From positions 1 through 59,234 of the IMG/VR virus record IMGVR_UViG_3300001282_000010: DNA of 59,234 nucleotides; one strand, 5' to 3'. Positions 1 through 59,234 of this stretch are shown one piece after another. The notes under the pieces are model-generated. The model was not told the DNA's origin. It ran no database searches and saw only the letters and a program-made list of their open reading frames with translations. Every line of letters begins with the position of its first letter. Within the stretch, counting starts at the first letter, position 1. The translations under genes were made by a program, and so were the position numbers. The stretch comes from a virus.

Positions 1-2
1 GC

Positions 3-3000
3 CATGTGCTGGACATACTTCGCACCATGGCACATGAAATGACACATCGTCAACAGGACGAGCGCGAGCCGTTGCCCTTGGATGCTGGTGCAACAGGTAG
101 CCCGTATGAAGATCAAGCCAATGCCATGGCAGGTCGTATCATGCGAGACTGGGCCGATGAGCAACCTGAGATGTTTGATGGTGTCACACTAGAAGAAGCA
201 TCAGGCTACATCCCTACAAAGAAACAAGCCCGCGATCCTCGCTTTGTCATGGCCCTGACCCGAGACGTGCGTCCAGGTGCTGTGGGCAAAGAAGCCAACA
301 AACTTGGATTGCAAACAGACGCACAGGGACATCCTGCACTGTTGATGAAACCCACCAACACCTTGGCAGAAAGTCTGGCACGTGAGCTAGAATTATTTGA
401 AGAACAGGACCTGTTTGAAATCAACATGGGCAGCAAGAATCTACGACGAGAAGCTGCCAAGACAGGTGCCCTGGCAGGTATGGAATTTGAAATGATTGTG
501 CCCGGAGAAGGCGGCGGTGACGCTGAAGAGGACATGGATCGTGACGAGTCTGCCAATGACATTGACGACATTGTTCGTTTTTTTGACGACGGCGACTACA
601 ACAGCAGGGGCGACATTCGCAGACTCAACGACAAGTTGTACGAAGACTTCCGCCAGTGGCAATTTGAAAAGATCAGTGAAGGCTGGTATGAAGAAGGCCG
701 CGATTTCTTGCGTGACTATGTTGTGAACAACAGCGAGTTTGATGGCGGCGAAGCCGAAGCCACTGCCCGTGAAGAACTGGAACAAGATTTGTTCTATCGA
801 GAGCTGCCCGAAGCAGAACGTGATCAAATGATTGAAAAGCGCACAGGTGCAATGCTGGAAGAATTTGTTGAAGAACAATGGTTGGCGCAAGACGACAGCT
901 CGATCTATGAATCTGCCCGAGAAGTATACGAATCCGACATGCAAGGTGACTGGACAGAATCCACCTGGTTGAATGATATTGGTATTGACCAAATGAGTGA
1001 TGTGTTGCGTGAATACACCATTTCATGGCCCTACTACACTGACCCCGAATCCAATGTTGACATCAATCAGGTAGGCGACGACTTCAGTGACGCAATTGGC
1101 CGTCCGGTCAATGCCAGTGATCGATATCATGGTGGGCGCCGCGAGGCCGGACGCTATGTGGTTGAACCCGATGGCAGTCTTGATCCTGACAGTGATGACG
1201 ACCAAGGCCTGGAGTTTGTGAGTCCGCCCTTGCCCATAGATGAAATGCTGAGTGATCTGAACAAGGTCCGTGCCTGGGCAAATCGCACAGGCTGTTATAC
1301 CAATGACTCAACTGGTCTGCACATCAACGTGAGTGTGCCGGGCTTTAGCCAAGAAAAACTGGACTTTGTGAAACTGGCTGTGCTGCTGGGTGACGAGCGA
1401 GTGCTGGAAAATTTTGGTCGTGCAGGCAATACCTATGCCAAGAGTGCCATGAAGATTGTCAAGGACAACATAAGATCAAATCCTGGCCCTGCGGCTGCAC
1501 TGTTGACCAAGATGAAAGCCAACATGGATAGTCTTGCTACCAAGGCCATTCACTCGGGCACCACTGCCAAGTACACCAGTATCAATACCAAAGACGGCTA
1601 TGTGGAATTCCGCAGTCCCGGCGGCGACTGGTTGGGTGACAACTTTGACCTGATTGAACCTACCCTGTTGAGATTTGTTGTGGCTCTGGATGCTGCGGTT
1701 GATCCTGAAAAGTATCGTCAAGAGTATCAGAAGAAATTGTACAAGTTGCTGACTGCTGACAGCAAGGACGACAGCACAATCCGTTACTTTGTGGACTATG
1801 TGGCTGGCAAAATACCCAAGGCTGCTCTGCGCAGTTTTGTGAAACAGGCACAGCTGGAACGTGGCCTGAAAAAGAATCCTGCTCCGGAGCCGGCAGCAAC
1901 CAAGGAGCCAGCAGCAACCTCAGGATCAAGACAACGCTATGTGGTCAAAAATGCAGCAGGCACGCCAGTGACCACAGTGGCAGCATCAGATGCCGACACA
2001 GCACGGATCCTGGCTAATCGTTACTTGCAACAACAAAATCCTGGAATCAATACCAATGAGTTCAGTGTTGAGTTAGCAGGACCCGTTCTTCAGACACAAA
2101 ACTATTATATCAGCGATGCACAAAGCAGCGTGGCTCGCATGGCGTTCCGTGCTGGTAGTGATGAGGAAGCCCTGGATCGATGGGAAATATACAATTACAG
2201 TCACCCAAGTGAAGGCGGGTACCGACTGGAACGCGAGGATGGAACAACAGTAACAGAGCCTGGTGCACCGATCCCGGGCAGCACCCTGGATCTACAACGC
2301 CAACGCCAGGCAGCCGCAGCACCCACTCCAATTCCTGGAGTGCAAGACATTGACATAGATATCCCCATAGCACAACCCAGAGGCTTCTGGAACGGCCAAT
2401 GGAAAATTGTAGATGGCAACACCGGAGAAGAATTGTATAGATTTGGCGGCATAGGCAACAGTCAAGTGGATGCCAATAGAATTGCAGGTGAATGGGTTAG
2501 AACCAACAGCATCAGTGTGCCAACTGAGGTGTATCCGGTTCAGAGCGATGGCTCAGATACCAACGAACAGATTGTAAATGAACTAAAAATCAACAATGCC
2601 TCGGGCATTGGAGCAGTGCCCAACAATCAACAAATTGGATATCAAGGCCTGCAAGTGGTCATGCGTCCCAGTATGTTTTTGGAATTGGCGTTGCCTCTAG
2701 ATGTCAAATCTGCAGACGAGCGTGAGACCATTGAATACATCAAAAAGAATCTGGACGAAAAAGGCGTGGGCGCACCCTGGCTCACAGTGGTGATTCCTGA
2801 AGCCTGGGAATCAGAAGATTTTAGCCAGATGGCACATGTGAGTAATCATGACGGCCGCCACAGAATGCACAGTATTCTGGAGCAAGAAGGCAACGATCCT
2901 GTGGAAGTACACATCATTGTCCCACACATGCGTCGCAGACACATCACTGATGCCATGGTAGATCAACTAAGATCTGGCGTGCTGAATCAACAGGGACAGT

Positions 3001-3035
3001 ATGTGAGCGGTCCTGTATTTGGAGCAGCCAAATGA
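3..3035 (+). CDS. Virion-associated metallopeptidase/amidoligase-like protein, 5' partial
   Basis: The frame is open to the window edge, so the true start lies upstream; numbering here is from the GTG at base 6 (1009 residues). An HEMTH zinc-peptidase motif is at residues 10-14, with a possible third ligand E35 in YEDQANAMAG. From about residue 157 the sequence resembles amidoligase_2 proteins: GMEFEMIVPG (about 157), GLEFVSPPL (about 401), GLHINVSVPG (about 437). A C-terminal NHDGRHR block (about 947) is typical of small regulatory or phage accessory domains. Amidoligase relatives form amide bonds between amino acids or peptides, and a metallopeptidase motif in the same chain suggests peptide or peptidoglycan remodelling. 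Position ahead of tagged head-type proteins suggests a virion protein. Motif resemblance is direct; function is inferred. Confidence 0.7.
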   Translation, partial: HVLDILRTMAHEMTHRQQDEREPLPLDAGATGSPYEDQANAMAGRIMRDWADEQPEMFDGVTLEEASGYIPTKKQARDPRFVMALTRDVRPGAVGKEANKLGLQTDAQGHPALLMKPTNTLAESLARELELFEEQDLFEINMGSKNLRREAAKTGALAGMEFEMIVPGEGGGDAEEDMDRDESANDIDDIVRFFDDGDYNSRGDIRRLNDKLYEDFRQWQFEKISEGWYEEGRDFLRDYVVNNSEFDGGEAEATAREELEQDLFYRELPEAERDQMIEKRTGAMLEEFVEEQWLAQDDSSIYESAREVYESDMQGDWTESTWLNDIGIDQMSDVLREYTISWPYYTDPESNVDINQVGDDFSDAIGRPVNASDRYHGGRREAGRYVVEPDGSLDPDSDDDQGLEFVSPPLPIDEMLSDLNKVRAWANRTGCYTNDSTGLHINVSVPGFSQEKLDFVKLAVLLGDERVLENFGRAGNTYAKSAMKIVKDNIRSNPGPAAALLTKMKANMDSLATKAIHSGTTAKYTSINTKDGYVEFRSPGGDWLGDNFDLIEPTLLRFVVALDAAVDPEKYRQEYQKKLYKLLTADSKDDSTIRYFVDYVAGKIPKAALRSFVKQAQLERGLKKNPAPEPAATKEPAATSGSRQRYVVKNAAGTPVTTVAASDADTARILANRYLQQQNPGINTNEFSVELAGPVLQTQNYYISDAQSSVARMAFRAGSDEEALDRWEIYNYSHPSEGGYRLEREDGTTVTEPGAPIPGSTLDLQRQRQAAAAPTPIPGVQDIDIDIPIAQPRGFWNGQWKIVDGNTGEELYRFGGIGNSQVDANRIAGEWVRTNSISVPTEVYPVQSDGSDTNEQIVNELKINNASGIGAVPNNQQIGYQGLQVVMRPSMFLELALPLDVKSADERETIEYIKKNLDEKGVGAPWLTVVIPEAWESEDFSQMAHVSNHDGRHRMHSILEQEGNDPVEVHIIVPHMRRRHITDAMVDQLRSGVLNQQGQYVSGPVFGAAK

Positions 3036-3469
3036 GAGCCAGTGAATTCATTCATGAAACAAAATTTGCTGGGCAAGAAGTCAAGGGAAATGCCTACACA
3101 GAACTCAAGGATAAATTTCCACTGTTGTCCACATTGCTTTACTTCATACCCGGACTAAACACCGCACTGGCTGCAGCAGATGTTGTTAGTCAAGTTCAGA
3201 TGTATAATCAAGCCATGGAAAAAATTGAAAAACAATATCCCATGGCAACTATTCAAGCAGTCCAGCAAAAGGCCGGGGACGCTGGGGAATCTTGGGAACC
3301 AATGATTACACCATTGGATGAACTCAGTTTCCTGGGCTCACCTTGTACCAAGGATTGTTCGGGTCACAGAGCCGGTTATGCCTGGTCCAAGGCCCGAGGT
3401 AACCGCAGTGCCCTGAGCTACAGCAACAGCTTTAACAATGGTGCAAGATTGGCAGCACAGGGCAAATAG
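3032..3469 (+). CDS. Probable virion protein with T4-like capsid-targeting tag
   Basis: 145 residues, start overlapping the previous stop (ATGA). The N terminus MRASEFIHE-T matches the style of T4 internal-protein tags such as MKTYQEFIAE-A, which target proteins to the prohead and are cut after Glu by the prohead protease (established for T4). A hydrophobic stretch LLSTLLYFIPGLNTALAAADVV follows at about residues 32-53 and could be a membrane-active or transmembrane segment. The C-terminal half has CTKDCSGHRAGYAWSKARG, a Cys/His-containing block that I recall from other phage proteins of unknown role. No enzyme activity can be assigned. Confidence 0.75.
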   Translation: MRASEFIHETKFAGQEVKGNAYTELKDKFPLLSTLLYFIPGLNTALAAADVVSQVQMYNQAMEKIEKQYPMATIQAVQQKAGDAGESWEPMITPLDELSFLGSPCTKDCSGHRAGYAWSKARGNRSALSYSNSFNNGARLAAQGK

Positions 3470-3512
3470 AATAAATAAACAACAAATCGGACTATCCGAA
3501 AAAGGAAAAACT

Positions 3513-4544
3513 ATGAGATCAAGTGAATTTTTAAACGAAGCCGGGCGCGATGGCACACCAATGACAGATGCTGAATTTGCAGCACAACAAGCACAAGGTG
3601 CAAAAAACCTGGATTCCATCAAGGGCTTTGGTAGAAAAATTGCCAGCGCACTTGGTGGTGGAGCCCAGGCAGCAACACCGTATCCTGATGCAGCCACAGC
3701 AAGAGCCAGTCTCACACCAAGCCAACTAAAGTGGTTGGGTGGTGCGGATCCCATGGACAAATATATCATGGCAAGACTGCCTGCACCATTACCTGGTGAA
3801 ACAGTTGCGGCAGCACCCGCAGCAGCACCCGCAGCAGCACCAGCAGCAGCACCAGCAGCGGCACCAGCAGCAACTCCGGTTGCTGATGCTGTGGCAGCCA
3901 GTGGTGAGCCTGACAATGTGACTGGTGTGGATGCAGCCGTGGCAGCAAATGCTGCAAATACTGCAAATACTGTGCAAACCACTACACCTCCTGCCAAAGC
4001 ACCTGCCCGTTCCACAATCAGCCCAGCCATCCTGGGATATGCCAGCAGTATGGGACTTTACAAGAATGGCCAACCTGACACAGCAGCTATCAAGGCCTTT
4101 CAACAAAAGAATGGCCTCCCTGCTGACGGTAAAATTGGACCCAACACTTCCGGTGCTATTCTGTCTGCTGCAAAACCTGGTGATGCAGGCAGCGGTCGTG
4201 GTGGTGCCGGTGGTCCTACAGCTACACAAATGGCACAGAATGCCACACCACCGGCAAACGAAAAACTAGGCCCTACTAATACAATGCCTCGCAACCCCAT
4301 GTATGCGCCAGCAAGACCAAGCACTGGTTATACTGCACAGATGGCATGGGATCAACAGTATGGTAAAACACACAGCACCAGCGGTGCACCAAAACCAGCT
4401 ACTCCGAGACCAAGTACTGGTTACGCTGCACAGGCTGCATGGGATCGCCAGAATGCCGCAGCACCGGCAAACCCAGTGCGTGAATCAAATTTTGAAGAGA
4501 GTGTGAGCCGCATGCGTCGCCTGAGCACCTTGCTAAAAGGATAA
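3513..4544 (+). CDS. Peptidoglycan-binding virion protein with capsid-targeting-like tag
   Basis: 343 residues. The start is set at ATG 3513 because AAAAGGA lies just upstream and because it yields the tag MRSSEFLNE-A, nearly the same as the preceding gene's tag. The middle holds an Ala-Pro rich linker (about residues 94-120). A PG_binding_1-type domain follows (about 178-225: YASSMGLYKNGQPDTAAIKAF ... GLPADGKIGPNTSGAIL), a fold that binds cell wall. Near the C terminus two copies of a (R)PSTGY.AQ.AWD repeat occur about 38 residues apart. The likely role is holding a packaged cell-wall enzyme at peptidoglycan. Function is inferred from the domain and its lysozyme-like neighbour. Confidence 0.8.
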   Translation: MRSSEFLNEAGRDGTPMTDAEFAAQQAQGAKNLDSIKGFGRKIASALGGGAQAATPYPDAATARASLTPSQLKWLGGADPMDKYIMARLPAPLPGETVAAAPAAAPAAAPAAAPAAAPAATPVADAVAASGEPDNVTGVDAAVAANAANTANTVQTTTPPAKAPARSTISPAILGYASSMGLYKNGQPDTAAIKAFQQKNGLPADGKIGPNTSGAILSAAKPGDAGSGRGGAGGPTATQMAQNATPPANEKLGPTNTMPRNPMYAPARPSTGYTAQMAWDQQYGKTHSTSGAPKPATPRPSTGYAAQAAWDRQNAAAPANPVRESNFEESVSRMRRLSTLLKG

Positions 4545-4545
4545 C

Positions 4546-5235
4546 ATGAAATCTTGTGATTTTTTGCCTCGCAGCAGTAGAGTTCTAGCCGAGGCTGTGG
4601 ATCCTAGTGTGCCGGGCAAAATGTATTCTGTGCAAGCAGGAGACACTCTGGAAAAATTGGCCAAGGCCTCTGACACCACTGTGTCCGGCCTGCTTTACAT
4701 GAATCCGGACATTCCTGCCACTGGGCAGATAACTGTGGGCAGCAAAATAAAATTGCCCAATCTGGGAGAATTTGCTCGCGGACAAACAACTGCACCTGCC
4801 ACAGCAGCCGGATCATCGGCCAATGCAGCCACGGCCCTGAAGTTCTTTACACAACAGGGTTGGTCAGCAGCACAGGCCGCGGGCATTGTTGGCAATCTGC
4901 AGGCCGAGTCAGGCAAAAATATCAATCCAGCAGCCGTGGGCGATGGCGGCCAAGCATACGGTATTGCTCAATGGCACCCACCACGGCAGAAAGATTTTCA
5001 AGCACAAATGGGCAGGCCTATAAAAGGATCCAGTCTTCAAGATCAATTGGAATTCATACAGTGGGAATTCAACAACACAGAAAAAGCAGCGGGCAATAAA
5101 TTAAAAGCTGCACAATCAGCAGCCGCTGCTGCTGAAATAATGGACAAATTCTATGAACGCAGTGCTGGACTGCATACTGACCGTCGTGTGGCCAACGCAG
5201 TGGCTTTGGCACCGTCTGATACCGCTGCGGCCTAA
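4546..5235 (+). CDS. LysM domain plus phage tail lysozyme-like protein
   Basis: 229 residues, one base after the previous stop. Residues 26-73 form a LysM domain (YSVQAGDTLEKLAKASDTTVSGLLYMNPDI...VGSKIKLP), which binds glycan strands. After an Ala/Thr linker, residues about 96-205 match the phage lysozyme_2 type (ALKFFTQQGWSAAQAAGIVGNLQAESG...GQAYGIAQWHPPRQ), with E111 as candidate catalytic Glu. The start MKSCDFL...RVLAE-A is a longer variant of the tags on neighbouring proteins, with a possible prohead-protease site after residue 16. It probably cuts peptidoglycan during entry. Domain calls are strong; packaging in the head is inferred. Confidence 0.88.
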   Translation: MKSCDFLPRSSRVLAEAVDPSVPGKMYSVQAGDTLEKLAKASDTTVSGLLYMNPDIPATGQITVGSKIKLPNLGEFARGQTTAPATAAGSSANAATALKFFTQQGWSAAQAAGIVGNLQAESGKNINPAAVGDGGQAYGIAQWHPPRQKDFQAQMGRPIKGSSLQDQLEFIQWEFNNTEKAAGNKLKAAQSAAAAAEIMDKFYERSAGLHTDRRVANAVALAPSDTAAA

Positions 5236-5255
5236 TTTGATCTGACTGTGTCGCA

Positions 5256-5558
5256 ATGACCCGCCAGTTTGTGATAGTCAAAGCAGACGTGAGTGTGGAC
5301 TGGACTGGAGCTGATCCCAACTACAGAGTGTATGTGAACAATGAACTGTTTGCAGAACGAACCTGGGTCTGGAGAGAACAGTATCTGGAAGAATTTCTGC
5401 AGATCTGGGCTGCGCCAGGCAAGTACGAACTGCGTTGGGAATTAGTTCCGCCAGCATGCGGCACAATTGAAGTGAAAAACGTGAGAATTGCAGAAGGTCC
5501 AGTAAACTCACGCATAGTAAAAAACTCACTGTTAAGGATTGAAAATGAGAGCATATGA
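5256..5558 (+). CDS. Conserved phage protein of unknown function
   Basis: 100 residues, start ATG 5256. The sequence is rich in beta-type patterns (FVIVKADVSVDW, NYRVYVNNELFAERTWVW, GKYELRWELVPP). This suggests a small beta-sandwich, perhaps a virion decoration or fibre-associated fold. No catalytic motif is visible. It lies between the lysozyme-like protein and a tagged small protein in the same operon, which makes a structural role likely but unproven. Confidence 0.65.
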   Translation: MTRQFVIVKADVSVDWTGADPNYRVYVNNELFAERTWVWREQYLEEFLQIWAAPGKYELRWELVPPACGTIEVKNVRIAEGPVNSRIVKNSLLRIENESI

Positions 5559-5757
5559 AATAATGGAAGACATCTCGGTGGGTACCAGTGGGACGGGCAG
5601 CATGGCCACTGTAAGCCAGCCCATGGGCATGGTCGCAAGATCAGGTGGTTCCTTGTTGACAGGTAAATACTCTACAGATCCTACGCCTAACACGCCCAAG
5701 GAATACAAAAGGAACAAGAATGCTCGCGGACAGTTTAAAAACTCTATTGGCAACTAA
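5545..5757 (+). CDS. Small tagged protein of unknown function
   Basis: 70 residues. ATG 5545 is preferred over the ATG at 5539 because it has AAGGATT upstream and gives MRAYEIMED, another variant of the MRxxEFxxE tag. It overlaps the previous gene by 14 bases and the next by 38. The body is Gly/Ser/Thr rich and the end is basic (KEYKRNKNARGQFKNSIGN). The tag suggests a head-packaged protein; nothing else can be said. Confidence 0.6.
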   Translation: MRAYEIMEDISVGTSGTGSMATVSQPMGMVARSGGSLLTGKYSTDPTPNTPKEYKRNKNARGQFKNSIGN

Positions 5758-6160
5758 CTTTGCCTACTATCTAAAAGCCCAGGGCTTTCACTGGAATGTG
5801 GAAGGGCCGGACTTTGGCGAACTGCATGATTTTTTCCAGAACATCTACCAAGATGCGTATTCAGCCGTAGATCCTGTTGCCGAGTACATAAGATATCTTG
5901 ACGAGTATGCACCGGCCAGTTTTGAACGTTTTGGCGAGCTTACACAAATTTCAGGTCAGACCAAAATACCACGTGCTCGACTCATGATTGAAGAACTGTT
6001 GGCCAACAATCAACAAATGATTGATCTGTTGAATCAGTGCTTTGCCGAAGCAGAACAAGAAAATCAACAGGGTATTGCTGACTTTGTGGCAGGACGTCTA
6101 AGTCAGCATGGAAAATATCATTGGCAATTGCGTAGTTATCTGAAAGACAATAGAGCATGA
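5720..6160 (+). CDS. Dps/ferritin-like protein
   Basis: 146 residues. The N-terminal block ATNFAYYLKAQGFHWNVEGPDFGELHDFFQNIYQDAYSAVDPVAEYIR carries the Dps-type helix pattern with H24, D31 and D/E residues expected at the inter-subunit ferroxidase site (established for Dps). Later helices, for example MIEELLANNQQMIDLLNQCFAEAEQENQQGIADF, complete a four-helix bundle. Dps proteins oxidise and store iron and protect DNA. It starts inside the previous gene and overlaps the next by four bases. In a virion-protein operon it might protect packaged or injected DNA (inference). It carries no obvious capsid tag. Confidence 0.85.
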   Translation: MLADSLKTLLATNFAYYLKAQGFHWNVEGPDFGELHDFFQNIYQDAYSAVDPVAEYIRYLDEYAPASFERFGELTQISGQTKIPRARLMIEELLANNQQMIDLLNQCFAEAEQENQQGIADFVAGRLSQHGKYHWQLRSYLKDNRA

Positions 6161-6837
6161 GCAACAGCATCGCCAATATACTAAAACGTCTGGCTGTGAT
6201 AGAGTCAGACATTACTCCTGTCAAAACAAAATCGGGACTCAACGCACAACAAAAATCAGTGCCACAATTGCCGGCCTTGTTCAAGCCTGAAACGGTGTCT
6301 CCGGTGCTGGGCAGCAACAAGCAATCCAAACCCTTTGGCCGGTACATGGTAGGAGATGATGTGGTACCCACTCAGACTGCACTGGCCGAACGCATGGCCG
6401 AGATTGACGAAGACATGCTGAGCCGGGTCAGAAAAGACCTTACACAGTATCTGGATCAACTGGAAGACAAGAAAAAAGAACTAGAACGCAAGGCCAGCAA
6501 AGAAATACAAGACCGTAATCCAGCCAAGGCCGACGATCAAGAAGTGTCGGAAGACCCCACTCAAGACGAACCCAGCGGTGAAGACTATGTTCCGCCGCCC
6601 ACAATCAACCCTGTGATGGCCGAAGCTGGTCCTGTAAAAACTATCACTCTGGAAGATGGCACATGCCTGGAATGTTATGGCGATCAGGTGCGCGGTTTTG
6701 AAATCCGTCATCTGGGTCGGGTGTTGCCCAGTCGGTTCAGAAGTCTGGATGAAGCAGACATGGCCGTGAGAATGTTTCAGGCACATAGAAAAAATGCTGC
6801 CAGAAATTCCTCAGCAGATTACATAGAAGAAGCATAA
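6157..6837 (+). CDS. Conserved phage head-region protein, function unknown
   Basis: 226 residues. A central charged segment (MAEIDEDMLSRVRKDLTQYLDQLEDKKKELERKASKEIQ, about 88-126) is predicted coiled coil. An acidic, Pro-rich linker follows, then VMAE-AGPV, which fits a prohead-protease-like site, then a compact domain (ITLEDGTCLECYGDQVRGFEIRHLGRVLPSRF...AVRMFQAHRK). It ends SSADYIEEA. A coiled coil plus protease-like site fits a scaffold or core protein, but this is inference. Confidence 0.7.
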   Translation: MSNSIANILKRLAVIESDITPVKTKSGLNAQQKSVPQLPALFKPETVSPVLGSNKQSKPFGRYMVGDDVVPTQTALAERMAEIDEDMLSRVRKDLTQYLDQLEDKKKELERKASKEIQDRNPAKADDQEVSEDPTQDEPSGEDYVPPPTINPVMAEAGPVKTITLEDGTCLECYGDQVRGFEIRHLGRVLPSRFRSLDEADMAVRMFQAHRKNAARNSSADYIEEA

Positions 6838-6838
6838 C

Positions 6839-9800
6839 ATGATACTTGACGAATTTTTCAAACCTAACTCCACCGACAACCTAACGGAACGTGTGACCTT
6901 TGACGCCAACGGTAATCCAATTTACCCAAACTTGCAAAACTTACCAGGTGTAAACACTTCAGCAGCAGCACCAGCAACAGCAACAGATGATGATGATGAC
7001 GCAACAGAACCGCCAATGGGGTCAACTCCAGTAGCACCAGCAGGTGGTCCCGCACAGCTTCAAAACCCAGCAGCAAGAGCTGAATATCAACGAGTGCGGA
7101 GCACAGCAGATAAATTCAGTTTTTCAAATCCAGAATTTAGAAAAGAATATGATCGTATTGCACGTTCTCGTGACACTGCATCTAATAGAATAATGTCAGG
7201 TAACAGATCCTACAGTCCTGAACCGGCCCTGGCTGCTCGCCAACACCAAGAACTAGTAAAAATGCTGTATCAAATTGATGCTGATTTTGTTCAGGGCGCT
7301 AACATGCTACTAAAAAATTACGGTGCTCTCAAAGAGCAAGGTATGGCAAAAGGCCGATTAAACGAATTTGCACCCAGCAGTGATAGCAATCACGATGGTA
7401 ATGGCGGTGGAGACGGTGGCGTTTTTAAACTAACTGATGAAGAATTAATTAAACTACTAAATTCTGTAAGATCTGGCCTGGGAAACAAGTGGCTGGCAGA
7501 TGTGGACCAAAAACGGTTTACTCAATTGGCTCGTCGAGATCAAGATAGTGCTATTTTTGAATTTGATTCTTGGTTGGAAGACCTGGGCATCAGTAATACA
7601 GGGTTTATGATAACAGACATACATGTCAATAATGGCAACAAAATATGGCACGGCTTTTTTAGGAATTTAGACGAGCAAGTCATGGCCAAAGATACCACGT
7701 CTGACCTTTTTAATATGCGTCGAGATGATCCTCGCATACAACAAAATCAAGATGTAAATGCCCTGGCTAAAGAAATTTACGCCCAAATGGTTGCAGAACG
7801 AGGTCAACCCATGGACAGTAGACAGCGAAACACCTGGATGACCATCGCTCAAACAAAAGCAGCAGCAGCAAAATTATCCAATCCAGCAGCACAAAAAATT
7901 CAACAACCGACCCAACAATCACAACAAGGTTTCCCTGCTCAAGGCAGTGAGCGTAGAGTCGCTAAAGATGCAGACCAATTTGAATCGCAAGACAATCTGC
8001 AGGGTGCCAGATCTGATGATGAAGTGAAATTTTTCATTGACTCTGAACCTGCTTACTATGCTGTGATGGATCGCTTTGGTGACCACATTGAATTTCGCGG
8101 TGATGATCTGGTTGCTCCACTGCGCCTATGGTCGGCCATACAACAAACAGCCGGAGACGCAGGCGGTGCAGCAGACATAGCAGGACTCGAAGATGACCGC
8201 ATGGGAACAGATGATGAGTTGGATGAGCAGGGTGTGGCGGAAGGCACAGTAATAGACATTAATAACAAATACCGTGGCTTGGCAAGAAAGATGGTTCAAA
8301 TCTATAAAACTGTTCCTGAAGTAAAGGCCGCAGTTGATGATAGCCCTGAGTTCTATAGAGCAATGGTTTATGTAACTGGAGTTATCACTAATCCCGAGGA
8401 AATTGACGGCACACCTCAATATGATAAAATAGTAGATGAATTAGAATCTATTCTTAGCTCTGATGGAGAGCAAGACATGGCGGAAGGCAAACTCAAGATA
8501 AATTATGATTCTTGGTTGTCCAAAGTTCCAAACACAATCAATGATAAAATGAAAAAAGTATTGAGAGTGATGCAGGATGGAAAAGTTCGCAGTCGTGCAG
8601 ATATGTTAAGAGCAGCAGGTATTGATCCAAATCCCCGAAGCCCAGGTGGGGTCGCTGGAATGGAAGGTACTGATTACTACCTGTATAAAAAAGGGCTGTT
8701 GGATGTAGTTGATATTGTCAAGGGACAAAAGTATTTCAAAATTTCAAAGAATGCTTCTCAAGGCGTGGCGGAAGGCTCTGATCAACAGTGGGTAGTTACA
8801 GTTGGCACCAAGACAGGTGGCACATCACACACTATGACTTTCAGTGGCACTAAAGAACAAGCAATCAAGAAAGCAGTAGCAAGATTTGGTACAAGTAAGA
8901 ATCCAGTAGTTACTGCTAAACTTAAACAGCAAGGTGTGGCGGAAGGCTCAGCCGCAGATGGATCTGTCAACTACACCTTGGGACACACTCCTGATGCAGA
9001 GTATGTGTATAGCATTTATAGAGATGGCAAAAAAGAAGGAACATATCACAGTGTGGCCCAAGCCCGAGAGATCATGGGTAATATGAAGTTGACTAGTCCC
9101 AACCGTGAATACAAAATCAAGCGCGGCGCAAGAAACAAAATGGCAGGCCCTGCGGGTCAACTGCCCGAGCAAGGCATAGCAGAAGCCCACAACTTCAAAG
9201 GCAGCTTCCCGTTTGATGTGGATCACATGGGTGGAACTCGTGGCATCAATTTGCCATCAGCACCAACTAAAAAATTCTTTGATGATAAGAAACAGTGGTC
9301 ACAAGCAGTAGATGATATCAACAGTTCCAAGTACGATGACAACTCAGAGTACTCCGGTACTACAGGTAGAACCACAGTGTCAATAGATAATCGTGAATGG
9401 GCCAGATGGAGTGACGCACAAGAAAAAGGCTACATTGAAATGAGTTCAATGACCGAACAGGATATCTCAGAAGCCCACGGTAACTATGCAGGTGATCGAC
9501 CAGTCAATCTTGGCGGTGTGTCCATGAAAAAGATACAGATAGGTGACACAGTACGGTACATTGACCAAAAAGCACAAGTGGTTGACATGAGCCGGGACCG
9601 AGAGCATGCTCGTATCACAATTCCGTCCAGTGCCACTACAAAAACAGTGCTGACATCTGATCTAAGACAACTAGGTAGAGGTGTGTCGGAAGGCAATGAC
9701 CAGCAGTTAAGCGTACAACAACTGGCAACTGTCAGTGACGAAGCACTGGATACTGCATACGGATATGGTCGTAGTAGCCCTGGCAACACATTTGGATGGC

Positions 9801-10342
9801 AAGCAAACTTGAAATCAGCTGCGTATGCCAAACAAATGATTGATCAAGGCGTCACAGACATCGAAGCCATCAGCGATGCCATTCACCAAGGTTGGAATAC
9901 CACTGCTCAAGCATTTGTGCAAAATCCTGAACAATTTGATGACACAGAAAAATTACGAGCCGCTGGCAAACTAGAAGCAAAACTTCAACAACGAGCAAAG
10001 TTGATGAACATTGACTATGATCAGTTGCCTGACGATGAACAAGAAAAAGATCGTGTGGTTGCTAGAGCATTGCTGCAAGCACTAACAGGTCAGCAAGACG
10101 CAGCAACCGATAATAAACAACTAGACGAACTCAGCCCTGCTACTCTTGCCAGATACAAAACCAAAGCCGGTGCTGCTGCCACTGCTGCTGATTCCGCAGG
10201 TGATCGCAAAACTGGTGATCGTCGCTTCAGCGGAATTGTCAAGGCCACAAAGAAACAGTTTGATCAGGATGCCAAACAGTCAGCCCAAGCAGTCCACGAA
10301 AGTAGACTCAGACTCATGGCCAGCATTATCAAAACACAGTAA
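6839..10342 (+). CDS. Large modular protein with repeated GVAEG junctions; putative prohead-protease polyprotein
   Basis: 1167 residues, one base after the previous stop. From residue 463 on, short modules of 57-96 residues are separated by near-identical junctions with Glu at residues 468 (GVAE-G), 549 (DMAE-G), 645 (GVAE-G), 702 (GVAE-G), 782 (GIAE-A), 878 (DISE-A) and 951 (GVSE-G). An eighth, altered copy GMAK-G is at 168-172. The pattern hydrophobic-x-Glu then Gly/Ala matches T4 prohead protease specificity. Three junctions are almost the same at DNA level (GTGGCGGAAGGC). The last module has LSPATLARYKTKAGAAA...RRFSGIVKATKK, a block I recall from phage head-region proteins. Individual modules are not recognised. 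Cleavage is a hypothesis. Confidence 0.75.
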   Translation: MILDEFFKPNSTDNLTERVTFDANGNPIYPNLQNLPGVNTSAAAPATATDDDDDATEPPMGSTPVAPAGGPAQLQNPAARAEYQRVRSTADKFSFSNPEFRKEYDRIARSRDTASNRIMSGNRSYSPEPALAARQHQELVKMLYQIDADFVQGANMLLKNYGALKEQGMAKGRLNEFAPSSDSNHDGNGGGDGGVFKLTDEELIKLLNSVRSGLGNKWLADVDQKRFTQLARRDQDSAIFEFDSWLEDLGISNTGFMITDIHVNNGNKIWHGFFRNLDEQVMAKDTTSDLFNMRRDDPRIQQNQDVNALAKEIYAQMVAERGQPMDSRQRNTWMTIAQTKAAAAKLSNPAAQKIQQPTQQSQQGFPAQGSERRVAKDADQFESQDNLQGARSDDEVKFFIDSEPAYYAVMDRFGDHIEFRGDDLVAPLRLWSAIQQTAGDAGGAADIAGLEDDRMGTDDELDEQGVAEGTVIDINNKYRGLARKMVQIYKTVPEVKAAVDDSPEFYRAMVYVTGVITNPEEIDGTPQYDKIVDELESILSSDGEQDMAEGKLKINYDSWLSKVPNTINDKMKKVLRVMQDGKVRSRADMLRAAGIDPNPRSPGGVAGMEGTDYYLYKKGLLDVVDIVKGQKYFKISKNASQGVAEGSDQQWVVTVGTKTGGTSHTMTFSGTKEQAIKKAVARFGTSKNPVVTAKLKQQGVAEGSAADGSVNYTLGHTPDAEYVYSIYRDGKKEGTYHSVAQAREIMGNMKLTSPNREYKIKRGARNKMAGPAGQLPEQGIAEAHNFKGSFPFDVDHMGGTRGINLPSAPTKKFFDDKKQWSQAVDDINSSKYDDNSEYSGTTGRTTVSIDNREWARWSDAQEKGYIEMSSMTEQDISEAHGNYAGDRPVNLGGVSMKKIQIGDTVRYIDQKAQVVDMSRDREHARITIPSSATTKTVLTSDLRQLGRGVSEGNDQQLSVQQLATVSDEALDTAYGYGRSSPGNTFGWQANLKSAAYAKQMIDQGVTDIEAISDAIHQGWNTTAQAFVQNPEQFDDTEKLRAAGKLEAKLQQRAKLMNIDYDQLPDDEQEKDRVVARALLQALTGQQDAATDNKQLDELSPATLARYKTKAGAAATAADSAGDRKTGDRRFSGIVKATKKQFDQDAKQSAQAVHESRLRLMASIIKTQ
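8225..9694 (+). repeat. Seven dispersed copies of a 15-21 base junction repeat
   Basis: Copies lie at 8225-8245, 8468-8488, 8759-8776, 8927-8947, 9167-9190, 9455-9478 and 9674-9694 (all in the reading frame). The shared core is GGTGTGGCGGAAGGC, diverging in copies five to seven. A degenerate copy is at 7334-7354. Codon choice is conserved as well as amino acids in the closest copies, which suggests recent shuffling of modules by recombination at the repeat. Confidence 0.85.
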
Positions 10343-10345
10343 CCT

Positions 10346-10969
10346 TTGACACAAGACGTTTGCATCCTTTATCAAGGTGGGTCCGGCGGTTTTGCGTTGT
10401 ATTACTATCTATTGTTGTCCGGCAATTTTCAACACAGCATCGATGAAACGTGGGAAATGATCAACCATCAGTTCTCACCAGAATTGATGCGTGATCGTAG
10501 CCAATGGAAAACCCAAGAAATCTGGCCCAACAATCATGAATTAAAACAACTAGCAGGCCGCAAGCTGTTCCTGGTGTGCAATCCATTCTGGGGTGATTAC
10601 AATCGGTCAATACCCAATGATACCTTTAAGATTTTTCTATATGCCGACCTGCACCTGCAACTGAGACTGGCTTGGGAAAAACAGGCCTGGTGGTTTACAG
10701 ATGAGACTAGACGATGCACCCATGCTCCGGATAACAATCAAGTCTACCTAAGACAAATTATCAAGGATGCAGACACATTCAACGGACAGCCAGTTGATCC
10801 GGCGGTGCCCAAAATAATTCAAGAGTATTCTCCAGACCAGATTATAAACCTCAAAGAGTTTGCCCACGGAAAAAATATAATAGATCCTCCCAATACACAT
10901 CAACTCAAATTCCTGGATCACTGGATTCGGCTACAATCTAAAAAATCTCTGCGGCTCATGCACCTATAA
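10346..10969 (+). CDS. P-loop/sulfotransferase-like protein, weak call
   Basis: 207 residues from TTG 10346; no ATG fits the start and no clear ribosome site is visible. The beginning VCILYQGGSGGFALYYYLLLSG resembles the strand-loop-helix nucleotide-binding start of sulfotransferase-like phage proteins (compare LPGHAGNFLARLFSLG in the next gene). No second conserved motif confirms PAPS binding. It opens a three-gene group ending in a glycosyltransferase-like gene, so a glycan-modifying role is plausible. Confidence 0.6.
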   Translation: MTQDVCILYQGGSGGFALYYYLLLSGNFQHSIDETWEMINHQFSPELMRDRSQWKTQEIWPNNHELKQLAGRKLFLVCNPFWGDYNRSIPNDTFKIFLYADLHLQLRLAWEKQAWWFTDETRRCTHAPDNNQVYLRQIIKDADTFNGQPVDPAVPKIIQEYSPDQIINLKEFAHGKNIIDPPNTHQLKFLDHWIRLQSKKSLRLMHL

Positions 10970-10976
10970 GTAGAGC

Positions 10977-11615
10977 ATGAAGACTGTGATCTTGTTGTAT
11001 CTGCCCGGGCATGCAGGCAACTTTCTAGCCAGATTGTTTTCTCTAGGAGAAGACACCATGCCGCTGCTGCGAAAAGACCAACTGGATCATCACCTGGATC
11101 AAGGAACGCCAGTTCCTGACAATTTTGACAGATTGGAAAATTATCGCTTTGGTCAAGTAACTCAAGAATTTGACAGTTGGCAACAGTTTCATAGAGCTCA
11201 TGCTGATTTTTTAGAAAATGCACAGTATAGACTGCTCAATGTATTTTGTGGGCTGCACTATTCTAGAATAGTGTTGCCGGTACATCCGGGAGAATTTGAA
11301 AATTATTTTGTGAACATAGATCCAACTGAATTTTATTATGTAGACCTTGATTTAGACCAATGGGGAGCATGGGTATCCGGTCAACAAGAAAAATTAGGAT
11401 TTGATACACGTGGCAACGAAAATCAACTGTTTGAAAACTACAAAAAACAATACCATATGAAATCTATAAATTTAACCAAGATGTTGGCAAGTGAACAGGC
11501 CTTTGTGGAAGAATACATGTTGGTGTGCAATCAAATGAATATTGAACCAATGTTGGAGCAGGCGCGGCAGCTACGGCAAGACTGGTATTCAGTTCGTGTG
11601 GCAGGACAAATCTAA
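10977..11615 (+). CDS. P-loop/sulfotransferase-like protein, paralogue-like neighbour
   Basis: 212 residues. MKTVILLYLPGHAGNFLARLFSLG is a beta-loop-helix start similar in layout to the upstream gene. The rest is not recognisable to me. Its stop overlaps the next start (TAATG), showing tight coupling. A role with the adjacent glycosyltransferase-like gene in surface glycan modification is inferred only from context. Confidence 0.6.
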   Translation: MKTVILLYLPGHAGNFLARLFSLGEDTMPLLRKDQLDHHLDQGTPVPDNFDRLENYRFGQVTQEFDSWQQFHRAHADFLENAQYRLLNVFCGLHYSRIVLPVHPGEFENYFVNIDPTEFYYVDLDLDQWGAWVSGQQEKLGFDTRGNENQLFENYKKQYHMKSINLTKMLASEQAFVEEYMLVCNQMNIEPMLEQARQLRQDWYSVRVAGQI

Positions 11616-12769
11616 TGTATGTAATAAGCCAAGCAGTGTATGATGATTGTAGTTTACCACTATTTCAAGAACTAGTGGGCAACAATGAAAGTTACTATCT
11701 GTGGAGTTGTGATACACTGGCCATGGATAGATTTTTGCAAAGCGCACAATGCCAGTCTCCAGTGGTGTTTGTGGGAATCAAGGATATGTTGCATGGATGG
11801 AGTGAATTCAACTGGTGGCAGGATCGTCAACAATCAGGAGTTATCAGTATTGAAGGATTTGCTCGTCGTCATCCTGACACACAAATAGTATTGTTTACCA
11901 GTGTAGAACAATTAGAGAACGAACTCAGTGAGCCTAATCTGCATATCATTGCCTGGGGCGGTGACTGGACAAATCAACGTGCTGAATACAGTTTGATAGA
12001 ACCGGTGCTGGACAAAAACTTTGACAGTGACAACACCTATATCAGTCTAAACAGACATGTACGTGCTCATAGATTGGTTGCATTGAGTTATTTGTTTGGT
12101 CAGGAGTACAATCGCACAGGTGTGATAACCTATTTGAACAACCCCAATGGCATGCCGCAGTCATTTTTAGACACAGTGGGCTGGCAGTTTGGACCAACAC
12201 ATGATGTCATACGAGAATCTATACTCCGTGGATTTGATCATGTAAAAAATAACAATGCTATCAATCTGGACAGCTACAATATCTATCAGGAATATGGCCA
12301 AGGTGCCACTGACAATGCTGGGAATTTTGAAAACAGATTGCGAGCCATGTATCAGGACAGTTTTGTAGAAATAGTGAGTGAGTCTGTATTTGCAGCGCCA
12401 TCATTCATGATCACTGAAAAAACTGCACATAGTTTTTATGGTTGTAATTTTCCAATTATCCTCGGTGGGTGTGGTATCATATCTCACCTTAGAGAACTTG
12501 GGTTTGACATGTTTGATGATGTAGTTGATCATAGTTATGATACTATTGCCAACCCGTTTGACCGCATAGTCGCAGCCATTGAACTCAATCGAACACTGTT
12601 GCTTGATACCGAACACGCCAAATCACAATGGAAACAGTGCAGATCACGCTTTATTAGCAATGTTGATACAATTAGGAATATATACAGTTGGTATGAAAAC
12701 AGAACACGAACAAAATTAACCAGCGTACTTGAACAAATGACTTTGAGAACACCCTTAGGACCGCACTAG
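11615..12769 (+). CDS. Glycosyltransferase-like protein (fucosyltransferase-like C-terminal block)
   Basis: 384 residues, start overlapping the upstream stop by one base. Residues about 255-310 (FVEIVSESVF...SFMITEKTAHSFYGCNFPIILGGCGIISHLRELGFDMFDDVVDHSYD) match the layout of the nucleotide-sugar site seen in GT10/fucosyltransferase-like and many phage proteins: E in a 'VSES' strand, 'TEKT', then 'G...LRELGFDMF'. The N-terminal half would be the acceptor domain. It most likely adds a sugar to a surface or DNA-linked glycan. Family assignment is moderate and the substrate unknown. Confidence 0.7.
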   Translation: MYVISQAVYDDCSLPLFQELVGNNESYYLWSCDTLAMDRFLQSAQCQSPVVFVGIKDMLHGWSEFNWWQDRQQSGVISIEGFARRHPDTQIVLFTSVEQLENELSEPNLHIIAWGGDWTNQRAEYSLIEPVLDKNFDSDNTYISLNRHVRAHRLVALSYLFGQEYNRTGVITYLNNPNGMPQSFLDTVGWQFGPTHDVIRESILRGFDHVKNNNAINLDSYNIYQEYGQGATDNAGNFENRLRAMYQDSFVEIVSESVFAAPSFMITEKTAHSFYGCNFPIILGGCGIISHLRELGFDMFDDVVDHSYDTIANPFDRIVAAIELNRTLLLDTEHAKSQWKQCRSRFISNVDTIRNIYSWYENRTRTKLTSVLEQMTLRTPLGPH

Positions 12770-12826
12770 TTGCGAGGGCAGGCGGGAAGCCGGGCCTTGA
12801 TCAAATGAATTCGCTACTCAGATGAT

Positions 12827-13408
12827 CTAAACCGGTTTCATTTTACATTTATCACCGTGCCATTGATCTATGTTACCGATCCCGCTCTCGATTCGACAAT
12901 GTATGCAGCACATTCTTCTTTTAACTATTCTTGCTTGTAATTGGGAATGTTTTAACTTGACTTCCGATTTCCATTTCCATCCACCTTTAGATTTTCCTTT
13001 TTCAACCTTAGGCTGATCTTTTTTTATAAATCCATTTTTTTCTAAACTACGCTTTCTCATTGCATCGCTTATTTTTTTATTATGTTCCGGGGTGCGATTT
13101 ATCTTAATACCCTTTACGCCACTGCCCAGCAACCCATTTTCGGGCATTAGATTTGCCCAATCCTTAGATTCTACTATTTGTTGTTCTTTAGAAAAACTTA
13201 AAGCATACTCTACTATAGATTTCTTATCTGTGAATAGTTGATACCAAATTGTTGTTACATTATTCCCATGCTTCTTAATATGACGCAGCCAGAGCTTCCC
13301 AGATCCTTTATATTTTATAGGGTCATTGGCAACAGTTTTTCCAAAATATTTCATTCCGGTGACATTATGTTGCTTAACGTATAGGAAGGTAGGTTTAAAT
13401 TCTGTCAT
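12827..13408 (-). CDS. Putative homing endonuclease with C-terminal zinc finger
   Basis: 193 residues on the minus strand, against all neighbours. FLYVKQHNVTGMKYFGKTVANDPIKYKGSGKLWLRHIKKHG is typical of Seg/Hef-like phage homing nucleases, a diverged GIY-YIG type. TPEHNKKISDAMRKRS resembles a NUMOD3 DNA-binding motif. The tail CIHCRIESGIGNIDQWHGDKC is a CxxC...HxxxC finger. It is free-standing between the glycan group and the replication block, as is usual for phage homing genes. AT-rich sequence sets it apart from its neighbours. A GATAAATA box lies about ten bases before the ATG. Confidence 0.8.
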   Translation of the reverse strand: MTEFKPTFLYVKQHNVTGMKYFGKTVANDPIKYKGSGKLWLRHIKKHGNNVTTIWYQLFTDKKSIVEYALSFSKEQQIVESKDWANLMPENGLLGSGVKGIKINRTPEHNKKISDAMRKRSLEKNGFIKKDQPKVEKGKSKGGWKWKSEVKLKHSQLQARIVKRRMCCIHCRIESGIGNIDQWHGDKCKMKPV

Positions 13409-13456
13409 ATTTTATTTATCGCGTCTACTGGGAATCCTAAAGTGAGCAACAACATC

Positions 13457-13485
13457 TTGACATCTCCTACTGTATCAGTTATACT
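13457..13485 (+). promoter_or_regulatory. Sigma70-type promoter for dsbA-like/polymerase block
   Basis: TTGACA (13457-13462), 17-base spacer, TATACT (13480-13485). It lies 25 bases before the DsbA-like start, with TTTAGGAG as ribosome site between. Confidence 0.85.
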
Positions 13486-13509
13486 AGCTGACTACTTTAG
13501 GAGATTCTC

Positions 13510-13770
13510 ATGGAAAACAAAACATTCAACGGCGACCAAAAAATCAAACTCACCCAGATCATCAATGAAGGCATGCAGGTCATGCACGAGATTGATACCT
13601 TGCAAGGCGGGCTCACCGACACAGTCAAGGCCATTGCAGAGGAACTGGAAATCAAGCCAGCTGTGCTGAAAAAAGCAATTCGCATGGCACACAAGGCCAG
13701 CTTTGGGCAAGAACAACAAGATCATGAACTGTTGGAAACAATTCTCACCACAGTGGGCAAGACATTATAA
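13510..13770 (+). CDS. dsbA: DsbA-like dsDNA-binding protein
   Basis: 86 residues with ribosome site TAGGAG. The all-helical sequence with the block VKAIAEELEIKPAVLKKAIRMAHKASFG is typical of the small dsDNA-binding/late transcription accessory proteins of T4-like phages (T4 DsbA, 89 residues, binds late promoter regions). It has its own sigma70 promoter and sits immediately before DNA polymerase. Similarity is by pattern, not by a confirmed search. Confidence 0.7.
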   Translation: MENKTFNGDQKIKLTQIINEGMQVMHEIDTLQGGLTDTVKAIAEELEIKPAVLKKAIRMAHKASFGQEQQDHELLETILTTVGKTL

Positions 13771-13773
13771 ATA
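13766..13773 (+). promoter_or_regulatory. T4-type late promoter motif TATAAATA
   Basis: An exact TATAAATA, the T4 late promoter consensus, overlaps the dsbA-like stop codon and lies 67 bases before the polymerase start. A second exact copy is at 52086-52093. Whether this phage has gp55/gp33-type late transcription cannot be seen in this window. Confidence 0.45.
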
Positions 13774-13840
13774 TTGCGTTACAACGAGTCGCCCACGTTA
13801 CGGGCAAGCAACACGGCTTACCGGCCATAAACGGAGATAC

Positions 13841-16504
13841 ATGAGTTATATTGACAGTCTTTTTGATCGTGCCCACGATCGCATTCACGTGGTGGAACGC
13901 CGCAATGGCACTCGAGTCTACAGAGAATACCCCGCAAACTTTGTGTTCTACTACGATGACCCCAGAGGCAAACATCGCAGCATCTATGACACACCAGTGT
14001 CAAGGTTCAGCACAAGAAACAACAAAGAGTTTCGCAAAGAAGTCAGCATGCATTCAGGCAAGCAGTTGTATGAAAGTGACATCAATCCAATCTTTCGTTG
14101 TTTAGAGGACAACTACAAGGGGCAGGATGCTCCGGATCTGCACACAGCATTTTTTGACATTGAGGTAGACTTCAACAAGGATCGTGGATTCTCACCTGTG
14201 GATGATCCGTTCAATCCCATCACTGCTATTTCTGTTTACCTGAACTGGCTGGATCAAATGGTCACCATGGCTGTGCCACCCAAGCACATGAGCATGGCTA
14301 CTGCACAAGAACTGGTGGCTGACTTTGAAAACACGTTCTTGTTTGAAGACGAGCGTGACATGATCAAGATGTTCCTGGACTTGATTGACGATGCAGACGT
14401 GCTGAGTGGTTGGAACTCAGAGGGCTACGATATTCCTTACACTATCAATAGAACCATCCGAGTTCTCAGCAAGGATGACACTCGCAAGTTCTGTCTCTGG
14501 GGGCAACATCCCAAGAAGCGTATGTTTGAACGCTTTGGTGCTGAACAAGAAACCTATGACCTAGTGGGCCGAGTACACATGGACTATATGCAGTTGTATC
14601 GCAAGTACACCTATGAAGAACGTCACAGCTACAGTCTGGATGCCATTGCTGAATACGAACTGGGAGAGACTAAGACACAGTTCGAAGGCACTCTGGATCA
14701 GTTGTATAATCAACACTTCAAGAAGTTTATTGAATACAATCGTCAAGATACTGCACTGCTGGACAAACTGGACAAGAAACTGCGCTTTCTGGAACTGGCC
14801 AATGAACTGGCACATGCCAACACTGTGCTGTTGCAGACCACAATGGGTGCTGTGGCAGTGACTGAACAGGCCATCATTGTGGAAGCACATGAACGTGGAT
14901 TTGTTGTGCCCAACCGCAAGCAACGCAACGACACGGAAGACAATCAAGCAGCAGGTGCTTATGTTGCATATCCCAAAAAAGGTCTGCATGAATGGGTAGG
15001 GTCAGTTGACATCAACAGTCTGTATCCTTCGGCCATTAGAGCACAGAACATGGGTCCGGAAACCATTGTGGGGCAGTTGCGGCAGACCATGACTGATCAT
15101 TACATTCGAGAAAAGATGGCCAAGAACGGAGGCAAGTTTGCAGATGCCTGGGAGAACCTGTTTGGCAGTCTTGAATATACCGCTGTGATGAACACAGAGG
15201 TAGGAACTGAAATCACCATTGACTGGCAGGACGGCTCTGAAAGCACTCACTCAGCAGCAGAGATCTGGAAACTGATCTTTGACAGCCACCAGCCCTGGAT
15301 ACTCACTGCCAATGGCACTATTCTTACCTATGAGAAAAAAGGTATCATTCCCGGCTTGCTGGAACGTTGGTATTCAGAACGCAAGGACATGCAGGCCAAG
15401 AAAAAAGCAGCAACAGATCCCAAGGACATTGCGTTCTGGGACAAGCGACAACTGGTCAAGAAGATCAACTTGAACAGTTTGTATGGTGCTATTTTGAATC
15501 CAGGTTGCAGATTCTTTGACAAGCGCATTGGACAATCAACCACACTGACTGGTCGTGCTATTGCTAGACACATGGATGCATACATCAATGAATGTATCAC
15601 TGGTGAATATGATCATGTGGGTGCAGCAGTTATCTATGGTGACACAGATTCATGTTATTTCAGTGCTTGGTCTGTGTTGAAAAACGAAGTTGCAGAAGGT
15701 CGTATGGAGTGGAGCAAAGAAACTTGTATTCAACTGTATGATTCGATTGCTGATCAAGTGAATGATTCGTTTCCAGGCTTCATGGAACAGGCATTCCATT
15801 GTCCGCGGGATATGGGCGAACTGATCAAGTGTGGTCGTGAGATGGTAGCAGACCGCAGCCTGTTTATTACCAAGAAGCGTTATGCTGTGAACATCATTGA
15901 CCTTGAAGGCAATCGACTGGATGTGAACGGCAAGATTGGCAAGACCAAGGCCACTGGCCTGGATCTAAAACGTTCGGACACACCCAAGGTTATTCAAGAG
16001 TTCTTGTTGGAAATTCTAAACAAGATACTGAGTGGTGTGCAACGTGACGACGTGATTGAACATATTCGCAAGTTCAAGTATGAATTCATGGAGCGGCCGG
16101 GCTGGGAGAAGGGTTCGCCCAAGCGTGTGAACAACTTGACCAAGTATGGTGCTGCAGAAGCTGCCCAGGGTCGAGCCAACATGCCAGGACATGTTAGAGC
16201 AGCCATGAACTGGAACAACCTGCGACGAATGAACAGCGACAACTACAGCATGCAGATTGTAGACGGCATGAAGACCATTGTGTGCAAGCTCAAGTCAAAT
16301 GCGCTGGGTTGGACATCAATTGGATATCCCACAGATGAACAACGCTTGCCTGTCTGGTTTACAGAACTGCCGTTCGATGATGGGCTGATGGAGGCCACGG
16401 TTGTGGATCAAAAGATTGACAACTTGCTGGGAGTACTGGAGTGGGATCTTGCATCTGCAACCAATACTGAAAATACATTCACAAGTTTGTTTTCGTTTGA
16501 ATGA
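13841..16504 (+). CDS. 43: Family B DNA polymerase (T4 gp43-like)
   Basis: 887 residues. Start ATG 13841 has CGGAGATAC upstream; longer upstream readings run through non-conserved sequence. The 3'-5' exonuclease motifs are present: FDIEVDF (D106, E108), GWNSEGYDIPYT and YNRQDTALLDK. So are polymerase motif A DINSLYPS (D390), motif B KKINLNSLYGAILN, and motif C YGDTDS (residues 599-604, catalytic Asp 601 and 603), followed by TKKRYA. T4 gp43 is about 900 residues, so length is normal. It replicates phage DNA together with the clamp encoded at 17709. Confidence 0.97.
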   Translation: MSYIDSLFDRAHDRIHVVERRNGTRVYREYPANFVFYYDDPRGKHRSIYDTPVSRFSTRNNKEFRKEVSMHSGKQLYESDINPIFRCLEDNYKGQDAPDLHTAFFDIEVDFNKDRGFSPVDDPFNPITAISVYLNWLDQMVTMAVPPKHMSMATAQELVADFENTFLFEDERDMIKMFLDLIDDADVLSGWNSEGYDIPYTINRTIRVLSKDDTRKFCLWGQHPKKRMFERFGAEQETYDLVGRVHMDYMQLYRKYTYEERHSYSLDAIAEYELGETKTQFEGTLDQLYNQHFKKFIEYNRQDTALLDKLDKKLRFLELANELAHANTVLLQTTMGAVAVTEQAIIVEAHERGFVVPNRKQRNDTEDNQAAGAYVAYPKKGLHEWVGSVDINSLYPSAIRAQNMGPETIVGQLRQTMTDHYIREKMAKNGGKFADAWENLFGSLEYTAVMNTEVGTEITIDWQDGSESTHSAAEIWKLIFDSHQPWILTANGTILTYEKKGIIPGLLERWYSERKDMQAKKKAATDPKDIAFWDKRQLVKKINLNSLYGAILNPGCRFFDKRIGQSTTLTGRAIARHMDAYINECITGEYDHVGAAVIYGDTDSCYFSAWSVLKNEVAEGRMEWSKETCIQLYDSIADQVNDSFPGFMEQAFHCPRDMGELIKCGREMVADRSLFITKKRYAVNIIDLEGNRLDVNGKIGKTKATGLDLKRSDTPKVIQEFLLEILNKILSGVQRDDVIEHIRKFKYEFMERPGWEKGSPKRVNNLTKYGAAEAAQGRANMPGHVRAAMNWNNLRRMNSDNYSMQIVDGMKTIVCKLKSNALGWTSIGYPTDEQRLPVWFTELPFDDGLMEATVVDQKIDNLLGVLEWDLASATNTENTFTSLFSFE

Positions 16505-17712
16505 AATTAAGTGACCTTGTTGGATATCTAAATACTCTGGACACCTTGAGTGTGCAGGCAACTGCAACTGAAACTATCGGAGAGCTGAAAAAGATTGTGA
16601 AAATTGTTGAAGACAGTCGAGTGCAGGTGCCCGATGCCCTGGACAGTTTGAACGAATCAAAGAGTCGTGCTGAGAAATTTCTTGGACAGTTTGATCAAAA
16701 TCTACAGCAACTTAGGGATAGTGTACAGGATTTAATTGTGCAACAAGAGCCTGCATATTTTGCTGACAGCACAGACCTATATCAAACTGGTATGAAAAAA
16801 GACACGCCAGAATATATTCTATCAAGACAACTGTCTATAGAACCCTTGACCTGGGTGTTTTTGCAAAGCCGATTGCAACTGTATACTGATTGGCATTATC
16901 CAGGCATGGTGATTAGGCCAGCACACAGTCCCGGTGTAGAAGATCTGGTAGCACTTGACCCCATGTACTTGGTGGACACCGACACAGAACTGTTGGAGCC
17001 TATGCGAACACAGTTTACTGAAGAGTATCAGCGTAGACTTCGCTATTACGTGGTCAAGGAATACACCACTGATCCGATATTTTGGAACCTGCCAAAACAA
17101 CAATTTGGATTTGTGTATTCATTTCACTACTTCAACTTCAAGCCTTTGGAAATAGTCAAGCAATACATGACCGAAGTGTTTGGACTGTTGAGACCCGGTG
17201 GAAGTTTTGTATTCAGTTACAACAACTGCGATCAGCAAGGTGCAGTAAGTCTTGTGGAACATCACTTTTGTTGCTATACTCCTGGTAGATTGGTGCGTGA
17301 GCATGCACAGATACTGGGCTACGAGATCATCTACGAGCACAACAACAACGGCAGCACCAGTTGGATAGAACTAAAAAAACCCGGTGTTCTGGCAAGTATT
17401 AGAGGCGGACAAGCCCTGGCAGGAATTTTTAGAAAAGAAGATATTGATGCTGCACCGCCCATAATAATTGATGCCACACCACCAGAATCAGTTGACAGAT
17501 CAACAAAAGATATCTATAATGAACTAGAGCTAATGGCACTGATTGAGATTGCTGCAATATTGCCGGTGGATCTCAAGGATGCCACCACAAAGGGACAACT
17601 CAACATTAAAAAAGTCCGCAGAGCAATATCTGCCAAGATAGAAGCAATGGGATTGTCGGATGAAAAACTCCGAAGATTGATTATACGTTTTAACAAAAGG
17701 ACCGAAACATGA
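16501..17712 (+). CDS. Methyltransferase-like protein of the replication cluster
   Basis: 403 residues, overlapping the polymerase stop and the clamp start by four bases each. The N-terminal 80 residues are coiled coil. The middle holds a class I methyltransferase-like late segment: FGFVYSFHYFNFKPL (about 200), then EVFGLLRPGGSFVFSYNN (about 227-244), as in 'LkPGG.l' of SAM methyltransferases. The usual glycine-rich SAM motif I is not clear. The C terminus KDIYNELELMALIEIAAILP... is a charged helical domain. Substrate unknown. Confidence 0.6.
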   Translation: MKLSDLVGYLNTLDTLSVQATATETIGELKKIVKIVEDSRVQVPDALDSLNESKSRAEKFLGQFDQNLQQLRDSVQDLIVQQEPAYFADSTDLYQTGMKKDTPEYILSRQLSIEPLTWVFLQSRLQLYTDWHYPGMVIRPAHSPGVEDLVALDPMYLVDTDTELLEPMRTQFTEEYQRRLRYYVVKEYTTDPIFWNLPKQQFGFVYSFHYFNFKPLEIVKQYMTEVFGLLRPGGSFVFSYNNCDQQGAVSLVEHHFCCYTPGRLVREHAQILGYEIIYEHNNNGSTSWIELKKPGVLASIRGGQALAGIFRKEDIDAAPPIIIDATPPESVDRSTKDIYNELELMALIEIAAILPVDLKDATTKGQLNIKKVRRAISAKIEAMGLSDEKLRRLIIRFNKRTET

Positions 17713-18431
17713 AAGACTATTTACTAGATATTGTACAACACACATTTGACCTGGGTTGTATTGATTTAATCAAAATTACTGGCACTGATTCTGCTACCAC
17801 AGTTGGTGGACTAGCCGAAGACAAATCAGTTATTATCGATGCACAGTTTGCCAATCCAATGGCTGACTTTGTTGGAACATTTGGCATGCCCAATCTTGGC
17901 AAACTCAAGACACTGTTGAATTTGCAAGAATACAGAGAAGATGCCAAACTGGCAGTCACACGCAAAGCCAATGGTGAACTGGACGGCATTACTTTTGAAA
18001 ACAAGGTAGGTGACTTTAAAAACAACTATCGATTCATGGCAAGTGATATTGTGAATGACAAACTCAAGACACTGAAATTCAAAGGTGTAAACTGGCATAT
18101 TACTTTTGAACCCACTGTGGCTGCTATCCAACGTTTGCGAATGCAAGCACAGGCCAATTCAGAAGAACTCAACTTTCAAGTCAAGACTGATGGCAAGGAT
18201 CTCAAATTCTTCTTTGGTGATCACTCCACGCACAGTGGTAACTTTGTGTTCCAGCATGACATTACTGGTGCATTAAAGCATGCCTGGTCATGGCCAGTGA
18301 GTCAGGTCATGAGCATTCTGAGCCTGACTGGAGACAAAACCATGCAGATATCTGATGATGGCTGCATGCAAATCACAGTGAATTCTGGTCTTGCCGTGTA
18401 CAACTACATTTTGCCTGCACAGACCAAATGA
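17709..18431 (+). CDS. 45: DNA polymerase sliding clamp (gp45-like)
   Basis: 240 residues (T4 gp45 has 228). Pattern and context agree with gp45: an N-terminal segment LIKITGTDSATTVGGLAEDKSVIIDAQF, GTFGMPNLGKLKTLLNL, and an ending ISDDGCMQITVNSGLAVYNYILPAQ typical of the gp45 last strands. It would form a trimeric ring that tethers polymerase. Placement two genes after gp43 supports the call. Confidence 0.85.
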   Translation: MKDYLLDIVQHTFDLGCIDLIKITGTDSATTVGGLAEDKSVIIDAQFANPMADFVGTFGMPNLGKLKTLLNLQEYREDAKLAVTRKANGELDGITFENKVGDFKNNYRFMASDIVNDKLKTLKFKGVNWHITFEPTVAAIQRLRMQAQANSEELNFQVKTDGKDLKFFFGDHSTHSGNFVFQHDITGALKHAWSWPVSQVMSILSLTGDKTMQISDDGCMQITVNSGLAVYNYILPAQTK

Positions 18432-19099
18432 TCCCACAACTGGTTGATCGAGGGTTTAGTTACGGTTCCGGAACACTGAGTCCGGATCTGTCACAATTCA
18501 TTGTGAACATTCCCAAGAACGCCAGTAGCTACATGTTGGACTGGGCAAGACGCCATCAGTGGATGACCGCAGTGGCAGATGATCACAGTGACACCATAAC
18601 AGAAATGATTGTGATACTGCGAGATCCACTGGATCGCTGGGTAAGTGGAATAGTGCAATACCTAAACACCTATATACTTTCGCCGCAAGGTCCCAATGGT
18701 CCTGTGTTTCCTGACGAACCATATTCGCCGCACAACTGGCCCATGGATGCAGTGCAATGGATAGACGGATACAATCAGACCACTGAGCGTTTGATATTTG
18801 ATGTTGTCAATAGGTTTGATGATCATGTGTGGTCACAGCATGAGTTTGTTGAGGACCTGTTGCCCGCAGTCAAGAGAAAATACTTCTTGTTGGATCGCAA
18901 CTTTGATGCAGCAATTGCAGACTATCTTGGATTTGCTCCATACTCGGATCTAGACTCAAACTCAGCTGGCAACAATGCCAATATGCGACTGTTGCAAAAA
19001 TTCTTTGTTGATCGACTACAGCAACGACCCGATCTTGCGCAACGTGTGATCAAGGCGTATGCAAAAGATTACGAATTAATAGCTAGAACAAAACAATGA
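18428..19099 (+). CDS. Sulfotransferase-like protein
   Basis: 223 residues. IVNIPKNASSYM (about 27-38) corresponds to the 5'-phosphosulfate loop of PAPS-dependent sulfotransferases, and VILRDPLDRWVSGIVQY (about 61-77) matches the 3'-phosphate motif RDPxxRxxS. It overlaps its neighbours by four bases, between the clamp and the DpdA-like gene. It probably transfers sulfate to a glycan or small molecule. The real acceptor is unknown. Confidence 0.75.
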   Translation: MIPQLVDRGFSYGSGTLSPDLSQFIVNIPKNASSYMLDWARRHQWMTAVADDHSDTITEMIVILRDPLDRWVSGIVQYLNTYILSPQGPNGPVFPDEPYSPHNWPMDAVQWIDGYNQTTERLIFDVVNRFDDHVWSQHEFVEDLLPAVKRKYFLLDRNFDAAIADYLGFAPYSDLDSNSAGNNANMRLLQKFFVDRLQQRPDLAQRVIKAYAKDYELIARTKQ

Positions 19100-20751
19100 C
19101 TCAAGATAATTTTACTGAAAAACAACTGGGTCCTGATGGACTAAGTCAATATGCTGTGTTCCTTCCGGCTATCTCTGGATTCTATGCAACATACATAGGT
19201 AAACAGCGTGATCCTGTAAACGGTCCTTATGTTGCTCCCAGTCGTATGCCCAGCGGTATACCAGACATGGAACAAATGAATTGGCTCAACAGTTCTAAAG
19301 CCTTGTTTCCCTACAAGTGGAGCCTGTATTCCGGTGGTCATGCCAATCTGGATTTGACCAAGCAGGACTGGTCGGAGGACATGGTTCGCAATCGCGAGCC
19401 TGGCACATTCATGCTGGGTGACTCAGGCGGATTCCAGATTGCCAAGGGCTTGTGGGAAGGTGACTGGAAGGCCAACTCAGGTTGTGCCAAAGCACAAAAG
19501 AAGCGTGACGCTATTCTCAAATGGCTGGATGGTATCAGTGACTATGCAATGACCCTGGATATTCCCACCTGGGTTATCCATGACAAGAAAGCCAGCGACG
19601 CATGTGGCATCAAGACCTTGCCTGAAGCTGTGGCAGCAACCAAGTACAACAACGAGTACTTTATGAAGAATCGTCGAGGAAAGAACGACGGCGGAACAAA
19701 GATTTTAAATGTGCTGCAAGGCGACAATCACACCAGTGCAGAATCTTGGTATCAGGAAATGAAGGACTATTGTGACCCTGTGAAATACCCGGACACACAC
19801 TTTGATGGCTGGGCCATGGGCGGGCAGAACATGTGTGACGTCCACCTGATACTTCGCAGACTGGTAGCACTACGGCATGATAACTTGTTGCAATCAGGCA
19901 CTCACGATTGGATGCACTTTTTGGGCACAAGCAAACTGGAGTGGGCAGTGTTGCTCACTGTGATTCAACGGGCCATACGGAAATATGTGAATCCAACCTT
20001 TACCATCAGCTTTGATTGTGCCAGTCCGTTCCTGGCCACTGCAAACGGTCAAGTGTATCACGAAATTGATCTAACACACAATGAAAAATGGAGCTATCGA
20101 ATGAGCCCCATTGTGGATGACAAAAAATATTCCACAGACACACGCCCATATGGACCAACTGTGGTAGCAGAAAAATTTGTGGACCACTTTGACGAAAGCC
20201 CTATCAGTAGTCAGTTGCAGATGAAGGATATTTGTGTTTACAAACCGGGTGTTCGCAAAACTGATGCAGAATTGAATGGTGAAATATTTGATCCCAACAA
20301 CATGACTCACTTTCATGTGCCACCAGATCTAAACAAAATTGGTAAGAATGGCAAGACCAGTTGGGATAGTTTTAGCTATGCCTTGCTCATGGGTCACAAT
20401 GTGTGGACACATTTAGAATCGGTGCAACGAGCAAACCAAACATTCGACGCAGGTGCCGAATGGCCATACATGATGTGGAATGAAAGTGGTGACCATGCAC
20501 GATTTGCAGACATTGTGGATGCAATTTTTGCTACCACTGATCGAGACGAGTCAGAAGCCATAATTGAACACTATTCCAAATACTGGATGGACATCATTGG
20601 CACACGTGGTTTCAAAGGCAAAAAGACCGTGAATGCTAACACAAAGTTCAATGCTCTTTTTGACGTGGAAGAGGTTGACATGATCACAGATGATGTAGTA
20701 CAATTAAGTACAGCAGCACTAGATCAACTTGAAAACGAGCAGGCAACATGA
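19096..20751 (+). CDS. dpdA: DpdA-like 7-deazaguanine DNA transglycosylase (TGT superfamily)
   Basis: 551 residues. TGT hallmarks are in order: MLGDSGGFQ (D109), LDIPTWV, ILNVLQGDN (about 210-218), GWAMGGQNM (about 238) and SFDCASPF (D307, matching the nucleophile Asp region 'FDCVxPTR' of TGT). The family swaps guanine for a 7-deazaguanine; DpdA members do this in DNA. Precursor genes folE, queD, queE and a YhhQ-like transporter lie within 14 kb, which favours DNA modification over tRNA. It would protect phage DNA from restriction. The DpdA assignment rather than tRNA TGT is an inference from divergence and context. Confidence 0.88.
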   Translation: MTQDNFTEKQLGPDGLSQYAVFLPAISGFYATYIGKQRDPVNGPYVAPSRMPSGIPDMEQMNWLNSSKALFPYKWSLYSGGHANLDLTKQDWSEDMVRNREPGTFMLGDSGGFQIAKGLWEGDWKANSGCAKAQKKRDAILKWLDGISDYAMTLDIPTWVIHDKKASDACGIKTLPEAVAATKYNNEYFMKNRRGKNDGGTKILNVLQGDNHTSAESWYQEMKDYCDPVKYPDTHFDGWAMGGQNMCDVHLILRRLVALRHDNLLQSGTHDWMHFLGTSKLEWAVLLTVIQRAIRKYVNPTFTISFDCASPFLATANGQVYHEIDLTHNEKWSYRMSPIVDDKKYSTDTRPYGPTVVAEKFVDHFDESPISSQLQMKDICVYKPGVRKTDAELNGEIFDPNNMTHFHVPPDLNKIGKNGKTSWDSFSYALLMGHNVWTHLESVQRANQTFDAGAEWPYMMWNESGDHARFADIVDAIFATTDRDESEAIIEHYSKYWMDIIGTRGFKGKKTVNANTKFNALFDVEEVDMITDDVVQLSTAALDQLENEQAT

Positions 20752-21257
20752 TTAGACCAGATCACGACGAATCAGTAAAGTTCTTTACTGGAACAGAAGT
20801 AGAACACACACCAGCATATGGCATGCCCACATTGTTTGTGGTAGGTATTCAAGAGGCGGAATGGATTGCGTATCGCTTGAATGGACGGCGTCATATCTAC
20901 TTTGGTGCTAATCAAAGTTTTCCCAATCCAGATATAAATGATGCTGCTGCGTGGAAACCTTGGGAAGACATGATCCAAGGCTTTCTTGATCGCGACTATC
21001 TATGCACCCTGGACATAGATGTTCGATGTGTAGAAGGCCTGCTGGAATCAGGATTGTGCGAACACCACAACTTTATTCCCATGATATCGGTCAAGTTGCC
21101 GTACATTCAGCAACTGGGCTACAATGCCACACTCAAACTGGATGACCGAGACTTTGACGCAACCAATCCCGGAGTATGGTGTCATAGTGTGCATGAATTA
21201 CAAAATCGAGATCACTTCACTGACTGGTCTAAATATACCAAGGACAAAACATTATGA
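20748..21257 (+). CDS. Conserved partner of the DpdA-like gene, unknown function
   Basis: 169 residues, overlapping dpdA by four bases. Recognisable pieces are KFFTGTEVEHTPAYGMPTLFVVGIQ, HIYFGANQSFPN and CTLDIDVRCVEGLLESGLCEHHNFIPMISVKLPYI. The tight coupling suggests it acts with DpdA. I do not recognise a catalytic motif. Confidence 0.65.
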   Translation: MIRPDHDESVKFFTGTEVEHTPAYGMPTLFVVGIQEAEWIAYRLNGRRHIYFGANQSFPNPDINDAAAWKPWEDMIQGFLDRDYLCTLDIDVRCVEGLLESGLCEHHNFIPMISVKLPYIQQLGYNATLKLDDRDFDATNPGVWCHSVHELQNRDHFTDWSKYTKDKTL

Positions 21258-21706
21258 ATCAACGAGAACAATCACTAGCAGACACCCGCAGCAGAATCAT
21301 GCAGCATGCCCGTCGACAAATTTGGGTCACATTCCAAAAAGAAGGAATCCATAAATATCCAGCTGCTGCCACAGATCCTGCCTTGGCCACTGGAGATGAA
21401 TATGATGTATCGTTTCTTGCTAGTCCTCACCGCCACATCTTTCATTTCAGGGTGTGGGTCGATGTGTTCCATAATGATCGGGACATCGAGTTCATCCAGT
21501 TCAAACGGTGGCTTGAGAATCTGTATCGTGATTCCACTCTGAGTCTAGATTACAAAAGTTGCGAAATGATGGCAGATGATCTTTATGCTCAGATTGCCTC
21601 CCGATATCCAGATCGTGCAATCTGGATCGAAGTGTCCGAAGATGGTGAAAACGGCGCACTGGTCAAGTATGAAACTCACCGCCCTGTTCAATCTATCAAT
21701 ATCTAA
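21254..21706 (+). CDS. Possible T-fold protein (QueD/FolE-like), function unknown
   Basis: 150 residues. FLASPHRHIFHFRVWVDVFHNDRDIEFIQFKRWLENLY has an HxH inside a beta strand, and IWIEVSEDGENGALVKYE ends like the last strand of tunnelling-fold enzymes. Helix YKSCEMMADDLYAQIASRY lies between. This arrangement suggests the T-fold shared by QueD, QueF and FolE. It sits directly downstream of dpdA and its partner, so a role in deazaguanine chemistry is possible. Fold and role are both tentative. Confidence 0.6.
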   Translation: MNQREQSLADTRSRIMQHARRQIWVTFQKEGIHKYPAAATDPALATGDEYDVSFLASPHRHIFHFRVWVDVFHNDRDIEFIQFKRWLENLYRDSTLSLDYKSCEMMADDLYAQIASRYPDRAIWIEVSEDGENGALVKYETHRPVQSINI

Positions 21707-21717
21707 AAGGAGCCATC

Positions 21718-21945
21718 ATGGCCAAATTGTCTTTCAAATCCAATCCCCGTGTAACTGAGATCTTCGAGGACCTCGAAGCGTATATGGATTTTTGTCAGGA
21801 ATACGGATATCGCTACAATGAAAGCGATCTCTACAACTTCAAGAGCTATGCATGGCAGCAGTTCAACAAGTGGCACCAGGGCAAGAATGCCAAGAACATG
21901 TGGTGGGAAGATGCTCGTAGACTGGCTGGATTTCGTCCTGCATGA
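21718..21945 (+). CDS. Small conserved phage protein
   Basis: 75 residues with a strong ribosome site (AAAGGAGCC). It is helical and rich in aromatic residues (YMDFCQEYGYRYNESDLYNFKSYAWQQFNKWHQG). No known motif; conserved appearance and correct spacing support it as a real gene. Confidence 0.65.
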   Translation: MAKLSFKSNPRVTEIFEDLEAYMDFCQEYGYRYNESDLYNFKSYAWQQFNKWHQGKNAKNMWWEDARRLAGFRPA

Positions 21946-22352
21946 GTGGATCAAGAGAAAAAGATTCTGCAGACTTTGATCTAGATCGTTTTATCAACAT
22001 GTTTGATGAAGCACTGACCAGTCAAGACCCGCGAGTGATTGACGCCTTGCGGGGCTTGTTGATGATTGTTGCACTAACAAGACCTGAAGCCAAGACTTCT
22101 GTTGAGCGTGGTCCGCTGAGAAGATTAGTGAATGATGTCACCAACCTAAATAGAAGACTAGGTGTTGTTGAAAATCGTGTGTTGGCCGAAAGAGACCGAG
22201 CTATCGCAACAGCCAAGTACAACGGCACAACATTTGGGCAAGTTGAAAGTAGACTTTATCCCAACGAGACCTGGGCACAAGATCAACAGGTACAGAGTTT
22301 GAGAGATCAGTATATAAAAGATCAGTATATAAAAGGACTAGTAAACAAATGA
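21942..22352 (+). CDS. Hypothetical coiled-coil protein
   Basis: 136 residues, ATGA overlap with the previous gene. The middle LRRLVNDVTNLNRRLGVVENRVLAERDRAIA is predicted coiled coil. The end repeats DQYIKDQYIKG, matching a direct DNA duplication at about 22308-22334. Function unknown. Confidence 0.6.
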   Translation: MSGSREKDSADFDLDRFINMFDEALTSQDPRVIDALRGLLMIVALTRPEAKTSVERGPLRRLVNDVTNLNRRLGVVENRVLAERDRAIATAKYNGTTFGQVESRLYPNETWAQDQQVQSLRDQYIKDQYIKGLVNK

Positions 22353-22933
22353 CCAAATGGCCATTGGTTAGTATTTCCAAGGATAACACCAGTTGGGTTG
22401 CTTTGGAAAATATTTTTACTGACCAAGAGCTGGATGAAATTGTTATTCAAGGAAACAGGGTAAAAAAAACATCCGGTACTGTGAGCGGTTCAATTTCGGA
22501 TTATCGTGTTTGTGATATTGCATGGTTAAAGTCTGACGAGACAGAATCAGATTTTGACTGGGTGTACGCTACTTTAACCGATGCTATTAAAAAAGTCAAT
22601 AACGAGTATTTTCAATTTGACTTGACCCACCTGACTGCGTTACAATTCACAGTGTACGATGGAAAAAATAACAGCAATTATCAAAAACACATGGATCTTG
22701 GACGACCGTTTCCTAACAGGAAGTTGAGTTTTAGTATTCAATTATCAGACGACAACGAGTACACTGGTGGGGATCTAAGATTCCACTACATCAAAACTCA
22801 ACCAGAGATTGCACCAAGAACTAGAGGAAAAATAATTTTCTTCCCAACCTGGATGGTTCACGATGTTACTCCGGTGACTCAAGGCATACGATACAGTTTG
22901 GTAGGTTGGGTGAACGGTCCAAATTTTAAATAA
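22349..22933 (+). CDS. 2-oxoglutarate/Fe(II)-dependent dioxygenase (prolyl-hydroxylase-like)
   Basis: 194 residues. The iron-binding H-x-D is YQKHMDLG (H113, D115), followed by LSFSIQLSDDNEYTGGDLRFH. The distal His and 2OG-binding Arg are in GKIIFFPTWMVHDVTPVTQGIRYSLVGWV. This is the standard P4H-like jelly-roll order and length. Phage members are common, but substrates (protein, DNA or glycan) are mostly unknown. It precedes a run of glycan genes. Confidence 0.88.
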   Translation: MTKWPLVSISKDNTSWVALENIFTDQELDEIVIQGNRVKKTSGTVSGSISDYRVCDIAWLKSDETESDFDWVYATLTDAIKKVNNEYFQFDLTHLTALQFTVYDGKNNSNYQKHMDLGRPFPNRKLSFSIQLSDDNEYTGGDLRFHYIKTQPEIAPRTRGKIIFFPTWMVHDVTPVTQGIRYSLVGWVNGPNFK

Positions 22934-22948
22934 ACAAAGGCATATTTT

Positions 22949-24154
22949 ATGAGAAAACTATACTACATGGGACTTGAAAGTTACAAAGCCCGTTACACTC
23001 TACAACTAACAGAATGGAATCGGCGTGTGTTTGATCGTCGTGGACTAGATGTTGTTTATGTGCCTGGCATAACTATAGATAACACACAAGCCATCAGTGT
23101 TGGCCAAGTTCTGGACGCACACGGGCGCAGTTACTTTGGTATGAGCCAGATGATGAACTTGGTGCAACTCATGAAGAATGGTGAGGTCACACATGAAGAC
23201 GTTATCTATTTTGAAGACATGTTTCAGCCAGGTATCGAATCACTTCCGTACATACTGGACCAGGTACCTGCTGAGCTGCGGCCTCGCATTTACGTGCGTT
23301 GTCTCGCTCAGTCTATCGACCCTGATGATTTTGTTCACGTGTGGGGTATGGCTAAATGGATGGGACTTTATGAGCAAATGGTTAATGAGTTTGTAACCGG
23401 AGTACTTGCCACCAACGAAGAGATGGTTGCCCACATGCGTGTTGCAGGCTGGACGGCTCCTATCTACAACATCTCAGGTCTGGCGTTTGGCAAAGAAGAA
23501 GTACAAGAACGTGTGGGCGGAGCAGCCGGTATTCTTCCGTTTGCCCAACGCCGTCATCGTGTGGTATTTTCTGCAAGATGGGATCAGGAGAAGCAACCGG
23601 ATTTCTACATGGATCTAATTGAAGCATATCATCGCCGTCATCCCTTGACTGCTGTGGAGTTTTGCATCTGCTCAGGCGGTGTGTTAAAGTCCAACAATGA
23701 CTCCTACATGGCCAGAACCCATGAACTAGAAGCAGCAGGTAAACTGACTATTCACCAAGATCTAGGCAAGAATGAATACTACAACATTGTCAATGACAGC
23801 CGTGTGGTGTTCAACTGTGCGCTGCAAGACTGGGTATCAAACACAGTGAGTGAAGCAGACGCACTAGGCGCCAATGTGCTGTATCCCGCGTATAGAAGTT
23901 TTCCTGAAACGTTTGCCAACGATCACGAAAGACTGTATGTGCCCTGGAGCATAGAAGATGCTCTAAACAAACTGGAAAAGTTATTGTTAGTGCCACACAA
24001 GAACATGGGCCGGATCAGTGACTGGACAGATGGCACAGTGGATCGTGTGATTGATATCATCGAAGGCAAAGGCGACATCTGGGCCAGAGATGGCAATCGA
24101 TATCGCGATCATGCTGCCACAGCCAAATATCGACTACAACAGGCTCAATCATGA
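22949..24154 (+). CDS. GT-B glycosyltransferase
   Basis: 401 residues. The C-terminal half has a GT4-type pattern: RHRVVFSARWDQEKQPDFYMDLIEAY, HPLTAVEFCICSGG, then VVFNCALQDWVSNTVSEADALGANVLYPAYRSFPE, where E in 'TVSEADALG' matches the EX7E nucleotide-sugar contact region. The next gene is a GalE-like epimerase and overlaps by four bases, so the donor may be a UDP-hexose (inference). Confidence 0.8.
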   Translation: MRKLYYMGLESYKARYTLQLTEWNRRVFDRRGLDVVYVPGITIDNTQAISVGQVLDAHGRSYFGMSQMMNLVQLMKNGEVTHEDVIYFEDMFQPGIESLPYILDQVPAELRPRIYVRCLAQSIDPDDFVHVWGMAKWMGLYEQMVNEFVTGVLATNEEMVAHMRVAGWTAPIYNISGLAFGKEEVQERVGGAAGILPFAQRRHRVVFSARWDQEKQPDFYMDLIEAYHRRHPLTAVEFCICSGGVLKSNNDSYMARTHELEAAGKLTIHQDLGKNEYYNIVNDSRVVFNCALQDWVSNTVSEADALGANVLYPAYRSFPETFANDHERLYVPWSIEDALNKLEKLLLVPHKNMGRISDWTDGTVDRVIDIIEGKGDIWARDGNRYRDHAATAKYRLQQAQS

Positions 24155-25101
24155 GCACCATTGTAGTTACAGGTGCCGCAGGTTACATTGGCGGCGAAAT
24201 TGCACTGCTGTTGAAAGACGCAGGACACACAGTGGTTGGCATTGATCGCAGACCTCTGCCGCATCATCTTCAAGATGTCATGGACTTTGTGCAAGCAGAC
24301 TTTGACAGCGATGAATCTTATCGTAAATTGATTTCTGTACAACCCACAGCCGTCATACACTGTGCAGGCACCAGCTTGGTTGGTCCCAGTATTCTGCGCC
24401 CGTCTGAATACTACCACAACAATGTGGTCAAGACTCTTAATCTGTTGAACATTGTTATGGCTGCTATACCCCGAGCCAGATTTATCTTTAGTTCAAGTGC
24501 AGCAGTGTATGGTGAACCTGTTATGACTCCGTGTCACGAAGTTGATCCCAAAGAACCCATCAGTCCCTATGGTGAAAGCAAGCTGATGGTAGAGCAGATC
24601 TTGGCGAGTTATCATCGTGCGTATGGACTGGACTATGTGGCATTTCGTTACTTCAATGCCTGCGGCGCAGACAGTCAAGGTCGCCACGGACAAGAACCCG
24701 GAGCCACACACATCATTGCTCGAGTGCTAGAAAGTATCATGCAGGGGCAAGAGTTCACACTCAATGGCATTGACTATGCCACACCAGATGGCACCTGCGT
24801 TCGGGACTATGTGCATGTGGAAGACATTGCACGGGCGCACAGACTGGCTCTGGACCCTCAACTGGAACCAGGTGTGTACAATCTAGGCACCAGCACAGGT
24901 GTTAGCAATCAAGAAATTATCACACAAGCACAACAAGTCACTGGACATGCTGTGGTCATGACCATTGGTCCAGCTAGACCAGGCGATCCTCCTGTACTGA
25001 CTGCTAGTGCAGCCAAGATTGATGAGATCTCTGGTGGTGCATGGCGACGGCATGATCTACATGACATGATATCGCATGCATGGGCATGGTACAATCGATA
25101 A
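24151..25101 (+). CDS. galE: UDP-glucose 4-epimerase-like NAD-dependent epimerase
   Basis: 316 residues (GalE about 338). NAD-binding GAAGYIGGEIALLL (residues 8-21), catalytic S in FSSSAAVYG, and YGESK (Y146, K150) are all present. FRYFNACGAD and a PDGTCVRDYVHVEDIARAH block are typical of GalE. It probably interconverts UDP-glucose/galactose or a related sugar for the adjacent glycosyltransferases. Confidence 0.92.
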   Translation: MSTIVVTGAAGYIGGEIALLLKDAGHTVVGIDRRPLPHHLQDVMDFVQADFDSDESYRKLISVQPTAVIHCAGTSLVGPSILRPSEYYHNNVVKTLNLLNIVMAAIPRARFIFSSSAAVYGEPVMTPCHEVDPKEPISPYGESKLMVEQILASYHRAYGLDYVAFRYFNACGADSQGRHGQEPGATHIIARVLESIMQGQEFTLNGIDYATPDGTCVRDYVHVEDIARAHRLALDPQLEPGVYNLGTSTGVSNQEIITQAQQVTGHAVVMTIGPARPGDPPVLTASAAKIDEISGGAWRRHDLHDMISHAWAWYNR

Positions 25102-25102
25102 C

Positions 25103-25699
25103 ATGTTCTGCAAGATACTTGAGTTTGAAACTGCACTGGCTGAATACACCGGTGCTCCTTATGCGATCATGACTGATTGTTGCACACATGCCATTGAGCT
25201 TTGCTTGAGGCATGACCAAACAAAGACGGTCACGTTCACGCCCTACACCTATCTAAGTATTCCCATGCTGATGCACAAGCTGGGCATTGAATACTCTTAC
25301 CTAGATCATGAATGGCAGCGTTGGACCACTGAGTATCAGTTTCACAACACCAGGATCTGGGACAGTGCTAGACACATGGAACGCAACATGTATCGCAAAG
25401 GACAGATGCAGTGTGTGAGCTTTGGGCACGGCAAGCCCTTGAGCGTGGGTCGTGGTGGCGCTATCTTGTTGGACGATCGTGATGCATATCAGACCATGAT
25501 TCAGCAACGCTACGACGGTCGCGATCTCTCTATCGCACCCTGGCCTGCACAAAGAACATTTCGAGTTGGTTATCACTATAAACCCACCATAGAAGAAGCT
25601 GTACAGGCTCTGACTGTACTACAAGGATTTGAGCAGACACCACCCAACATGCCTCTGGTAGTTTATCCTGATTGCAGAGAAATTACTATTACATCTTGA
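25103..25699 (+). CDS. Short DegT/DnrJ/EryC1-like aminotransferase homologue
   Basis: 198 residues from ATG 25103; an in-frame ATG at 25076 inside galE is possible but less likely. FETALAEYTGAPYAIMTDCCTHAIELCL matches the N-terminal block and VSFGHGKPLSVGRGGAILLDD the PLP-lysine block of DegT-type sugar aminotransferases, with Lys conserved. Family members are usually about 370 residues, so the C-terminal domain is missing. It may be a minimal enzyme for an amino-sugar or an inactive relative. Confidence 0.75.
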   Translation: MFCKILEFETALAEYTGAPYAIMTDCCTHAIELCLRHDQTKTVTFTPYTYLSIPMLMHKLGIEYSYLDHEWQRWTTEYQFHNTRIWDSARHMERNMYRKGQMQCVSFGHGKPLSVGRGGAILLDDRDAYQTMIQQRYDGRDLSIAPWPAQRTFRVGYHYKPTIEEAVQALTVLQGFEQTPPNMPLVVYPDCREITITS

Positions 25700-25724
25700 C
25701 ACTACGACCTAAATAGTGTATACT
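25696..25724 (+). promoter_or_regulatory. Sigma70-type promoter for folE
   Basis: TTGACA (25696-25701), 17-base spacer, TATACT (25719-25724), 42 bases before the folE start. Confidence 0.85.
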
Positions 25725-25765
25725 TAACAAACGCAATCCACTGCGCTATCATCGGAGAATAAAAA

Positions 25766-26464
25766 ATGGACACAAGTAAAAATTTATCGCAAGTGATTCG
25801 CGATCGAATGAACAACGACGGCAAAAGATTCTGGGCCGGCGATAATATTGCAGATTATCTTGAAGAAGACGACAAAGAAATCTTGGTCAACGAAGCCACT
25901 GTGGCATTCGAAGGTGTGCTAGACAGTCTACTAATTGATCGAGAAAACGATCCCAATAGCCAAGGCACAGCAAGACGCTTGGCCAAGATGTACTACAACG
26001 AAATTATGGCAGGAAGATATGAACAAGCTCCCGACGCAACAGCATTTCCAAATGATTCAGCAGACCGTTACGAAGGTATGTTGGTGGTACGTAGCGAGTT
26101 GCGCTCTATGTGCAGTCATCATCATCAGCCCGTTAGTGGGGTCGCTTACATTGGCATCATCGCCGCACAAAAACTTATTGGTCTTAGCAAGTACACTCGT
26201 ATTGCTCAGTGGTGTGCTCGTCGCGGGACTCTCCAGGAAGAACTTTGCAACGACATCGCCAGAGAAATAATGAAGGCTACTGACACCGACGATGTAGCTG
26301 TGTACATACAGGCCATTCATGGCTGCTGTGAGAATCGCGGCATCATGGCACATAGCAGTCTTACACAGACCACAGTACTCAAAGGTGCATTCAACACTGA
26401 CCAAAGCACCAAGAAAGAGTTCTTTGACAACATCAAACTGCAACAGGAATTTGCACCACGATGA
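25766..26464 (+). CDS. folE: GTP cyclohydrolase I
   Basis: 232 residues with its own promoter and GGAGAATAAAAA ribosome site. SMCSHHHQPVSGVAYIGI contains the zinc/catalytic Cys-His cluster, followed by LIGLSKYTRIAQWCARRGTLQEEL and VAVYIQAIHGCCENRGI with the second zinc Cys region. The enzyme turns GTP into dihydroneopterin triphosphate, the first step toward 7-deazaguanine. Together with queD and queE it supplies the DpdA-like transglycosylase. Confidence 0.93.
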   Translation: MDTSKNLSQVIRDRMNNDGKRFWAGDNIADYLEEDDKEILVNEATVAFEGVLDSLLIDRENDPNSQGTARRLAKMYYNEIMAGRYEQAPDATAFPNDSADRYEGMLVVRSELRSMCSHHHQPVSGVAYIGIIAAQKLIGLSKYTRIAQWCARRGTLQEELCNDIAREIMKATDTDDVAVYIQAIHGCCENRGIMAHSSLTQTTVLKGAFNTDQSTKKEFFDNIKLQQEFAPR

Positions 26465-26580
26465 AACAGTACATTTCCAACCAAGCTCGCACTGTGTTTT
26501 TGCCCTGGGAACCGGGCATGATTGAGTGGTTGCAGGCCAACTATCCCTACAGTCGATATCACGTGGTGGAGGTGGCATGA
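26461..26580 (+). CDS. Small coupled protein, unknown
   Basis: 39 residues (MKQYISNQARTVFLPWEPGM...). It starts inside the folE stop (ATGA) and its own stop overlaps the ATG of the HIT gene in the same way. That double overlap is the reason to call it. It may exist mainly to couple translation. Confidence 0.5.
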   Translation: MKQYISNQARTVFLPWEPGMIEWLQANYPYSRYHVVEVA

Positions 26581-26981
26581 CTCAGTATGACACACTAGGG
26601 CATGCTGCCCGAATGGGTTCTGCACCCTGGAGTCAAGTGGCAGCGGAACTGAGTAGCGTTCGCGTGGCGGTGTTTCGTGATCTCTTTCCAGTCACCCACG
26701 GTCACTTGTTGTTTGTGCCTAGAATCAATACACCAGCAGTGATCCGAGACTGTTTTGAATCTGCACTGGCCGAAGGCAACCGAATGGTTGCAGCCGGAGA
26801 ATGCGATGCATTCAACGTGGGCATGAACTCTGGTGCTGCTGCTGGACAAACAGTAATGTATCCACATGTGCATTTGATTCCTAGACGCACCGGCGACTGT
26901 GCTGATCCTGTGGGCGGAGTGCGGGCAGTGATCCATGGCCAAGCCAACTATCATTCTGGCGGCTATCAATTGCCAGCATAA
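26577..26981 (+). CDS. HIT family nucleotide-binding protein
   Basis: 134 residues from ATG 26577 (ATGA overlap); the upstream extension in this frame lacks homology-like sequence. FPVTHGHLLFVPR and MYPHVHLIPRR give the histidine-triad active site (HxHxx type). HIT enzymes hydrolyse nucleoside phosphoramidates or dinucleotides. Its place between folE and queD suggests nucleotide metabolism, not necessarily deazaguanine synthesis. Confidence 0.88.
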   Translation: MTQYDTLGHAARMGSAPWSQVAAELSSVRVAVFRDLFPVTHGHLLFVPRINTPAVIRDCFESALAEGNRMVAAGECDAFNVGMNSGAAAGQTVMYPHVHLIPRRTGDCADPVGGVRAVIHGQANYHSGGYQLPA

Positions 26982-27043
26982 GTACTGATCTAACAGCGGC
27001 CTTTCTGGCATCATTCCCGCTATACAAACTCTGCTGCCTATGC

Positions 27044-27049
27044 TATAAT
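27044..27049 (+). promoter_or_regulatory. Extended -10 promoter for queD
   Basis: TGCTATAAT (27041-27049) carries the extended -10 TGn element; no good -35 is visible at the 17-base position (TATACA at 27021). It lies 17 bases before the queD start, and the same TGCTATAATAC core recurs in promoters at 38592-40439. Confidence 0.65.
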
Positions 27050-27065
27050 ACACATAGGAGAAATC

Positions 27066-27548
27066 ATGGCACAAAAATTCTTTAGTACAAAAACATACAA
27101 GCAAATTGGACCTGTTGCTTATCGTCAGTGGCGTGCAGATAGCCACTGCAATTTGATTCATGGTTATGCCATGAGCTTTCACTTTGAATTCGAAGCAGAC
27201 ACATTAGATGCCCGTAATTGGGTCACAGACTTTGGCGGTCTAAAGCCTCTCAAGGCCAGTCTCGAAGAATGGTTTGACCACACCTTGCTGGTGGCACAAG
27301 ATGATCCCATGCGTGAACACTTGTTGGAACTGGGCAGACTCAAATTGGCCAAGATTACTGAAGTTGAACGCACTGGCTGCGAAGGCATTGCTGACTTTTT
27401 GTACAAGTATGTAAATGGTATTTTCTTGCCCAACTGTGGCACTGAAGAGGCGGCTCGTGTTTGGTGTACCAAAGTAGAGGTACGTGAAACCGATTCAAAC
27501 ATGGCGGGGCGTCAAGGCCGTCGTGAAGACAATGAAGACTTATTTTAA
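27066..27548 (+). CDS. queD: 6-carboxy-tetrahydropterin synthase
   Basis: 160 residues with ribosome site TAGGAG. ADSHCNLIHGYAMSFHFEFEA holds a catalytic Cys (C31) and zinc His residues; VTDFGGLKPLKASLEEWFDHTLLV carries the DFG and DH motifs; VEVRETDSNMA carries the Glu of the active site. QueD makes 6-carboxytetrahydropterin from dihydroneopterin triphosphate, the second step after FolE. Confidence 0.92.
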   Translation: MAQKFFSTKTYKQIGPVAYRQWRADSHCNLIHGYAMSFHFEFEADTLDARNWVTDFGGLKPLKASLEEWFDHTLLVAQDDPMREHLLELGRLKLAKITEVERTGCEGIADFLYKYVNGIFLPNCGTEEAARVWCTKVEVRETDSNMAGRQGRREDNEDLF

Positions 27549-27558
27549 AGGAAACACT

Positions 27559-28191
27559 ATGTTAGACAAATTATTTGGAAATTTAGATCGCAAGCTGGCG
27601 TATAAAATTATGGCCTTCCATATTTTTATTATTGCTTTTAGCAATTATATCGTTCAGTTCACATTCAACGTTTTTGGTCATCCTCTGGCCTGGGCAGCGT
27701 TTACATTCCCCTTAGTGGTAGTGGCAACGGATTTGACTGTTCGCATGCTGGGCAAAGAGATGGGTCGAGCAGTAATTGCCCTGGCATTTATTCCTGCTAT
27801 CCTGGTTAGCATGGCTGTGGTATCTCTAGGAGGCGCACCTGATTCAGTTGCAGTCCGTATTGGTCTGGGATCAGGTTGTGCATACTTTATTGCCACAATG
27901 TTGGATGTGTATGTGTTTCAGTATTTTCGTGAACGCTATACCCAGTGGTACATTGCTCCGTTGTTGAGTTCGATTGTGTCAACCATCATTGATACTTACA
28001 CATTCTTTGGTGTGGCGTTTGCTGGTGGTGCCAATGAGTTCATGGCTGCTAACTGGCACATTGTTGCTACCAATCATATTATTACCAAGATCGCAGTGAG
28101 TCTTGCAGTTATCTTGCCAGCATACGGCGTGTTGTTGAGTTTCTTGCAAAAACGAGTACTGCACTTGGATGCTGCAAACTCCGGCAACTGA
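27559..28191 (+). CDS. yhhQ: YhhQ-like queuosine-precursor transporter (VUT family)
   Basis: 210 residues from ATG 27559 (AAAGGAAACACT upstream). About six membrane segments are visible (for example AFHIFIIAFSNYIVQFTF, WAAFTFPLVVVATDLTVRMLG, IATMLDVYVFQYFRERY, LAVILPAYGVLLSFL). FTFPLVVVATDLTVRMLGKEMGR and ATMLDVYVFQYFR are signature-like for the family, whose E. coli member imports preQ0/preQ1. It could let the phage use host or environmental precursor besides its own synthesis. Confidence 0.88.
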   Translation: MLDKLFGNLDRKLAYKIMAFHIFIIAFSNYIVQFTFNVFGHPLAWAAFTFPLVVVATDLTVRMLGKEMGRAVIALAFIPAILVSMAVVSLGGAPDSVAVRIGLGSGCAYFIATMLDVYVFQYFRERYTQWYIAPLLSSIVSTIIDTYTFFGVAFAGGANEFMAANWHIVATNHIITKIAVSLAVILPAYGVLLSFLQKRVLHLDAANSGN

Positions 28192-29026
28192 GATTGCATT
28201 GACTCAACCAGTTGATATCAGTATCCTGCTGCCCACTAGAGGGCGGTCGGATGCTCTCATGAGCAGCATTGAAAGCCTACGCAGTCTTGCGGAAGATTTT
28301 GACACTATCGAAATCTTGTTTGGTGTTGACAACGACGATGTCGTGGGCATGGAGAACATGCTGCACAATGTACTTCCCTGGATTGAAGCTCACAAAATCA
28401 ATCACAAGATAGTTGTTTTTGAACCCTACGGCTACAACAATCTACATCGATATGTAAATGGCCTGGCGGAAAATAGTCAAGGTGCCTGGTTGTTTTTCTG
28501 GAACGACGATGCTGTAATGATCTCCACTGGATGGGACTCACGCATACGCGAGCGTACTGGTGAGTTTCGACTGTTGAGTGTACACACTCACAATGAACAT
28601 CCTTACAGCATTTTTCCTATCCTGCCAAGAAAGTGGTTTGAAATTCTAGGACACATCAGTCAACACAGCAGCAATGATGCGTATGTGAGTCAGATTGCTT
28701 ATTATCTAGACATATTTGAACGCATTGAAGTGTATTGTGATCACAATCGTTACGATATAACTGGAATCAACAATGATGCAACCTATCAACAACGTCGTGT
28801 GATGGAAGGTGATCCTGGCCAGGCTGGGGATCTAAATCATCCTGACATGATCAAATTGCGTGGGCATGACACTGCTGCTCTGGCCACCTGGATGCAAGAT
28901 CACGGTCTGGACCTGACATTTTTTGTTGATGCCTGGGAAGGCCGGCAGGATCCCTGGGTCAAAATGCGAGCCAACGACATCAACAATCAAGTTGATGCCA
29001 CAGCACGAAGAGTAAATACCACATGA
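28169..29026 (+). CDS. GT-A family glycosyltransferase (copy 1)
   Basis: 285 residues, start overlapping yhhQ by 23 bases. ISILLPTRGRSDALMSSIESL is the GT2-like start; FFWNDDAVM (about 110-118) supplies the Asp-rich metal site. The protein is a paralogue of the product at 30945-31787: both have ENSQGAW(L/M)FFWNDDAVM and IFPILPRKW. DNA at 28468-28486 is identical to the copy. It probably adds a sugar to a phage glycan. Confidence 0.82.
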   Translation: MLQTPATEIALTQPVDISILLPTRGRSDALMSSIESLRSLAEDFDTIEILFGVDNDDVVGMENMLHNVLPWIEAHKINHKIVVFEPYGYNNLHRYVNGLAENSQGAWLFFWNDDAVMISTGWDSRIRERTGEFRLLSVHTHNEHPYSIFPILPRKWFEILGHISQHSSNDAYVSQIAYYLDIFERIEVYCDHNRYDITGINNDATYQQRRVMEGDPGQAGDLNHPDMIKLRGHDTAALATWMQDHGLDLTFFVDAWEGRQDPWVKMRANDINNQVDATARRVNTT

Positions 29027-30948
29027 CAAAAAAGAAAATCAGCTTTGTTCAACCCAACTTCCAGCAAGGCCCCAAGGAGTTCAATGCCTACTACTTGCCT
29101 TATTCAGCTGGTGTAATCCTGAGTTATGCACTGGGCAGCGAAAAAGTCAGTGCAGCCTGGGAGTTAGATCACTTGGTATGGCGCAGAGAGCCAATTGAGG
29201 CTCTGGCAGCAAAACTCAGCACCAGTGATGTGGTTGCTTTTTCAACCTATGTATGGAATCACAGATACAACTATCGGTTGGCACAAAGAGTCAAAGCCCT
29301 TAATCCCACGTGTTTGATTGTGTTCGGCGGACCCGAGCCTGCTATTGAAGATCCTGACTTGTTTGCAAAAGAGCCGTTCATGGATCTGGTGATCAAGATG
29401 GAAGGCGAGATGACCTTTCGTCACATTCTAGAAGATCACGGCTCTGATTACACACATATTCCTGGGCTCTTGATCAACTCTCCTGCTGGCTTGGTCGACA
29501 CTGGAGATCCAAAACGTATCAACGATCTAGACGAAGTTCCTAGTCCATATCTAACCGGCATATTTGATCGCATGATGGCCGACAATCCTGATGTTATCTG
29601 GAATGCCACTCTGGAAACAAATCGCGGCTGCCCGTATCAATGCACATTCTGCGACTGGGGCAGTCTTACCTACAACAAGGTCAAGAAGTTTGAACTCGAA
29701 CGTGTGTATGACGAACTGGACTGGATTGGCGAACACTGCGGATTTGTCACAATCACTGATGCCAACTTTGGCATGTTTGTAGAACGTGACAACATGATTG
29801 TGGACAAACTGATTGAAGTTCAGAAGCGTTGGGGCAAACTGGAAAGTTTCTCCATGACCTGGGCCAAGAATCAAAAGAACGAAGTTGTGGACATTGTGAA
29901 AAAACTAATTGATGAATCGCCTAACTTCGGCCAAGGTCTCACAGTCAGTGTACAGAGCATGGACAATGACGTACTAGAGAATATCAAACGTAGAAATCTT
30001 GATCAACACAAGATTGACGAGATCTTTGCCTTGTGTGACAAAAACAATATTCCTGTGTACACAGAACTGATTCTGGGCTTGCCTGGCGAGACTGTGGAAT
30101 CCTGGAAAGAAGCTTTCTGGAAGATCTTCCGAGCAGGCAATCACGGTGGTATCAACATCCTGCAATGTCAGCTGTTGGAAAATGCTGAGATGAACCTGTT
30201 GCAGAAGAAATTATACAAGTTGGAATCGGTGCCGGTGTATGATTACATGAGTGGCAGCTACGGTGATGTTGATCTTAATGAAAGCATTGATGTGGTAGTA
30301 AGCACCAAGACCATACCGCGAGAAACCATGTTGGATACTCTAGTATGGTCAAGTTTTATACAAACTTTTCACATCAATGGACTTTCGACCTACATTGCTA
30401 GATATCTGGCCAAGCATCAAAATATTGATTACAGTAAATTCTACGAAGACCTGTATGCATGGGTACAAAAAGATCCTTGGTTCCAGTTGCAATTTATTGA
30501 GACACGCAGTTACTTTGAGAACTGGATGACCAAGGGTCGTATTGATCATCCCAGAATTGGCAACATCGAAGTGTTTGGCTGGAACCTCATGCACCGCACT
30601 ACCTTGTACATGGTCAAAGACAAAATGATCAACTATGTGTTTGAATCGCTTGACAAATTCCTGGACAACCACTATAATATAGACTCACAAGTGAAACGTC
30701 AACTGTTGCAGTTTCAAAGAAACTATGTGATTGACTACAGAGATCTAAAATCTCTGCCAATCACACAGGCATTTGACTATGACTTCCTGGGATATATTTT
30801 GGACAATACCGAACTAACAAATGCCACTGTTTATCAATTTGCCACCACAGAATCACCTGCCATGAGCGAGGATCGATTTTTAGAGAACATGTACTTTGGT
30901 CGAAAACGCAACTTTGGAAAAACCACTATCACATATGTAACAACATGA
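29023..30948 (+). CDS. B12-binding domain radical SAM protein
   Basis: 641 residues. An N-terminal cobalamin-binding-like domain (FSTYVWNHRYNYRLAQRV...CLIVFGGPEPAIEDPD) precedes a radical SAM core with ETNRGCPYQCTFCDWGS (CxxxCxxC) and downstream LELILGLPGET. Such enzymes do methylations and rearrangements on unreactive carbons. It is bracketed by two paralogous glycosyltransferases with four-base overlaps, so a sugar or glycolipid substrate is likely (inference). Confidence 0.88.
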   Translation: MTKKKISFVQPNFQQGPKEFNAYYLPYSAGVILSYALGSEKVSAAWELDHLVWRREPIEALAAKLSTSDVVAFSTYVWNHRYNYRLAQRVKALNPTCLIVFGGPEPAIEDPDLFAKEPFMDLVIKMEGEMTFRHILEDHGSDYTHIPGLLINSPAGLVDTGDPKRINDLDEVPSPYLTGIFDRMMADNPDVIWNATLETNRGCPYQCTFCDWGSLTYNKVKKFELERVYDELDWIGEHCGFVTITDANFGMFVERDNMIVDKLIEVQKRWGKLESFSMTWAKNQKNEVVDIVKKLIDESPNFGQGLTVSVQSMDNDVLENIKRRNLDQHKIDEIFALCDKNNIPVYTELILGLPGETVESWKEAFWKIFRAGNHGGINILQCQLLENAEMNLLQKKLYKLESVPVYDYMSGSYGDVDLNESIDVVVSTKTIPRETMLDTLVWSSFIQTFHINGLSTYIARYLAKHQNIDYSKFYEDLYAWVQKDPWFQLQFIETRSYFENWMTKGRIDHPRIGNIEVFGWNLMHRTTLYMVKDKMINYVFESLDKFLDNHYNIDSQVKRQLLQFQRNYVIDYRDLKSLPITQAFDYDFLGYILDNTELTNATVYQFATTESPAMSEDRFLENMYFGRKRNFGKTTITYVTT

Positions 30949-31787
30949 GTTTACTTGAACAAAACCCCAACATAGATATCAGTGTACTGTTGCCGGTCCG
31001 CGAACGGCCGGGCCCCATGGAGGATTGTCTACGCACTCTAATTGACACAGCATCGGCACCAGAACGAATTGAAGTATTGATTGCGTTTGACAATGACGAC
31101 ACAGACACCATTGAATATTTTGTTGATGTGATTGCTCCGTATCTGGACAGCAAAAAAGTCACATATACTGCCATGCAATTCAAACGCCTGGGCTATATCA
31201 GACTCAACGAATATCTCAACAAGCTGGCTGAAAATAGTCAAGGTGCCTGGATGTTCTTCTGGAACGATGATGCTGTAATGACCACAACTGGTTGGGATGA
31301 CGTCATACGCTCTCACAATGATCAGTTTGCATTGCTCAGAGCAGAAACCAATCATGAGCATCCATATGCTATATTTCCCATCCTGCCGCGCAAGTGGGTA
31401 GAAATTACTGGACACCTTTCTCCGCATCAAATCAATGATGCATGGACCAGTCAGATTGGATGGATGTTGGATATTGTGGTCACTATACCTGTAATGATTG
31501 AGCATCAACGCTATGATCTAACTGGCAAGAATGGTGATGACGTTTTTAAGAATCGTCCCATGCTGGAGGGCAATCCCAACAACCCCAGAGACTTCAATCA
31601 TGTTACCTGGCGTAAACGTCGTATGCAAGAAGCCATGATGATTGGCAACTATCTAGCACCACTCGGCTACGATCTAACCCACTTTAAGTTAGGCCTAGAG
31701 AACAAAATAGATATCTGGGAAAAAATGGCAGCCCTGGACAAAAAAGGCCTAATGAAACAATGGAAGATACACGAACTTGACCACTGA
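30945..31787 (+). CDS. GT-A family glycosyltransferase (copy 2)
   Basis: 280 residues. ISVLLPVRERPGPMEDCLRTL, then AENSQGAWMFFWNDDAVM with the metal-binding Asp pair, then YAIFPILPRKWVEITGHLS. Clear paralogue of the product at 28169-29026, on the other side of the radical SAM gene. The C terminus is more basic. Probably a sugar transferase of the same glycan pathway. Confidence 0.82.
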   Translation: MSLLEQNPNIDISVLLPVRERPGPMEDCLRTLIDTASAPERIEVLIAFDNDDTDTIEYFVDVIAPYLDSKKVTYTAMQFKRLGYIRLNEYLNKLAENSQGAWMFFWNDDAVMTTTGWDDVIRSHNDQFALLRAETNHEHPYAIFPILPRKWVEITGHLSPHQINDAWTSQIGWMLDIVVTIPVMIEHQRYDLTGKNGDDVFKNRPMLEGNPNNPRDFNHVTWRKRRMQEAMMIGNYLAPLGYDLTHFKLGLENKIDIWEKMAALDKKGLMKQWKIHELDH

Positions 31788-32556
31788 ACTAATAGACAAA
31801 ATCAAACAGTACTGGAATGCACAGCCCTGCAACATCAAGCACAGTTTGGGTGTGCCTGGCACAGAACAGTACTGGAATGAAGTTACTGAGCGTAGATTTT
31901 TTGTAGAACCACATCTGCGTGACTTTGCGGGTTTTCACTCATGGCGTGGCAAACGTGTGTTGGAAATAGGATCTGGTATTGGATCTGACGCTGTGGAATT
32001 TGCACGGCACGGTGCTGACTATGTGGGCATTGATCTTTCTGCAGAATCTGTGGCCATGAGCCGCCAACGATTCGACCTGTTCGGGCTAGCTGGAGAGTTC
32101 CATGTGATGGATGCTGCCGATGGTGCAGCAGTGTCCAGTCTAGGACAGTTTGATCTGGTGTACTCATGTGGTGTATTGCATCACTATCCAGACATGACTG
32201 CGTGTCTAGACAACATTCATAATGCATTGAGGCCCATGGGTGAATTCCGTATGCTGGTGTATGCAAAGAATTCCTGGAAGTATGCCATGATCCAGAAGGG
32301 TCTGGACCAATTTGAAGCACAATCCGATTGTCCGTATGCCAAGGCCTACAGCCGAGAAGAAATTTACGATCTACTACAAGGACAATTTGAGGTCCTAAGG
32401 ATTAGACAAGATCATTGTTTCATGTATAATGTACCCAATTACCGCCAAGGCGAGTACGAACTAGAACCCTGGTTTGCTGCCATGCCCGAAGACATGCGAG
32501 CAGCAGTCAAAGAATACCTGGGATGGCATTTGTTGATTAAAGCACGGAAAATATGA
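31777..32556 (+). CDS. Class I SAM-dependent methyltransferase
   Basis: 259 residues from TTG 31777, overlapping the previous gene by 11 bases; no ATG is available near the start. VLEIGSGIGSDAVEFARHGADYVGIDLS is motif I/II of SAM binding, and FDLVYSCGVLHHYPDMTACLDNIHNALRPMGEFRM the later motifs. Context suggests sugar O-methylation, though a small-molecule role cannot be excluded. Confidence 0.88.
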   Translation: MTTELIDKIKQYWNAQPCNIKHSLGVPGTEQYWNEVTERRFFVEPHLRDFAGFHSWRGKRVLEIGSGIGSDAVEFARHGADYVGIDLSAESVAMSRQRFDLFGLAGEFHVMDAADGAAVSSLGQFDLVYSCGVLHHYPDMTACLDNIHNALRPMGEFRMLVYAKNSWKYAMIQKGLDQFEAQSDCPYAKAYSREEIYDLLQGQFEVLRIRQDHCFMYNVPNYRQGEYELEPWFAAMPEDMRAAVKEYLGWHLLIKARKI

Positions 32557-33410
32557 GCAAATTAAAAATAGCAGAGCTGTTTTACAGCATACAAGGTGAA
32601 GGACGCTACATGGGGGTGCCCAGTGTGTTCTTGAGAACATTTGGATGCAACTTTAAGTGTTCCGGCTTTGGAATGCCGACAGGCAAAGCAAGTCAAGAGG
32701 TTGAAGCAATTGCTGCACGTATCACAGAATTCAAAGATTACACTGAGCTTCCACTTGTCAGCACAGGCTGTGACAGCTACGCCAGCTGGGATCCGCGATT
32801 CAAAGATCTAAGTCCAATGCTTGAAAGCAATGCTATTGTAAATCGCATTATGGAAATACTTCCGCAAAAGCGTTGGGAAGATGAGCATCTGGTTATCACA
32901 GGCGGTGAGCCCTTGTTGGGGTGGCAACGTGCTTATCCTGACTTGCTGTCACATGCTAGCATGAATAAACTCAAAGAGATCACATTTGAGACCAATGGCA
33001 CTCAAAAGCTAACTCCAGAATTTGCTGCGTATCTACATACTTGGGCACATCATCATGATAAAGATTTTTGTAGAGAAATTACATTTAGTGTCAGTGCCAA
33101 ACTCAGTTGCTCTGGTGAATCAAGACATGAAGCTATTCAGCCAGAGATTGTGTGCGAGTACCAAGACGTTGGCAACACATATCTCAAACTGGTAATTGCC
33201 ACAGAGCAAGATGCTGAAGAAGCCCTGGAAACCGTTGACATCTATCGTGCAGCCGGATTTACCGGACATGTTTATCTAATGCCCATTGGTGGTGTAGAAA
33301 GTGTGTATGCTTTGAACAACCGTGCTGTGGCAAACTTTGCCATGAAGAATGGTTTGCGTTATAGTGATCGGCTGCAGGTACCTTTGTTCAAGAACGAATG
33401 GGGCACTTGA
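32553..33410 (+). CDS. queE: 7-carboxy-7-deazaguanine synthase with split radical SAM motif
   Basis: 285 residues. FYSIQGEGRYMGVPSVFLRTFGCNFKC is a typical QueE start, and VITGGEPLL the SAM-binding GGE block. The usual CxxxCxxCDTxxSW motif is interrupted: C32-x3-C36-SG, then about 34 extra residues (39-71), then C73-DSYASW. The third cluster cysteine is probably C73. QueE makes 7-carboxy-7-deazaguanine from carboxytetrahydropterin. QueC, needed to make preQ0, is not seen in this window. Confidence 0.88.
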   Translation: MSKLKIAELFYSIQGEGRYMGVPSVFLRTFGCNFKCSGFGMPTGKASQEVEAIAARITEFKDYTELPLVSTGCDSYASWDPRFKDLSPMLESNAIVNRIMEILPQKRWEDEHLVITGGEPLLGWQRAYPDLLSHASMNKLKEITFETNGTQKLTPEFAAYLHTWAHHHDKDFCREITFSVSAKLSCSGESRHEAIQPEIVCEYQDVGNTYLKLVIATEQDAEEALETVDIYRAAGFTGHVYLMPIGGVESVYALNNRAVANFAMKNGLRYSDRLQVPLFKNEWGT

Positions 33411-33608
33411 TTGGAAACTAAAAAACGAACAGTGGTTAGGATGATTACCTATCGGCTGACAGCCTGGATATTCACTATCTTATGGACATACTTGTTTACT
33501 GGAGACCTTGGTAGTGCTACCGGATTTGCTACAGTATTACATATTCTGTTAAGTGTTGATTATTACATACACGAAAGAATTTGGTTAAAAATAAAGTGGG
33601 GCACTTGA
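33411..33608 (+). CDS. DUF2061-type small membrane protein
   Basis: 65 residues from TTG directly after the queE stop. KRTVVRMITYRLTAWIFTILWTYLFTG...ATVLHILLSVDYYIHERIWLKIKWG shows two membrane helices and the conserved basic start and 'HERxW' end of the DUF2061 family, whose role is unknown. Confidence 0.8.
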   Translation: METKKRTVVRMITYRLTAWIFTILWTYLFTGDLGSATGFATVLHILLSVDYYIHERIWLKIKWGT

Positions 33609-33612
33609 GAGA

Positions 33613-34086
33613 GTGACTGACAAACCAAATATACTAAAAGGACGCGAAAGCTACGATAGTACTAGTACAGGAGCAATCATTCCATTCCTTAACAGGAATG
33701 TTACTCCTTATGCTACCGAAGCTGGAGGTCCTAAATTTGATCTTGTTCCAGTTACTGAACAAAAAGATCTAATGATCAATCATGCCAGGATGTATGCCCA
33801 GCAAGAATATGATCGTATAATGACCCTGGTTCGTGTGCTGGAAGAACAGGCACAGCAGATCAAACGCAGACTGGAAATAACAGATGCAGTGCATGGCGCA
33901 GAGTTTCAGTTCAAATTGGTCATGGGTAAGAGTTACTGGTTGGTGTGGGAAAAGAGATTAGAGAAAATGTTGTTGGTACCCAATGGTCCAACAAATTGGA
34001 GCAGTGGTGCTCCGGAAGATTACGAGTATGTGGCACAGGTAAAATACATGGGCGATCATACTTGGATGGAAATAAAAGAGGATTGA
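33613..34086 (+). CDS. DUF2452-like protein
   Basis: 157 residues from GTG 33613. The central helix YAQQEYDRIMTLVRVLEEQAQQIKRRLEITDAVHGAEFQFKLVMGKSYWLVW followed by APEDYEYVAQVKYMGDHTWMEI fits the DUF2452 pattern (long helix, then small beta part ending 'DHTWE'). Function unknown. Confidence 0.72.
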   Translation: MTDKPNILKGRESYDSTSTGAIIPFLNRNVTPYATEAGGPKFDLVPVTEQKDLMINHARMYAQQEYDRIMTLVRVLEEQAQQIKRRLEITDAVHGAEFQFKLVMGKSYWLVWEKRLEKMLLVPNGPTNWSSGAPEDYEYVAQVKYMGDHTWMEIKED

Positions 34087-34087
34087 T

Positions 34088-34486
34088 ATGGGACTGTTTG
34101 ATAAATTTTTCAAGCCAAAAAAGGCAGCTGAGGCACCGGTGGCACCCGCTCCACCCAAACCCAAGGCACCGGTCAAGAGTGCTAAACAACTGGCAACCGA
34201 AAGCAATGAGCCATATGTGAACATCTTGAGTCTAGACGTGGATCTTGACAATCTGCATCAGGGTGCGTTTGAACTGGACTGGAATGAAATCTTTGTGGCA
34301 CGACTGGTCAAAGCCGGCTACATGATCAAGAAGGACGATACCGACGCTGAGATTGTGGATCGTTGGTTCCAGAATGTGTGTAGACATGTTGTGATGGAAA
34401 CCTGGGAACAGGAAGAAGCCATAAACAAATCAGGCGTGTGGGTACGCAGTACCAGTATTGGTGACGGTCGCTCAGAAGTGAGTTGA
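34088..34486 (+). CDS. Conserved phage protein of unknown function
   Basis: 132 residues. A basic, Ala-Pro-Lys linker (residues 11-33) separates the start GLFDKFFKPKK from a globular part with FELDWNEIFVARLVKAGYMIKKDDTDAEIVDRWFQNVCRHVVMETWEQ. No known motif. Confidence 0.65.
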   Translation: MGLFDKFFKPKKAAEAPVAPAPPKPKAPVKSAKQLATESNEPYVNILSLDVDLDNLHQGAFELDWNEIFVARLVKAGYMIKKDDTDAEIVDRWFQNVCRHVVMETWEQEEAINKSGVWVRSTSIGDGRSEVS

Positions 34487-35176
34487 GTGATGATCACAGA
34501 AGTCTATATCAATGGTGATAGTTATTCTGCAGAACCTATAGGACAAATTTCGTACAGCAGTTTTATTGCTAACATAATAGATATTCCTGTAATAAATCAC
34601 GCAGTGGCAGGATCTTGCAACGATCGCATATTTCGAACAGCCCTTGAATACTGTGCAAATTTAAAACAAAATCAACGCCCGTTGATAATTATTGGATTTA
34701 GTTTTATAACTAGAGAAGAAATTTGGGTTGAGGACATAGCAAAGTATTCAGTCAGAATAAAAGATTATCCTGGATCTCAATTGATTACATCAAACTGGAT
34801 GGATAAGGTTGATGAATCGACTATGCATGCAATTATTGATCAGAATATCAACAAACAGGTAACACATTTTTATACCAAGTTGTTTATGTTTGTTCAGACT
34901 TTGAAGTCTATGGATCTTCCATACTATATTTTTTCAGCAGCCAACAATACAGATTATAGAAATTTAAATTGGAATAGTTTAAAAAATTTGCAGATGTTTC
35001 AAAGACTTAGTCAAGATTCAAACATTGTAAATCTACACGAATTTAACATAGGTAAATGGGCAAAGGACAACCATCTCAACACTACACCAACATATCATCT
35101 CTATGAAGATGGTCATAAAATGTTTGCTGATTATCTATTAAAAAATGTAATCAATGATTCTCTACGTCAACGGTGA
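34487..35176 (+). CDS. SGNH/GDSL-type hydrolase-like protein
   Basis: 229 residues from GTG 34487 (ATG 34490 is equally possible). EVYINGDSYSAE supplies the N-terminal GDS block with the nucleophile Ser, and YHLYEDGHKMFADYLL the C-terminal D-x-H block of SGNH esterases. It is AT-richer than its neighbours. It may remove or add acyl groups on glycans. Paralogue-like genes are at 35154 and 56064. Confidence 0.7.
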   Translation: MMITEVYINGDSYSAEPIGQISYSSFIANIIDIPVINHAVAGSCNDRIFRTALEYCANLKQNQRPLIIIGFSFITREEIWVEDIAKYSVRIKDYPGSQLITSNWMDKVDESTMHAIIDQNINKQVTHFYTKLFMFVQTLKSMDLPYYIFSAANNTDYRNLNWNSLKNLQMFQRLSQDSNIVNLHEFNIGKWAKDNHLNTTPTYHLYEDGHKMFADYLLKNVINDSLRQR

Positions 35177-35882
35177 CAGCCATGCTGCTGCCGCTGAAGC
35201 AGCAGTCCCACATGCCTGGGCACAGGATGACAGCATGTACTGGGGTCTAGGGCAACAGCCGCATCCTGACAACGAACGTGCGAGCTTTGGCTGCGAATTG
35301 GCCAATTGGTTACGGGCAATACTGTATCTTGATGCACAAGCAGGTGGATCCAACTCACGCATCATGCGAACCACCCGAGACTGGATCAAACAAAACAAAC
35401 AAGACGTATCAGACCTGTTTGTGCTGATTCAATGGAGCACCTGGGAACGCGAAGAATGGTGGCATGACCACACCTGGTGGCAGGTCAACGCCAGCGGTAT
35501 AGATCAAGTGCCTGAACAATTACAAGATCAATATCGACAATTTGTGACTGACATAGACTGGGCCAAGTGCAGTAAACAGGCACACGAAGACATTTGGCAA
35601 TTTCATTGTGAACTTGAACAGCAAGGTGTACGGCATTTGATGTTCAACGGTAACAGTCATTTTGGCAATATCACACAGCAACAGGACTGGAAAGCCACTT
35701 ACATGAGTCCGTACAGTGCTGATCAAACCTATGACTCGGTACTCAGACGTCGAGGATTTTGCACAGTAAGTGCAGATAGTTGGCATTTTGGGCAAGATGC
35801 CCATTGCTTTTGGGCGGAACATGTGTTACAATACATTAAAGATAACCAACTACTGAGTCCTAATGAAATACCTTCTTATTGA
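35154..35882 (+). CDS. SGNH-type hydrolase-like protein
   Basis: 242 residues, overlapping its neighbours by 23 and 20 bases. ILYVNGDSHAAA has the GDS nucleophile block; FGQDAHCFWAEHVL near the end has the D-x-H block. Between them are many Trp/His residues (STWEREEWWHDHTWWQ). Substrate unknown; glycan deacylation is plausible by context. Confidence 0.7.
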   Translation: MILYVNGDSHAAAAEAAVPHAWAQDDSMYWGLGQQPHPDNERASFGCELANWLRAILYLDAQAGGSNSRIMRTTRDWIKQNKQDVSDLFVLIQWSTWEREEWWHDHTWWQVNASGIDQVPEQLQDQYRQFVTDIDWAKCSKQAHEDIWQFHCELEQQGVRHLMFNGNSHFGNITQQQDWKATYMSPYSADQTYDSVLRRRGFCTVSADSWHFGQDAHCFWAEHVLQYIKDNQLLSPNEIPSY

Positions 35883-36873
35883 CACAAGCAACATGTTCTT
35901 TCGAGCACGGCATCAGGCACACCGTGCTGCGGACTCCTGGACCAAACTAGGCTTTGCACTATATCTAACCTTGATGAGTGCCAACAAGGTTGTGCGGCGA
36001 TTCCAAGCAGATCATGTGATTTTCTGTCTCGAAGGTCGCAGCTGGCGCAAAGATCACTACAAGCCCTACAAGGCCAATCGTGCTGTGGCTCGTGCGGCCA
36101 TGAATGATGAACAGGCCGAAGAAGACAAGCTGTTCTGGGAAACCTATGATGAGCTGACTAAATATCTCAGCAACAAGACCAATTGCAGTGTGATTCGTGA
36201 GCCCCAGGCCGAAGCGGATGACATCATTGCACGATGGATAGCCCTACACCCCCAAGACGAACACATAGTTGTCAGCTCAGACACAGATTTTGTGCAGCTG
36301 ATCGCACCCAATGTCAAACAGTATAACGGTATCACTGATGAGCTGATCACACTAGATGGAATCTTTGATGTCAAGGGTCAACTGATCAAGGACAAAAAGA
36401 CCAAGCTGCCCAAGACTGTGCCTGATCCTGCCTGGTTGTTGTTTGAAAAGTGCATGCGTGGCGATACCAGTGACAATGTGTTCTCAGCATATCCTGGTGT
36501 GCGGACCAAGGGCACCAAGAACAAGGTTGGACTGGAAGAAGCATTTGGCGACATGGGCAAAAAAGGCTATGCCTGGAACAATCTCATGTTGCAACGTTGG
36601 ATTGACCACAATGGTGAGGAACACAGAGTCTTGGATGATTATGAACGCAACCGTGCCCTAATTGATCTCACAGCACAGCCACAAGAGATCAAGGATCTGG
36701 TGGATGCTGCCATACGTGCTCAAGTGAGTCACAAGGATGTGGGACAAGTGGGCAGTCACTTTTTGAGATTCTGTGGCAAGTATGAATTGGTCAAGTGCAG
36801 CGACTCAGCAGACAGCTTTGGACGCTGGTTGAATGAAACCTACAAAGGAGTATTGAATGAACATAGTAGCTAA
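35863..36873 (+). CDS. rnh: 5'-3' exonuclease/flap nuclease (T4 rnh family)
   Basis: 336 residues. FEN-type metal-site motifs are in order: LLIDTSNMFFRARH (D7), FCLEGRSWRKDHYKPYKANR, EADDIIARW (E117, D119, D120), SSDTDFVQLI (D139, D141) and CMRGDTSDNV. T4 Rnh (305 residues) removes RNA primers on the lagging strand. Length and motifs fit. Confidence 0.92.
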   Translation: MKYLLIDTSNMFFRARHQAHRAADSWTKLGFALYLTLMSANKVVRRFQADHVIFCLEGRSWRKDHYKPYKANRAVARAAMNDEQAEEDKLFWETYDELTKYLSNKTNCSVIREPQAEADDIIARWIALHPQDEHIVVSSDTDFVQLIAPNVKQYNGITDELITLDGIFDVKGQLIKDKKTKLPKTVPDPAWLLFEKCMRGDTSDNVFSAYPGVRTKGTKNKVGLEEAFGDMGKKGYAWNNLMLQRWIDHNGEEHRVLDDYERNRALIDLTAQPQEIKDLVDAAIRAQVSHKDVGQVGSHFLRFCGKYELVKCSDSADSFGRWLNETYKGVLNEHSS

Positions 36874-37315
36874 ACCCATAGTCAAAGATCAGTTCTGGAT
36901 TTTGAAACAGGACGATCGCAAGGTCGGCAACATTGAAGCCACTGATGATGGCTTTGCAGTCAAGATCAACAACAAGATTACGCCATTCAAGACCATGGCC
37001 ATGATCCGTAAACAAGGCGATATTGAATTTGCTGCGGTAGGAAATCGACCGTCAAAGGAACCTGCCAGTTATCAGGTGCAGGGTTATCCATCCGGTTCAC
37101 GAGTGTACAATCCCATCTGGGATGTGCAGCACAAGTTGCCCCTGTACACCAAGAATAAAAAATCCAGATCCTGGTATGCTGCTGGCTGGTATCAGGTCAA
37201 ACAACGCAGAACATGGACTATTGAGCAGAGTCCCAAACTTATTACCTTGCAGCGTTATCAATACCAAGGTCCATTTTACACCAAAGAAGAAGCCAATGTC
37301 AAACCTCTTCCGTGA
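36857..37315 (+). CDS. Conserved phage protein of unknown function
   Basis: 152 residues, overlapping the exonuclease end by 17 bases. Strand-rich sequence with a conserved-looking segment YQVQGYPSGSRVYNPIWDVQHKLPLYTKNKKSRSWYAAGWYQV. No catalytic motif recognised. Confidence 0.68.
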   Translation: MNIVAKPIVKDQFWILKQDDRKVGNIEATDDGFAVKINNKITPFKTMAMIRKQGDIEFAAVGNRPSKEPASYQVQGYPSGSRVYNPIWDVQHKLPLYTKNKKSRSWYAAGWYQVKQRRTWTIEQSPKLITLQRYQYQGPFYTKEEANVKPLP

Positions 37316-37685
37316 TCAGGAAAAATTCATGAAGGCCTGCGACCAAACGGTCGCACAACACAACATGGCACAGTTCATGTTGTATAGAAATTTGATCGAA
37401 GAAGAATGCAAGGAACTAGCGCAGGCATGCGACACAGATGATGCAGTGGAAACACTGGACGCCTTGATTGATATCTTGGTTGTGACCATTGGTGCCATTC
37501 ACTCCATGGGTGCAGACGGTGAAGGTGCCTGGAAAGAAGTCATGGCCACAAACTTTGCCAAGATTGGTGAAGATGGCAAGGTGCGCAAGCGTGAAGATGG
37601 CAAGGTGTTGAAGCCAGTGGGCTGGGTCGCACCTAACTTGAAATCATTCCTAGAGCGAAAAGGCGCATTCAACAAGTTCTCTTAA
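37296..37685 (+). CDS. MazG-like NTP pyrophosphohydrolase
   Basis: 129 residues from ATG 37296, inside the end of the previous gene. RNLIEEECKELAQACDTDDAVETLDALIDILVVTIG is the EExxE...ExxD metal-binding helix pair of the all-alpha NTP pyrophosphatase fold; the tail TNFAKIGEDGKVRKREDGKVLKPVGWVAPNL is the phage/PRA-PH-like end. It probably removes pyrophosphate from (d)NTPs or alarmones. Confidence 0.85.
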   Translation: MSNLFRDQEKFMKACDQTVAQHNMAQFMLYRNLIEEECKELAQACDTDDAVETLDALIDILVVTIGAIHSMGADGEGAWKEVMATNFAKIGEDGKVRKREDGKVLKPVGWVAPNLKSFLERKGAFNKFS

Positions 37686-37894
37686 TGAGCATACATATAA
37701 ATCGATTTGTTGATTCAGTAAAAGCACACGAATCTCGCGGGCAAAAGGACTTTGTCATGAGCCTGCGAGATGCCAAGGATCTGCACAGTGACATAACCAA
37801 AATGTTGTTGGCAGTCACTGAACTGCAACGCCGACTGCTGGACACAAACAATTCACAGATCGTCAACGTGGAACTCTCGGGCAAAGACTTTTAA
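37685..37894 (+). CDS. Small helical protein of unknown function
   Basis: 69 residues, TAATG overlap with the MazG-like gene. Mostly one long helix (MSLRDAKDLHSDITKMLLAVTELQRRLLDT), possibly coiled coil. No function can be assigned. Confidence 0.65.
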   Translation: MSIHINRFVDSVKAHESRGQKDFVMSLRDAKDLHSDITKMLLAVTELQRRLLDTNNSQIVNVELSGKDF

Positions 37895-37936
37895 ACTACA
37901 TACATTTCTGATAAATAAATGTAGGAGTATTACTGC

Positions 37937-38233
37937 ATGAGTCGCCCAAAGCCAAAGGTGTTGATAGAAAACACCAACAAACAAACTTACAAATCTGAGC
38001 AAGTGTTGGCCAGCGAAGGTATCTGGGCGGTGTTTTTTGACAACTTGCCCATCAACCTAAAGACTTCTAATCTGCTGACTCAGTATCCTGGACCCAAGTA
38101 CAAAAAGGTCTCGTTTTCGAACCCGGGACACGCAATCAATCTTGCACGAAAATTGAATGTGCAATTTCGCACTGACAAGTTTTCAGTAGTGCTACTCAAG
38201 CAAGGGGACAAGATATACCCCGATGCTCGATAA
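37937..38233 (+). CDS. Conserved phage protein of unknown function
   Basis: 98 residues; GTAGGAG precedes the ATG by nine bases. The upstream gap holds GATAAATA (37911-37918) and a CTACAT/ATGTAG inverted repeat. The protein is strand-rich (GIWAVFFDNLPINLKTSN...YKKVSFSNPGHAINLARKLN). Function unknown. Confidence 0.65.
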   Translation: MSRPKPKVLIENTNKQTYKSEQVLASEGIWAVFFDNLPINLKTSNLLTQYPGPKYKKVSFSNPGHAINLARKLNVQFRTDKFSVVLLKQGDKIYPDAR

Positions 38234-38588
38234 ATCCCAACTCACCCAACAAATCTTACAAGGCTTGCCGACAGACGATTGCCCTGCGTTTGACGAAGCA
38301 TTTGCCGCCTGGTGGATGGATTCTCGCGACAGGGGCGGTATGCGATTAACCACAGCAGGTTATCAGGCCATTGCCACAATTGATATTGCGGCGTATGTGT
38401 TTGATATTCCAGTGAGCATGGCTCTGCTGCCACGACATCTGCTGCTGATGGATCGAAAGCTAGATTGCCCTTATTATCTCAGGACAGGAAAGAAACCGCA
38501 GATCACCTTGTTTGGCAGCGAGCAGGCGTTAATGCTGACCATGTATGGGGATTTGAACAGATTCATGCGGTATCTGGAACGCACCTAG
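38223..38588 (+). CDS. Conserved phage protein of unknown function
   Basis: 121 residues, overlapping the previous gene by 11 bases. FDEAFAAWWMDSRDRGGMRLTTAGYQAI and MDRKLDCPYYLR...ITLFGSEQALMLTMYGDLNRFMRYL are the recognisable blocks. No motif points to a function. Confidence 0.68.
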   Translation: MLDKSQLTQQILQGLPTDDCPAFDEAFAAWWMDSRDRGGMRLTTAGYQAIATIDIAAYVFDIPVSMALLPRHLLLMDRKLDCPYYLRTGKKPQITLFGSEQALMLTMYGDLNRFMRYLERT

Positions 38589-38591
38589 CGG

Positions 38592-38620
38592 TTGACCTTT
38601 ATTGCCCAAAATGCTATAAT
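38592..38620 (+). promoter_or_regulatory. Early-type promoter, repeat cassette copy 1
   Basis: TTGACC (38592-38597), 17-base spacer, TATAAT (38615-38620) with TGC before the -10. Spacer TTTATTGCCCAAAATGC is nearly the same as in copies at 38854, 39230 and 40411. Drives the small gene at 38648. Confidence 0.9.
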
Positions 38621-38647
38621 ATGGGCATACGCAAAAAGGAGCCGGAG

Positions 38648-38848
38648 ATGAACGAACGAATCGCAGAACTTTACGACCAGGCTATCATAATTGAAAATGG
38701 TGGAGATTATGTGTGTGGTGAATTGGATCCAGAAAAGTTCGCTAACCTGATTGTGGCTGAATGTGCCGAAATTGCACTAGTTGATGGACAAGCCACTGGC
38801 AACTTTGAGCTTTTCAACAAGATTTCAAGGCATTTTGGGGTGAAATAA
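38648..38848 (+). CDS. KFAELIV-family small protein, member 1
   Basis: 66 residues. The start is ATG 38648, preceded by [24 protein letters not shown], then [15 protein letters not shown], then ISRHFGVK, the three blocks shared by about nine small proteins in 38648-45274. The family is unknown to me functionally; helical content suggests a small dimer or protein-binding domain. Confidence 0.75.
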
Positions 38849-38853
38849 TTCGG

Positions 38854-38882
38854 TTGACCATTATTGCCCGAAATGCTATAAT
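38854..38882 (+). promoter_or_regulatory. Early-type promoter, repeat cassette copy 2
   Basis: TTGACC, 17-base spacer (ATTATTGCCCGAAATGC), TATAAT at 38877-38882. The transcript would start at about the ATG of the GIY-YIG gene (38889), so that mRNA may be leaderless or use an internal start. Confidence 0.9.
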
Positions 38883-38888
38883 ACACGC

Positions 38889-39224
38889 ATGGAAGCAAAA
38901 AACATCACCCGTAAAAAGCGAACAGATCGTATGCATGCAATATACATGCTGCAATCTGGTGCTGATTTCTACATTGGCGTCACTGCCAAGACTGCCAGCA
39001 CAGTGAACCGAAGTGTGCAGACTCGTTTCAACAAGCACGTTTATCGCAGCAGAACTGAAGACAAGAGTTGGGCACTGTATGAGTGCATGCGCGAGCGCGG
39101 TGCAGACAGTTTCACAGTGGTGATTGTGGACGTGGTGCGCGGCAAGAGTGCTGCTCACGCTCTAGAGCGCGAACTCATACGTGAGCATCGACCCAACTTG
39201 AACAGCGATGTTCGTGGGTGCTGA
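38889..39224 (+). CDS. GIY-YIG endonuclease-like protein
   Basis: 111 residues. [18 protein letters not shown] gives the (G/A)IY-x10-YIG motif, followed by R46 and [15 protein letters not shown] with the catalytic Glu region. A free-standing GIY-YIG domain of this size is typical of phage homing or DNA-processing nucleases. A later in-frame ATG (38931, MHAIYM...) could be the real start because the promoter -10 ends only six bases before 38889. Confidence 0.85.
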
Positions 39225-39229
39225 TCGGG

Positions 39230-39258
39230 TTGACCATTATTGCCCGAAATGCTATAAT
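39230..39258 (+). promoter_or_regulatory. Early-type promoter, repeat cassette copy 3
   Basis: TTGACC, 17-base spacer identical to copy 2, TATAAT at 39253-39258; drives the run of small genes from 39289. Confidence 0.9.
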
Positions 39259-39288
39259 ACACACATACACAGCAACAAGGAGCCATGA

Positions 39289-39474
39289 ATGAACGAACGA
39301 ATTAAAGAACTTAAAAAGCAGGGCAAAGAACCTTCAATTAAAAAGGTTAAAAAACGTATGAAAGAAACAAACAACGAAAGTTTTTATCAAGCCCGTGAAC
39401 AGATGCGTAACGAGGAATATGGTCCTTTGCCTCCTGGGTATTCTTCTTGGGGAATGTATTGGAAATCACTATGA
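39289..39474 (+). CDS. Small basic protein with MNERI start
   Basis: 61 residues, ribosome site AAGGAGCC. It shares only the MNERIKEL start with the KFAELIV family, then becomes Lys-rich (KKQGKEPSIKKVKKRMKETNNE) and ends PLPPGYSSWGMYWKSL. It could be a family fusion in which the N terminus was kept. Function unknown. Confidence 0.65.
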   Translation: MNERIKELKKQGKEPSIKKVKKRMKETNNESFYQAREQMRNEEYGPLPPGYSSWGMYWKSL

Positions 39475-39689
39475 ACGAACAATTTATGAAACTATTGGAC
39501 CAGGCTCGTGAATTAGCCGATGAAGTGTTTGATTATGACGGCTCAGATTACGCTGAGATTGTTCAAGAAAAGTTCGCCGAACTGATTGTGCAGAAATGTG
39601 CTGACATAGGTGCGCTCAAGGCTGACGGCAATTATGAAGTTTATAACAGCATTGTGGAATACTTTGGTATGCAGGAGCCCGAAGAATGA
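39471..39689 (+). CDS. KFAELIV-family small protein, member 2
   Basis: 72 residues from ATG 39471 (ATGA overlap). MNEQFMKLLDQA, EKFAELIVQKCADIG, and a final VEYFGMQEPEE, where the usual HFGVE is altered. Confidence 0.75.
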   Translation: MNEQFMKLLDQARELADEVFDYDGSDYAEIVQEKFAELIVQKCADIGALKADGNYEVYNSIVEYFGMQEPEE

Positions 39690-39904
39690 AAAACAAATTA
39701 AATGAACTCAGACTGGATGCTGGTATTGCCCGTATCGAAAACCAAAAATGGTTATGTGTGTTGGACAAAGAAACTGGCATGATGGTTGACCCCTTGATTG
39801 GTTTGGAAAAGTTTGCCGAACTGATTGTGCGGGAATGTGCGTTGCAATGCAATCACAATGATGACATGGATCGTATTCTAGAACATTTTGGAGTTGAACA
39901 ATGA
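39686..39904 (+). CDS. KFAELIV-family small protein, member 3
   Basis: 72 residues, ATGA overlap. The start is changed to MKNKLNELRLDAG, but EKFAELIVRECALQC and ILEHFGVEQ are typical. The middle VLDKETGMMVDPLIGL differs from other members. Confidence 0.75.
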   Translation: MKNKLNELRLDAGIARIENQKWLCVLDKETGMMVDPLIGLEKFAELIVRECALQCNHNDDMDRILEHFGVEQ

Positions 39905-40236
39905 AAAAAGCCCTTGCGTTATTGATGTGTGGTTTACTGTGTGTGGGTGTACCGGCCCAGACCTGGGATTTTAACAATTCCGGCAGCAGAATATTTGACA
40001 TGAGCAAGAATCAAACAGAAAAGACCGTGGTCACTGTGCGATACGTTCCTGCAGCCAAACTACTGGAGGCATGCAATGCACAAAGTCGTGAGTTTGGGTT
40101 CAACGGTTTTCCGGGTGGTGCCCTGGCCTGCTCCTGGAACTGGCCCGATCGCTGCTACATAATCCTGCCGGAAAAAGTAGACATGCGAACAGTGGGCCAT
40201 GAGTTCTTGCATTGCCTACAAGGCCAGTGGCATTGA
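39901..40236 (+). CDS. Secreted HExxH-motif protein
   Basis: 111 residues. MKKALALLMCGLLCVGVPAQ is a signal peptide, with a Cys (LLCVG) that might also fit a lipoprotein box. The C terminus has TVGHEFLHCLQGQWH, a zinc-peptidase-like HExxH with a further His. Other Cys (ACNAQ, ALACSW, RCYIIL) suggest periplasmic disulfides. A phage-made periplasmic metalloprotease-like protein could act on host envelope proteins; small size makes activity uncertain. Confidence 0.7.
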   Translation: MKKALALLMCGLLCVGVPAQTWDFNNSGSRIFDMSKNQTEKTVVTVRYVPAAKLLEACNAQSREFGFNGFPGGALACSWNWPDRCYIILPEKVDMRTVGHEFLHCLQGQWH

Positions 40237-40241
40237 TAATC

Positions 40242-40409
40242 ATGTGGGTGCTGTTGGTCATAACCATCATGGCACAAGGGGAACAGCCTGCCCAATTTAG
40301 CAGTGCCATCTACGCTGGTCAGGCCGCTTGTGAACGGGCCAAAATCCAGGCCCAGCGGCGACCAGCTACTGTGGGCTATTGCTCGTTTGAAGCCACGAGA
40401 AAATCCTAG
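40242..40409 (+). CDS. Small exported protein
   Basis: 55 residues from ATG 40242. MWVLLVITIMAQG is a short hydrophobic export signal; the rest AIYAGQAACERAKIQAQRRPATVGYCSFEA has two Cys that could pair. Function unknown; it follows the secreted HExxH protein. Confidence 0.55.
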   Translation: MWVLLVITIMAQGEQPAQFSSAIYAGQAACERAKIQAQRRPATVGYCSFEATRKS

Positions 40410-40410
40410 G

Positions 40411-40439
40411 TTGACCTTTATTGCCCGAAATGCTATAAT
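40411..40439 (+). promoter_or_regulatory. Early-type promoter, repeat cassette copy 4
   Basis: TTGACC, 17-base spacer (TTTATTGCCCGAAATGC), TATAAT at 40434-40439; upstream of the gene at 40466 with AAGGAGC ribosome site. Confidence 0.9.
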
Positions 40440-40465
40440 ACATACATAGCAGCAAGGAGCACAAC

Positions 40466-40648
40466 ATGGCGTACAATTCACCCAAATTTGACAAAGACGC
40501 ACACTATGCTTCCAAGTCAACAAAAGAACTGGAGCAGTTGATTAAGTTCTGGGAAGAGTCTATTGCCAAACATGGCAGCAACACTGCCATCAACGAACTG
40601 CACATTGTTAAAATGAAACTGGCCGAGCGTATTGGCAAGAAAGAGTAA
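40466..40648 (+). CDS. Small helical protein
   Basis: 60 residues with its own promoter and a good ribosome site. Sequence KSTKELEQLIKFWEESIAKHGSNTAINELHIVKMKLAERIG forms two helices, a likely helical hairpin. Function unknown. Confidence 0.68.
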   Translation: MAYNSPKFDKDAHYASKSTKELEQLIKFWEESIAKHGSNTAINELHIVKMKLAERIGKKE

Positions 40649-40658
40649 GGAGCACTAC

Positions 40659-40865
40659 ATGATGGTTATGGTAGCAAAAACAACAGACGGACGATTTGTA
40701 GAAGTCGTGCGGGTTGCTGAAACTGTGGCCTTCAGTACTGAGCCCGACTGGGTGATGATATGCATGGACTGGCAACAATCTGAACGCAGAAAGAGCCAGT
40801 TCAGATGGGTGCCTGCCAGCACCAGATTTGAATGGGTACGTGAATTTGTAGGAGAAGCAGAATGA
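40659..40865 (+). CDS. Small protein of unknown function
   Basis: 68 residues from ATG 40659, six bases after AAGGAG; the longer frame from TTG 40632 has no ribosome site. Sequence MMVMVAKTTDGRFVEVVRVAETVAFSTEPDWVMICMDW is strand-rich with many Met and Trp. No motif recognised. Confidence 0.62.
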   Translation: MMVMVAKTTDGRFVEVVRVAETVAFSTEPDWVMICMDWQQSERRKSQFRWVPASTRFEWVREFVGEAE

Positions 40866-41092
40866 ACGAACAAATTGGAAAACTTATCTCTGAGGCTATT
40901 AAGGCAATTCCCGACCATGTAGACTTTGATTTGCCTAAAGAGTTTACTGAAAAGTTCGCCGAGTTGATTGTGAGAGAATGTGCTCGATCCATTGAGAAAA
41001 CAATTGAAACTAATTGTGATACTGATAGTGAAAAGATGGGTTGTGAATTTGCTATTACAGATTTGTTGAAACATTTCGGAGTTGAACGATGA
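40862..41092 (+). CDS. KFAELIV-family small protein, member 4
   Basis: 76 residues, ATGA overlap. MNEQIGKLISEAIKAI, EKFAELIVRECARSIEK, ITDLLKHFGVER: a full-length, typical member. Confidence 0.78.
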   Translation: MNEQIGKLISEAIKAIPDHVDFDLPKEFTEKFAELIVRECARSIEKTIETNCDTDSEKMGCEFAITDLLKHFGVER

Positions 41093-41274
41093 ACTGTATT
41101 AACTGTGGTAAACCCCACAACGGACATTTCATCATGTTGCTGGGCGTGTTCAAACTCTGTCGGCAATGTGAAACAACAGGCACACAGAACGAGAACATGT
41201 TGAAGCAAGGGATTGTGGTTGAGTCAGTGGATCGAAAAACTGGCCAACTGGTCAAGCAAACATTTCGGAGTTGA
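41089..41274 (+). CDS. Small zinc-ribbon-like protein
   Basis: 61 residues. CINCGKPHNGHF and LCRQCETTG give a CxxC...CxxC arrangement that probably binds zinc. The short basic tail SVDRKTGQLVKQTFRS could contact nucleic acid. Role unknown. Confidence 0.65.
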   Translation: MNCINCGKPHNGHFIMLLGVFKLCRQCETTGTQNENMLKQGIVVESVDRKTGQLVKQTFRS

Positions 41275-41484
41275 TGTATAAACCAACGAATTGATCAACT
41301 GTGGGCACAGGCCCTGGATGCAGCAGTGCCTGAAACATACACCCGGCTGAGTCACAGCCAGGTGCTCAAAATCAAACAGGTGTTCGCTGACATGATTGTG
41401 CGGGAATGTGCTGAAGTTGTTTATTCCCGTTCAGGTCATGCTACCCCTCAAGATTTGTATGAACATTTCGGAGTTGAAGAATGA
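41275..41484 (+). pseudogene. Decayed KFAELIV-family copy without a usable start
   Basis: The frame reads CINQRIDQLWAQALDAA ... VFADMIVRECAEVVYSRSG ... YEHFGVEE, clearly the family. The expected MNERIDQL start is replaced: ATG at 41274 is followed by a changed stretch that puts it in another frame and stops after six codons. The first canonical in-frame start is a GTG near 41326. Either a decayed copy or one that starts internally. Confidence 0.65.
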
Positions 41485-41600
41485 AAGTATATTTTAACAA
41501 ACGACTTATTGTGGTTGAATCGAATGTGACATGGGCACTGCCTTACTGGAAGGCACGCAAGGCAACAAATTCAACTGCTATCACTTGGGAGATTCTATGA
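41481..41600 (+). CDS. Small protein, 39 residues
   Basis: MKVYFNKRLIVVESNVTWALPYWKARK... Its start overlaps the upstream stop (ATGA) and its stop overlaps the next ATG in the same way, so it fits the run of translationally coupled genes. Function unknown. Confidence 0.55.
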   Translation: MKVYFNKRLIVVESNVTWALPYWKARKATNSTAITWEIL

Positions 41601-41830
41601 ACGAACGAATTCAAAAACTTGCTGAACAGGCTACATCTATTCAAGGCCCCACTCCTTACAATCCACTTACCTTTGAAGTGTTTGATAAAGAAAAGTTCGC
41701 CAAGTTGATTGTGCAAGAATGTCTAGCACAGGTTGATAAAGTAGATGAAGTGTGCGAGGATGATGCAGAAAAACTAGGTATATCTTGGGTCGGCTATGCA
41801 ATTGCAAAACATTTTGGAGTCGAAGGATGA
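41597..41830 (+). CDS. KFAELIV-family small protein, member 5
   Basis: 77 residues from ATG 41597. MNERIQKLAEQATSI, KEKFAKLIVQECLAQVDK, IAKHFGVEG; typical. Confidence 0.78.
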   Translation: MNERIQKLAEQATSIQGPTPYNPLTFEVFDKEKFAKLIVQECLAQVDKVDEVCEDDAEKLGISWVGYAIAKHFGVEG

Positions 41831-42054
41831 ACGAACGAATTAGAGAACTTGAACTTCAGGCTGCTGACGGCACTGTCGATCCTAATGGACCATTTACAGC
41901 GGAAGAATTCAACAACTTTACAAAAAAGTTCGCTGAGTTGATTGTGCAGGAATGTTTGGAACAAATCCATATACAGTCAAGAGGTCGATGCGGTGATTAT
42001 CATGGTGAATGGTATGAATCTGATATTTTAAAACATTTCGGAGTTGGAGAATGA
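41827..42054 (+). CDS. KFAELIV-family small protein, member 6
   Basis: 75 residues from ATG 41827. MNERIRELELQAA, KKFAELIVQECLEQIH, ILKHFGVGE; typical. Confidence 0.78.
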   Translation: MNERIRELELQAADGTVDPNGPFTAEEFNNFTKKFAELIVQECLEQIHIQSRGRCGDYHGEWYESDILKHFGVGE

Positions 42055-42170
42055 CCCCAATTGAATATCTACAATCTCTTATTACAGGGATGGAAATAGA
42101 ATCAGAGATTCCAGTGCAATTATCGGAATTGAAATTTCTAATGGCTCTTATTAAGGCAAATGAAGAATGA
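42051..42170 (+). CDS. Small protein, 39 residues
   Basis: MTPIEYLQSLITGMEIESEIPVQ..., acidic and helical, with ATGA overlaps at both ends. No relation to the flanking family is visible. Confidence 0.55.
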   Translation: MTPIEYLQSLITGMEIESEIPVQLSELKFLMALIKANEE

Positions 42171-42472
42171 ATGAAAGAATTACTCAACTTGCTGTAGAGG
42201 CTGGTATCAATGTCATTCCTCGGAGACCGTATATTGACGAGGAGCCTGATGGCTATTTAGAAAGCGATAACGACTTTGTTTCGAACAACTATGAAGTCGC
42301 TGTAAAATTGCTAGAAGGCGATTTACTGAAAAAGTTTGCCGAGTTGATTATTGATGATGTAATGAACGAAGTATTTGTTGTGTATCCTGGCGGCAAGCAC
42401 GGTAGTGATGTTAAATATCAAAACATTACAGCAAGACAATGGATTAATCAAGTATTCGGAGTTGAACAATGA
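42167..42472 (+). CDS. KFAELIV-family small protein, member 7 (enlarged)
   Basis: 101 residues, the longest member. MNERITQLAVEAGINVI, an acidic insert, KKFAELIIDDVMNEV where the usual (R/Q)EC is lost, then INQVFGVEQ. The loss of the conserved Cys marks it as divergent. Confidence 0.72.
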   Translation: MNERITQLAVEAGINVIPRRPYIDEEPDGYLESDNDFVSNNYEVAVKLLEGDLLKKFAELIIDDVMNEVFVVYPGGKHGSDVKYQNITARQWINQVFGVEQ

Positions 42473-42486
42473 ACGAACAAATTTGA
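42469..42486 (+). pseudogene. Remnant of a KFAELIV-family start (MNEQI-stop)
   Basis: After the previous gene's ATGA overlap the DNA reads ATGAACGAACAAATTTGA: the family start MNEQI followed by a stop. The body has been lost and the next gene begins 12 bases later. A likely deletion scar. Confidence 0.6.
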
Positions 42487-42497
42487 GAAGTTGACAA

Positions 42498-42722
42498 GTG
42501 AAGAAATACATCTGTTGTATATTGATACTGATTGCGGTTTCGCCCAGCCCGGCTTACAAAACTCAACGGGTGTGTGAAACCAGCGAGGCTTCTTCAAAAG
42601 CACCTGCCAAAAAAACATGCAAAACAGTATTGGTCATGACAGAGGCACAGAAAAAAGCAGTTGAAGAAGAAAAAGCCCGACGAGAAAAGAAACCTGCAAA
42701 AAAAGAACAACCTAAACATTAA
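42498..42722 (+). CDS. Small exported Lys-rich protein
   Basis: 74 residues from GTG 42498. MKKYICCILILIAVSPSPAY is a signal peptide; two Cys (VCETS, KTCKTV) may pair; the C terminus is a charged helix ending in KKPAKKEQPKH. Possibly periplasmic. Function unknown. Confidence 0.65.
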   Translation: MKKYICCILILIAVSPSPAYKTQRVCETSEASSKAPAKKTCKTVLVMTEAQKKAVEEEKARREKKPAKKEQPKH

Positions 42723-42734
42723 GAGACTACAAGA

Positions 42735-43283
42735 ATGACAACCTGGATCACAAGTGATCTCCACTGGGGACACAAGAACATAATGAAATTTTGCCCTGAG
42801 TCACGGGCACGGTTTCGTAACGATGTGGCCTACATGAACGAGGCCATGATTCGAGAATGGAACGACTTGATTGGCGCAGACGACACTGTGTACATTCTGG
42901 GTGACGTGGCATTCTTGCCTGCGGAAAAAGCCGTGGCAACTGTGCGTCGACTGAATGGAGTCAAGATTCTGGTTGAAGGCAACCACGACCGCAAGCTGTT
43001 GCAAGATCAGGATTTCCGTGACTGCTTTGCACAGATACACAAGTACCTGGATGCACAGTTCAACGAAACCAAGGTAGTGATGTTTCATTATCCCATAGCA
43101 GAGTGGGATCAGATGCATCGCGGTGCTGTTCATTTTCACGGACACTTGCACGGTGGCACCAGCAGCCTGGAAAATTATCGTGCGTTGGACGTGGGCATGG
43201 ATGCCACTGGCGCAATTGCTATCACCATGGAACGTGCTATTGCACAAGCCCTAAAAGGCAAGATCAAGGGTCATCATGTTTAG
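42735..43283 (+). CDS. Calcineurin-like metallophosphoesterase
   Basis: 182 residues. Metal-site motifs: TSDLHWGH (D8, H10), YILGDVAF (GD), EGNHDRK (GNHD), MFHYPI and HFHGHLHGG. The full set places it in the metallophosphoesterase superfamily. Start of the RNA repair trio: it overlaps the ligase gene by eight bases, so it might process RNA ends such as 2',3'-cyclic phosphates (inference). Confidence 0.9.
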   Translation: MTTWITSDLHWGHKNIMKFCPESRARFRNDVAYMNEAMIREWNDLIGADDTVYILGDVAFLPAEKAVATVRRLNGVKILVEGNHDRKLLQDQDFRDCFAQIHKYLDAQFNETKVVMFHYPIAEWDQMHRGAVHFHGHLHGGTSSLENYRALDVGMDATGAIAITMERAIAQALKGKIKGHHV

Positions 43284-44184
43284 AGAAAAACTAAAACAGT
43301 ATGTGGAATCATCCAATCTGGTGAACCGCCGAGAATGTGGCGATGGTATCTACGTGCTCAAGTACAAGAAGAAAGTGTTCTACGACAGCCTCTGGGACGA
43401 ATACATTGCCGAATGTCGTGGAAGCATTGTGGATCGTGACTTCAACTTGGTTGCTTATCCATTCACCAAGATCTACAACTACGGCATTGAAAAGTCTGCA
43501 CCTGTGCTGGCTGACAATGTTCATGTGACTGCTTATCGCAAGGTCAACGGTTTCATGGTGGCTTGCACATGGTATCGGGATGATGTACTGATCAGCACAA
43601 CTGGTAGCACTGACAGTCCTTATGTTGACATGGCACGTGAAATGATTGGTGACAACATAGATCGTTATCGTGCCACTTGCAAGCAGTATGAAGGCCACAC
43701 ATTTATGTTTGAATGTGTTCATGAAAGTGATCCACACATTGTTCCTGAGCAGCCAGGCATGTACTTGTTGGGCATGCGCAAGAACGAATGGTGCAGTCCA
43801 ATTGAGGCCAATGCTGCAATCATGATGCTGTTGCAAAATGCGTTTCGCACACGCATTGTGCAGTCGTTTTACACTTCAATGGGTCAACTATTGCAAGAAG
43901 TCAAGACTGTCAAGCACGAAGGTTTTGTTTTCTATACCGATGAAGGTAATGTGAGTTCCAAGTTGAAGTCACCCTACTACCTGACTGCCAAGTGGGTGGC
44001 ACGTAACCCAAGAACTGACAAGTTGTTGACTCAACAGTTTCGAGAACAGATTGACGAGGAATACTACCCGCTGTTGGATCACATACGCAACAACATCGAC
44101 ACTTATACTGTGATGGACGAACAGGCTCGCTTGGCCTGGGTTAGAAACTATCTGGAGGCAGGATGCCAAAATGTTATCAAATGA
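43276..44184 (+). CDS. RNA ligase (nucleotidyltransferase superfamily)
   Basis: 302 residues. Motif I AYRKVNGFM has the lysine nucleophile K89 (KxxG); motif III-like FMFECVHESD; motif IV EGFVFYTDEG; motif V SKLKSPYYLTAKW. T4 Rnl1 is 374 residues, so this is a shorter ligase, with a C-terminal helical tail. With the adjacent kinase it should reseal broken tRNA, as Rnl1/Pnk do in T4 against anticodon nucleases. Confidence 0.88.
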   Translation: MFREKLKQYVESSNLVNRRECGDGIYVLKYKKKVFYDSLWDEYIAECRGSIVDRDFNLVAYPFTKIYNYGIEKSAPVLADNVHVTAYRKVNGFMVACTWYRDDVLISTTGSTDSPYVDMAREMIGDNIDRYRATCKQYEGHTFMFECVHESDPHIVPEQPGMYLLGMRKNEWCSPIEANAAIMMLLQNAFRTRIVQSFYTSMGQLLQEVKTVKHEGFVFYTDEGNVSSKLKSPYYLTAKWVARNPRTDKLLTQQFREQIDEEYYPLLDHIRNNIDTYTVMDEQARLAWVRNYLEAGCQNVIK

Positions 44185-44624
44185 TTGGAGTGCCAGGTTC
44201 GGGTAAAAGCACCTGGATCCGGAACCAAATATGGGCCCTGGGCTTGACTGTGGTTAGTACAGACACGTTTGTGGAAGACTATGCTAGAGCACAAGGCCAA
44301 ACCTACAATCAAGTGTTTCGAGACTACATGCCTCGAGCAGTGGATCTAATGGCTCAACAGGTGGTGTTTGCACGGGAACATGGTCACAGTGTGATCTGGG
44401 ATCAAACCTCAACCACTGTGGCCAGCCGACGAAAGAAGTTTCACATGCTGCCCGACTATGAACATATTGCTGTGGTGTTTGGCACACCCGAACCTGTGGA
44501 ACTTGCTCGTAGACTGGCTGGCCGTCCAGGCAAAAGCATTCCGGATCATGTGATGCTAAGTATGTTACAAAATTTGAAAGAACCCACACTGGAAGAGGGG
44601 TTCCAGGAGATATGGCATGTATAG
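44163..44624 (+). CDS. Polynucleotide 5'-kinase-like protein
   Basis: 153 residues. P-loop MIGVPGSGKSTW, then VVSTDTFVEDYA (catalytic Asp region), VIWDQTSTTVASRRKK (lid Arg) and VVFGTPEPVELARRLAGRPGKSIPDHVM. It matches the kinase domain of T4 Pnk; the 3'-phosphatase domain is absent, a job the upstream phosphoesterase might do. Overlaps the ligase gene by 22 bases. Confidence 0.88.
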   Translation: MPKCYQMIGVPGSGKSTWIRNQIWALGLTVVSTDTFVEDYARAQGQTYNQVFRDYMPRAVDLMAQQVVFAREHGHSVIWDQTSTTVASRRKKFHMLPDYEHIAVVFGTPEPVELARRLAGRPGKSIPDHVMLSMLQNLKEPTLEEGFQEIWHV

Positions 44625-44853
44625 CAACCTAAAAGTTCACGTAAAAAATCACAAAGAAATAACTGATGTGCTAAACGCAGTCAGCAGTGGCGGCCAATAC
44701 ACGGACGCAGATGAAATTGCATATCAGCTGGGCCTGTTGAGTGCCTGGGTTTTAAGACTCAGCAAACAACACTGGGATGTCAGGGCCGAACTTGACCAAC
44801 GCCTGGCCACATTTCGGGAAAAAACGCTATTACGGACTCTGGAGAAATCATGA
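44617..44853 (+). CDS. Small protein of unknown function
   Basis: 78 residues, overlapping the kinase by eight bases. Helical: ITDVLNAVSSGGQYTDADEIAYQLGLLSAWVLRLSKQHWDVRAELDQRL. No motif; coupling to the RNA repair genes suggests the same transcript. Confidence 0.62.
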   Translation: MYSNLKVHVKNHKEITDVLNAVSSGGQYTDADEIAYQLGLLSAWVLRLSKQHWDVRAELDQRLATFREKTLLRTLEKS

Positions 44854-45068
44854 ACGAACGAATTCGACTACTTGCCGAACAGGCTGGAATAGAATTTACC
44901 TACGACCCAACAGAAACTCCTGTGAGAGCGTTTGCTGAATGTTGGGCAGATGAATTGGCAAAGTTTGCAGAGTCAATTGTTCGGGAATGTGCCCAACTTG
45001 CCGAAGATATAGATGGTCATCCACGGGCAAGAAAAATTGTGTTGGAACATTTTGGAGTCGAATCATGA
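44850..45068 (+). CDS. KFAELIV-family small protein, member 8
   Basis: 72 residues. MNERIRLLAEQAGIEF, AKFAESIVRECAQLAEDI, VLEHFGVES; typical, overlapping both neighbours by four bases. Confidence 0.78.
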   Translation: MNERIRLLAEQAGIEFTYDPTETPVRAFAECWADELAKFAESIVRECAQLAEDIDGHPRARKIVLEHFGVES

Positions 45069-45274
45069 ACGAACAAATTAAACAACTGGCCCTGGCGGCT
45101 GGCGGTAGCCACTATCCTGACGTGGGCGGTCGAACACTAGAAAAGTTTGCTGAACTACTGATTCAGGAATGTGCCCAAGTTGCAGATATTGAAAGAAATA
45201 CTTCGGCTGGGTGTGGATATGTCACACAAACAACTGGACAAAGAATTAAAAAACATTTTGGAGTCGAATCATGA
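45065..45274 (+). CDS. KFAELIV-family small protein, member 9
   Basis: 69 residues from ATG 45065. MNEQIKQLALAAGG, EKFAELLIQECAQVADI, RIKKHFGVES; typical. Confidence 0.78.
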   Translation: MNEQIKQLALAAGGSHYPDVGGRTLEKFAELLIQECAQVADIERNTSAGCGYVTQTTGQRIKKHFGVES

Positions 45275-45465
45275 CCTTGCAAGAACAAGGTCTGGTGTAC
45301 CGATTACGCAAGCGAGCCGAGATACGCAGACAGATTCCTGGACGCAGAAGTGTGGAACAAGGTGAGACTGACCGTATTGCTGATCTCTTGGATGAAGCAG
45401 CCGCAGAAATTGAGCGTTTGCAAAAACAAATTCAGGATCTACAGGCGTTGCTGTCTGTGAAATAA
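45271..45465 (+). CDS. Small coiled-coil protein
   Basis: 64 residues. GETDRIADLLDEAAAEIERLQKQIQDLQALLSV is a clear heptad coiled coil. Last gene before the tRNA promoter. Confidence 0.65.
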   Translation: MTLQEQGLVYRLRKRAEIRRQIPGRRSVEQGETDRIADLLDEAAAEIERLQKQIQDLQALLSVK

Positions 45466-45469
45466 TCTG

Positions 45470-45498
45470 TTGACACTAAATAACTTTCCTGTTACAAT
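45470..45498 (+). promoter_or_regulatory. Promoter of first tRNA cluster
   Basis: TTGACA (45470-45475), 17-base spacer, TACAAT (45493-45498), ten bases before the first tRNA. Confidence 0.88.
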
Positions 45499-45507
45499 GT
45501 AAAAATA

Positions 45508-45582
45508 GCGACTCTAGCTCAATGGGAGAGCAGGACCCTCATAAGGTCTTGGTACTTGGATCGAAACCAAGGAGTCGCACCA
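45508..45582 (+). tRNA. tRNA-Met (CAT), first of three CAT tRNAs
   Basis: Acceptor GCGACTC/GAGTCGC, T8 A9, D stem GCTC/GAGC, anticodon loop CTCATAA, T arm CTTGG/CCAAG, encoded CCA. Could be elongator Met or Ile2 (C34 modified); the three CAT genes cannot be told apart for certain. Confidence 0.95.
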
Positions 45583-45587
45583 AGTAT

Positions 45588-45662
45588 CTGGCGTTCATAT
45601 AATGGATAATATAGCAGGTTTCTACCCTGTACATGGCGGTTCGATTCCGTCACGCCGGACCA
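45588..45662 (+). tRNA. tRNA-Arg (TCT)
   Basis: Acceptor CTGGCGT/ACGCCGG with a T-G pair, D stem ATAT/ATAT, anticodon loop TTTCTAC, T arm GGCGG/CCGTC, encoded CCA. Confidence 0.95.
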
Positions 45663-45669
45663 GAGCAAT

Positions 45670-45747
45670 GCGGTGGTAGTGCAATAGGTAGGAGACAACA
45701 GACTTAAAATCTGTACAGTGCGGGTTCGAATCCCGCCCACCGCACCA
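45670..45747 (+). tRNA. tRNA-Leu (TAA)
   Basis: Acceptor GCGGTGG/CCACCGC, anticodon loop CTTAAAA, T arm GCGGG/CCCGC, encoded CCA. The variable region is short for a Leu tRNA (about five bases) and the D stem is weak. The last base is shared with the next gene's ATG at 45747. Confidence 0.9.
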
Positions 45748-46013
45748 TGAAAGAACATATGACTGATCAACCACTAAAAGTGCAATTTGCCCCAGGCTGC
45801 TTTGACGATTTTGAAGGAACTCAAGAGGAACTGGATCTCTTGATGGCTGAAATTCACAGCATGTTTGAGAACATGACAGCCGAAGACCTTGCGGCCACGA
45901 GTCATGCAGTAGATTTTGAACAGCTGACTGAATCTGATCCCGAACTGGCACAACGACTGGCAGAATCCCTAGACAGTATTGAATCTGGTTCCCACACAAG
46001 AATCCTGCAATGA
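45747..46013 (+). CDS. Acidic protein of unknown function
   Basis: 88 residues from ATG 45747, or 84 from ATG 45759. The first ATG uses the final A of the tRNA-Leu CCA end, so tRNA processing would leave this mRNA without a leader; the second start may be used. Sequence is acidic and helical (TQEELDLLMAEIHSMFENMTAEDLAATS). Confidence 0.6.
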   Translation: MKEHMTDQPLKVQFAPGCFDDFEGTQEELDLLMAEIHSMFENMTAEDLAATSHAVDFEQLTESDPELAQRLAESLDSIESGSHTRILQ

Positions 46014-46573
46014 TTTCCGCCAGTCCTGATCGTCACACTTTTCAAAAGCAAAAGTACATTGAAGGTTGTTTAGAAGCGGGCCAGAGTCTCGACGATCCTG
46101 AGGTGCAGGCCATGCTTGAAATGTACGAAAGCTGGGCACTTCGAGATGAAGAAAATCTAGTCAATGCTGAATGGCAAAAGAACAACATGGAATTTGACAT
46201 GCGTACCACCGACTGGATGGTGGCCAAGGTTTGCGAAAGCAGAGTGTATGCTCAAAATCTCTATGCTGCCCTGTGCAACAACACGTTCCAGAAACAAGAT
46301 GTGTGGACCATACTGAAAGATCAAACCTGGGCCTGTACATGGCGATCGGCTGGTGGCATTGTGGCCAACATGCGGGGCGAAGGTGACTACATTGACTGGT
46401 ACTGTTCAGGCATCAGGGATACTGCCACACTAGAACAGGCTGAATGGAACATGCTCACACAAGAGCAGCAGACGTTCCACCGGGAAAGCCAAGCACATGT
46501 GGGCGAGGGCATGGTCACTGATGAGATACGTGAAGACCTTGCTCGTCTAGGATGGTCAGTGGTCTCAGACTAA
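46010..46573 (+). CDS. Conserved phage protein of unknown function
   Basis: 187 residues, ATGA overlap. Recognisable blocks: CLEAGQSLDDPEVQAMLEMYESWALRDEENL, VCESRVYAQNLYAALCNN, and TWRSAGGIVANMRGEGDYIDWYCSGI. No catalytic motif known to me. Confidence 0.7.
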   Translation: MISASPDRHTFQKQKYIEGCLEAGQSLDDPEVQAMLEMYESWALRDEENLVNAEWQKNNMEFDMRTTDWMVAKVCESRVYAQNLYAALCNNTFQKQDVWTILKDQTWACTWRSAGGIVANMRGEGDYIDWYCSGIRDTATLEQAEWNMLTQEQQTFHRESQAHVGEGMVTDEIREDLARLGWSVVSD

Positions 46574-46598
46574 ACCACCACAAATTTTGCCAAAATAA

Positions 46599-46627
46599 TA
46601 GACTTTTGTCGCAAAGGCATATATACT
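46599..46627 (+). promoter_or_regulatory. Promoter of small RNA unit 1
   Basis: TAGACT (46599-46604), 17-base spacer, TATACT (46622-46627). Expected transcript start is about 46634, which is the A of an ATG. Confidence 0.65.
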
Positions 46628-46633
46628 ACACTT

Positions 46634-46772
46634 ATGAACCGGCTCACTATCCTCTCAGCAGTCATACCGACAATTGATTCGGGGATGGCCTATGAGCGTG
46701 ACGGGAGCCTGGGTCTTTGTTGATGTGATCAAAAACGCATCCTTCAAAGACCCGCAGCAAGCGGGTTTTTTT
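46634..46772 (+). ncRNA. Small RNA/attenuator unit 1 with competing hairpins
   Basis: A transcript of about 139 bases between a promoter and a terminator. GGGTCTTTG (46711-46719) pairs perfectly with CAAAGACCC (46745-46753), but the terminator stem CCCGC/GCGGG (46751-46765) uses the same CCC, so the two exclude each other. A 29-codon leader ORF (46634-46723, MNRLTILSAVIPTIDSG...) begins at the expected transcript start and ends just after the upstream arm. Weaker helices TCATA/TATGA and GGCTC/GAGCC lie upstream. It could be a translated attenuator, riboswitch-like element or sRNA. Confidence 0.6.
46751..46772 (+). terminator. Intrinsic terminator
   Basis: CCCGC-AGCAA-GCGGG followed by seven T. 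Upstream bases CCC are also needed by the alternative helix described for the enclosing RNA. Confidence 0.88.
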
Positions 46773-46779
46773 ATGGCGG

Positions 46780-46808
46780 TTGACTCTTATTCAGTCTAGT
46801 GCTATAAT
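46780..46808 (+). promoter_or_regulatory. Sigma70-type promoter
   Basis: TTGACT, 17-base spacer, TATAAT (46803-46808) with TGC before it, placed directly after the terminator. No gene follows for over 400 bases, so it must drive RNA genes. Confidence 0.85.
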
Positions 46809-46879
46809 ACACACAAGAGACAGGAGAACAGCAGATTTTGCAAAGACCCTACACTACAGCGGGGCATTTGCAAAACAGG

Positions 46880-46908
46880 TTGACCAGTATTGCATAACAT
46901 GTTATACT
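46880..46908 (+). promoter_or_regulatory. Sigma70-type promoter
   Basis: TTGACC, 17-base spacer, TATACT (46903-46908); the second promoter in 100 bases before the Glu-Asp tRNA pair. Confidence 0.82.
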
Positions 46909-47245
46909 AGAGACTAGTTAGAAAGCAGCACAGTGCATTGACACAGTGTGAAGAGTTCGTTAAAAATTTGATTTTGTATAGTGTACCCAGATTTGGTTCT
47001 GGGCACTATATGTAAGCACAGTTATACAGGTTATCCACACCGTTAGGCAAGTGAATCAGGATTATGGGTTTGAACCCCGCCTTAGCAGGCTACTCCCTCG
47101 CTGGCATGAAATAGGCTCTCACTGAGAAATCAGTTGATCTGGACAAGCGGCGGAACATGTGGACAGTAATGACAGCGGATGGGCACAAGAGTAGCTCTCT
47201 TGTGTTTGATCAGCACGTTCCTGAATAAGTGTGTTTTCATATAGT
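46909..47245 (+). other. Untranslated leader with strong hairpins before tRNA-Glu
   Basis: No ORF of note. A 13-bp hairpin at 46977-47010 (TATAGTG+CCCAGA / TCTGGG+CACTATA, loop TTTGGT) and an 8-bp hairpin at 47184-47204 (CACAAGAG/CTCTTGTG) followed by TTT. A T-arm-like GGGTTTGAACCCC near 47067 could be a decayed tRNA, but I could not fit a cloverleaf. Confidence 0.5.
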
Positions 47246-47320
47246 GGAGCATTCGTCTATCGGTTAGGACAGTGGGTTTTCAGTCCACTAAGAGCGGTTC
47301 GACTCCGCTATGCTCTACCA
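47246..47320 (+). tRNA. tRNA-Glu (TTC)
   Basis: Acceptor GGAGCAT/ATGCTCT, D stem GTCT/GGAC, anticodon loop TTTTCAG, T arm GCGG TTCGACT CCGC, encoded CCA. Preceded by GTGTGTTTTCATATA, similar to the shared arm of the repeat elements downstream. Confidence 0.95.
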
Positions 47321-47326
47321 AGTTTT

Positions 47327-47401
47327 GCCACGGTAGCTCTCTGGGAGGGCAACGGATTGTCTATCCGACCAAGACGGGTTCGATTCCCGTCCGTGGCGCC
47401 A
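47327..47401 (+). tRNA. tRNA-Asp (GTC)
   Basis: Acceptor GCCACGG/CCGTGGC, T8 A9, anticodon loop TTGTCTA, T arm ACGGG/CCCGT, encoded G-CCA. Confidence 0.95.
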
Positions 47402-47460
47402 AACAAAATCGGCTACATGATCAAGTAGCAATGGAATCGTAACCATTACGTTTTTACTAT

Positions 47461-47560
47461 ACCATATAAAAACACATTGGAAGAGTATGCGTAACTCATA
47501 GGGCGTAGAATTATTATGCTCTGCAATTGACAATTGAGTGCCAGTGTGTTCCTATATGGT
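47461..47560 (+). ncRNA. Cloverleaf-like element A (long closing stem, three hairpins)
   Basis: Left arm ACCATATAAAAACACATTGG (47461-47480) pairs with 47541-47560 over 20 positions with two mismatches and one G-T pair. Inside are three short hairpins: GAGT/ACTC (7-base loop), GCGTA/TATGC (7-base loop) and CAATT/AATTG. This has the outline of a tRNA but with a closing helix almost three times too long and no T-loop. Its arms recur in elements B, C and D. Confidence 0.55.
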
Positions 47561-47630
47561 GGTAGATTAGTAGGAGAGTGCAGTCTTGTCAACAGGCTGT
47601 GGGCACAGGTGCAAATCCTGTTCACTATTT
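47556..47630 (+). tRNA. Anomalous tRNA-like gene with nine-base anticodon loop
   Basis: Acceptor ATGGTGG/TCACTAT pairs fully (with G-T), TA at 8-9, D stem mostly paired, anticodon stem CAGTC/GGCTG closing the nine-base loop TTGTCAACA (or a six-bp stem with loop TGTCAAC), five-base variable region, T arm ACAGG/CCTGT with loop TGCAAAT instead of TTCRANY. No CCA is encoded, unlike every good tRNA here. GTC (Asp) is the most natural reading. Its 5' end overlaps the right arm of element A. Confidence 0.45.
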
Positions 47631-47631
47631 T

Positions 47632-47733
47632 GTTATATAAAAACACATTAGAAACATAGGCAGACCTATGGGGTCCTGAGCAGAAACTCAGGAGCGTAGT
47701 TTATCGTAAAACTCTAGTGTGTTTCTATATGAT
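47632..47733 (+). ncRNA. Cloverleaf-like element B
   Basis: Arms 47632-47650 (GTTATATAAAAACACATTA) and 47715-47733 (TAGTGTGTTTCTATATGAT) pair over 19 positions with few mismatches. Three hairpins lie inside: CATAGG/CCTATG, CCTGAG/CTCAGG and AGTTT/AAACT. The same arm sequence as element A and the same three-hairpin plan point to one RNA family. Confidence 0.55.
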
Positions 47734-47858
47734 CAGAATCAAGTGGAAAGCAAGAGCCACAAAGTAAGCATTGCCGGGTCAGGGAGTGTGTCCGGGATGT
47801 ATAGGTCGCGCAGCCTATACAAACAACGATGGGGTAAGAGCCCTCATAACATTGCCAG

Positions 47859-47935
47859 CCATATAAGAACACATTTTTTAACTAGGCATGCCCCTGCAAG
47901 GGTTTAACAGCAGTTTTGAGTGTGTTTCTATATGG
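47859..47935 (+). ncRNA. Repeat element C with shared arms
   Basis: Arms CCATATAAGAACACATT (47859-47875) and AGTGTGTTTCTATATGG (47919-47935). The interior (43 bases) is shorter and holds one hairpin (CCC..GGG inside TTAA/TTAA). Between B and C (47734-47858) lies a 7-bp hairpin GTATAGG/CCTATAC and no gene. Confidence 0.5.
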
Positions 47936-47961
47936 TTAGTTGGAAATGAAAGTACAAAAAC

Positions 47962-48087
47962 GCGACACACCTTGAACAAGTGTCAGCAAGTACGGTACCA
48001 GTAGTTGTCCTGACTGTTCGACCCCGGAGGTGCTAAACCCGTAGATTCAGTTCCTACGCTCTCGCTCCGGGGATGTCGCTGTGTCGC
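47962..48087 (+). ncRNA. Large multi-helix RNA element
   Basis: GCGACACA (47962-47969) pairs perfectly with TGTGTCGC (48080-48087). Nested inside, CCCCGGAG (48022-48029) pairs perfectly with CTCCGGGG (48065-48072), enclosing hairpin CGTAG/CTACG (48041-48059). Two nested 8-bp helices are not expected by chance at this spacing. No known RNA family recognised. Confidence 0.5.
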
Positions 48088-48110
48088 AGCAGCACTAATC
48101 ACCAATTTTC

Positions 48111-48224
48111 GGAGACTGAAACTGATCTTGTGCAAGGCGCTGCTAGAACGGCGCGACTGCTGAGACCAGCGGATAAAGTGGACGGCACAGGTGTGTAGTG
48201 CATGTGTGTAGGCTGTCTCCACCA
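48111..48224 (+). ncRNA. tRNA-like element ending in ACCA
   Basis: GGAGAC (48111-48116) pairs with GTCTCC (48215-48220), followed by ACCA, as a tRNA acceptor would be. At 114 bases it is too long and no T-loop or anticodon arm can be placed. Internal helices are uncertain. A tRNA gene changed beyond recognition or a tRNA-mimic. Confidence 0.35.
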
Positions 48225-48230
48225 AATAAT

Positions 48231-48306
48231 AGGCTTTAGAGTGATTGGAAATCCTGTCTCTTTGACATAGAGATGTTGCGAGGTTTGAGTCCTCGATAGC
48301 CCACCA
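48231..48306 (+). tRNA. tRNA-Val (GAC), imperfect acceptor
   Basis: Anticodon stem TCTCT/AGAGA with loop TTGACAT, T arm CGAGG TTTGAGT CCTCG, encoded CCA. The acceptor AGGCTTT/ATAGCCC has two mismatches and the D arm is weak. A better Val tRNA (TAC) is at 57492. Confidence 0.75.
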
Positions 48307-48329
48307 AGTTTAGGGGTTCGTCTAGAAAC

Positions 48330-48452
48330 CGGTAAATTGTAGTTTGGTCTACAAGCCCTTGATTAGTTTATGGGCTCTCAACGTGAGATGCGTTGGTTCA
48401 GAAGTAACGTTACTGAACTAGGAGTGCGGCGAAGTACCGACGGGGTCCACCA
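48330..48452 (+). ncRNA. Multi-hairpin RNA ending in CCACCA
   Basis: CGGTA (48330-48334) pairs with TACCG (48435-48439). Between them are consecutive hairpins GTAG/CTAC, AGCCC/GGGCT, TCTCA/TGAGA and GGTTCAG/CTGAAC(T). The end GTCCACCA resembles a tRNA 3' end but no T arm precedes it. Four hairpins in a row without an ORF suggest a structured RNA. It is not a recognised tmRNA or RNase P RNA. Confidence 0.42.
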
Positions 48453-48459
48453 ATTTTAT

Positions 48460-48534
48460 GAGTAGAGCATAGATGCAGTAGAGACGGAAGTCTCCTATAC
48501 TAGTTACTGTGAGGTGCAAGTCCTCTGCTGCTCA
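48460..48534 (+). ncRNA. tRNA-like element with TGCAAGT T-loop
   Basis: GAGTAGA/GCTGCTC pair at six of seven positions. GA GG-TGCAAGT-CCTC imitates a T arm with the same TG start as the anomalous gene at 47556. The middle forms GAGAC-GGAA-GTCTC, a four-base loop that cannot read codons. No CCA. Probably a decayed tRNA or a non-decoding tRNA mimic. Confidence 0.4.
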
Positions 48535-48542
48535 ACCTTTTT

Positions 48543-48643
48543 TGTAGTTCCGGCCTGGTGCCGGAGTAAATGGCGTTGCGGATCCTTTAATGGCGTTAAA
48601 CATCGAAGCGCAAACCAATTGAGTTATGTCTCAGCCTACTACA
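48543..48643 (+). ncRNA. Cloverleaf-like element closed by TGTAGT/ACTACA
   Basis: A 6-bp closing helix (48543-48548 with 48638-48643) followed by TTTTT. Inside are TCCGGC/GCCGGA and TGAG/CTCA hairpins, and a direct repeat AATGGCGTT (48570 and 48592). The T run could make it a terminator, but the helix is short. Confidence 0.38.
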
Positions 48644-48883
48644 TTTTTAGTTTTGAGAGTGTCAGCAAGTGAAGTCACGCTGTCTAGGTTTCTTCGAAGG
48701 ACCAAAGCAGTAAAAGGTTAATGGGTTCAACTCCCACCCGCGGGCAACTGCGGAGGTCCGTAATGGGGACTGTACTGGACGGAGCCCAAGTGATATCCAT
48801 CGTGCTCGAGGTCAGGCTAGGCGGCCGGTAAGTCCTGAATAAATCTACGATAAACGCGGCGTAGGCTCTCAAATTCAATTCAT
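48644..48883 (+). other. Non-coding stretch with several hairpins
   Basis: No credible ORF. Visible helices: TCCGT/ACGGA (48753-48781), TCAGG/CCTGA, CTACG/CGTAG (48845-48863). A T-arm-like TGGG-TTCAACT-CCCA at about 48722-48737 has no matching acceptor, so a broken tRNA is possible. Confidence 0.4.
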
Positions 48884-48957
48884 GCGGGATTAGTTTAATG
48901 GCAAAATTAGAGATTTCCAATCTCCAGTCAAGAGTTCGATTCTCTTATCCCGCTCCA
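48884..48957 (+). tRNA. tRNA-Gly (TCC)
   Basis: Acceptor GCGGGAT/ATCCCGC, anticodon loop TTTCCAA on GAGA/TCTC, T arm GAG TTCGATT CTC, discriminator T, encoded CCA. Confidence 0.94.
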
Positions 48958-48962
48958 TGCAT

Positions 48963-49054
48963 GCCAGCGAGACTTGGTAGTCAGAGAGGTCTTATACACC
49001 TTTTAGCGCCAGATTAGCGTTCTTGAGAGAGTTCGATCCTCTCCGCTGGTACCA
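48963..49054 (+). tRNA. Type II tRNA with TAT anticodon (Ile-like reading)
   Basis: Acceptor GCCAGCG/CGCTGGT, anticodon stem GAGGT/ACCTT with loop CTTATAC (anticodon TAT), long variable arm AGCGC/GCGTT, T arm GAGAG TTCGATC CTCTC, encoded CCA. Long variable arms belong to Leu, Ser and Tyr tRNAs, not Ile, so the charging identity is unclear. Confidence 0.85.
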
Positions 49055-49061
49055 GTTTAGA

Positions 49062-49739
49062 TCAATTGCGCTTTGATAAAAAAACAGGTGTCTTGGGAAA
49101 GGGTACGGTATCAGCATTGGTTGTTTCGGACCAGGATGGCTCATCAGGCAACCCCAGATGCAAGCGTTCTAGATCAAGTAATAATATCAGTCTACGATGG
49201 TCCGTGAAGTTCCAGGCGCTGTGTAATCTTAGGTTGTTGAAGCCAAAGGATTCACTCCAATCAACCACTTCCCCATTGACCTCTAAGCCCAGATCACCAT
49301 GGGGCACAATCAAGGGTACATGAACACGTATGAATTTGCCTTCATGATTTTCATGGTCCCAGTGTCTGGCTATGGTACTGTGCGGTTCCAGAACCGAATA
49401 CGAAATTGACCGAACGACACTAAATCCAAAATAATCAATAATACTTGTTGCTGTTGGAAATTTTGCCTTTGATTCTTCAAAGGGTTGTGAGCCATAATAT
49501 GGAGGTTCGCCAAAATAAGTACCTTTGATTTGCAATATTTCCCAAGGAGATCCAGGGTGGGTTCTATTGCCCAATGCCCCTGTGATCTTGTTTTGCAAGA
49601 GGTCTAAATTATGCAACGGCTCGATACTGTGGAATTCAGGATATTGTACTAGAAATTCTTTTATGAGATCTTCTTTTTTGCTTTCAAAAAAATCCACGAA
49701 AGGAAGTTCTTTGCCACGATAAATTGTTTGGAGTTTCAT
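49062..49739 (-). CDS. Aspartyl/asparaginyl beta-hydroxylase-like protein (copy 1)
   Basis: 225 residues, minus strand. SYSVLEPHSTIARHWDHENHEGKFIRVHVPLIVPHGDLGLEVNGEVVDWSESFGFNNLRLHSAWNFTDHRRLILLLDL contains the family's first His region, R-x-H strand, second His (LHSAWN) and the 2OG-binding Arg (HRRLIL). These Fe(II)/2OG enzymes hydroxylate Asp/Asn in proteins or small molecules. It is a tandem paralogue of the next gene and opposes the tRNA transcription. Confidence 0.85.
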   Translation of the reverse strand: MKLQTIYRGKELPFVDFFESKKEDLIKEFLVQYPEFHSIEPLHNLDLLQNKITGALGNRTHPGSPWEILQIKGTYFGEPPYYGSQPFEESKAKFPTATSIIDYFGFSVVRSISYSVLEPHSTIARHWDHENHEGKFIRVHVPLIVPHGDLGLEVNGEVVDWSESFGFNNLRLHSAWNFTDHRRLILLLDLERLHLGLPDEPSWSETTNADTVPFPKTPVFLSKRN

Positions 49740-49748
49740 ACTACAGAG

Positions 49749-50456
49749 TTATCTCAAGTTCACTGCTGGTATAATCTCTTGAGGGCCATATGTCACTTTG
49801 TTGTGAGTCTTTTCAAAAGGAACTGCATCAGCATTTGTTTCTTCTGTCCACGGAGGCGCATCAGGCAACCCAATGTACGAGCGTTTTATATCAATCATCA
49901 ATACCAGTCTACGATAATCAGTGTTGTTCCAGACACTGTGTATGATTTGATTGTTGAATCCAAAGGATTCACTCCAGTCAACTACTTCTCCGTTGATCTC
50001 CATACCCAGATCACCTTCGGGTACAATCAAAGGTATGTGGCAACGAATAAATTTACCTGCACGATTTTCAGGTCCTGTGTGTCTGGCAATGATGCCGTTG
50101 GCTTCCAGTACAGAATAGGTCACGCTGCCAAGATTATCAAATCCAAAATAATCAATGATGCTTATCATGGTTGGAAATTTCGACTTTGATTCTTCAAAGG
50201 GTTGTGAACCATAGTAAGGAGGCTCACCGTAGTAGTTGCCTTTGACCTGTAGCAATTTCCAAGCAGTGCCTCTGCCCTGGGTGGTAGAAATTTTGGCAGT
50301 GATCTTGTTTTGCATGATCTCTGAATTGTTCAGCACTTCTGTGCTAGAGAAGTCAGGATACTGTGCTAGAAATTCTGCTACCAGACCGGCTTTTTTGCTT
50401 TCAAAATAATCCGCAAAAGGAAGTTCTTTGCCACGATAAATTGTTTTGTATTCCAT
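49749..50456 (-). CDS. Aspartyl/asparaginyl beta-hydroxylase-like protein (copy 2)
   Basis: 235 residues, minus strand, nine bases upstream of copy 1 in transcription. IYRGKELPFADYFESKK, YYGEPPYYGSQPFEESKSKFPT and GDLGMEINGEVVDWSESFGFNN are shared almost word for word with copy 1, and IHSVWNNTDYRRLVLMID keeps the His and Arg. In copy 2 the first iron-site segment reads ARHTGPENRAGKF where copy 1 has ARHWDHENHEGKF, so specificity may differ. Confidence 0.85.
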   Translation of the reverse strand: MEYKTIYRGKELPFADYFESKKAGLVAEFLAQYPDFSSTEVLNNSEIMQNKITAKISTTQGRGTAWKLLQVKGNYYGEPPYYGSQPFEESKSKFPTMISIIDYFGFDNLGSVTYSVLEANGIIARHTGPENRAGKFIRCHIPLIVPEGDLGMEINGEVVDWSESFGFNNQIIHSVWNNTDYRRLVLMIDIKRSYIGLPDAPPWTEETNADAVPFEKTHNKVTYGPQEIIPAVNLR

Positions 50457-50594
50457 GTATGACTCCGTTGTGAATTATTTATATGGTTGCACTACAGCAA
50501 ACAGATAATTACAGTTTAAGCAGATCATGTGGCGGAAAAACTCATTGACGATGGGCCCAACTGCCAGGGACAACGATTAAATCCTGAACCTCTG

Positions 50595-50664
50595 ACGTTT
50601 AAAGGTACGAGACTGATAGTCACAGTCAACTCATGCTCAGGAAGGTGGCAACACTTTTAAACGT
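50595..50664 (+). ncRNA. Cloverleaf-like element closed by 9-bp perfect stem
   Basis: ACGTTTAAA (50595-50603) pairs perfectly with TTTAAACGT (50656-50664). Inside are hairpins GACT-GAT-AGTC and GTG-GCAA-CAC (a GNRA tetraloop). It lies between the hydroxylase promoter side (50457-50594, no gene seen) and the next tRNA promoter. Confidence 0.48.
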
Positions 50665-50698
50665 ATGGCAGTCACATGATCAGCTTATCCAAACCTGG

Positions 50699-50727
50699 TT
50701 GACAACAAATCAAATGTGTTGTATAAT
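50699..50727 (+). promoter_or_regulatory. Promoter of tRNA-Met (CAT) 2
   Basis: TTGACA (50699-50704), 17-base spacer, TATAAT (50722-50727). Confidence 0.92.
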
Positions 50728-50750
50728 ACACGCATAGGATAAATAATTTA

Positions 50751-50823
50751 GCGGGTAGGGTGGTCACCACTCCGGTCTCATAAGCCAGGAGCATCGGCAG
50801 TTCAAATCTGTCACCCGCAACCA
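50751..50823 (+). tRNA. tRNA-Met (CAT), second copy
   Basis: GCGGGT/ACCCGC acceptor core, anticodon loop CTCATAA, T arm GGCAG TTCAAAT CTGTC, encoded CCA. If the acceptor is counted from 50750, pair 1-72 is A-A; an unpaired 1-72 is a mark of initiator tRNA, so this copy could be fMet. Confidence 0.9.
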
Positions 50824-50830
50824 TTTTGGC

Positions 50831-50850
50831 CGTGAAGTATAAATACTTCA
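50831..50850 (+). other. Perfect hairpin containing TATAAATA
   Basis: GTGAAGTA-TAAA-TACTTCAC, 8-bp stem directly after the tRNA. It contains the T4 late consensus TATAAATA (50838-50845), probably by chance of its palindromic core. May protect or help process the tRNA 3' end. Confidence 0.6.
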
Positions 50851-50870
50851 CACGAAGTTATCTTTGGTGG

Positions 50871-50899
50871 TTGACATCAAATGATAAATAAAGTATAAT
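50871..50899 (+). promoter_or_regulatory. Promoter of small RNA unit 2
   Basis: TTGACA (50871-50876), 17-base spacer, TATAAT (50894-50899): consensus sigma70 promoter. Transcript start expected near 50906. Confidence 0.92.
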
Positions 50900-50909
50900 A
50901 GGATTTAAG

Positions 50910-51038
50910 ATGAAAACAACTCTCTGTTCACTGTTGACGAAACCCATGTTTACCCAGGTATCCGCCTGGTCACATGCGTATGGTCGCATGAATAGTATTC
51001 CAGGCGTTCCGGGATCTCTTGAGAGGTGTGATGAGTAA
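50910..51038 (+). CDS. Possible small protein inside RNA unit 2
   Basis: 42 residues, MKTTLCSLLTKPMFTQVSAW... ATG lies about four bases after the expected transcript start, with AGGATTTAAG just upstream, so there is hardly any leader. The coding frame overlaps strong hairpins, which argues that RNA structure may be the selected feature. Confidence 0.35.
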   Translation: MKTTLCSLLTKPMFTQVSAWSHAYGRMNSIPGVPGSLERCDE

Positions 51039-51065
51039 CTAAGTTAACATCCGCAAATTCAAAAG

Positions 51066-51095
51066 ACCCTGGAACTAAAAACTCCAGGGTTTTTT
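51066..51095 (+). terminator. Intrinsic terminator of RNA unit 2
   Basis: ACCCTGGA (51066-51073) / TCCAGGGT (51083-51090) followed by TTTTTT. Confidence 0.92.
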
Positions 51096-51209
51096 CTTTT
51101 CAGCGTTAGATAGTGTGTATAGGAAACGAGATCCTGACCCGCACTCAAAACATGGGCAAATGGGCGGCCTGTAGGATAGAGTCTCTTTTGTGAGATGAAA
51201 AATTACAGC

Positions 51210-51273
51210 GTATCGAAGCACTCTCTATCCGTCGGGAGACACGTGGGTCCATCCATGAAGAGTGCTTCGATAC
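51210..51273 (+). ncRNA. 15-bp perfect inverted repeat hairpin
   Basis: GTATCGAAGCACTCT (51210-51224) and its exact reverse complement (51259-51273) enclose 34 bases containing CGTCGGGAGACACGTGGG. No T run follows. The surrounding 51100-51320 has no gene. An RNase III-type processing site, a regulatory RNA or a protein-binding DNA palindrome are all possible. Confidence 0.6.
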
Positions 51274-51325
51274 ACACATTGAGCTGATCAGGGCTGTGAT
51301 GCCGCAGACAGTGTGTAGAAATTTT

Positions 51326-51400
51326 GTATCTCTAGTGTAATGGCAGCACAACGGTCTCCAACACCGTTAAGTCAGGGTTCGAGTCCTTGGGGGTACGCCA
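51326..51400 (+). tRNA. tRNA-Trp (CCA)
   Basis: Acceptor GTATCTC/GGGGTAC with G-T pairs, anticodon ACGGT/ACCGT with loop CTCCAAC, T arm CAGGG TTCGAGT CCTTG, G-CCA end. Confidence 0.95.
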
Positions 51401-51405
51401 GATAT

Positions 51406-51482
51406 CGGTCCTTAACTCAACTGGATAGAGTGCTAGTCTTCGAAACTAGAAGTTGGCGGTTCAAATCCGTCAGGACCGACCA
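51406..51482 (+). tRNA. tRNA-Arg (TCG)
   Basis: Acceptor CGGTCCT/AGGACCG, D stem ACTC/GAGT, anticodon CTAGT/ACTAG with loop CTTCGAA, encoded A-CCA. Confidence 0.95.
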
Positions 51483-51489
51483 AGATAAC

Positions 51490-51564
51490 GGGGGATTGGC
51501 GTAATTGGGAACGCAGTAGCTTTGCAAGCTTCAGTCAGGAGTTCGATTCTCCTATCCTCCACCA
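51490..51564 (+). tRNA. tRNA-Ala (TGC)
   Basis: Acceptor GGGGGAT/ATCCTCC, D stem GCGT/ACGC, anticodon loop TTTGCAA, T arm AGGAG TTCGATT CTCCT, encoded CCA. The G3-T70 pair matches the alanine identity element. Confidence 0.95.
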
Positions 51565-51570
51565 TTATTA

Positions 51571-51659
51571 GGAAGTGTGTGCCGAATTGGTTGAAGGCAA
51601 CGGACTGTAAATCCGCCACATAAGAAACGTTGTAGGTTCGAATCCTACCACTTCCACCA
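51571..51659 (+). tRNA. tRNA-Tyr (GTA)
   Basis: Acceptor GGAAGTG/CACTTCC, anticodon CGGA/TCCG with loop CTGTAAA, long variable arm, T arm TAGG TTCGAAT CCTA, encoded CCA. Confidence 0.95.
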
Positions 51660-51660
51660 A

Positions 51661-51772
51661 GTCACTCTTAGAGGTTGGGTGTAACCTTCAAGTACTTTGA
51701 TGTACCAATCGTGGCAAGTGAAAGGCTCCACGTTAAATTTTTCTAGCAGAGCACAATGCTGCTAAGTATTTT
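51661..51772 (+). ncRNA. Multi-hairpin spacer between tRNA-Tyr and tRNA-Ser
   Basis: TCACT (51662) pairs with AGTGA (51717-51721), enclosing AGGTT/AACCT. CGTGG/CCACG and TAGCAG/CTGCTA hairpins follow. No ORF. Similar in plan to the other multi-helix elements but without shared arm sequence. Confidence 0.38.
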
Positions 51773-51775
51773 CCT

Positions 51776-51865
51776 GGAACGGTCCCATAATGGTATTGGA
51801 GCGGATTGCTAATCCGTCGAGTGGTGAAAGCCGCTTTAAGAGTTCGAGTCTCTTTCGTTCCGCCA
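51776..51865 (+). tRNA. tRNA-Ser (GCT)
   Basis: Acceptor GGAACGG/TCGTTCC, anticodon GCGGA/TCCGT with loop TTGCTAA, long variable arm, T arm AAGAG TTCGAGT CTCTT, G-CCA. Confidence 0.95.
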
Positions 51866-51874
51866 ACAATTTAT

Positions 51875-51953
51875 TCCGCAGAATCCGAGCTAGGTGCACG
51901 GACTTGACTGTTAATCAATGATTAGCTGGGTTCGAACCCCAGATGCGGAGCCA
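51875..51953 (+). tRNA. tRNA-Asn (GTT)
   Basis: Acceptor TCCGCA/TGCGGA, anticodon TTGA/TCAA with loop CTGTTAA, T arm CTGGG TTCGAAC CCCAG, G-CCA. Confidence 0.94.
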
Positions 51954-52018
51954 AATATAGTTCATACTCTTCATCTTAAGAAGTTAGGTCCCTGAACTGT
52001 TCTTTTTCGCCCTACTAG

Positions 52019-52082
52019 TACAATGGCAGTACACTGGTTTTGTAATCCTGTGATGGCAGTTCGATTCTGTCGTGGGGCACCA
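52019..52082 (+). tRNA. tRNA-Thr (TGT)
   Basis: Acceptor GCCCTAC/GTGGGGC, D stem GTAC/GTAC, anticodon loop TTTGTAA, encoded A-CCA. The anticodon stem has two T-T mismatches, unusual for a functional tRNA. Confidence 0.88.
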
Positions 52083-52085
52083 CTA

Positions 52086-52093
52086 TATAAATA
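52086..52093 (+). promoter_or_regulatory. T4-type late promoter motif TATAAATA
   Basis: Exact T4 late consensus, 18 bases before the leader ORF of the radical SAM gene and right after tRNA-Thr. Confidence 0.5.
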
Positions 52094-52110
52094 GTTTAAA
52101 GGAACAATTA

Positions 52111-52164
52111 TGAAAATTATGCTGTCACCTGATACAGCATTGATCAATTATGCCAAATTTTAAT
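52111..52164 (+). CDS. Leader peptide overlapping the radical SAM start
   Basis: 17 codons, MKIMLSPDTALINYAKF, with a good ribosome site (AAAGGAACAATT). It overlaps the first 15 bases of the radical SAM frame (52150), whose own ribosome site is poor, so its translation probably couples to the downstream start. Confidence 0.5.
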
Positions 52165-53634
52165 GTTATTCTTTTTACTGATATAGTTCGCAGAAATCCT
52201 AATGACTCAGTATTTATTCCTGCTATTGGCGCATACAAGTTAGCAAATACTCTGCGTGCCAGTGGGTATTCTTGTTTAGTAGTGAATCATGTGTCCGAGT
52301 TTACTATTGATGAAATTTATACATTATTAAATCGTGCCGTAGGGTCAGACACATGCATGATAGGGTTTAGCACCACATTCTATGATTTGATTACAAGTGT
52401 TGCAACTGGGCCGACGGCTGGATCTAATTCTAATATTCATGGACAAAATTTTAATTTATTTCCGCAAGGAGCAGATTTTGATGATCAAGTGTTTGCACAC
52501 ATCAACAAGTTGAATGCTGCAATAAAAATTGTCGCAGGAGGTACGATAGTACGACCAGAATTACGATGCAAGTATGCTGATTTCCTGGTGCTGGGATACG
52601 CTGAAGCAAACATAGTAAATTTGGTTGATCACATAAAACACGGTGTTGTATTAAAAAATAGCTATAAAAATATCAACAACAACAAGATTATCATCAACAA
52701 TGTGCTTGCAGAAGGATACGAATTTTCAAAGGATACCATGACATGGTGTGCTGAAGACGTTGTGAATCATACCAGATTACCTATCGAAATTGGCAGAGGA
52801 TGCATATTCAGCTGTGCATTTTGTTCGTACCCTATGAACGGTAAGACCAAACTAGATTTTATTAAAGATGCTGCCACACTGAAACAAGAACTATTGCATA
52901 ATTATAACAATCATGGAATTTGTATTTACATGATAGTAGATGACACTTTCAACGATTCAGTTGAAAAACTTGTGCAGTTAAGAGACATGATAGTATCGTT
53001 GCCATTTAAACCTGAGTTCTGGTGTTATGCAAGATTAGATTTGATTTGCACTCATCCCGAAACTATTCATATGTTATACGATATTGGAGTAAGATCAATG
53101 TTTTTTGGTATAGAAACGTTGGATAGAAAAAGTGGACAAGCTGTTGGTAAAGGCTATAATAGAGAAAAACAAATTGCAATGATATCAACCATTAAAGAAA
53201 CATACCATGACATGAATCTGCATGGCAGTTTTATAATTGGAACTCCTTACGAAACAATTAAATCAGCTGAGCGCACTCTGAAGGCGTTGAGTACACGTGA
53301 AATAAAATTAGACTCGTTCGCCTTTAGACCATTAATAATTGGTAAAAAAGCAAACGGCGCAGTATTTGAAAGCAGTATCACCAAAGATTATGCAAAATTT
53401 GGATACCGCGAAATGCCCAACGCACCACATCATAATTTTGTAATATGGGAAAATGACCAAATGAATTTTTTCCAAGCTCAACGACTCATTGAAAAATATA
53501 ATGATCTGCAAAGTAACACAGGTAGTCTCTTTTATGAAAAAGAACCTACTCCTCCCCATAAGTTTCTATCAGAATACAAAAGAAGATTACTTGAACTAGT
53601 TACGGATGAGAAGTATTTGCCAACATTTAGGTAA
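52150..53634 (+). CDS. B12-binding domain radical SAM protein
   Basis: 494 residues. The N-terminal Rossmann-type part (RASGYSCLVVNHVSEFTIDEIY..., KIVAGGTIVRPELRCKYADFLVLGYAE) fits a cobalamin-binding domain. The core has IEIGRGCIFSCAFCSYPM (CxxxCxxC), SMFFGIETLDRKSG and GSFIIGTPYET. It belongs to the same superfamily as the protein at 29023 but is not a close copy. AT-rich relative to most genes here. Substrate unknown. Confidence 0.87.
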   Translation: MPNFNVILFTDIVRRNPNDSVFIPAIGAYKLANTLRASGYSCLVVNHVSEFTIDEIYTLLNRAVGSDTCMIGFSTTFYDLITSVATGPTAGSNSNIHGQNFNLFPQGADFDDQVFAHINKLNAAIKIVAGGTIVRPELRCKYADFLVLGYAEANIVNLVDHIKHGVVLKNSYKNINNNKIIINNVLAEGYEFSKDTMTWCAEDVVNHTRLPIEIGRGCIFSCAFCSYPMNGKTKLDFIKDAATLKQELLHNYNNHGICIYMIVDDTFNDSVEKLVQLRDMIVSLPFKPEFWCYARLDLICTHPETIHMLYDIGVRSMFFGIETLDRKSGQAVGKGYNREKQIAMISTIKETYHDMNLHGSFIIGTPYETIKSAERTLKALSTREIKLDSFAFRPLIIGKKANGAVFESSITKDYAKFGYREMPNAPHHNFVIWENDQMNFFQAQRLIEKYNDLQSNTGSLFYEKEPTPPHKFLSEYKRRLLELVTDEKYLPTFR

Positions 53635-53926
53635 TTAAAATGATCCTGAGCAGCTGATAGGTTACAAGAATATTTGATGTAATCCGGCTAAACTCTGTCG
53701 CAGAGTGTTATTAAACAACTGAAGTGCAGCATAAGCAGCAAAGAAGTCATTGATCGAGCCTACGCAGTGTCCCGCGTGAGCTGCCGGGACAATTCGCATT
53801 TGAGTTGGCCCCACTACGCGGGTTGAAATATTATTTTTTAAAATTTCTGCGCAAATTCACACGCAGAAAATAACAACAGTCACACCAAAGAAAGAACTAT
53901 ATGAAACGAAAATCTCCTAAACTATA
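53635..53926 (+). other. Non-coding stretch with stable hairpins
   Basis: No ORF supported. Hairpins: ACTCTG-TCG-CAGAGT (about 53693-53707), GTCCCG/CGGGAC (about 53769-53791), TTTCTGCG/CGCAGAAA (about 53846-53871, 8 bp). Confidence 0.5.
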
Positions 53927-53964
53927 GTGTCAACTCCAGATCCTGTGTAGGTCCGGGTTGGCAC
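53927..53964 (+). ncRNA. Long hairpin before tRNA-Lys
   Basis: GTGTCAAC (53927-53934) / GTTGGCAC (53957-53964), with inner CCT/AGG, forming an almost continuous hairpin 25 bases ahead of tRNA-Lys (CTT). Confidence 0.45.
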
Positions 53965-53988
53965 GTGAAAGACAATTTTACATACCAA

Positions 53989-54063
53989 CCCTTCAAGATG
54001 TTAAGGCAGCATGCCGGACTCTTAATCCGTGACGTCCGAGTTCAAATCTCGGTGGAGGGACCA
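53989..54063 (+). tRNA. tRNA-Lys (CTT)
   Basis: Acceptor CCCTTCA/TGGAGGG, D stem ATGT/GCAT, anticodon CGGA/TCCG with loop CTCTTAA, T arm CCGAG TTCAAAT CTCGG, encoded A-CCA. Confidence 0.93.
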
Positions 54064-54066
54064 CAT

Positions 54067-54142
54067 GGGATCATAGTTAAGCGGTTATAACATCAGGCTT
54101 TTAACCTGTAAATCCTCGGTTCGAGTCCGAGTGGTCCTACCA
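54067..54142 (+). tRNA. tRNA-Lys (TTT)
   Basis: Acceptor GGGATCA/TGGTCCT, anticodon CAGG/CCTG with loop CTTTTAA, T arm CTCGG TTCGAGT CCGAG, encoded A-CCA. Its 3' end is part of the left arm of element D. Confidence 0.95.
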
Positions 54143-54215
54143 TAGATAAACGCACTTTCAATCTGAATTGACAGATACAAACAACCAAGGGGAGCCAAGT
54201 GTGTTTTTCTATGGT
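54139..54215 (+). ncRNA. Repeat element D with shared arms
   Basis: Arms ACCATAGATAAACGCACTT (54139-54157) and AAGTGTGTTTTTCTATGGT (54197-54215) pair at 17 of 19 positions plus one G-T. Inner hairpin TCTG/CAGA. The left arm begins with the tRNA-Lys discriminator and CCA, linking the element to tRNA 3' processing. Arm sequence is the same family as A, B and C, 6.2 kb away. Confidence 0.52.
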
Positions 54216-54225
54216 ATTATATAAA

Positions 54226-54336
54226 TGCTTTCTGTAGTAGCTACACTGGAACAACACTGAACTTCACTAGCCCGCGGCGTGTGAACAAGTGCCAGGAAGA
54301 GCAGGGCTACCGTGGATTCAAGCGCCACAGAGAGCA
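54226..54336 (+). ncRNA. tRNA-like element with extended central arm
   Basis: TGCTTTCTG (54226-54234) pairs with CAGAGAGCA (54328-54336), one G-T. Inside: TGTAG/CTACA with three-base loop, a long central arm (CTGG/CCAG, CACT/AGTG, TTCAC/GTGAA) and a T-arm-like GTGG-ATTCAAGC-GCCAC. The outline is a cloverleaf whose anticodon arm has grown into a long hairpin; it cannot decode. Confidence 0.45.
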
Positions 54337-54343
54337 CCTATAT

Positions 54344-54419
54344 GGTATCCTTAGTGTAGTGGCCTGCACCCTGCTCTGTGAAAGCGGTAGTACCGGATCG
54401 ATACCGGTAGGATACCCCA
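54344..54419 (+). tRNA. tRNA-His (GTG) with encoded G-1
   Basis: G-1 pairs with C73 before CCA, as in bacterial tRNA-His. Acceptor GTATCCT/AGGATAC, T8 A9, anticodon CTGCT/AGCGG with loop CTGTGAA, T arm ACCGG ATCGATA CCGGT. Confidence 0.95.
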
Positions 54420-54424
54420 AATTT

Positions 54425-54499
54425 GGTTGTGTGACGTAGATGGATGCGTACCGCCCTCATAAGGCGAGGAGGTTGGATCGATACCAACCACAACCACCA
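54425..54499 (+). tRNA. tRNA-Met (CAT), third copy
   Basis: Acceptor GGTTGTG/CACAACC, anticodon CGCC/GGCG with loop CTCATAA, T arm TTGG ATCGATA CCAA, encoded A-CCA. Fully paired acceptor, so elongator Met or Ile2. Confidence 0.95.
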
Positions 54500-54507
54500 A
54501 GTTTTAT

Positions 54508-54581
54508 TCGGGTGTTGTGTAGTGGTAGCACAACAGACTTTGACTCTGTTAGTGAAGGTTCGATTCCTTCCACCCGTACCA
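54508..54581 (+). tRNA. tRNA-Gln (TTG)
   Basis: Acceptor CGGGTG/CACCCG with unpaired first position (T-T), as expected of the weak 1-72 pair of Gln tRNAs. Anticodon ACAGA/TCTGT with loop CTTTGAC, T arm GAAGG TTCGATT CCTTC, encoded A-CCA. Confidence 0.95.
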
Positions 54582-54591
54582 GTTTTAGAAT

Positions 54592-54665
54592 AGCCCGTTA
54601 GCTCAATGGCAGAGCACTCGACTGATAATCGAGCGACCCAGGATCGTTACCCGGACAGGCTACCA
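54592..54665 (+). tRNA. tRNA-Ile (GAT)
   Basis: Acceptor AGCCCGT/ACAGGCT with one C-A mismatch, D stem GCTC/GAGC, anticodon CTCGA/TCGAG with loop CTGATAA, T arm CCAGG ATCGTTA CCCGG with one mismatch, encoded A-CCA. Confidence 0.93.
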
Positions 54666-54726
54666 ATTATTCAGATTGCTTGTATGCCAGGCTAAATAGG
54701 TTATATTAAAGAGTGCAATTTTTAAC

Positions 54727-55398
54727 ATGGCAAATTCTGATCTATTAGACATAAATCCCGATCAAGACGTGATAATTATTTCGCATCCTAGATCAGGCAG
54801 CACATGGCTACAAAGTTGTTTGCCTCATGTGAATTGTTCAGAACCGTTCAGCAAGTTTGTTACAGTTGATTTTCACGGCAACGATGTTACCTTTGATCAA
54901 GATCCGGAACCTACGCAGTATTCTGAATCTGAATTTGTTGCCATGATGTCTGACAGAATAGTTGGGTTATCCAAAGTCAGCAAGCCAAAATCAGTAAAAA
55001 TTCATTCATTCTATCTGAACAGACCAGACATAGTTGACTGGGTCAACGCACAAAATGCCACAGTTGTGTTTCTGGAACGTCGAGACAAATTAAAAGCATT
55101 CAAATCATTGGCCATTGCATACACTCTGAATGCCTGGATGATACCCATAACTGCATCTTCTGTAACTGTTGACATGGACATGGTTGTTAATCTCTACAAT
55201 CGAGTGATTGATCCAAATGTTGAATCAAACAAAAACAAACTAAAACACAAAATTCAAACAGCGTACTATGAAGATCTAATGTTGGAAAACAAACTGGTCA
55301 GCAGTAATCCTCCAGCTCAGAAACAAAACACAACTGATGTCACAATTGAGAATTGGAATCAGATACATGAATACATGTTGGCCATTAACTTGATTTAA
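54727..55398 (+). CDS. Sulfotransferase-like P-loop protein
   Basis: 223 residues. VIIISHPRSGSTWLQSCLPHV (residues 16-36) is the classic PAPS-binding 'PRSGSTWL' loop. VVFLERRDKLKAFKSLAIAY (about 115-134) corresponds to the second motif, with R in place of the usual RDP. Likely transfers sulfate to a glycan. First of three coupled genes ending in an SGNH hydrolase. Confidence 0.78.
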   Translation: MANSDLLDINPDQDVIIISHPRSGSTWLQSCLPHVNCSEPFSKFVTVDFHGNDVTFDQDPEPTQYSESEFVAMMSDRIVGLSKVSKPKSVKIHSFYLNRPDIVDWVNAQNATVVFLERRDKLKAFKSLAIAYTLNAWMIPITASSVTVDMDMVVNLYNRVIDPNVESNKNKLKHKIQTAYYEDLMLENKLVSSNPPAQKQNTTDVTIENWNQIHEYMLAINLI

Positions 55399-55404
55399 TC
55401 TACT

Positions 55405-56070
55405 ATGCTACCTTATTACAAAACACTTGCTGCTCCAAACCTGCCACAGATGTCTGCTGAGATTGACACTTATCTCCGAGCCACTTGTCCGTTGTATGTG
55501 TCAATGTATGATACAGACACTACTTCAACTGGGTTGATTAACAACAATGAAATAGTTGATCACCGATTTTTACGCGATATCAGAAATCTTAAAAATGCAT
55601 GTCCTGTATTTGCAGATTGGCTGGACAGCAAAGAAATAACACCTCGTGACATTTATTTAATTTCCTGGATTGTTATTGCCAGCAACGGAGCCCACATAGA
55701 AAGCATGCCCATACACATAGACTCCGACGTTGGGGATGCCTTTCCGTTGGATTTAACAGGTGAGGCTATCAATTTGCCTTTGTTGAATTTTGATAACTCT
55801 TATACTGCTTGGTACGCAGCAACAAAATTAGGTAGCGCACCTGCATCACCAGAATTTTTTGATTCACCTGCAGAGTTAATGAAAAAAATTGTAATGAATT
55901 GGTCAACATATGACGAATCTTCGGCCGTTGAAGTTGCTCGCGCCAGCTTGACTCAACCGATATATTTAAATGTAACTATTCCGCACCGTGCAATTAATCT
56001 AGGTAGCTTGCCAAGAACCACTCTCAGTATCAGACTTAGACGCAAACTGGATCTGGATAGTCTATGCTGA
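55405..56070 (+). CDS. Possible 2OG/Fe(II)-dioxygenase-like protein
   Basis: 221 residues. MPIHIDSDV (H-x-D, about residues 97-103), LPLLNFDNSYTAWY, then IPHRAINLGSLPRTTLSIRLRR (distal His, Arg) follow the order of a double-stranded beta-helix oxygenase. Spacing is plausible but the call is tentative. It overlaps the next gene by seven bases. Confidence 0.6.
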   Translation: MLPYYKTLAAPNLPQMSAEIDTYLRATCPLYVSMYDTDTTSTGLINNNEIVDHRFLRDIRNLKNACPVFADWLDSKEITPRDIYLISWIVIASNGAHIESMPIHIDSDVGDAFPLDLTGEAINLPLLNFDNSYTAWYAATKLGSAPASPEFFDSPAELMKKIVMNWSTYDESSAVEVARASLTQPIYLNVTIPHRAINLGSLPRTTLSIRLRRKLDLDSLC

Positions 56071-56900
56071 CTTCCAATTTCAACAACTGGGACAAAGGAA
56101 TTTTTAGTGTTGTAAATGTTCCTGGTGGGCCCGATCACACTGAAACCAGTTACTGGTATCGCAGAGATGCGCCGGGAGTTAATCCTGACAGTATCTACTC
56201 AGACACTGATATCACATACCAGTGGAACACACACGGATTTAGATCTGATGAATTTGTTGATGATGGCCGAGATTCTATAATAACAATTGGTGACAGTTGC
56301 ACCATTGGCCTTGGGTGTCCAGTTGAACACACCTGGCCTGGCATATTGAGAACAAAGTTTCCTGATACCAAGTTGTATAATTTAGGTCTTGCTGCTGCCA
56401 GCAGCGATTATGTGGTACGAGCAATTGCCAAAACCATTGATGTGTTGCAACCACGGGCAGTGTTTGTTCAGTGGCCAGCGTTTTCGTCCAGAGAAATTTC
56501 TGTTAGACGTCGATTCTTGCCGTACAAAATAATACTAGGAAATCACGACGGTTATGCTAACATCATTGAGCGCCTGGAAAAGGCAGCTGATATATTCAAT
56601 GACAATAGCTATATAAAATATCAATTTGACAAGAATCGTGCCATGCTGCAAGAAATTTGCAAAAATAGAAAAATACCGCTACAAGAAATTACATTGTGCA
56701 AGGACGAAGATCTAGATTCTTTTGACGTTTACACTTACGAACGAGATTTTGATCCTCGCAGATCTGACAATTTGTCAAACTCGTTGGGACACGAATTTGG
56801 ATTTTCTAGAGCCCGAGACCGGTTGCATTTTGGACATGACTGGAATGTTTACTTTGCTGATTTACTGTATTCGCAGTATATAAAAAATAATATTTGCTAA
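56064..56900 (+). CDS. SGNH-type hydrolase-like protein
   Basis: 278 residues. IITIGDSCTIGLGCPVEHTWPGIL (GDS block, about 75-98), NLGLAAASSDYVVRAIAKTI (block II), and ARDRLHFGHDWNVYFADLLY (D-x-x-H end block) are the SGNH order. Third such protein in the window. Probably an O-acyl esterase or transferase on glycans. Confidence 0.75.
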   Translation: MLTSNFNNWDKGIFSVVNVPGGPDHTETSYWYRRDAPGVNPDSIYSDTDITYQWNTHGFRSDEFVDDGRDSIITIGDSCTIGLGCPVEHTWPGILRTKFPDTKLYNLGLAAASSDYVVRAIAKTIDVLQPRAVFVQWPAFSSREISVRRRFLPYKIILGNHDGYANIIERLEKAADIFNDNSYIKYQFDKNRAMLQEICKNRKIPLQEITLCKDEDLDSFDVYTYERDFDPRRSDNLSNSLGHEFGFSRARDRLHFGHDWNVYFADLLYSQYIKNNIC

Positions 56901-56911
56901 ATATTAGCAAA
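56893..56911 (+). terminator. Hairpin after SGNH gene, possible terminator
   Basis: TTTGCTAA-ATA-TTAGCAAA perfect 8-bp hairpin overlapping the stop codon. No T run follows, so termination is uncertain. Confidence 0.4.
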
Positions 56912-56946
56912 GATGATCCTGGTGTTCATCCTATAAAGGAAAATTT

Positions 56947-57213
56947 ATGACAAAAAATGTTACAATTGTGTGGGGGACCAATTCCCCGTTGGATGAAAGC
57001 TATTTAGCTGCTCGAGAAATACGTCTAGCTTATCTTCAAACAAAATTTCTAGCTGGACTAACAACGGATGTTGCAGGTATAATCTCTGATCACACTGTGA
57101 TCAGAGATTGGTTGGACCAAGCAGCAGCCGAGGAAGACGTGGCCTATGTTGGCACATTTGCAAACACATACGGACTAGATATTGTTAGTATAGCAATCTC
57201 TGATCCTGCGTAA
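56947..57213 (+). CDS. Small protein of unknown function
   Basis: 88 residues with AAAGGAAAATTT before the ATG. Sequence ESYLAAREIRLAYLQTKFLAGLTTDVAGIISDHTVIRDWLDQAAAEEDVAYVGTFANTYG, mixed helix and strand. No motif. Contains a perfect DNA palindrome around 57083-57105 (ATCTCTGATCA/TGATCAGAGAT). Confidence 0.62.
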   Translation: MTKNVTIVWGTNSPLDESYLAAREIRLAYLQTKFLAGLTTDVAGIISDHTVIRDWLDQAAAEEDVAYVGTFANTYGLDIVSIAISDPA

Positions 57214-57228
57214 CATCCCATCCAAAAA

Positions 57229-57305
57229 TATCCGCAGTTGATCAAAAGCTGCGGATAAACTCCAGTGCCGATTCTGTGTTGTTGAAGAAACGCAGAGTCA
57301 ATCGG
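57229..57305 (+). ncRNA. Two strong hairpins in the gap before the last tRNA cluster
   Basis: TATCCGCAG (57229-57237) / CTGCGGATA (57249-57257), 9 bp perfect, then CCGATT (57268-57273) / AATCGG (57300-57305) with an inner 7-bp helix. The rest to 57458 holds no gene. Confidence 0.5.
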
Positions 57306-57435
57306 TTACTAAAAATATCATTGACAAAAATATAACAGGTATCGTGCTTGCTCATGCTCAAGTGGATATGCAGTCCAGTTGTGGTAATGTTGTCATATGT
57401 GTACATCAAGTATTTAAGCGACTAACACTCGCAGC

Positions 57436-57464
57436 CAAACTCTCCATAGCACACGGAGTATAAT
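57436..57464 (+). promoter_or_regulatory. Weak promoter for last tRNA cluster
   Basis: TATAAT (57459-57464) 28 bases before tRNA-Val; the 17-base -35 position reads CAAACT, a poor match. A CTCC/GGAG hairpin fills the spacer. Confidence 0.45.
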
Positions 57465-57491
57465 AGGACAAGTTGTGTGCGACTAATTTAT

Positions 57492-57565
57492 GCCTCGTTC
57501 GTCTAATGGTAGGGCCGCGCTTTTACACGGCGCAGACGGCAGTTCGATTCTGTCACGAGGTACCA
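57492..57565 (+). tRNA. tRNA-Val (TAC)
   Basis: Acceptor GCCTCGT/ACGAGGT, D stem GTCT/GGGC, anticodon GCGCT/GGCGC with loop TTTACAC, T arm GGCAG TTCGATT CTGTC, encoded A-CCA. Confidence 0.94.
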
Positions 57566-57569
57566 GATT

Positions 57570-57643
57570 CTCTCGGTAGTTTAATGGTAGAATTTATGGT
57601 TTGGGACCATATGACGAGTGTTCGATTCACTCTCGAGAGACCA
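57570..57643 (+). tRNA. tRNA-Pro (TGG)
   Basis: Acceptor CTCTCGG/TCGAGAG, anticodon TATGG/CCATA with loop TTTGGGA, T arm GAGTG TTCGATT CACTC, encoded A-CCA. Confidence 0.95.
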
Positions 57644-57650
57644 ACATCAA

Positions 57651-57728
57651 GCACAGGTGGCGGAGCGGTCCAACGCACCAGATTGCAAATCTGAAAAATC
57701 GTGAGTTCAAATCTCACCCTGTGCTCCA
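57651..57728 (+). tRNA. tRNA-Cys (GCA)
   Basis: Acceptor GCACAGG/CCTGTGC, D stem GCG/CGC, anticodon CAGA/TCTG with loop TTGCAAA, T arm GTGAG TTCAAAT CTCAC, discriminator T (a Cys identity element is U73), encoded CCA. Confidence 0.95.
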
Positions 57729-57734
57729 CTCAAC

Positions 57735-57825
57735 GGAAGGCCAACCCAATTGGCGATGGGATCTGTCTTGAAAACAGCCGAGCGTTAATAGCGCCTTTAG
57801 AGTTCAACTCTCTAGCCTTCCGCCA
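57735..57825 (+). tRNA. tRNA-Ser (TGA)
   Basis: Acceptor GGAAGGC/GCCTTCC, anticodon CTGT/ACAG with loop CTTGAAA, long variable arm, T arm TAGAG TTCAACT CTCTA, G-CCA. Confidence 0.95.
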
Positions 57826-57832
57826 ACAACAT

Positions 57833-57908
57833 GCAACTTTAGCTGATATGGTTATAGCGGTGCCCTGAAGAGGCATTGAAGTAGGTTCGATTCCTACAGG
57901 TTGCACCA
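57833..57908 (+). tRNA. tRNA-Phe (GAA)
   Basis: Acceptor GCAACTT/AGGTTGC, anticodon GTGCC/GGCAT with loop CTGAAGA, T arm GTAGG TTCGATT CCTAC, encoded A-CCA. Confidence 0.95.
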
Positions 57909-57913
57909 AATAA

Positions 57914-57999
57914 TGCCCCGGTGACGTAATGGTAGCCGTGTGAGTCTTAGAAACTCATGTCCTTGTGGCGTGTCGGTTCGAGTCCGACCTGGGGCACCA
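57914..57999 (+). tRNA. tRNA-Leu (TAG)
   Basis: Acceptor GCCCCGG/CTGGGGC, anticodon TGAGT/ACTCA with loop CTTAGAA, long variable arm, T arm GTCGG TTCGAGT CCGAC, encoded A-CCA. Confidence 0.95.
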
Positions 58000-58005
58000 A
58001 ATCAT

Positions 58006-58034
58006 TTGACAACAAGTCACAAATACTGTATAAT
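58006..58034 (+). promoter_or_regulatory. Sigma70-type promoter
   Basis: TTGACA (58006-58011), 17-base spacer, TATAAT (58029-58034). It ends six bases before the next ATG, so the mRNA would be nearly leaderless. Confidence 0.9.
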
Positions 58035-58040
58035 GAAATC

Positions 58041-58265
58041 ATGTACAAAGTAATCAGCAAATCAGGACTACCACTCAACTCATGTCCTACATTGAGCGAA
58101 GCAATCAGCTTTGCTCGAATTGTTGGCATGTTTGTGACCATTCGGGGTCCGGACTTTGAAGCGTGTGGCATATTTGGTGTGGATAGTGTTCAAGATGGAG
58201 TGTGCCCCGATGGCGTTGCATACGACTGGAACAAGGCCAGCAGAATTGGCGCCACACGACGATGA
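58041..58265 (+). CDS. Small conserved protein of unknown function
   Basis: 74 residues from ATG 58041, which directly follows a consensus promoter with almost no leader. MYKVISKSGLPLNSCPTLSEAISFARIVGMFVTIRGPDFEACGIFGVD; strand-helix-strand pattern. Function unknown. Confidence 0.65.
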   Translation: MYKVISKSGLPLNSCPTLSEAISFARIVGMFVTIRGPDFEACGIFGVDSVQDGVCPDGVAYDWNKASRIGATRR

Positions 58266-58756
58266 TGGAATGGAACAATCCTGCCATGATCAGTGCTCTT
58301 GATCAGGCCGCAATCTCTATCACAACAAAGGAATCACTCATGGATCAGGACCCGGAATTTCAAGAATACGATGCTTTCGTCAAGCATCTTGAAACCACTT
58401 ACCCCAAAATGTTTGCGGGCCAATACGGTGGCATTGAATGTGCTGCTGGATGGTGGCCCATTATTGCCAGCCTGTGCGCCAGTATCCAACATCATATTGA
58501 CTGGCAGAACCGGCAGTCACCAGTGGTGCCCCAAGTGACAGTGGCACAGATCAAAGAAAAATTTGGCGGACTGCGTTTCTACTATGATGGCGGCGACAAT
58601 GAGATCAGCGGTATGGTGACCATGGCAGCAGCCTGGGCAAGCCATGCCTGCGAAGAGTGTGGCTCACAGGGCGTACTGCGCCATGGTGGCTGGCTCAAGA
58701 CCTTGTGCGACACACATCACAACCTGCGTGAATCACGCAAACAATCAGGAGTATAA
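58262..58756 (+). CDS. Phage protein with C-terminal zinc-ribbon-like block
   Basis: 164 residues from ATG 58262 (ATGA overlap). QIKEKFGGLRFYYDGGDNEISGMV and HACEECGSQGVLRHGGWLKTLCDTHHNLR; the latter has CxxC...CxxxH that could bind zinc. The two blocks recur together in many phage proteins of unknown function. Confidence 0.72.
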   Translation: MMEWNNPAMISALDQAAISITTKESLMDQDPEFQEYDAFVKHLETTYPKMFAGQYGGIECAAGWWPIIASLCASIQHHIDWQNRQSPVVPQVTVAQIKEKFGGLRFYYDGGDNEISGMVTMAAAWASHACEECGSQGVLRHGGWLKTLCDTHHNLRESRKQSGV

Positions 58757-58757
58757 C

Positions 58758-59234
58758 ATGTTGAGTATGAAAGAATTTATGGAACTGGTGGATTACCGGA
58801 TCACCGAAGGCGACACATATGGCTGGCAGTGCTTTGGATCCAACAGCTATCAGTTGAGCTCCTGGAATGGCGTTCATGGCACAGGTGGCTGGAGTGCCAA
58901 TATTGTGTTCAGCACCCGGAGCCAAAAGGTCTATTGTGTGGAAGTATGCGACTACACAAACGATCGTGCCTACAGAATGATGCATCCTGACTATGTGAAA
59001 AAGCATGACAAGGAAGCAAAGAATCGCGGTGTTAACATGAATGAAGCCTGGGATGATGTCAACTATGTTGATCTTGAGACAGACGATGACTTTGTTCAAA
59101 AGTTTCAGGCCATTGTGGCCGGTCAAGAGTATGATACTCGTGTGCAAGTGCCGGTGGACTTCACAGATGAAGAACTGTTAACATACATGAAGGCCGCACA
59201 TGAACTGGATATCTCGTTCAATGAGTTTGTGGTA
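58758..59234 (+). CDS. Conserved phage protein, 3' partial
   Basis: 159 residues visible, running off the window. MLSMKEFMELVDYRITEGDTYGWQCFGSNSYQLSSWNGVHGTGGWSANIVFSTRSQKVYCVEVCDYTNDRAYRMMHPDYV; strand-rich, with a downstream helix EELLTYMKAAHELDISFNEFVV. Ribosome site AGGAGTATAAC. Function unknown. Confidence 0.7.
   Translation, partial: MLSMKEFMELVDYRITEGDTYGWQCFGSNSYQLSSWNGVHGTGGWSANIVFSTRSQKVYCVEVCDYTNDRAYRMMHPDYVKKHDKEAKNRGVNMNEAWDDVNYVDLETDDDFVQKFQAIVAGQEYDTRVQVPVDFTDEELLTYMKAAHELDISFNEFVV

Follow-up and report, generated by a model that had tools for sequence, protein, structure and literature searches.

Small structured elements lie between and beside the tRNA genes of large, so far uncultured phages. 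Here we show that they are RNA-level structures of the tRNA-sense strand with two separable parts, a terminal clamp and an interior that we call the cargo. The clamp is a helix of about 17–20 bp in which compensatory changes alter the sequence while a consensus is retained; where a tRNA lies upstream, nucleotides 1–3 of the clamp are the CCA of that tRNA, paired to UGG. The stem starts on a tRNA 3′ CCA, most often that of lysine, glutamate or glutamine. The cargoes measure roughly 30–250 nt, belong to hundreds of structured families unrelated to one another, and pass from one tRNA junction to another; an entire element can also stand in for the normal short tRNA–tRNA spacer. We propose, with a probability of around 0.6, that these are small-RNA cargoes under a shared clamp, transcribed with the tRNAs and predicted to be released with them.

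Elements in the window

The window, the whole 59,234-nt stretch of viral DNA analysed, holds all four elements that a first-pass annotation had placed at 47461, 47632, 47859 and 54139 (A–D, with coordinates off by 1–2 bases), a larger fifth, E, and a sixth, F, of the form GTATCGAAGCACTCT..AGAGTGCTTCGATAC. The features are:

47006–47244, + strand: element E, 239 nt, ending 1 nt 5′ of tRNA-Glu
47246–47320, + strand: tRNA-Glu(TTC), 1 nt downstream of element E
47462–47559, + strand: element A, arms CCATATAAAAACACATT and AGTGTGTTCCTATATGG, three internal hairpins
47556–47629, + strand: tRNA-like gene between A and B (Rfam RF00005, 35.1 bits), CCA not encoded
47633–47732, + strand: element B, arms TTATATAAAAACACATT and AGTGTGTTTCTATATGA, three internal hairpins, interior family 11
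47859–47935, + strand: element C, arms CCATATAAGAACACATT and AGTGTGTTTCTATATGG
51208–51275, + strand: element F, arms GCGTATCGAAGCACTCT and AGAGTGCTTCGATACAC
54067–54142, + strand: tRNA-Lys(TTT), carrier of element D, its CCA forming nucleotides 1–3 of the left arm of D
54140–54214, + strand: element D, arms CCATAGATAAACGCACT and AGTGTGTTTTTCTATGG, starting on the CCA of tRNA-Lys(TTT)

The three hairpins described inside A and B are borne out, with stable predicted RNA folds (z of −5.2 and −6.5; C, −3.5; D, −5.1; E, −2.95; F, −5.8), as is the start of D on the tRNA-Lys CCA. A right arm does precede tRNA-Glu, as had been noticed, but it is not solitary: it is the 3′ arm of element E. With three or fewer mismatches allowed, the window contains eight copies of the right-arm pattern where 0.15 would be expected (0 of 100 shuffles). 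The main arm type is never perfectly complementary, with a recurrent A·C mismatch at pair 8 and a U·G wobble at pair 16. The tRNA-like gene, for which ARAGORN makes no call, shares its first four nucleotides with the last four bases of element A.

Elements across viral loci

The original observation is confirmed, and its extent is much larger than the four elements first described. One arm pattern matched more than 120 IMG/VR loci and a second pattern matched 120 viral loci, with no matches to the arm pattern in 84,980 cellular (bacterial and archaeal) genomes. Our count for 237 loci is 650 elements, whereas the reversed-sequence control gives 10; 590 of the 650 score better on the tRNA-sense strand, 354 adjoin no detected tRNA and some stand in tandem rows with about 3 nt between them.

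A covarying clamp anchored on CCA

Among 109 distinct arm pairs, 91.2% of cells are paired (77.3% after shuffling), 249 cells are double-changed (76 after shuffling, s.d. 6) and compensatory change occurs at 16 of the 17 base pairs. True arm partners pair at 15.35 of 17 positions and swapped partners at 13.33 (s.d. 0.075). Outside pair 8, G·U pairs outnumber A·C combinations by 209 to 51, and this wobble bias, together with the better tRNA-sense scores, identifies the elements as RNA of that strand. Covariation and conservation in relatives, the absence of either of which had been named as evidence against the idea, are thus both strong, supporting the proposed family of structured RNAs between tRNA genes. 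Template-switch correction of inverted repeats was rejected as the source of arm complementarity because the wobbles and the fixed A·C mismatch persist and are strand-biased. On the sense strand, no intrinsic terminator reported by a scan coincides with an arm.

CCA-anchored elements that lack a downstream tRNA end in TGG in 138 of 143 cases (about 97%), and the discriminator base can pair in 123 of the 143. In a motif-free test, a 17-bp helix starting on the CCA follows 315 of 3,164 CCA-ending tRNAs, compared with 3 in the shuffled control. Such helices follow 209 of 410 Lys(UUU), Glu(UUC) and Gln(UUG) genes (51%) and 106 of 2,754 others (4%), counted per gene with no correction for shared ancestry; the bias persists when elements with the seed pattern are set aside (91 versus 74, odds ratio 10).

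Interiors and their exchange

The interiors sort into about 290 families unrelated to each other (292, of which 192 are singletons, from one partial sample), with predicted structures of their own that covary where a family recurs. Their helices contain 222 double-changed cells against 70 in shuffled alignments, the structures having been predicted from the same alignments that gave these counts; taken together, the interiors have only a small folding advantage over shuffled sequence (mean z of −0.46). The suggestion that the elements mimic tRNAs is supported for a minority only: a T-arm motif occurs in 26 of the 292 families (about 9%; 0.55 expected by chance), abutting the stem in tRNA fashion in about half of the 26, and family 289 resembles a tRNA body that lacks the acceptor stem. 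No T-arm was seen by sequence in A, B, C or D, and anticodon-loop mimicry shows a mild excess only (14 versus 8.2). None of the elements holds a tRNA called by ARAGORN, and in Rfam scans of the window elements and two element-rich loci the tRNA matches fell on tRNA genes.

Identical junctions carry unrelated interiors or none, and one interior can recur between other arms and next to other tRNAs. In 74 pairs the flanks match and the interiors are unrelated; in 83 the interior is shared and the flanks differ. Both 72-nt flanks are identical between loci L022 and L035, for example, with interiors 49% alike, and at element D the flanks of L084 and L128 are 99–100% alike around different interiors. 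One Lys–His junction is empty in L005, with the spacer GTTTATG, and filled by an element in L022; most junctions of the same arrays have spacers of 5–8 nt. Within the window, the interior of A is present in this phage only (L057, L128/L244), with which an exact-match search agrees, and the interior of B recurs in other phages (L010, L146, L152, L153, L163, L204 and L229). The elements had been described as unlike known mobile elements. This stands in that neither the tyrosine integrase (PF00589) nor the Y1 HUH transposase (PF01797) profile matched in 20 large contigs (130–525 kb, some of them fragments), but the interiors do swap and move as cassettes.

Proposed mechanism and alternatives

We suggest that the array is co-transcribed and that tRNA maturation would free the clamped RNA, through RNase P cleavage at the 5′ end of the next tRNA and 3′-end processing at the CCA. 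The blunt double-stranded end should then shield the freed RNA from exonucleases. As the clamp conceals the CCA in the precursor, release of the tRNA and integrity of the clamp would compete. The conservation of the CCA–UGG pairing implies that it matters before the precursor is cut, something that release alone would not explain. The 354 of 650 elements away from a detected tRNA need another route of excision. Exchange may follow from the few common arm types, which would provide short shared homology for recombination in these virulent phages, allowing the cargoes to shuffle. Least certain is what the cargoes do: they may target host machinery that handles or attacks tRNAs, as mimics or decoys. 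Such a role would be consistent with how fast the cargoes turn over, with the T-arms and with a position behind the Lys(UUU), Glu(UUC) and Gln(UUG) tRNAs, some of which tRNA-cutting defences are known to target. A cargo acting as tRNA mimic or anti-defence decoy is our leading, and tentative, guess. We are a shade more doubtful of the broader possibility that, in jumbo phages, fast-exchanging clamp-ended small RNAs on the CCA of defence-attacked tRNAs (Lys, Glu and Gln) constitute a modular RNA arms race, serving as decoys or inhibitors of tRNA-cutting immunity that are shuffled between phages through shared-clamp recombination.

Other readings account for part of the evidence. The stem might instead work in cis as a valve, capturing the discriminator and CCA, on which RNase P and 3′ exonucleases depend, and thereby delaying or regulating maturation of the Lys(UUU), Glu(UUC) and Gln(UUG) tRNAs, with the interior tuning or sensing. 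The strong bias to these three tRNAs speaks for such a valve, as does the near-invariant CCA–UGG pairing, often extended to the discriminator, even where no tRNA follows; however, interiors at the same tRNA are unrelated between phages, which would be odd for a sensor, more than half of the elements have no detected tRNA directly upstream, and some stand in tandem rows, leaving this reading unlikely. Slightly less likely is a processing spacer, in which the long stem would be cut by host RNase III or a similar enzyme to separate tRNAs, as pre-rRNA stems do, around an interior that is mere filler. The location between tRNAs suits it, and a stem of about 17–20 bp is within the size range of RNase III substrates, but most junctions of the same arrays manage with 5–8 nt, no phage-encoded RNase III was found by profile, and interior helices covary in families that recur across phages. 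Processing signals, as suggested earlier, are conceivable, but would not account for the conserved, covarying interiors.

Clean empty and filled sites, cassette swapping, single interiors in many places and tandem rows would all be expected of a selfish DNA cassette with terminal inverted repeats, akin to attC sites or MITEs, inserting after tRNA CCA ends and acting as folded DNA. Against this, the wobble bias is that of RNA from the tRNA strand, the arms compensate instead of staying identical, the interiors covary, the 20 large contigs lack both recombinase profiles and no target-site duplication was noticed; we give this origin a lower probability again. That the interiors are relics of decayed tRNAs, retained by chance between arms, is highly improbable: the retained T-arms and the tRNA-like family 289 point that way, but decay yields neither covarying arms and interiors nor recurrence in unrelated contexts, and covariation largely refutes it.

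If the clamp-and-cargo reading is correct, small RNAs act here as exchangeable cassettes under a common RNA clamp, for which we know of no precedent. Standard annotation misses these phage RNAs, a large set with about 290 families in one partial sample, because no family shares an interior; looking for one anatomical feature, a long helix that starts at a tRNA CCA, is enough to find them. They are direct candidates for RNA-based counter-defence tied to Lys, Glu and Gln tRNAs, and bear on a long-standing question, the purpose of tRNA arrays in phage genomes.

Comparison with known systems

The elements have no match in Rfam, in 50,697 phage records or in the literature searched. At gathering threshold, and at lax thresholds for two loci and a 2-kb stretch of the window, Rfam returned only tRNA, tmRNA, GOLLD and chance-level matches; one sub-threshold match to Dictyostelium class I RNA lies in AT-rich DNA outside any element and was discarded. 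The T4 species 1 and 2 RNAs (rnaC and rnaD) resemble the elements in being small and adjoining tRNA genes, and are stable RNAs without an assigned function; rnaD starts 1 nt after tRNA-Arg and rnaC contains a T-arm. The T4 RNAs nevertheless come from two fixed genes, whereas the elements make up hundreds of families that can be exchanged, and identity was ruled out, as neither has a long CCA-anchored terminal helix and no interior matched in the isolated or cultured phages of the phage collection, T4 included.

Bacterial Y RNAs (YrlA), which act with Ro60, also combine a terminal stem with a variable, often tRNA-like domain. The elements differ in their many unrelated interiors and match no Rfam Y RNA, and the TROVE domain (PF05731) is absent from the 20 contigs, with a positive control. 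Integron attC sites and MITEs share with the elements conserved complementary ends, a variable middle and cassette behaviour; the elements are set apart by their RNA-strand wobble bias, their compensatory arms and the absence of an integrase or Y1 transposase in the 20 contigs. Integron attC was rejected on the missing PF00589 and on element ends that are CCA..TGG, and IS200/IS605-type or REP elements on the missing PF01797.

Phage-encoded tRNAs can evade tRNA-cutting defences (PMC10264068, PMC11555353); PrrC is known to attack Lys(UUU), among others Cas13a attacks Lys and Gln tRNAs (PMC11042736). Such tRNAs occupy the same arrays as the elements, which are not themselves translatable tRNAs and whose protective role, if any, is putative. 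GOLLD and ROOL are structured phage RNAs near tRNA arrays (PMC12286853), each a single large family with an Rfam model, many GOLLD RNAs exceeding 800 nt; identity was ruled out because the elements match neither covariance model. GOLLD does occur in some element-bearing arrays (L064, L113 and L225), though not on the elements. Judged by DNA polymerase, the closest isolated phages are Sinorhizobium phage Phosso and Agrobacterium phage Atu_ph07. Neither has a motif copy within the tRNA regions examined, and Phosso carries a single weak stem after tRNA-Val.

Elements in the window

A joint scan of arm sequence and pairing recovered all four structured RNAs (A–D) that the first-pass annotation had placed between the tRNA genes of the window, each consisting of an interior (the cargo) closed by a long terminal helix (the clamp) formed by a left and a right arm. 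They are far above chance level: the right-arm pattern, allowing up to 3 mismatches, matches the window 8 times against 0.15 expected, and RNA folding of A–D gives z-scores of −3.5 to −6.5. The right arm noted earlier before tRNA-Glu is present but not solitary, its left arm being supplied by element E.

Elements and tRNA-like gene of the window
47006-47244: element E, from a wider scan; its 3′ arm precedes tRNA-Glu
47462-47559: element A
Between A and B, beginning on the last bases of A: tRNA-like gene (Rfam, 35.1 bits)
47633-47732: element B
47859-47935: element C
51208-51275: element F, from a wider scan
54140-54214: element D

ARAGORN did not call the tRNA-like gene. Since its start overlaps the end of A, clamp and tRNA-like elements are packed closely one after another here. 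Among the loci compared, the interiors of A, C and D occur only in this phage, and that of B belongs to interior family 11, also present in several other phages.

Distribution

A two-arm pattern with an unspecified interior of 31–60 bases matched at least 120 IMG/VR stretches, as did a looser pattern with longer interiors, and an arm pattern of the same design had zero exact matches in 84,980 bacterial and archaeal species (one genome each). Across 237 loci, 650 elements were counted (544 unique); reading this DNA backwards gave 10. Once the loci were oriented by tRNA strand, the minus strand held no tRNA, and the sense strand gave the higher score for 590 of the 650 elements. Contigs carrying elements reach 524 kb. 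The window's phage spans at least 262 kb (L128, another IMG/VR viral locus, is identical to the window over 15 kb), and the DNA polymerase it encodes most resembles those of Phosso (49%) and Atu_ph07 (46%), both phages of Rhizobiales.

The clamp is a covarying RNA helix

In 109 distinct arm pairs, picked by arm sequence only (each left arm taken with the next right arm, pairing not required) with a profile itself derived from elements found with a paired-arm pattern, every base pair varies and 16 of 17 show changes on both sides. Double-changed cells number 249 against 76 when shuffled, a register shift abolishes the signal, and true partners pair at 15.35 of 17 positions compared with 13.33 (s.d. 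0.075) for exchanged partners. Outside pair 8, there are 209 G·U wobbles against 51 A·C mismatches, an excess indicating that the tRNA-sense strand is the RNA strand. Pair 8 is most often a fixed A·C mismatch in the commonest arm type; other types pair normally at this position. Pair 16 is mostly U·G.

Anchoring on the CCA of particular tRNAs

In a motif-free test asking, for each distinct CCA-ending tRNA, whether a 17-bp helix begins on that CCA, 315 of 3,164 tRNAs scored positive against 3 with shuffled downstream DNA (160 of 1,795 against 5 in an earlier run on fewer loci). Among 143 CCA-anchored elements without a nearby downstream tRNA, 138 have a right arm with TGG at its end, and in 123 pairing can extend to the discriminator base. 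The CCA is thus a part of the helix that selection acts on in the RNA precursor. Where a tRNA abuts downstream, the clamp commonly ends on its 5′ GG.

The helix follows 78% of Lys(UUU), 43% of Glu(UUC) and 27% of Gln(UUG) tRNAs, about 15% of Leu(UAG), Leu(UAA) and Lys(CUU), and less than 10% of most others. When elements matching either seed pattern are excluded, the odds ratio remains 10, with a p-value not to be read literally because the loci are related by descent. The three preferred tRNAs have a 2-thiouridine wobble modification in common. PrrC targets tRNA Lys(UUU) (PMC10264068), and Cas13a cuts Lys and Gln tRNAs (PMC11042736). The preference may be tied to element function.

A second group, of larger RNAs (about 100–250 nt), also begins on the CCA of tRNA-Glu(UUC) or tRNA-Leu, with arms CCATTTGTTTTG.. 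and CCATTAGTTTAG.., in L007, L010, L016, L034, L037, L064, L087, L103, L117 and other loci; interior family 0 (19 members) is placed with it.

Interiors are diverse and exchanged between junctions

The 544 unique elements fall into 292 interior families, 192 of them singletons. Single interiors barely beat shuffled sequence in folding (mean z −0.46); in families of at least four members, interior helices hold 222 double-changed cells against 70 when shuffled, with structures predicted from the same alignments. A T-arm motif occurs in 26 families against 0.55 expected, adjoining the right arm in about half of them, as the T-arm adjoins the acceptor stem in tRNA. Family 289 resembles a tRNA body with the clamp in place of the acceptor stem, and families 103, 113 and 183 have a T-arm close to their 5′ terminus, the arrangement of permuted tRNAs.

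One interior can occur with several arm types (at least five for family 1), the arms always being mutually complementary. The same interior lies at different tRNA junctions in 83 pairs; in 74 pairs the flanks match on both sides and the interiors are unrelated, as between L084 and the window's phage at element D. L022 and L035 share identical 72-base flanks around interiors of 49% identity, the level of unrelated sequence. One Lys–His junction, empty in L005 (spacer GTTTATG), is filled in L022, which has nearly the same tRNAs, and L042, L110 and L241 carry rows of elements a few bases apart. Searches of 20 contigs (130–525 kb) revealed neither a tyrosine integrase nor a Y1 transposase, which favours homologous recombination, within the arms and the tRNA genes beside them, as the probable route of exchange.

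Relation to known RNAs

The elements matched no family in the Rfam 15 scans run, one of which was covered by the best 150 of its 312 matches; a comparison of two interior sets with 50,697 phage records gave zero matches, and no description appeared in the open-access literature searched. T4 rnaC and rnaD resemble the elements in genomic position but have no CCA-anchored stem. Some of the arrays (L113, L064, L225) also contain GOLLD, as a separate gene; L113 has, in addition, a permuted tmRNA match, and the GOLLD match of L225 encloses a tRNA match. An analogy with Y RNA fails on the protein partner, no Ro60 (TROVE) gene having been found in 20 contigs of 130–525 kb. Directly 3′ of a tRNA in L010, AT-rich positions 6904-6957 match Dictyostelium class I RNA at 40.4 bits (cut-off 41.5), agreeing in both terminal stem and CAGCAA motif; this is probably chance.

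Proposed mechanism and function

The elements are best read as exchangeable small-RNA cargo closed by a terminal clamp. They would be co-transcribed with the tRNAs of the array (perfect sigma-70-like matches lie at 50699, 50871 and 58006) and released through tRNA maturation, by cuts at the CCA and at the 5′ end of the next tRNA. The pairing of CCA and UGG indicates that the helix forms before cutting too, which leaves room for a rival account in which the element delays maturation of its own tRNA. For the cargo, the shared chassis, fast turnover, lytic-phage confinement, T-arms and sites after defence-attacked tRNAs make tRNA mimicry or counter-defence our leading guess, a tentative one at roughly three chances in ten.

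Other features of the array

Several non-coding stretches of the window are conserved. That at 48649-48880, unannotated and about 79–86% conserved in L051, L023, L094, L035 and L024, carries a T-arm-like GGGTTCAACTCCC and is probably a further RNA gene in this array. Element F lies within the stretch 51037-51281 (70–81% in L006, L034, L012, L028, L101 and L021), as does a terminator-like hairpin (51066-51090). Both 46744-47020 and 50512-50786, the latter also overlapping tRNA-Met, are about 85% conserved in L078 and have sigma-70-like promoter matches. The structured stretch 47955-48090 (fold z −3.0), with other closing arms GCGACACA..TGTGTCGC, may be a larger form related to the elements. A radical SAM protein is encoded inside the tRNA array (52150-53634), and two tandem aspartyl/asparaginyl beta-hydroxylase genes occupy 49062-50456 on the opposite strand.
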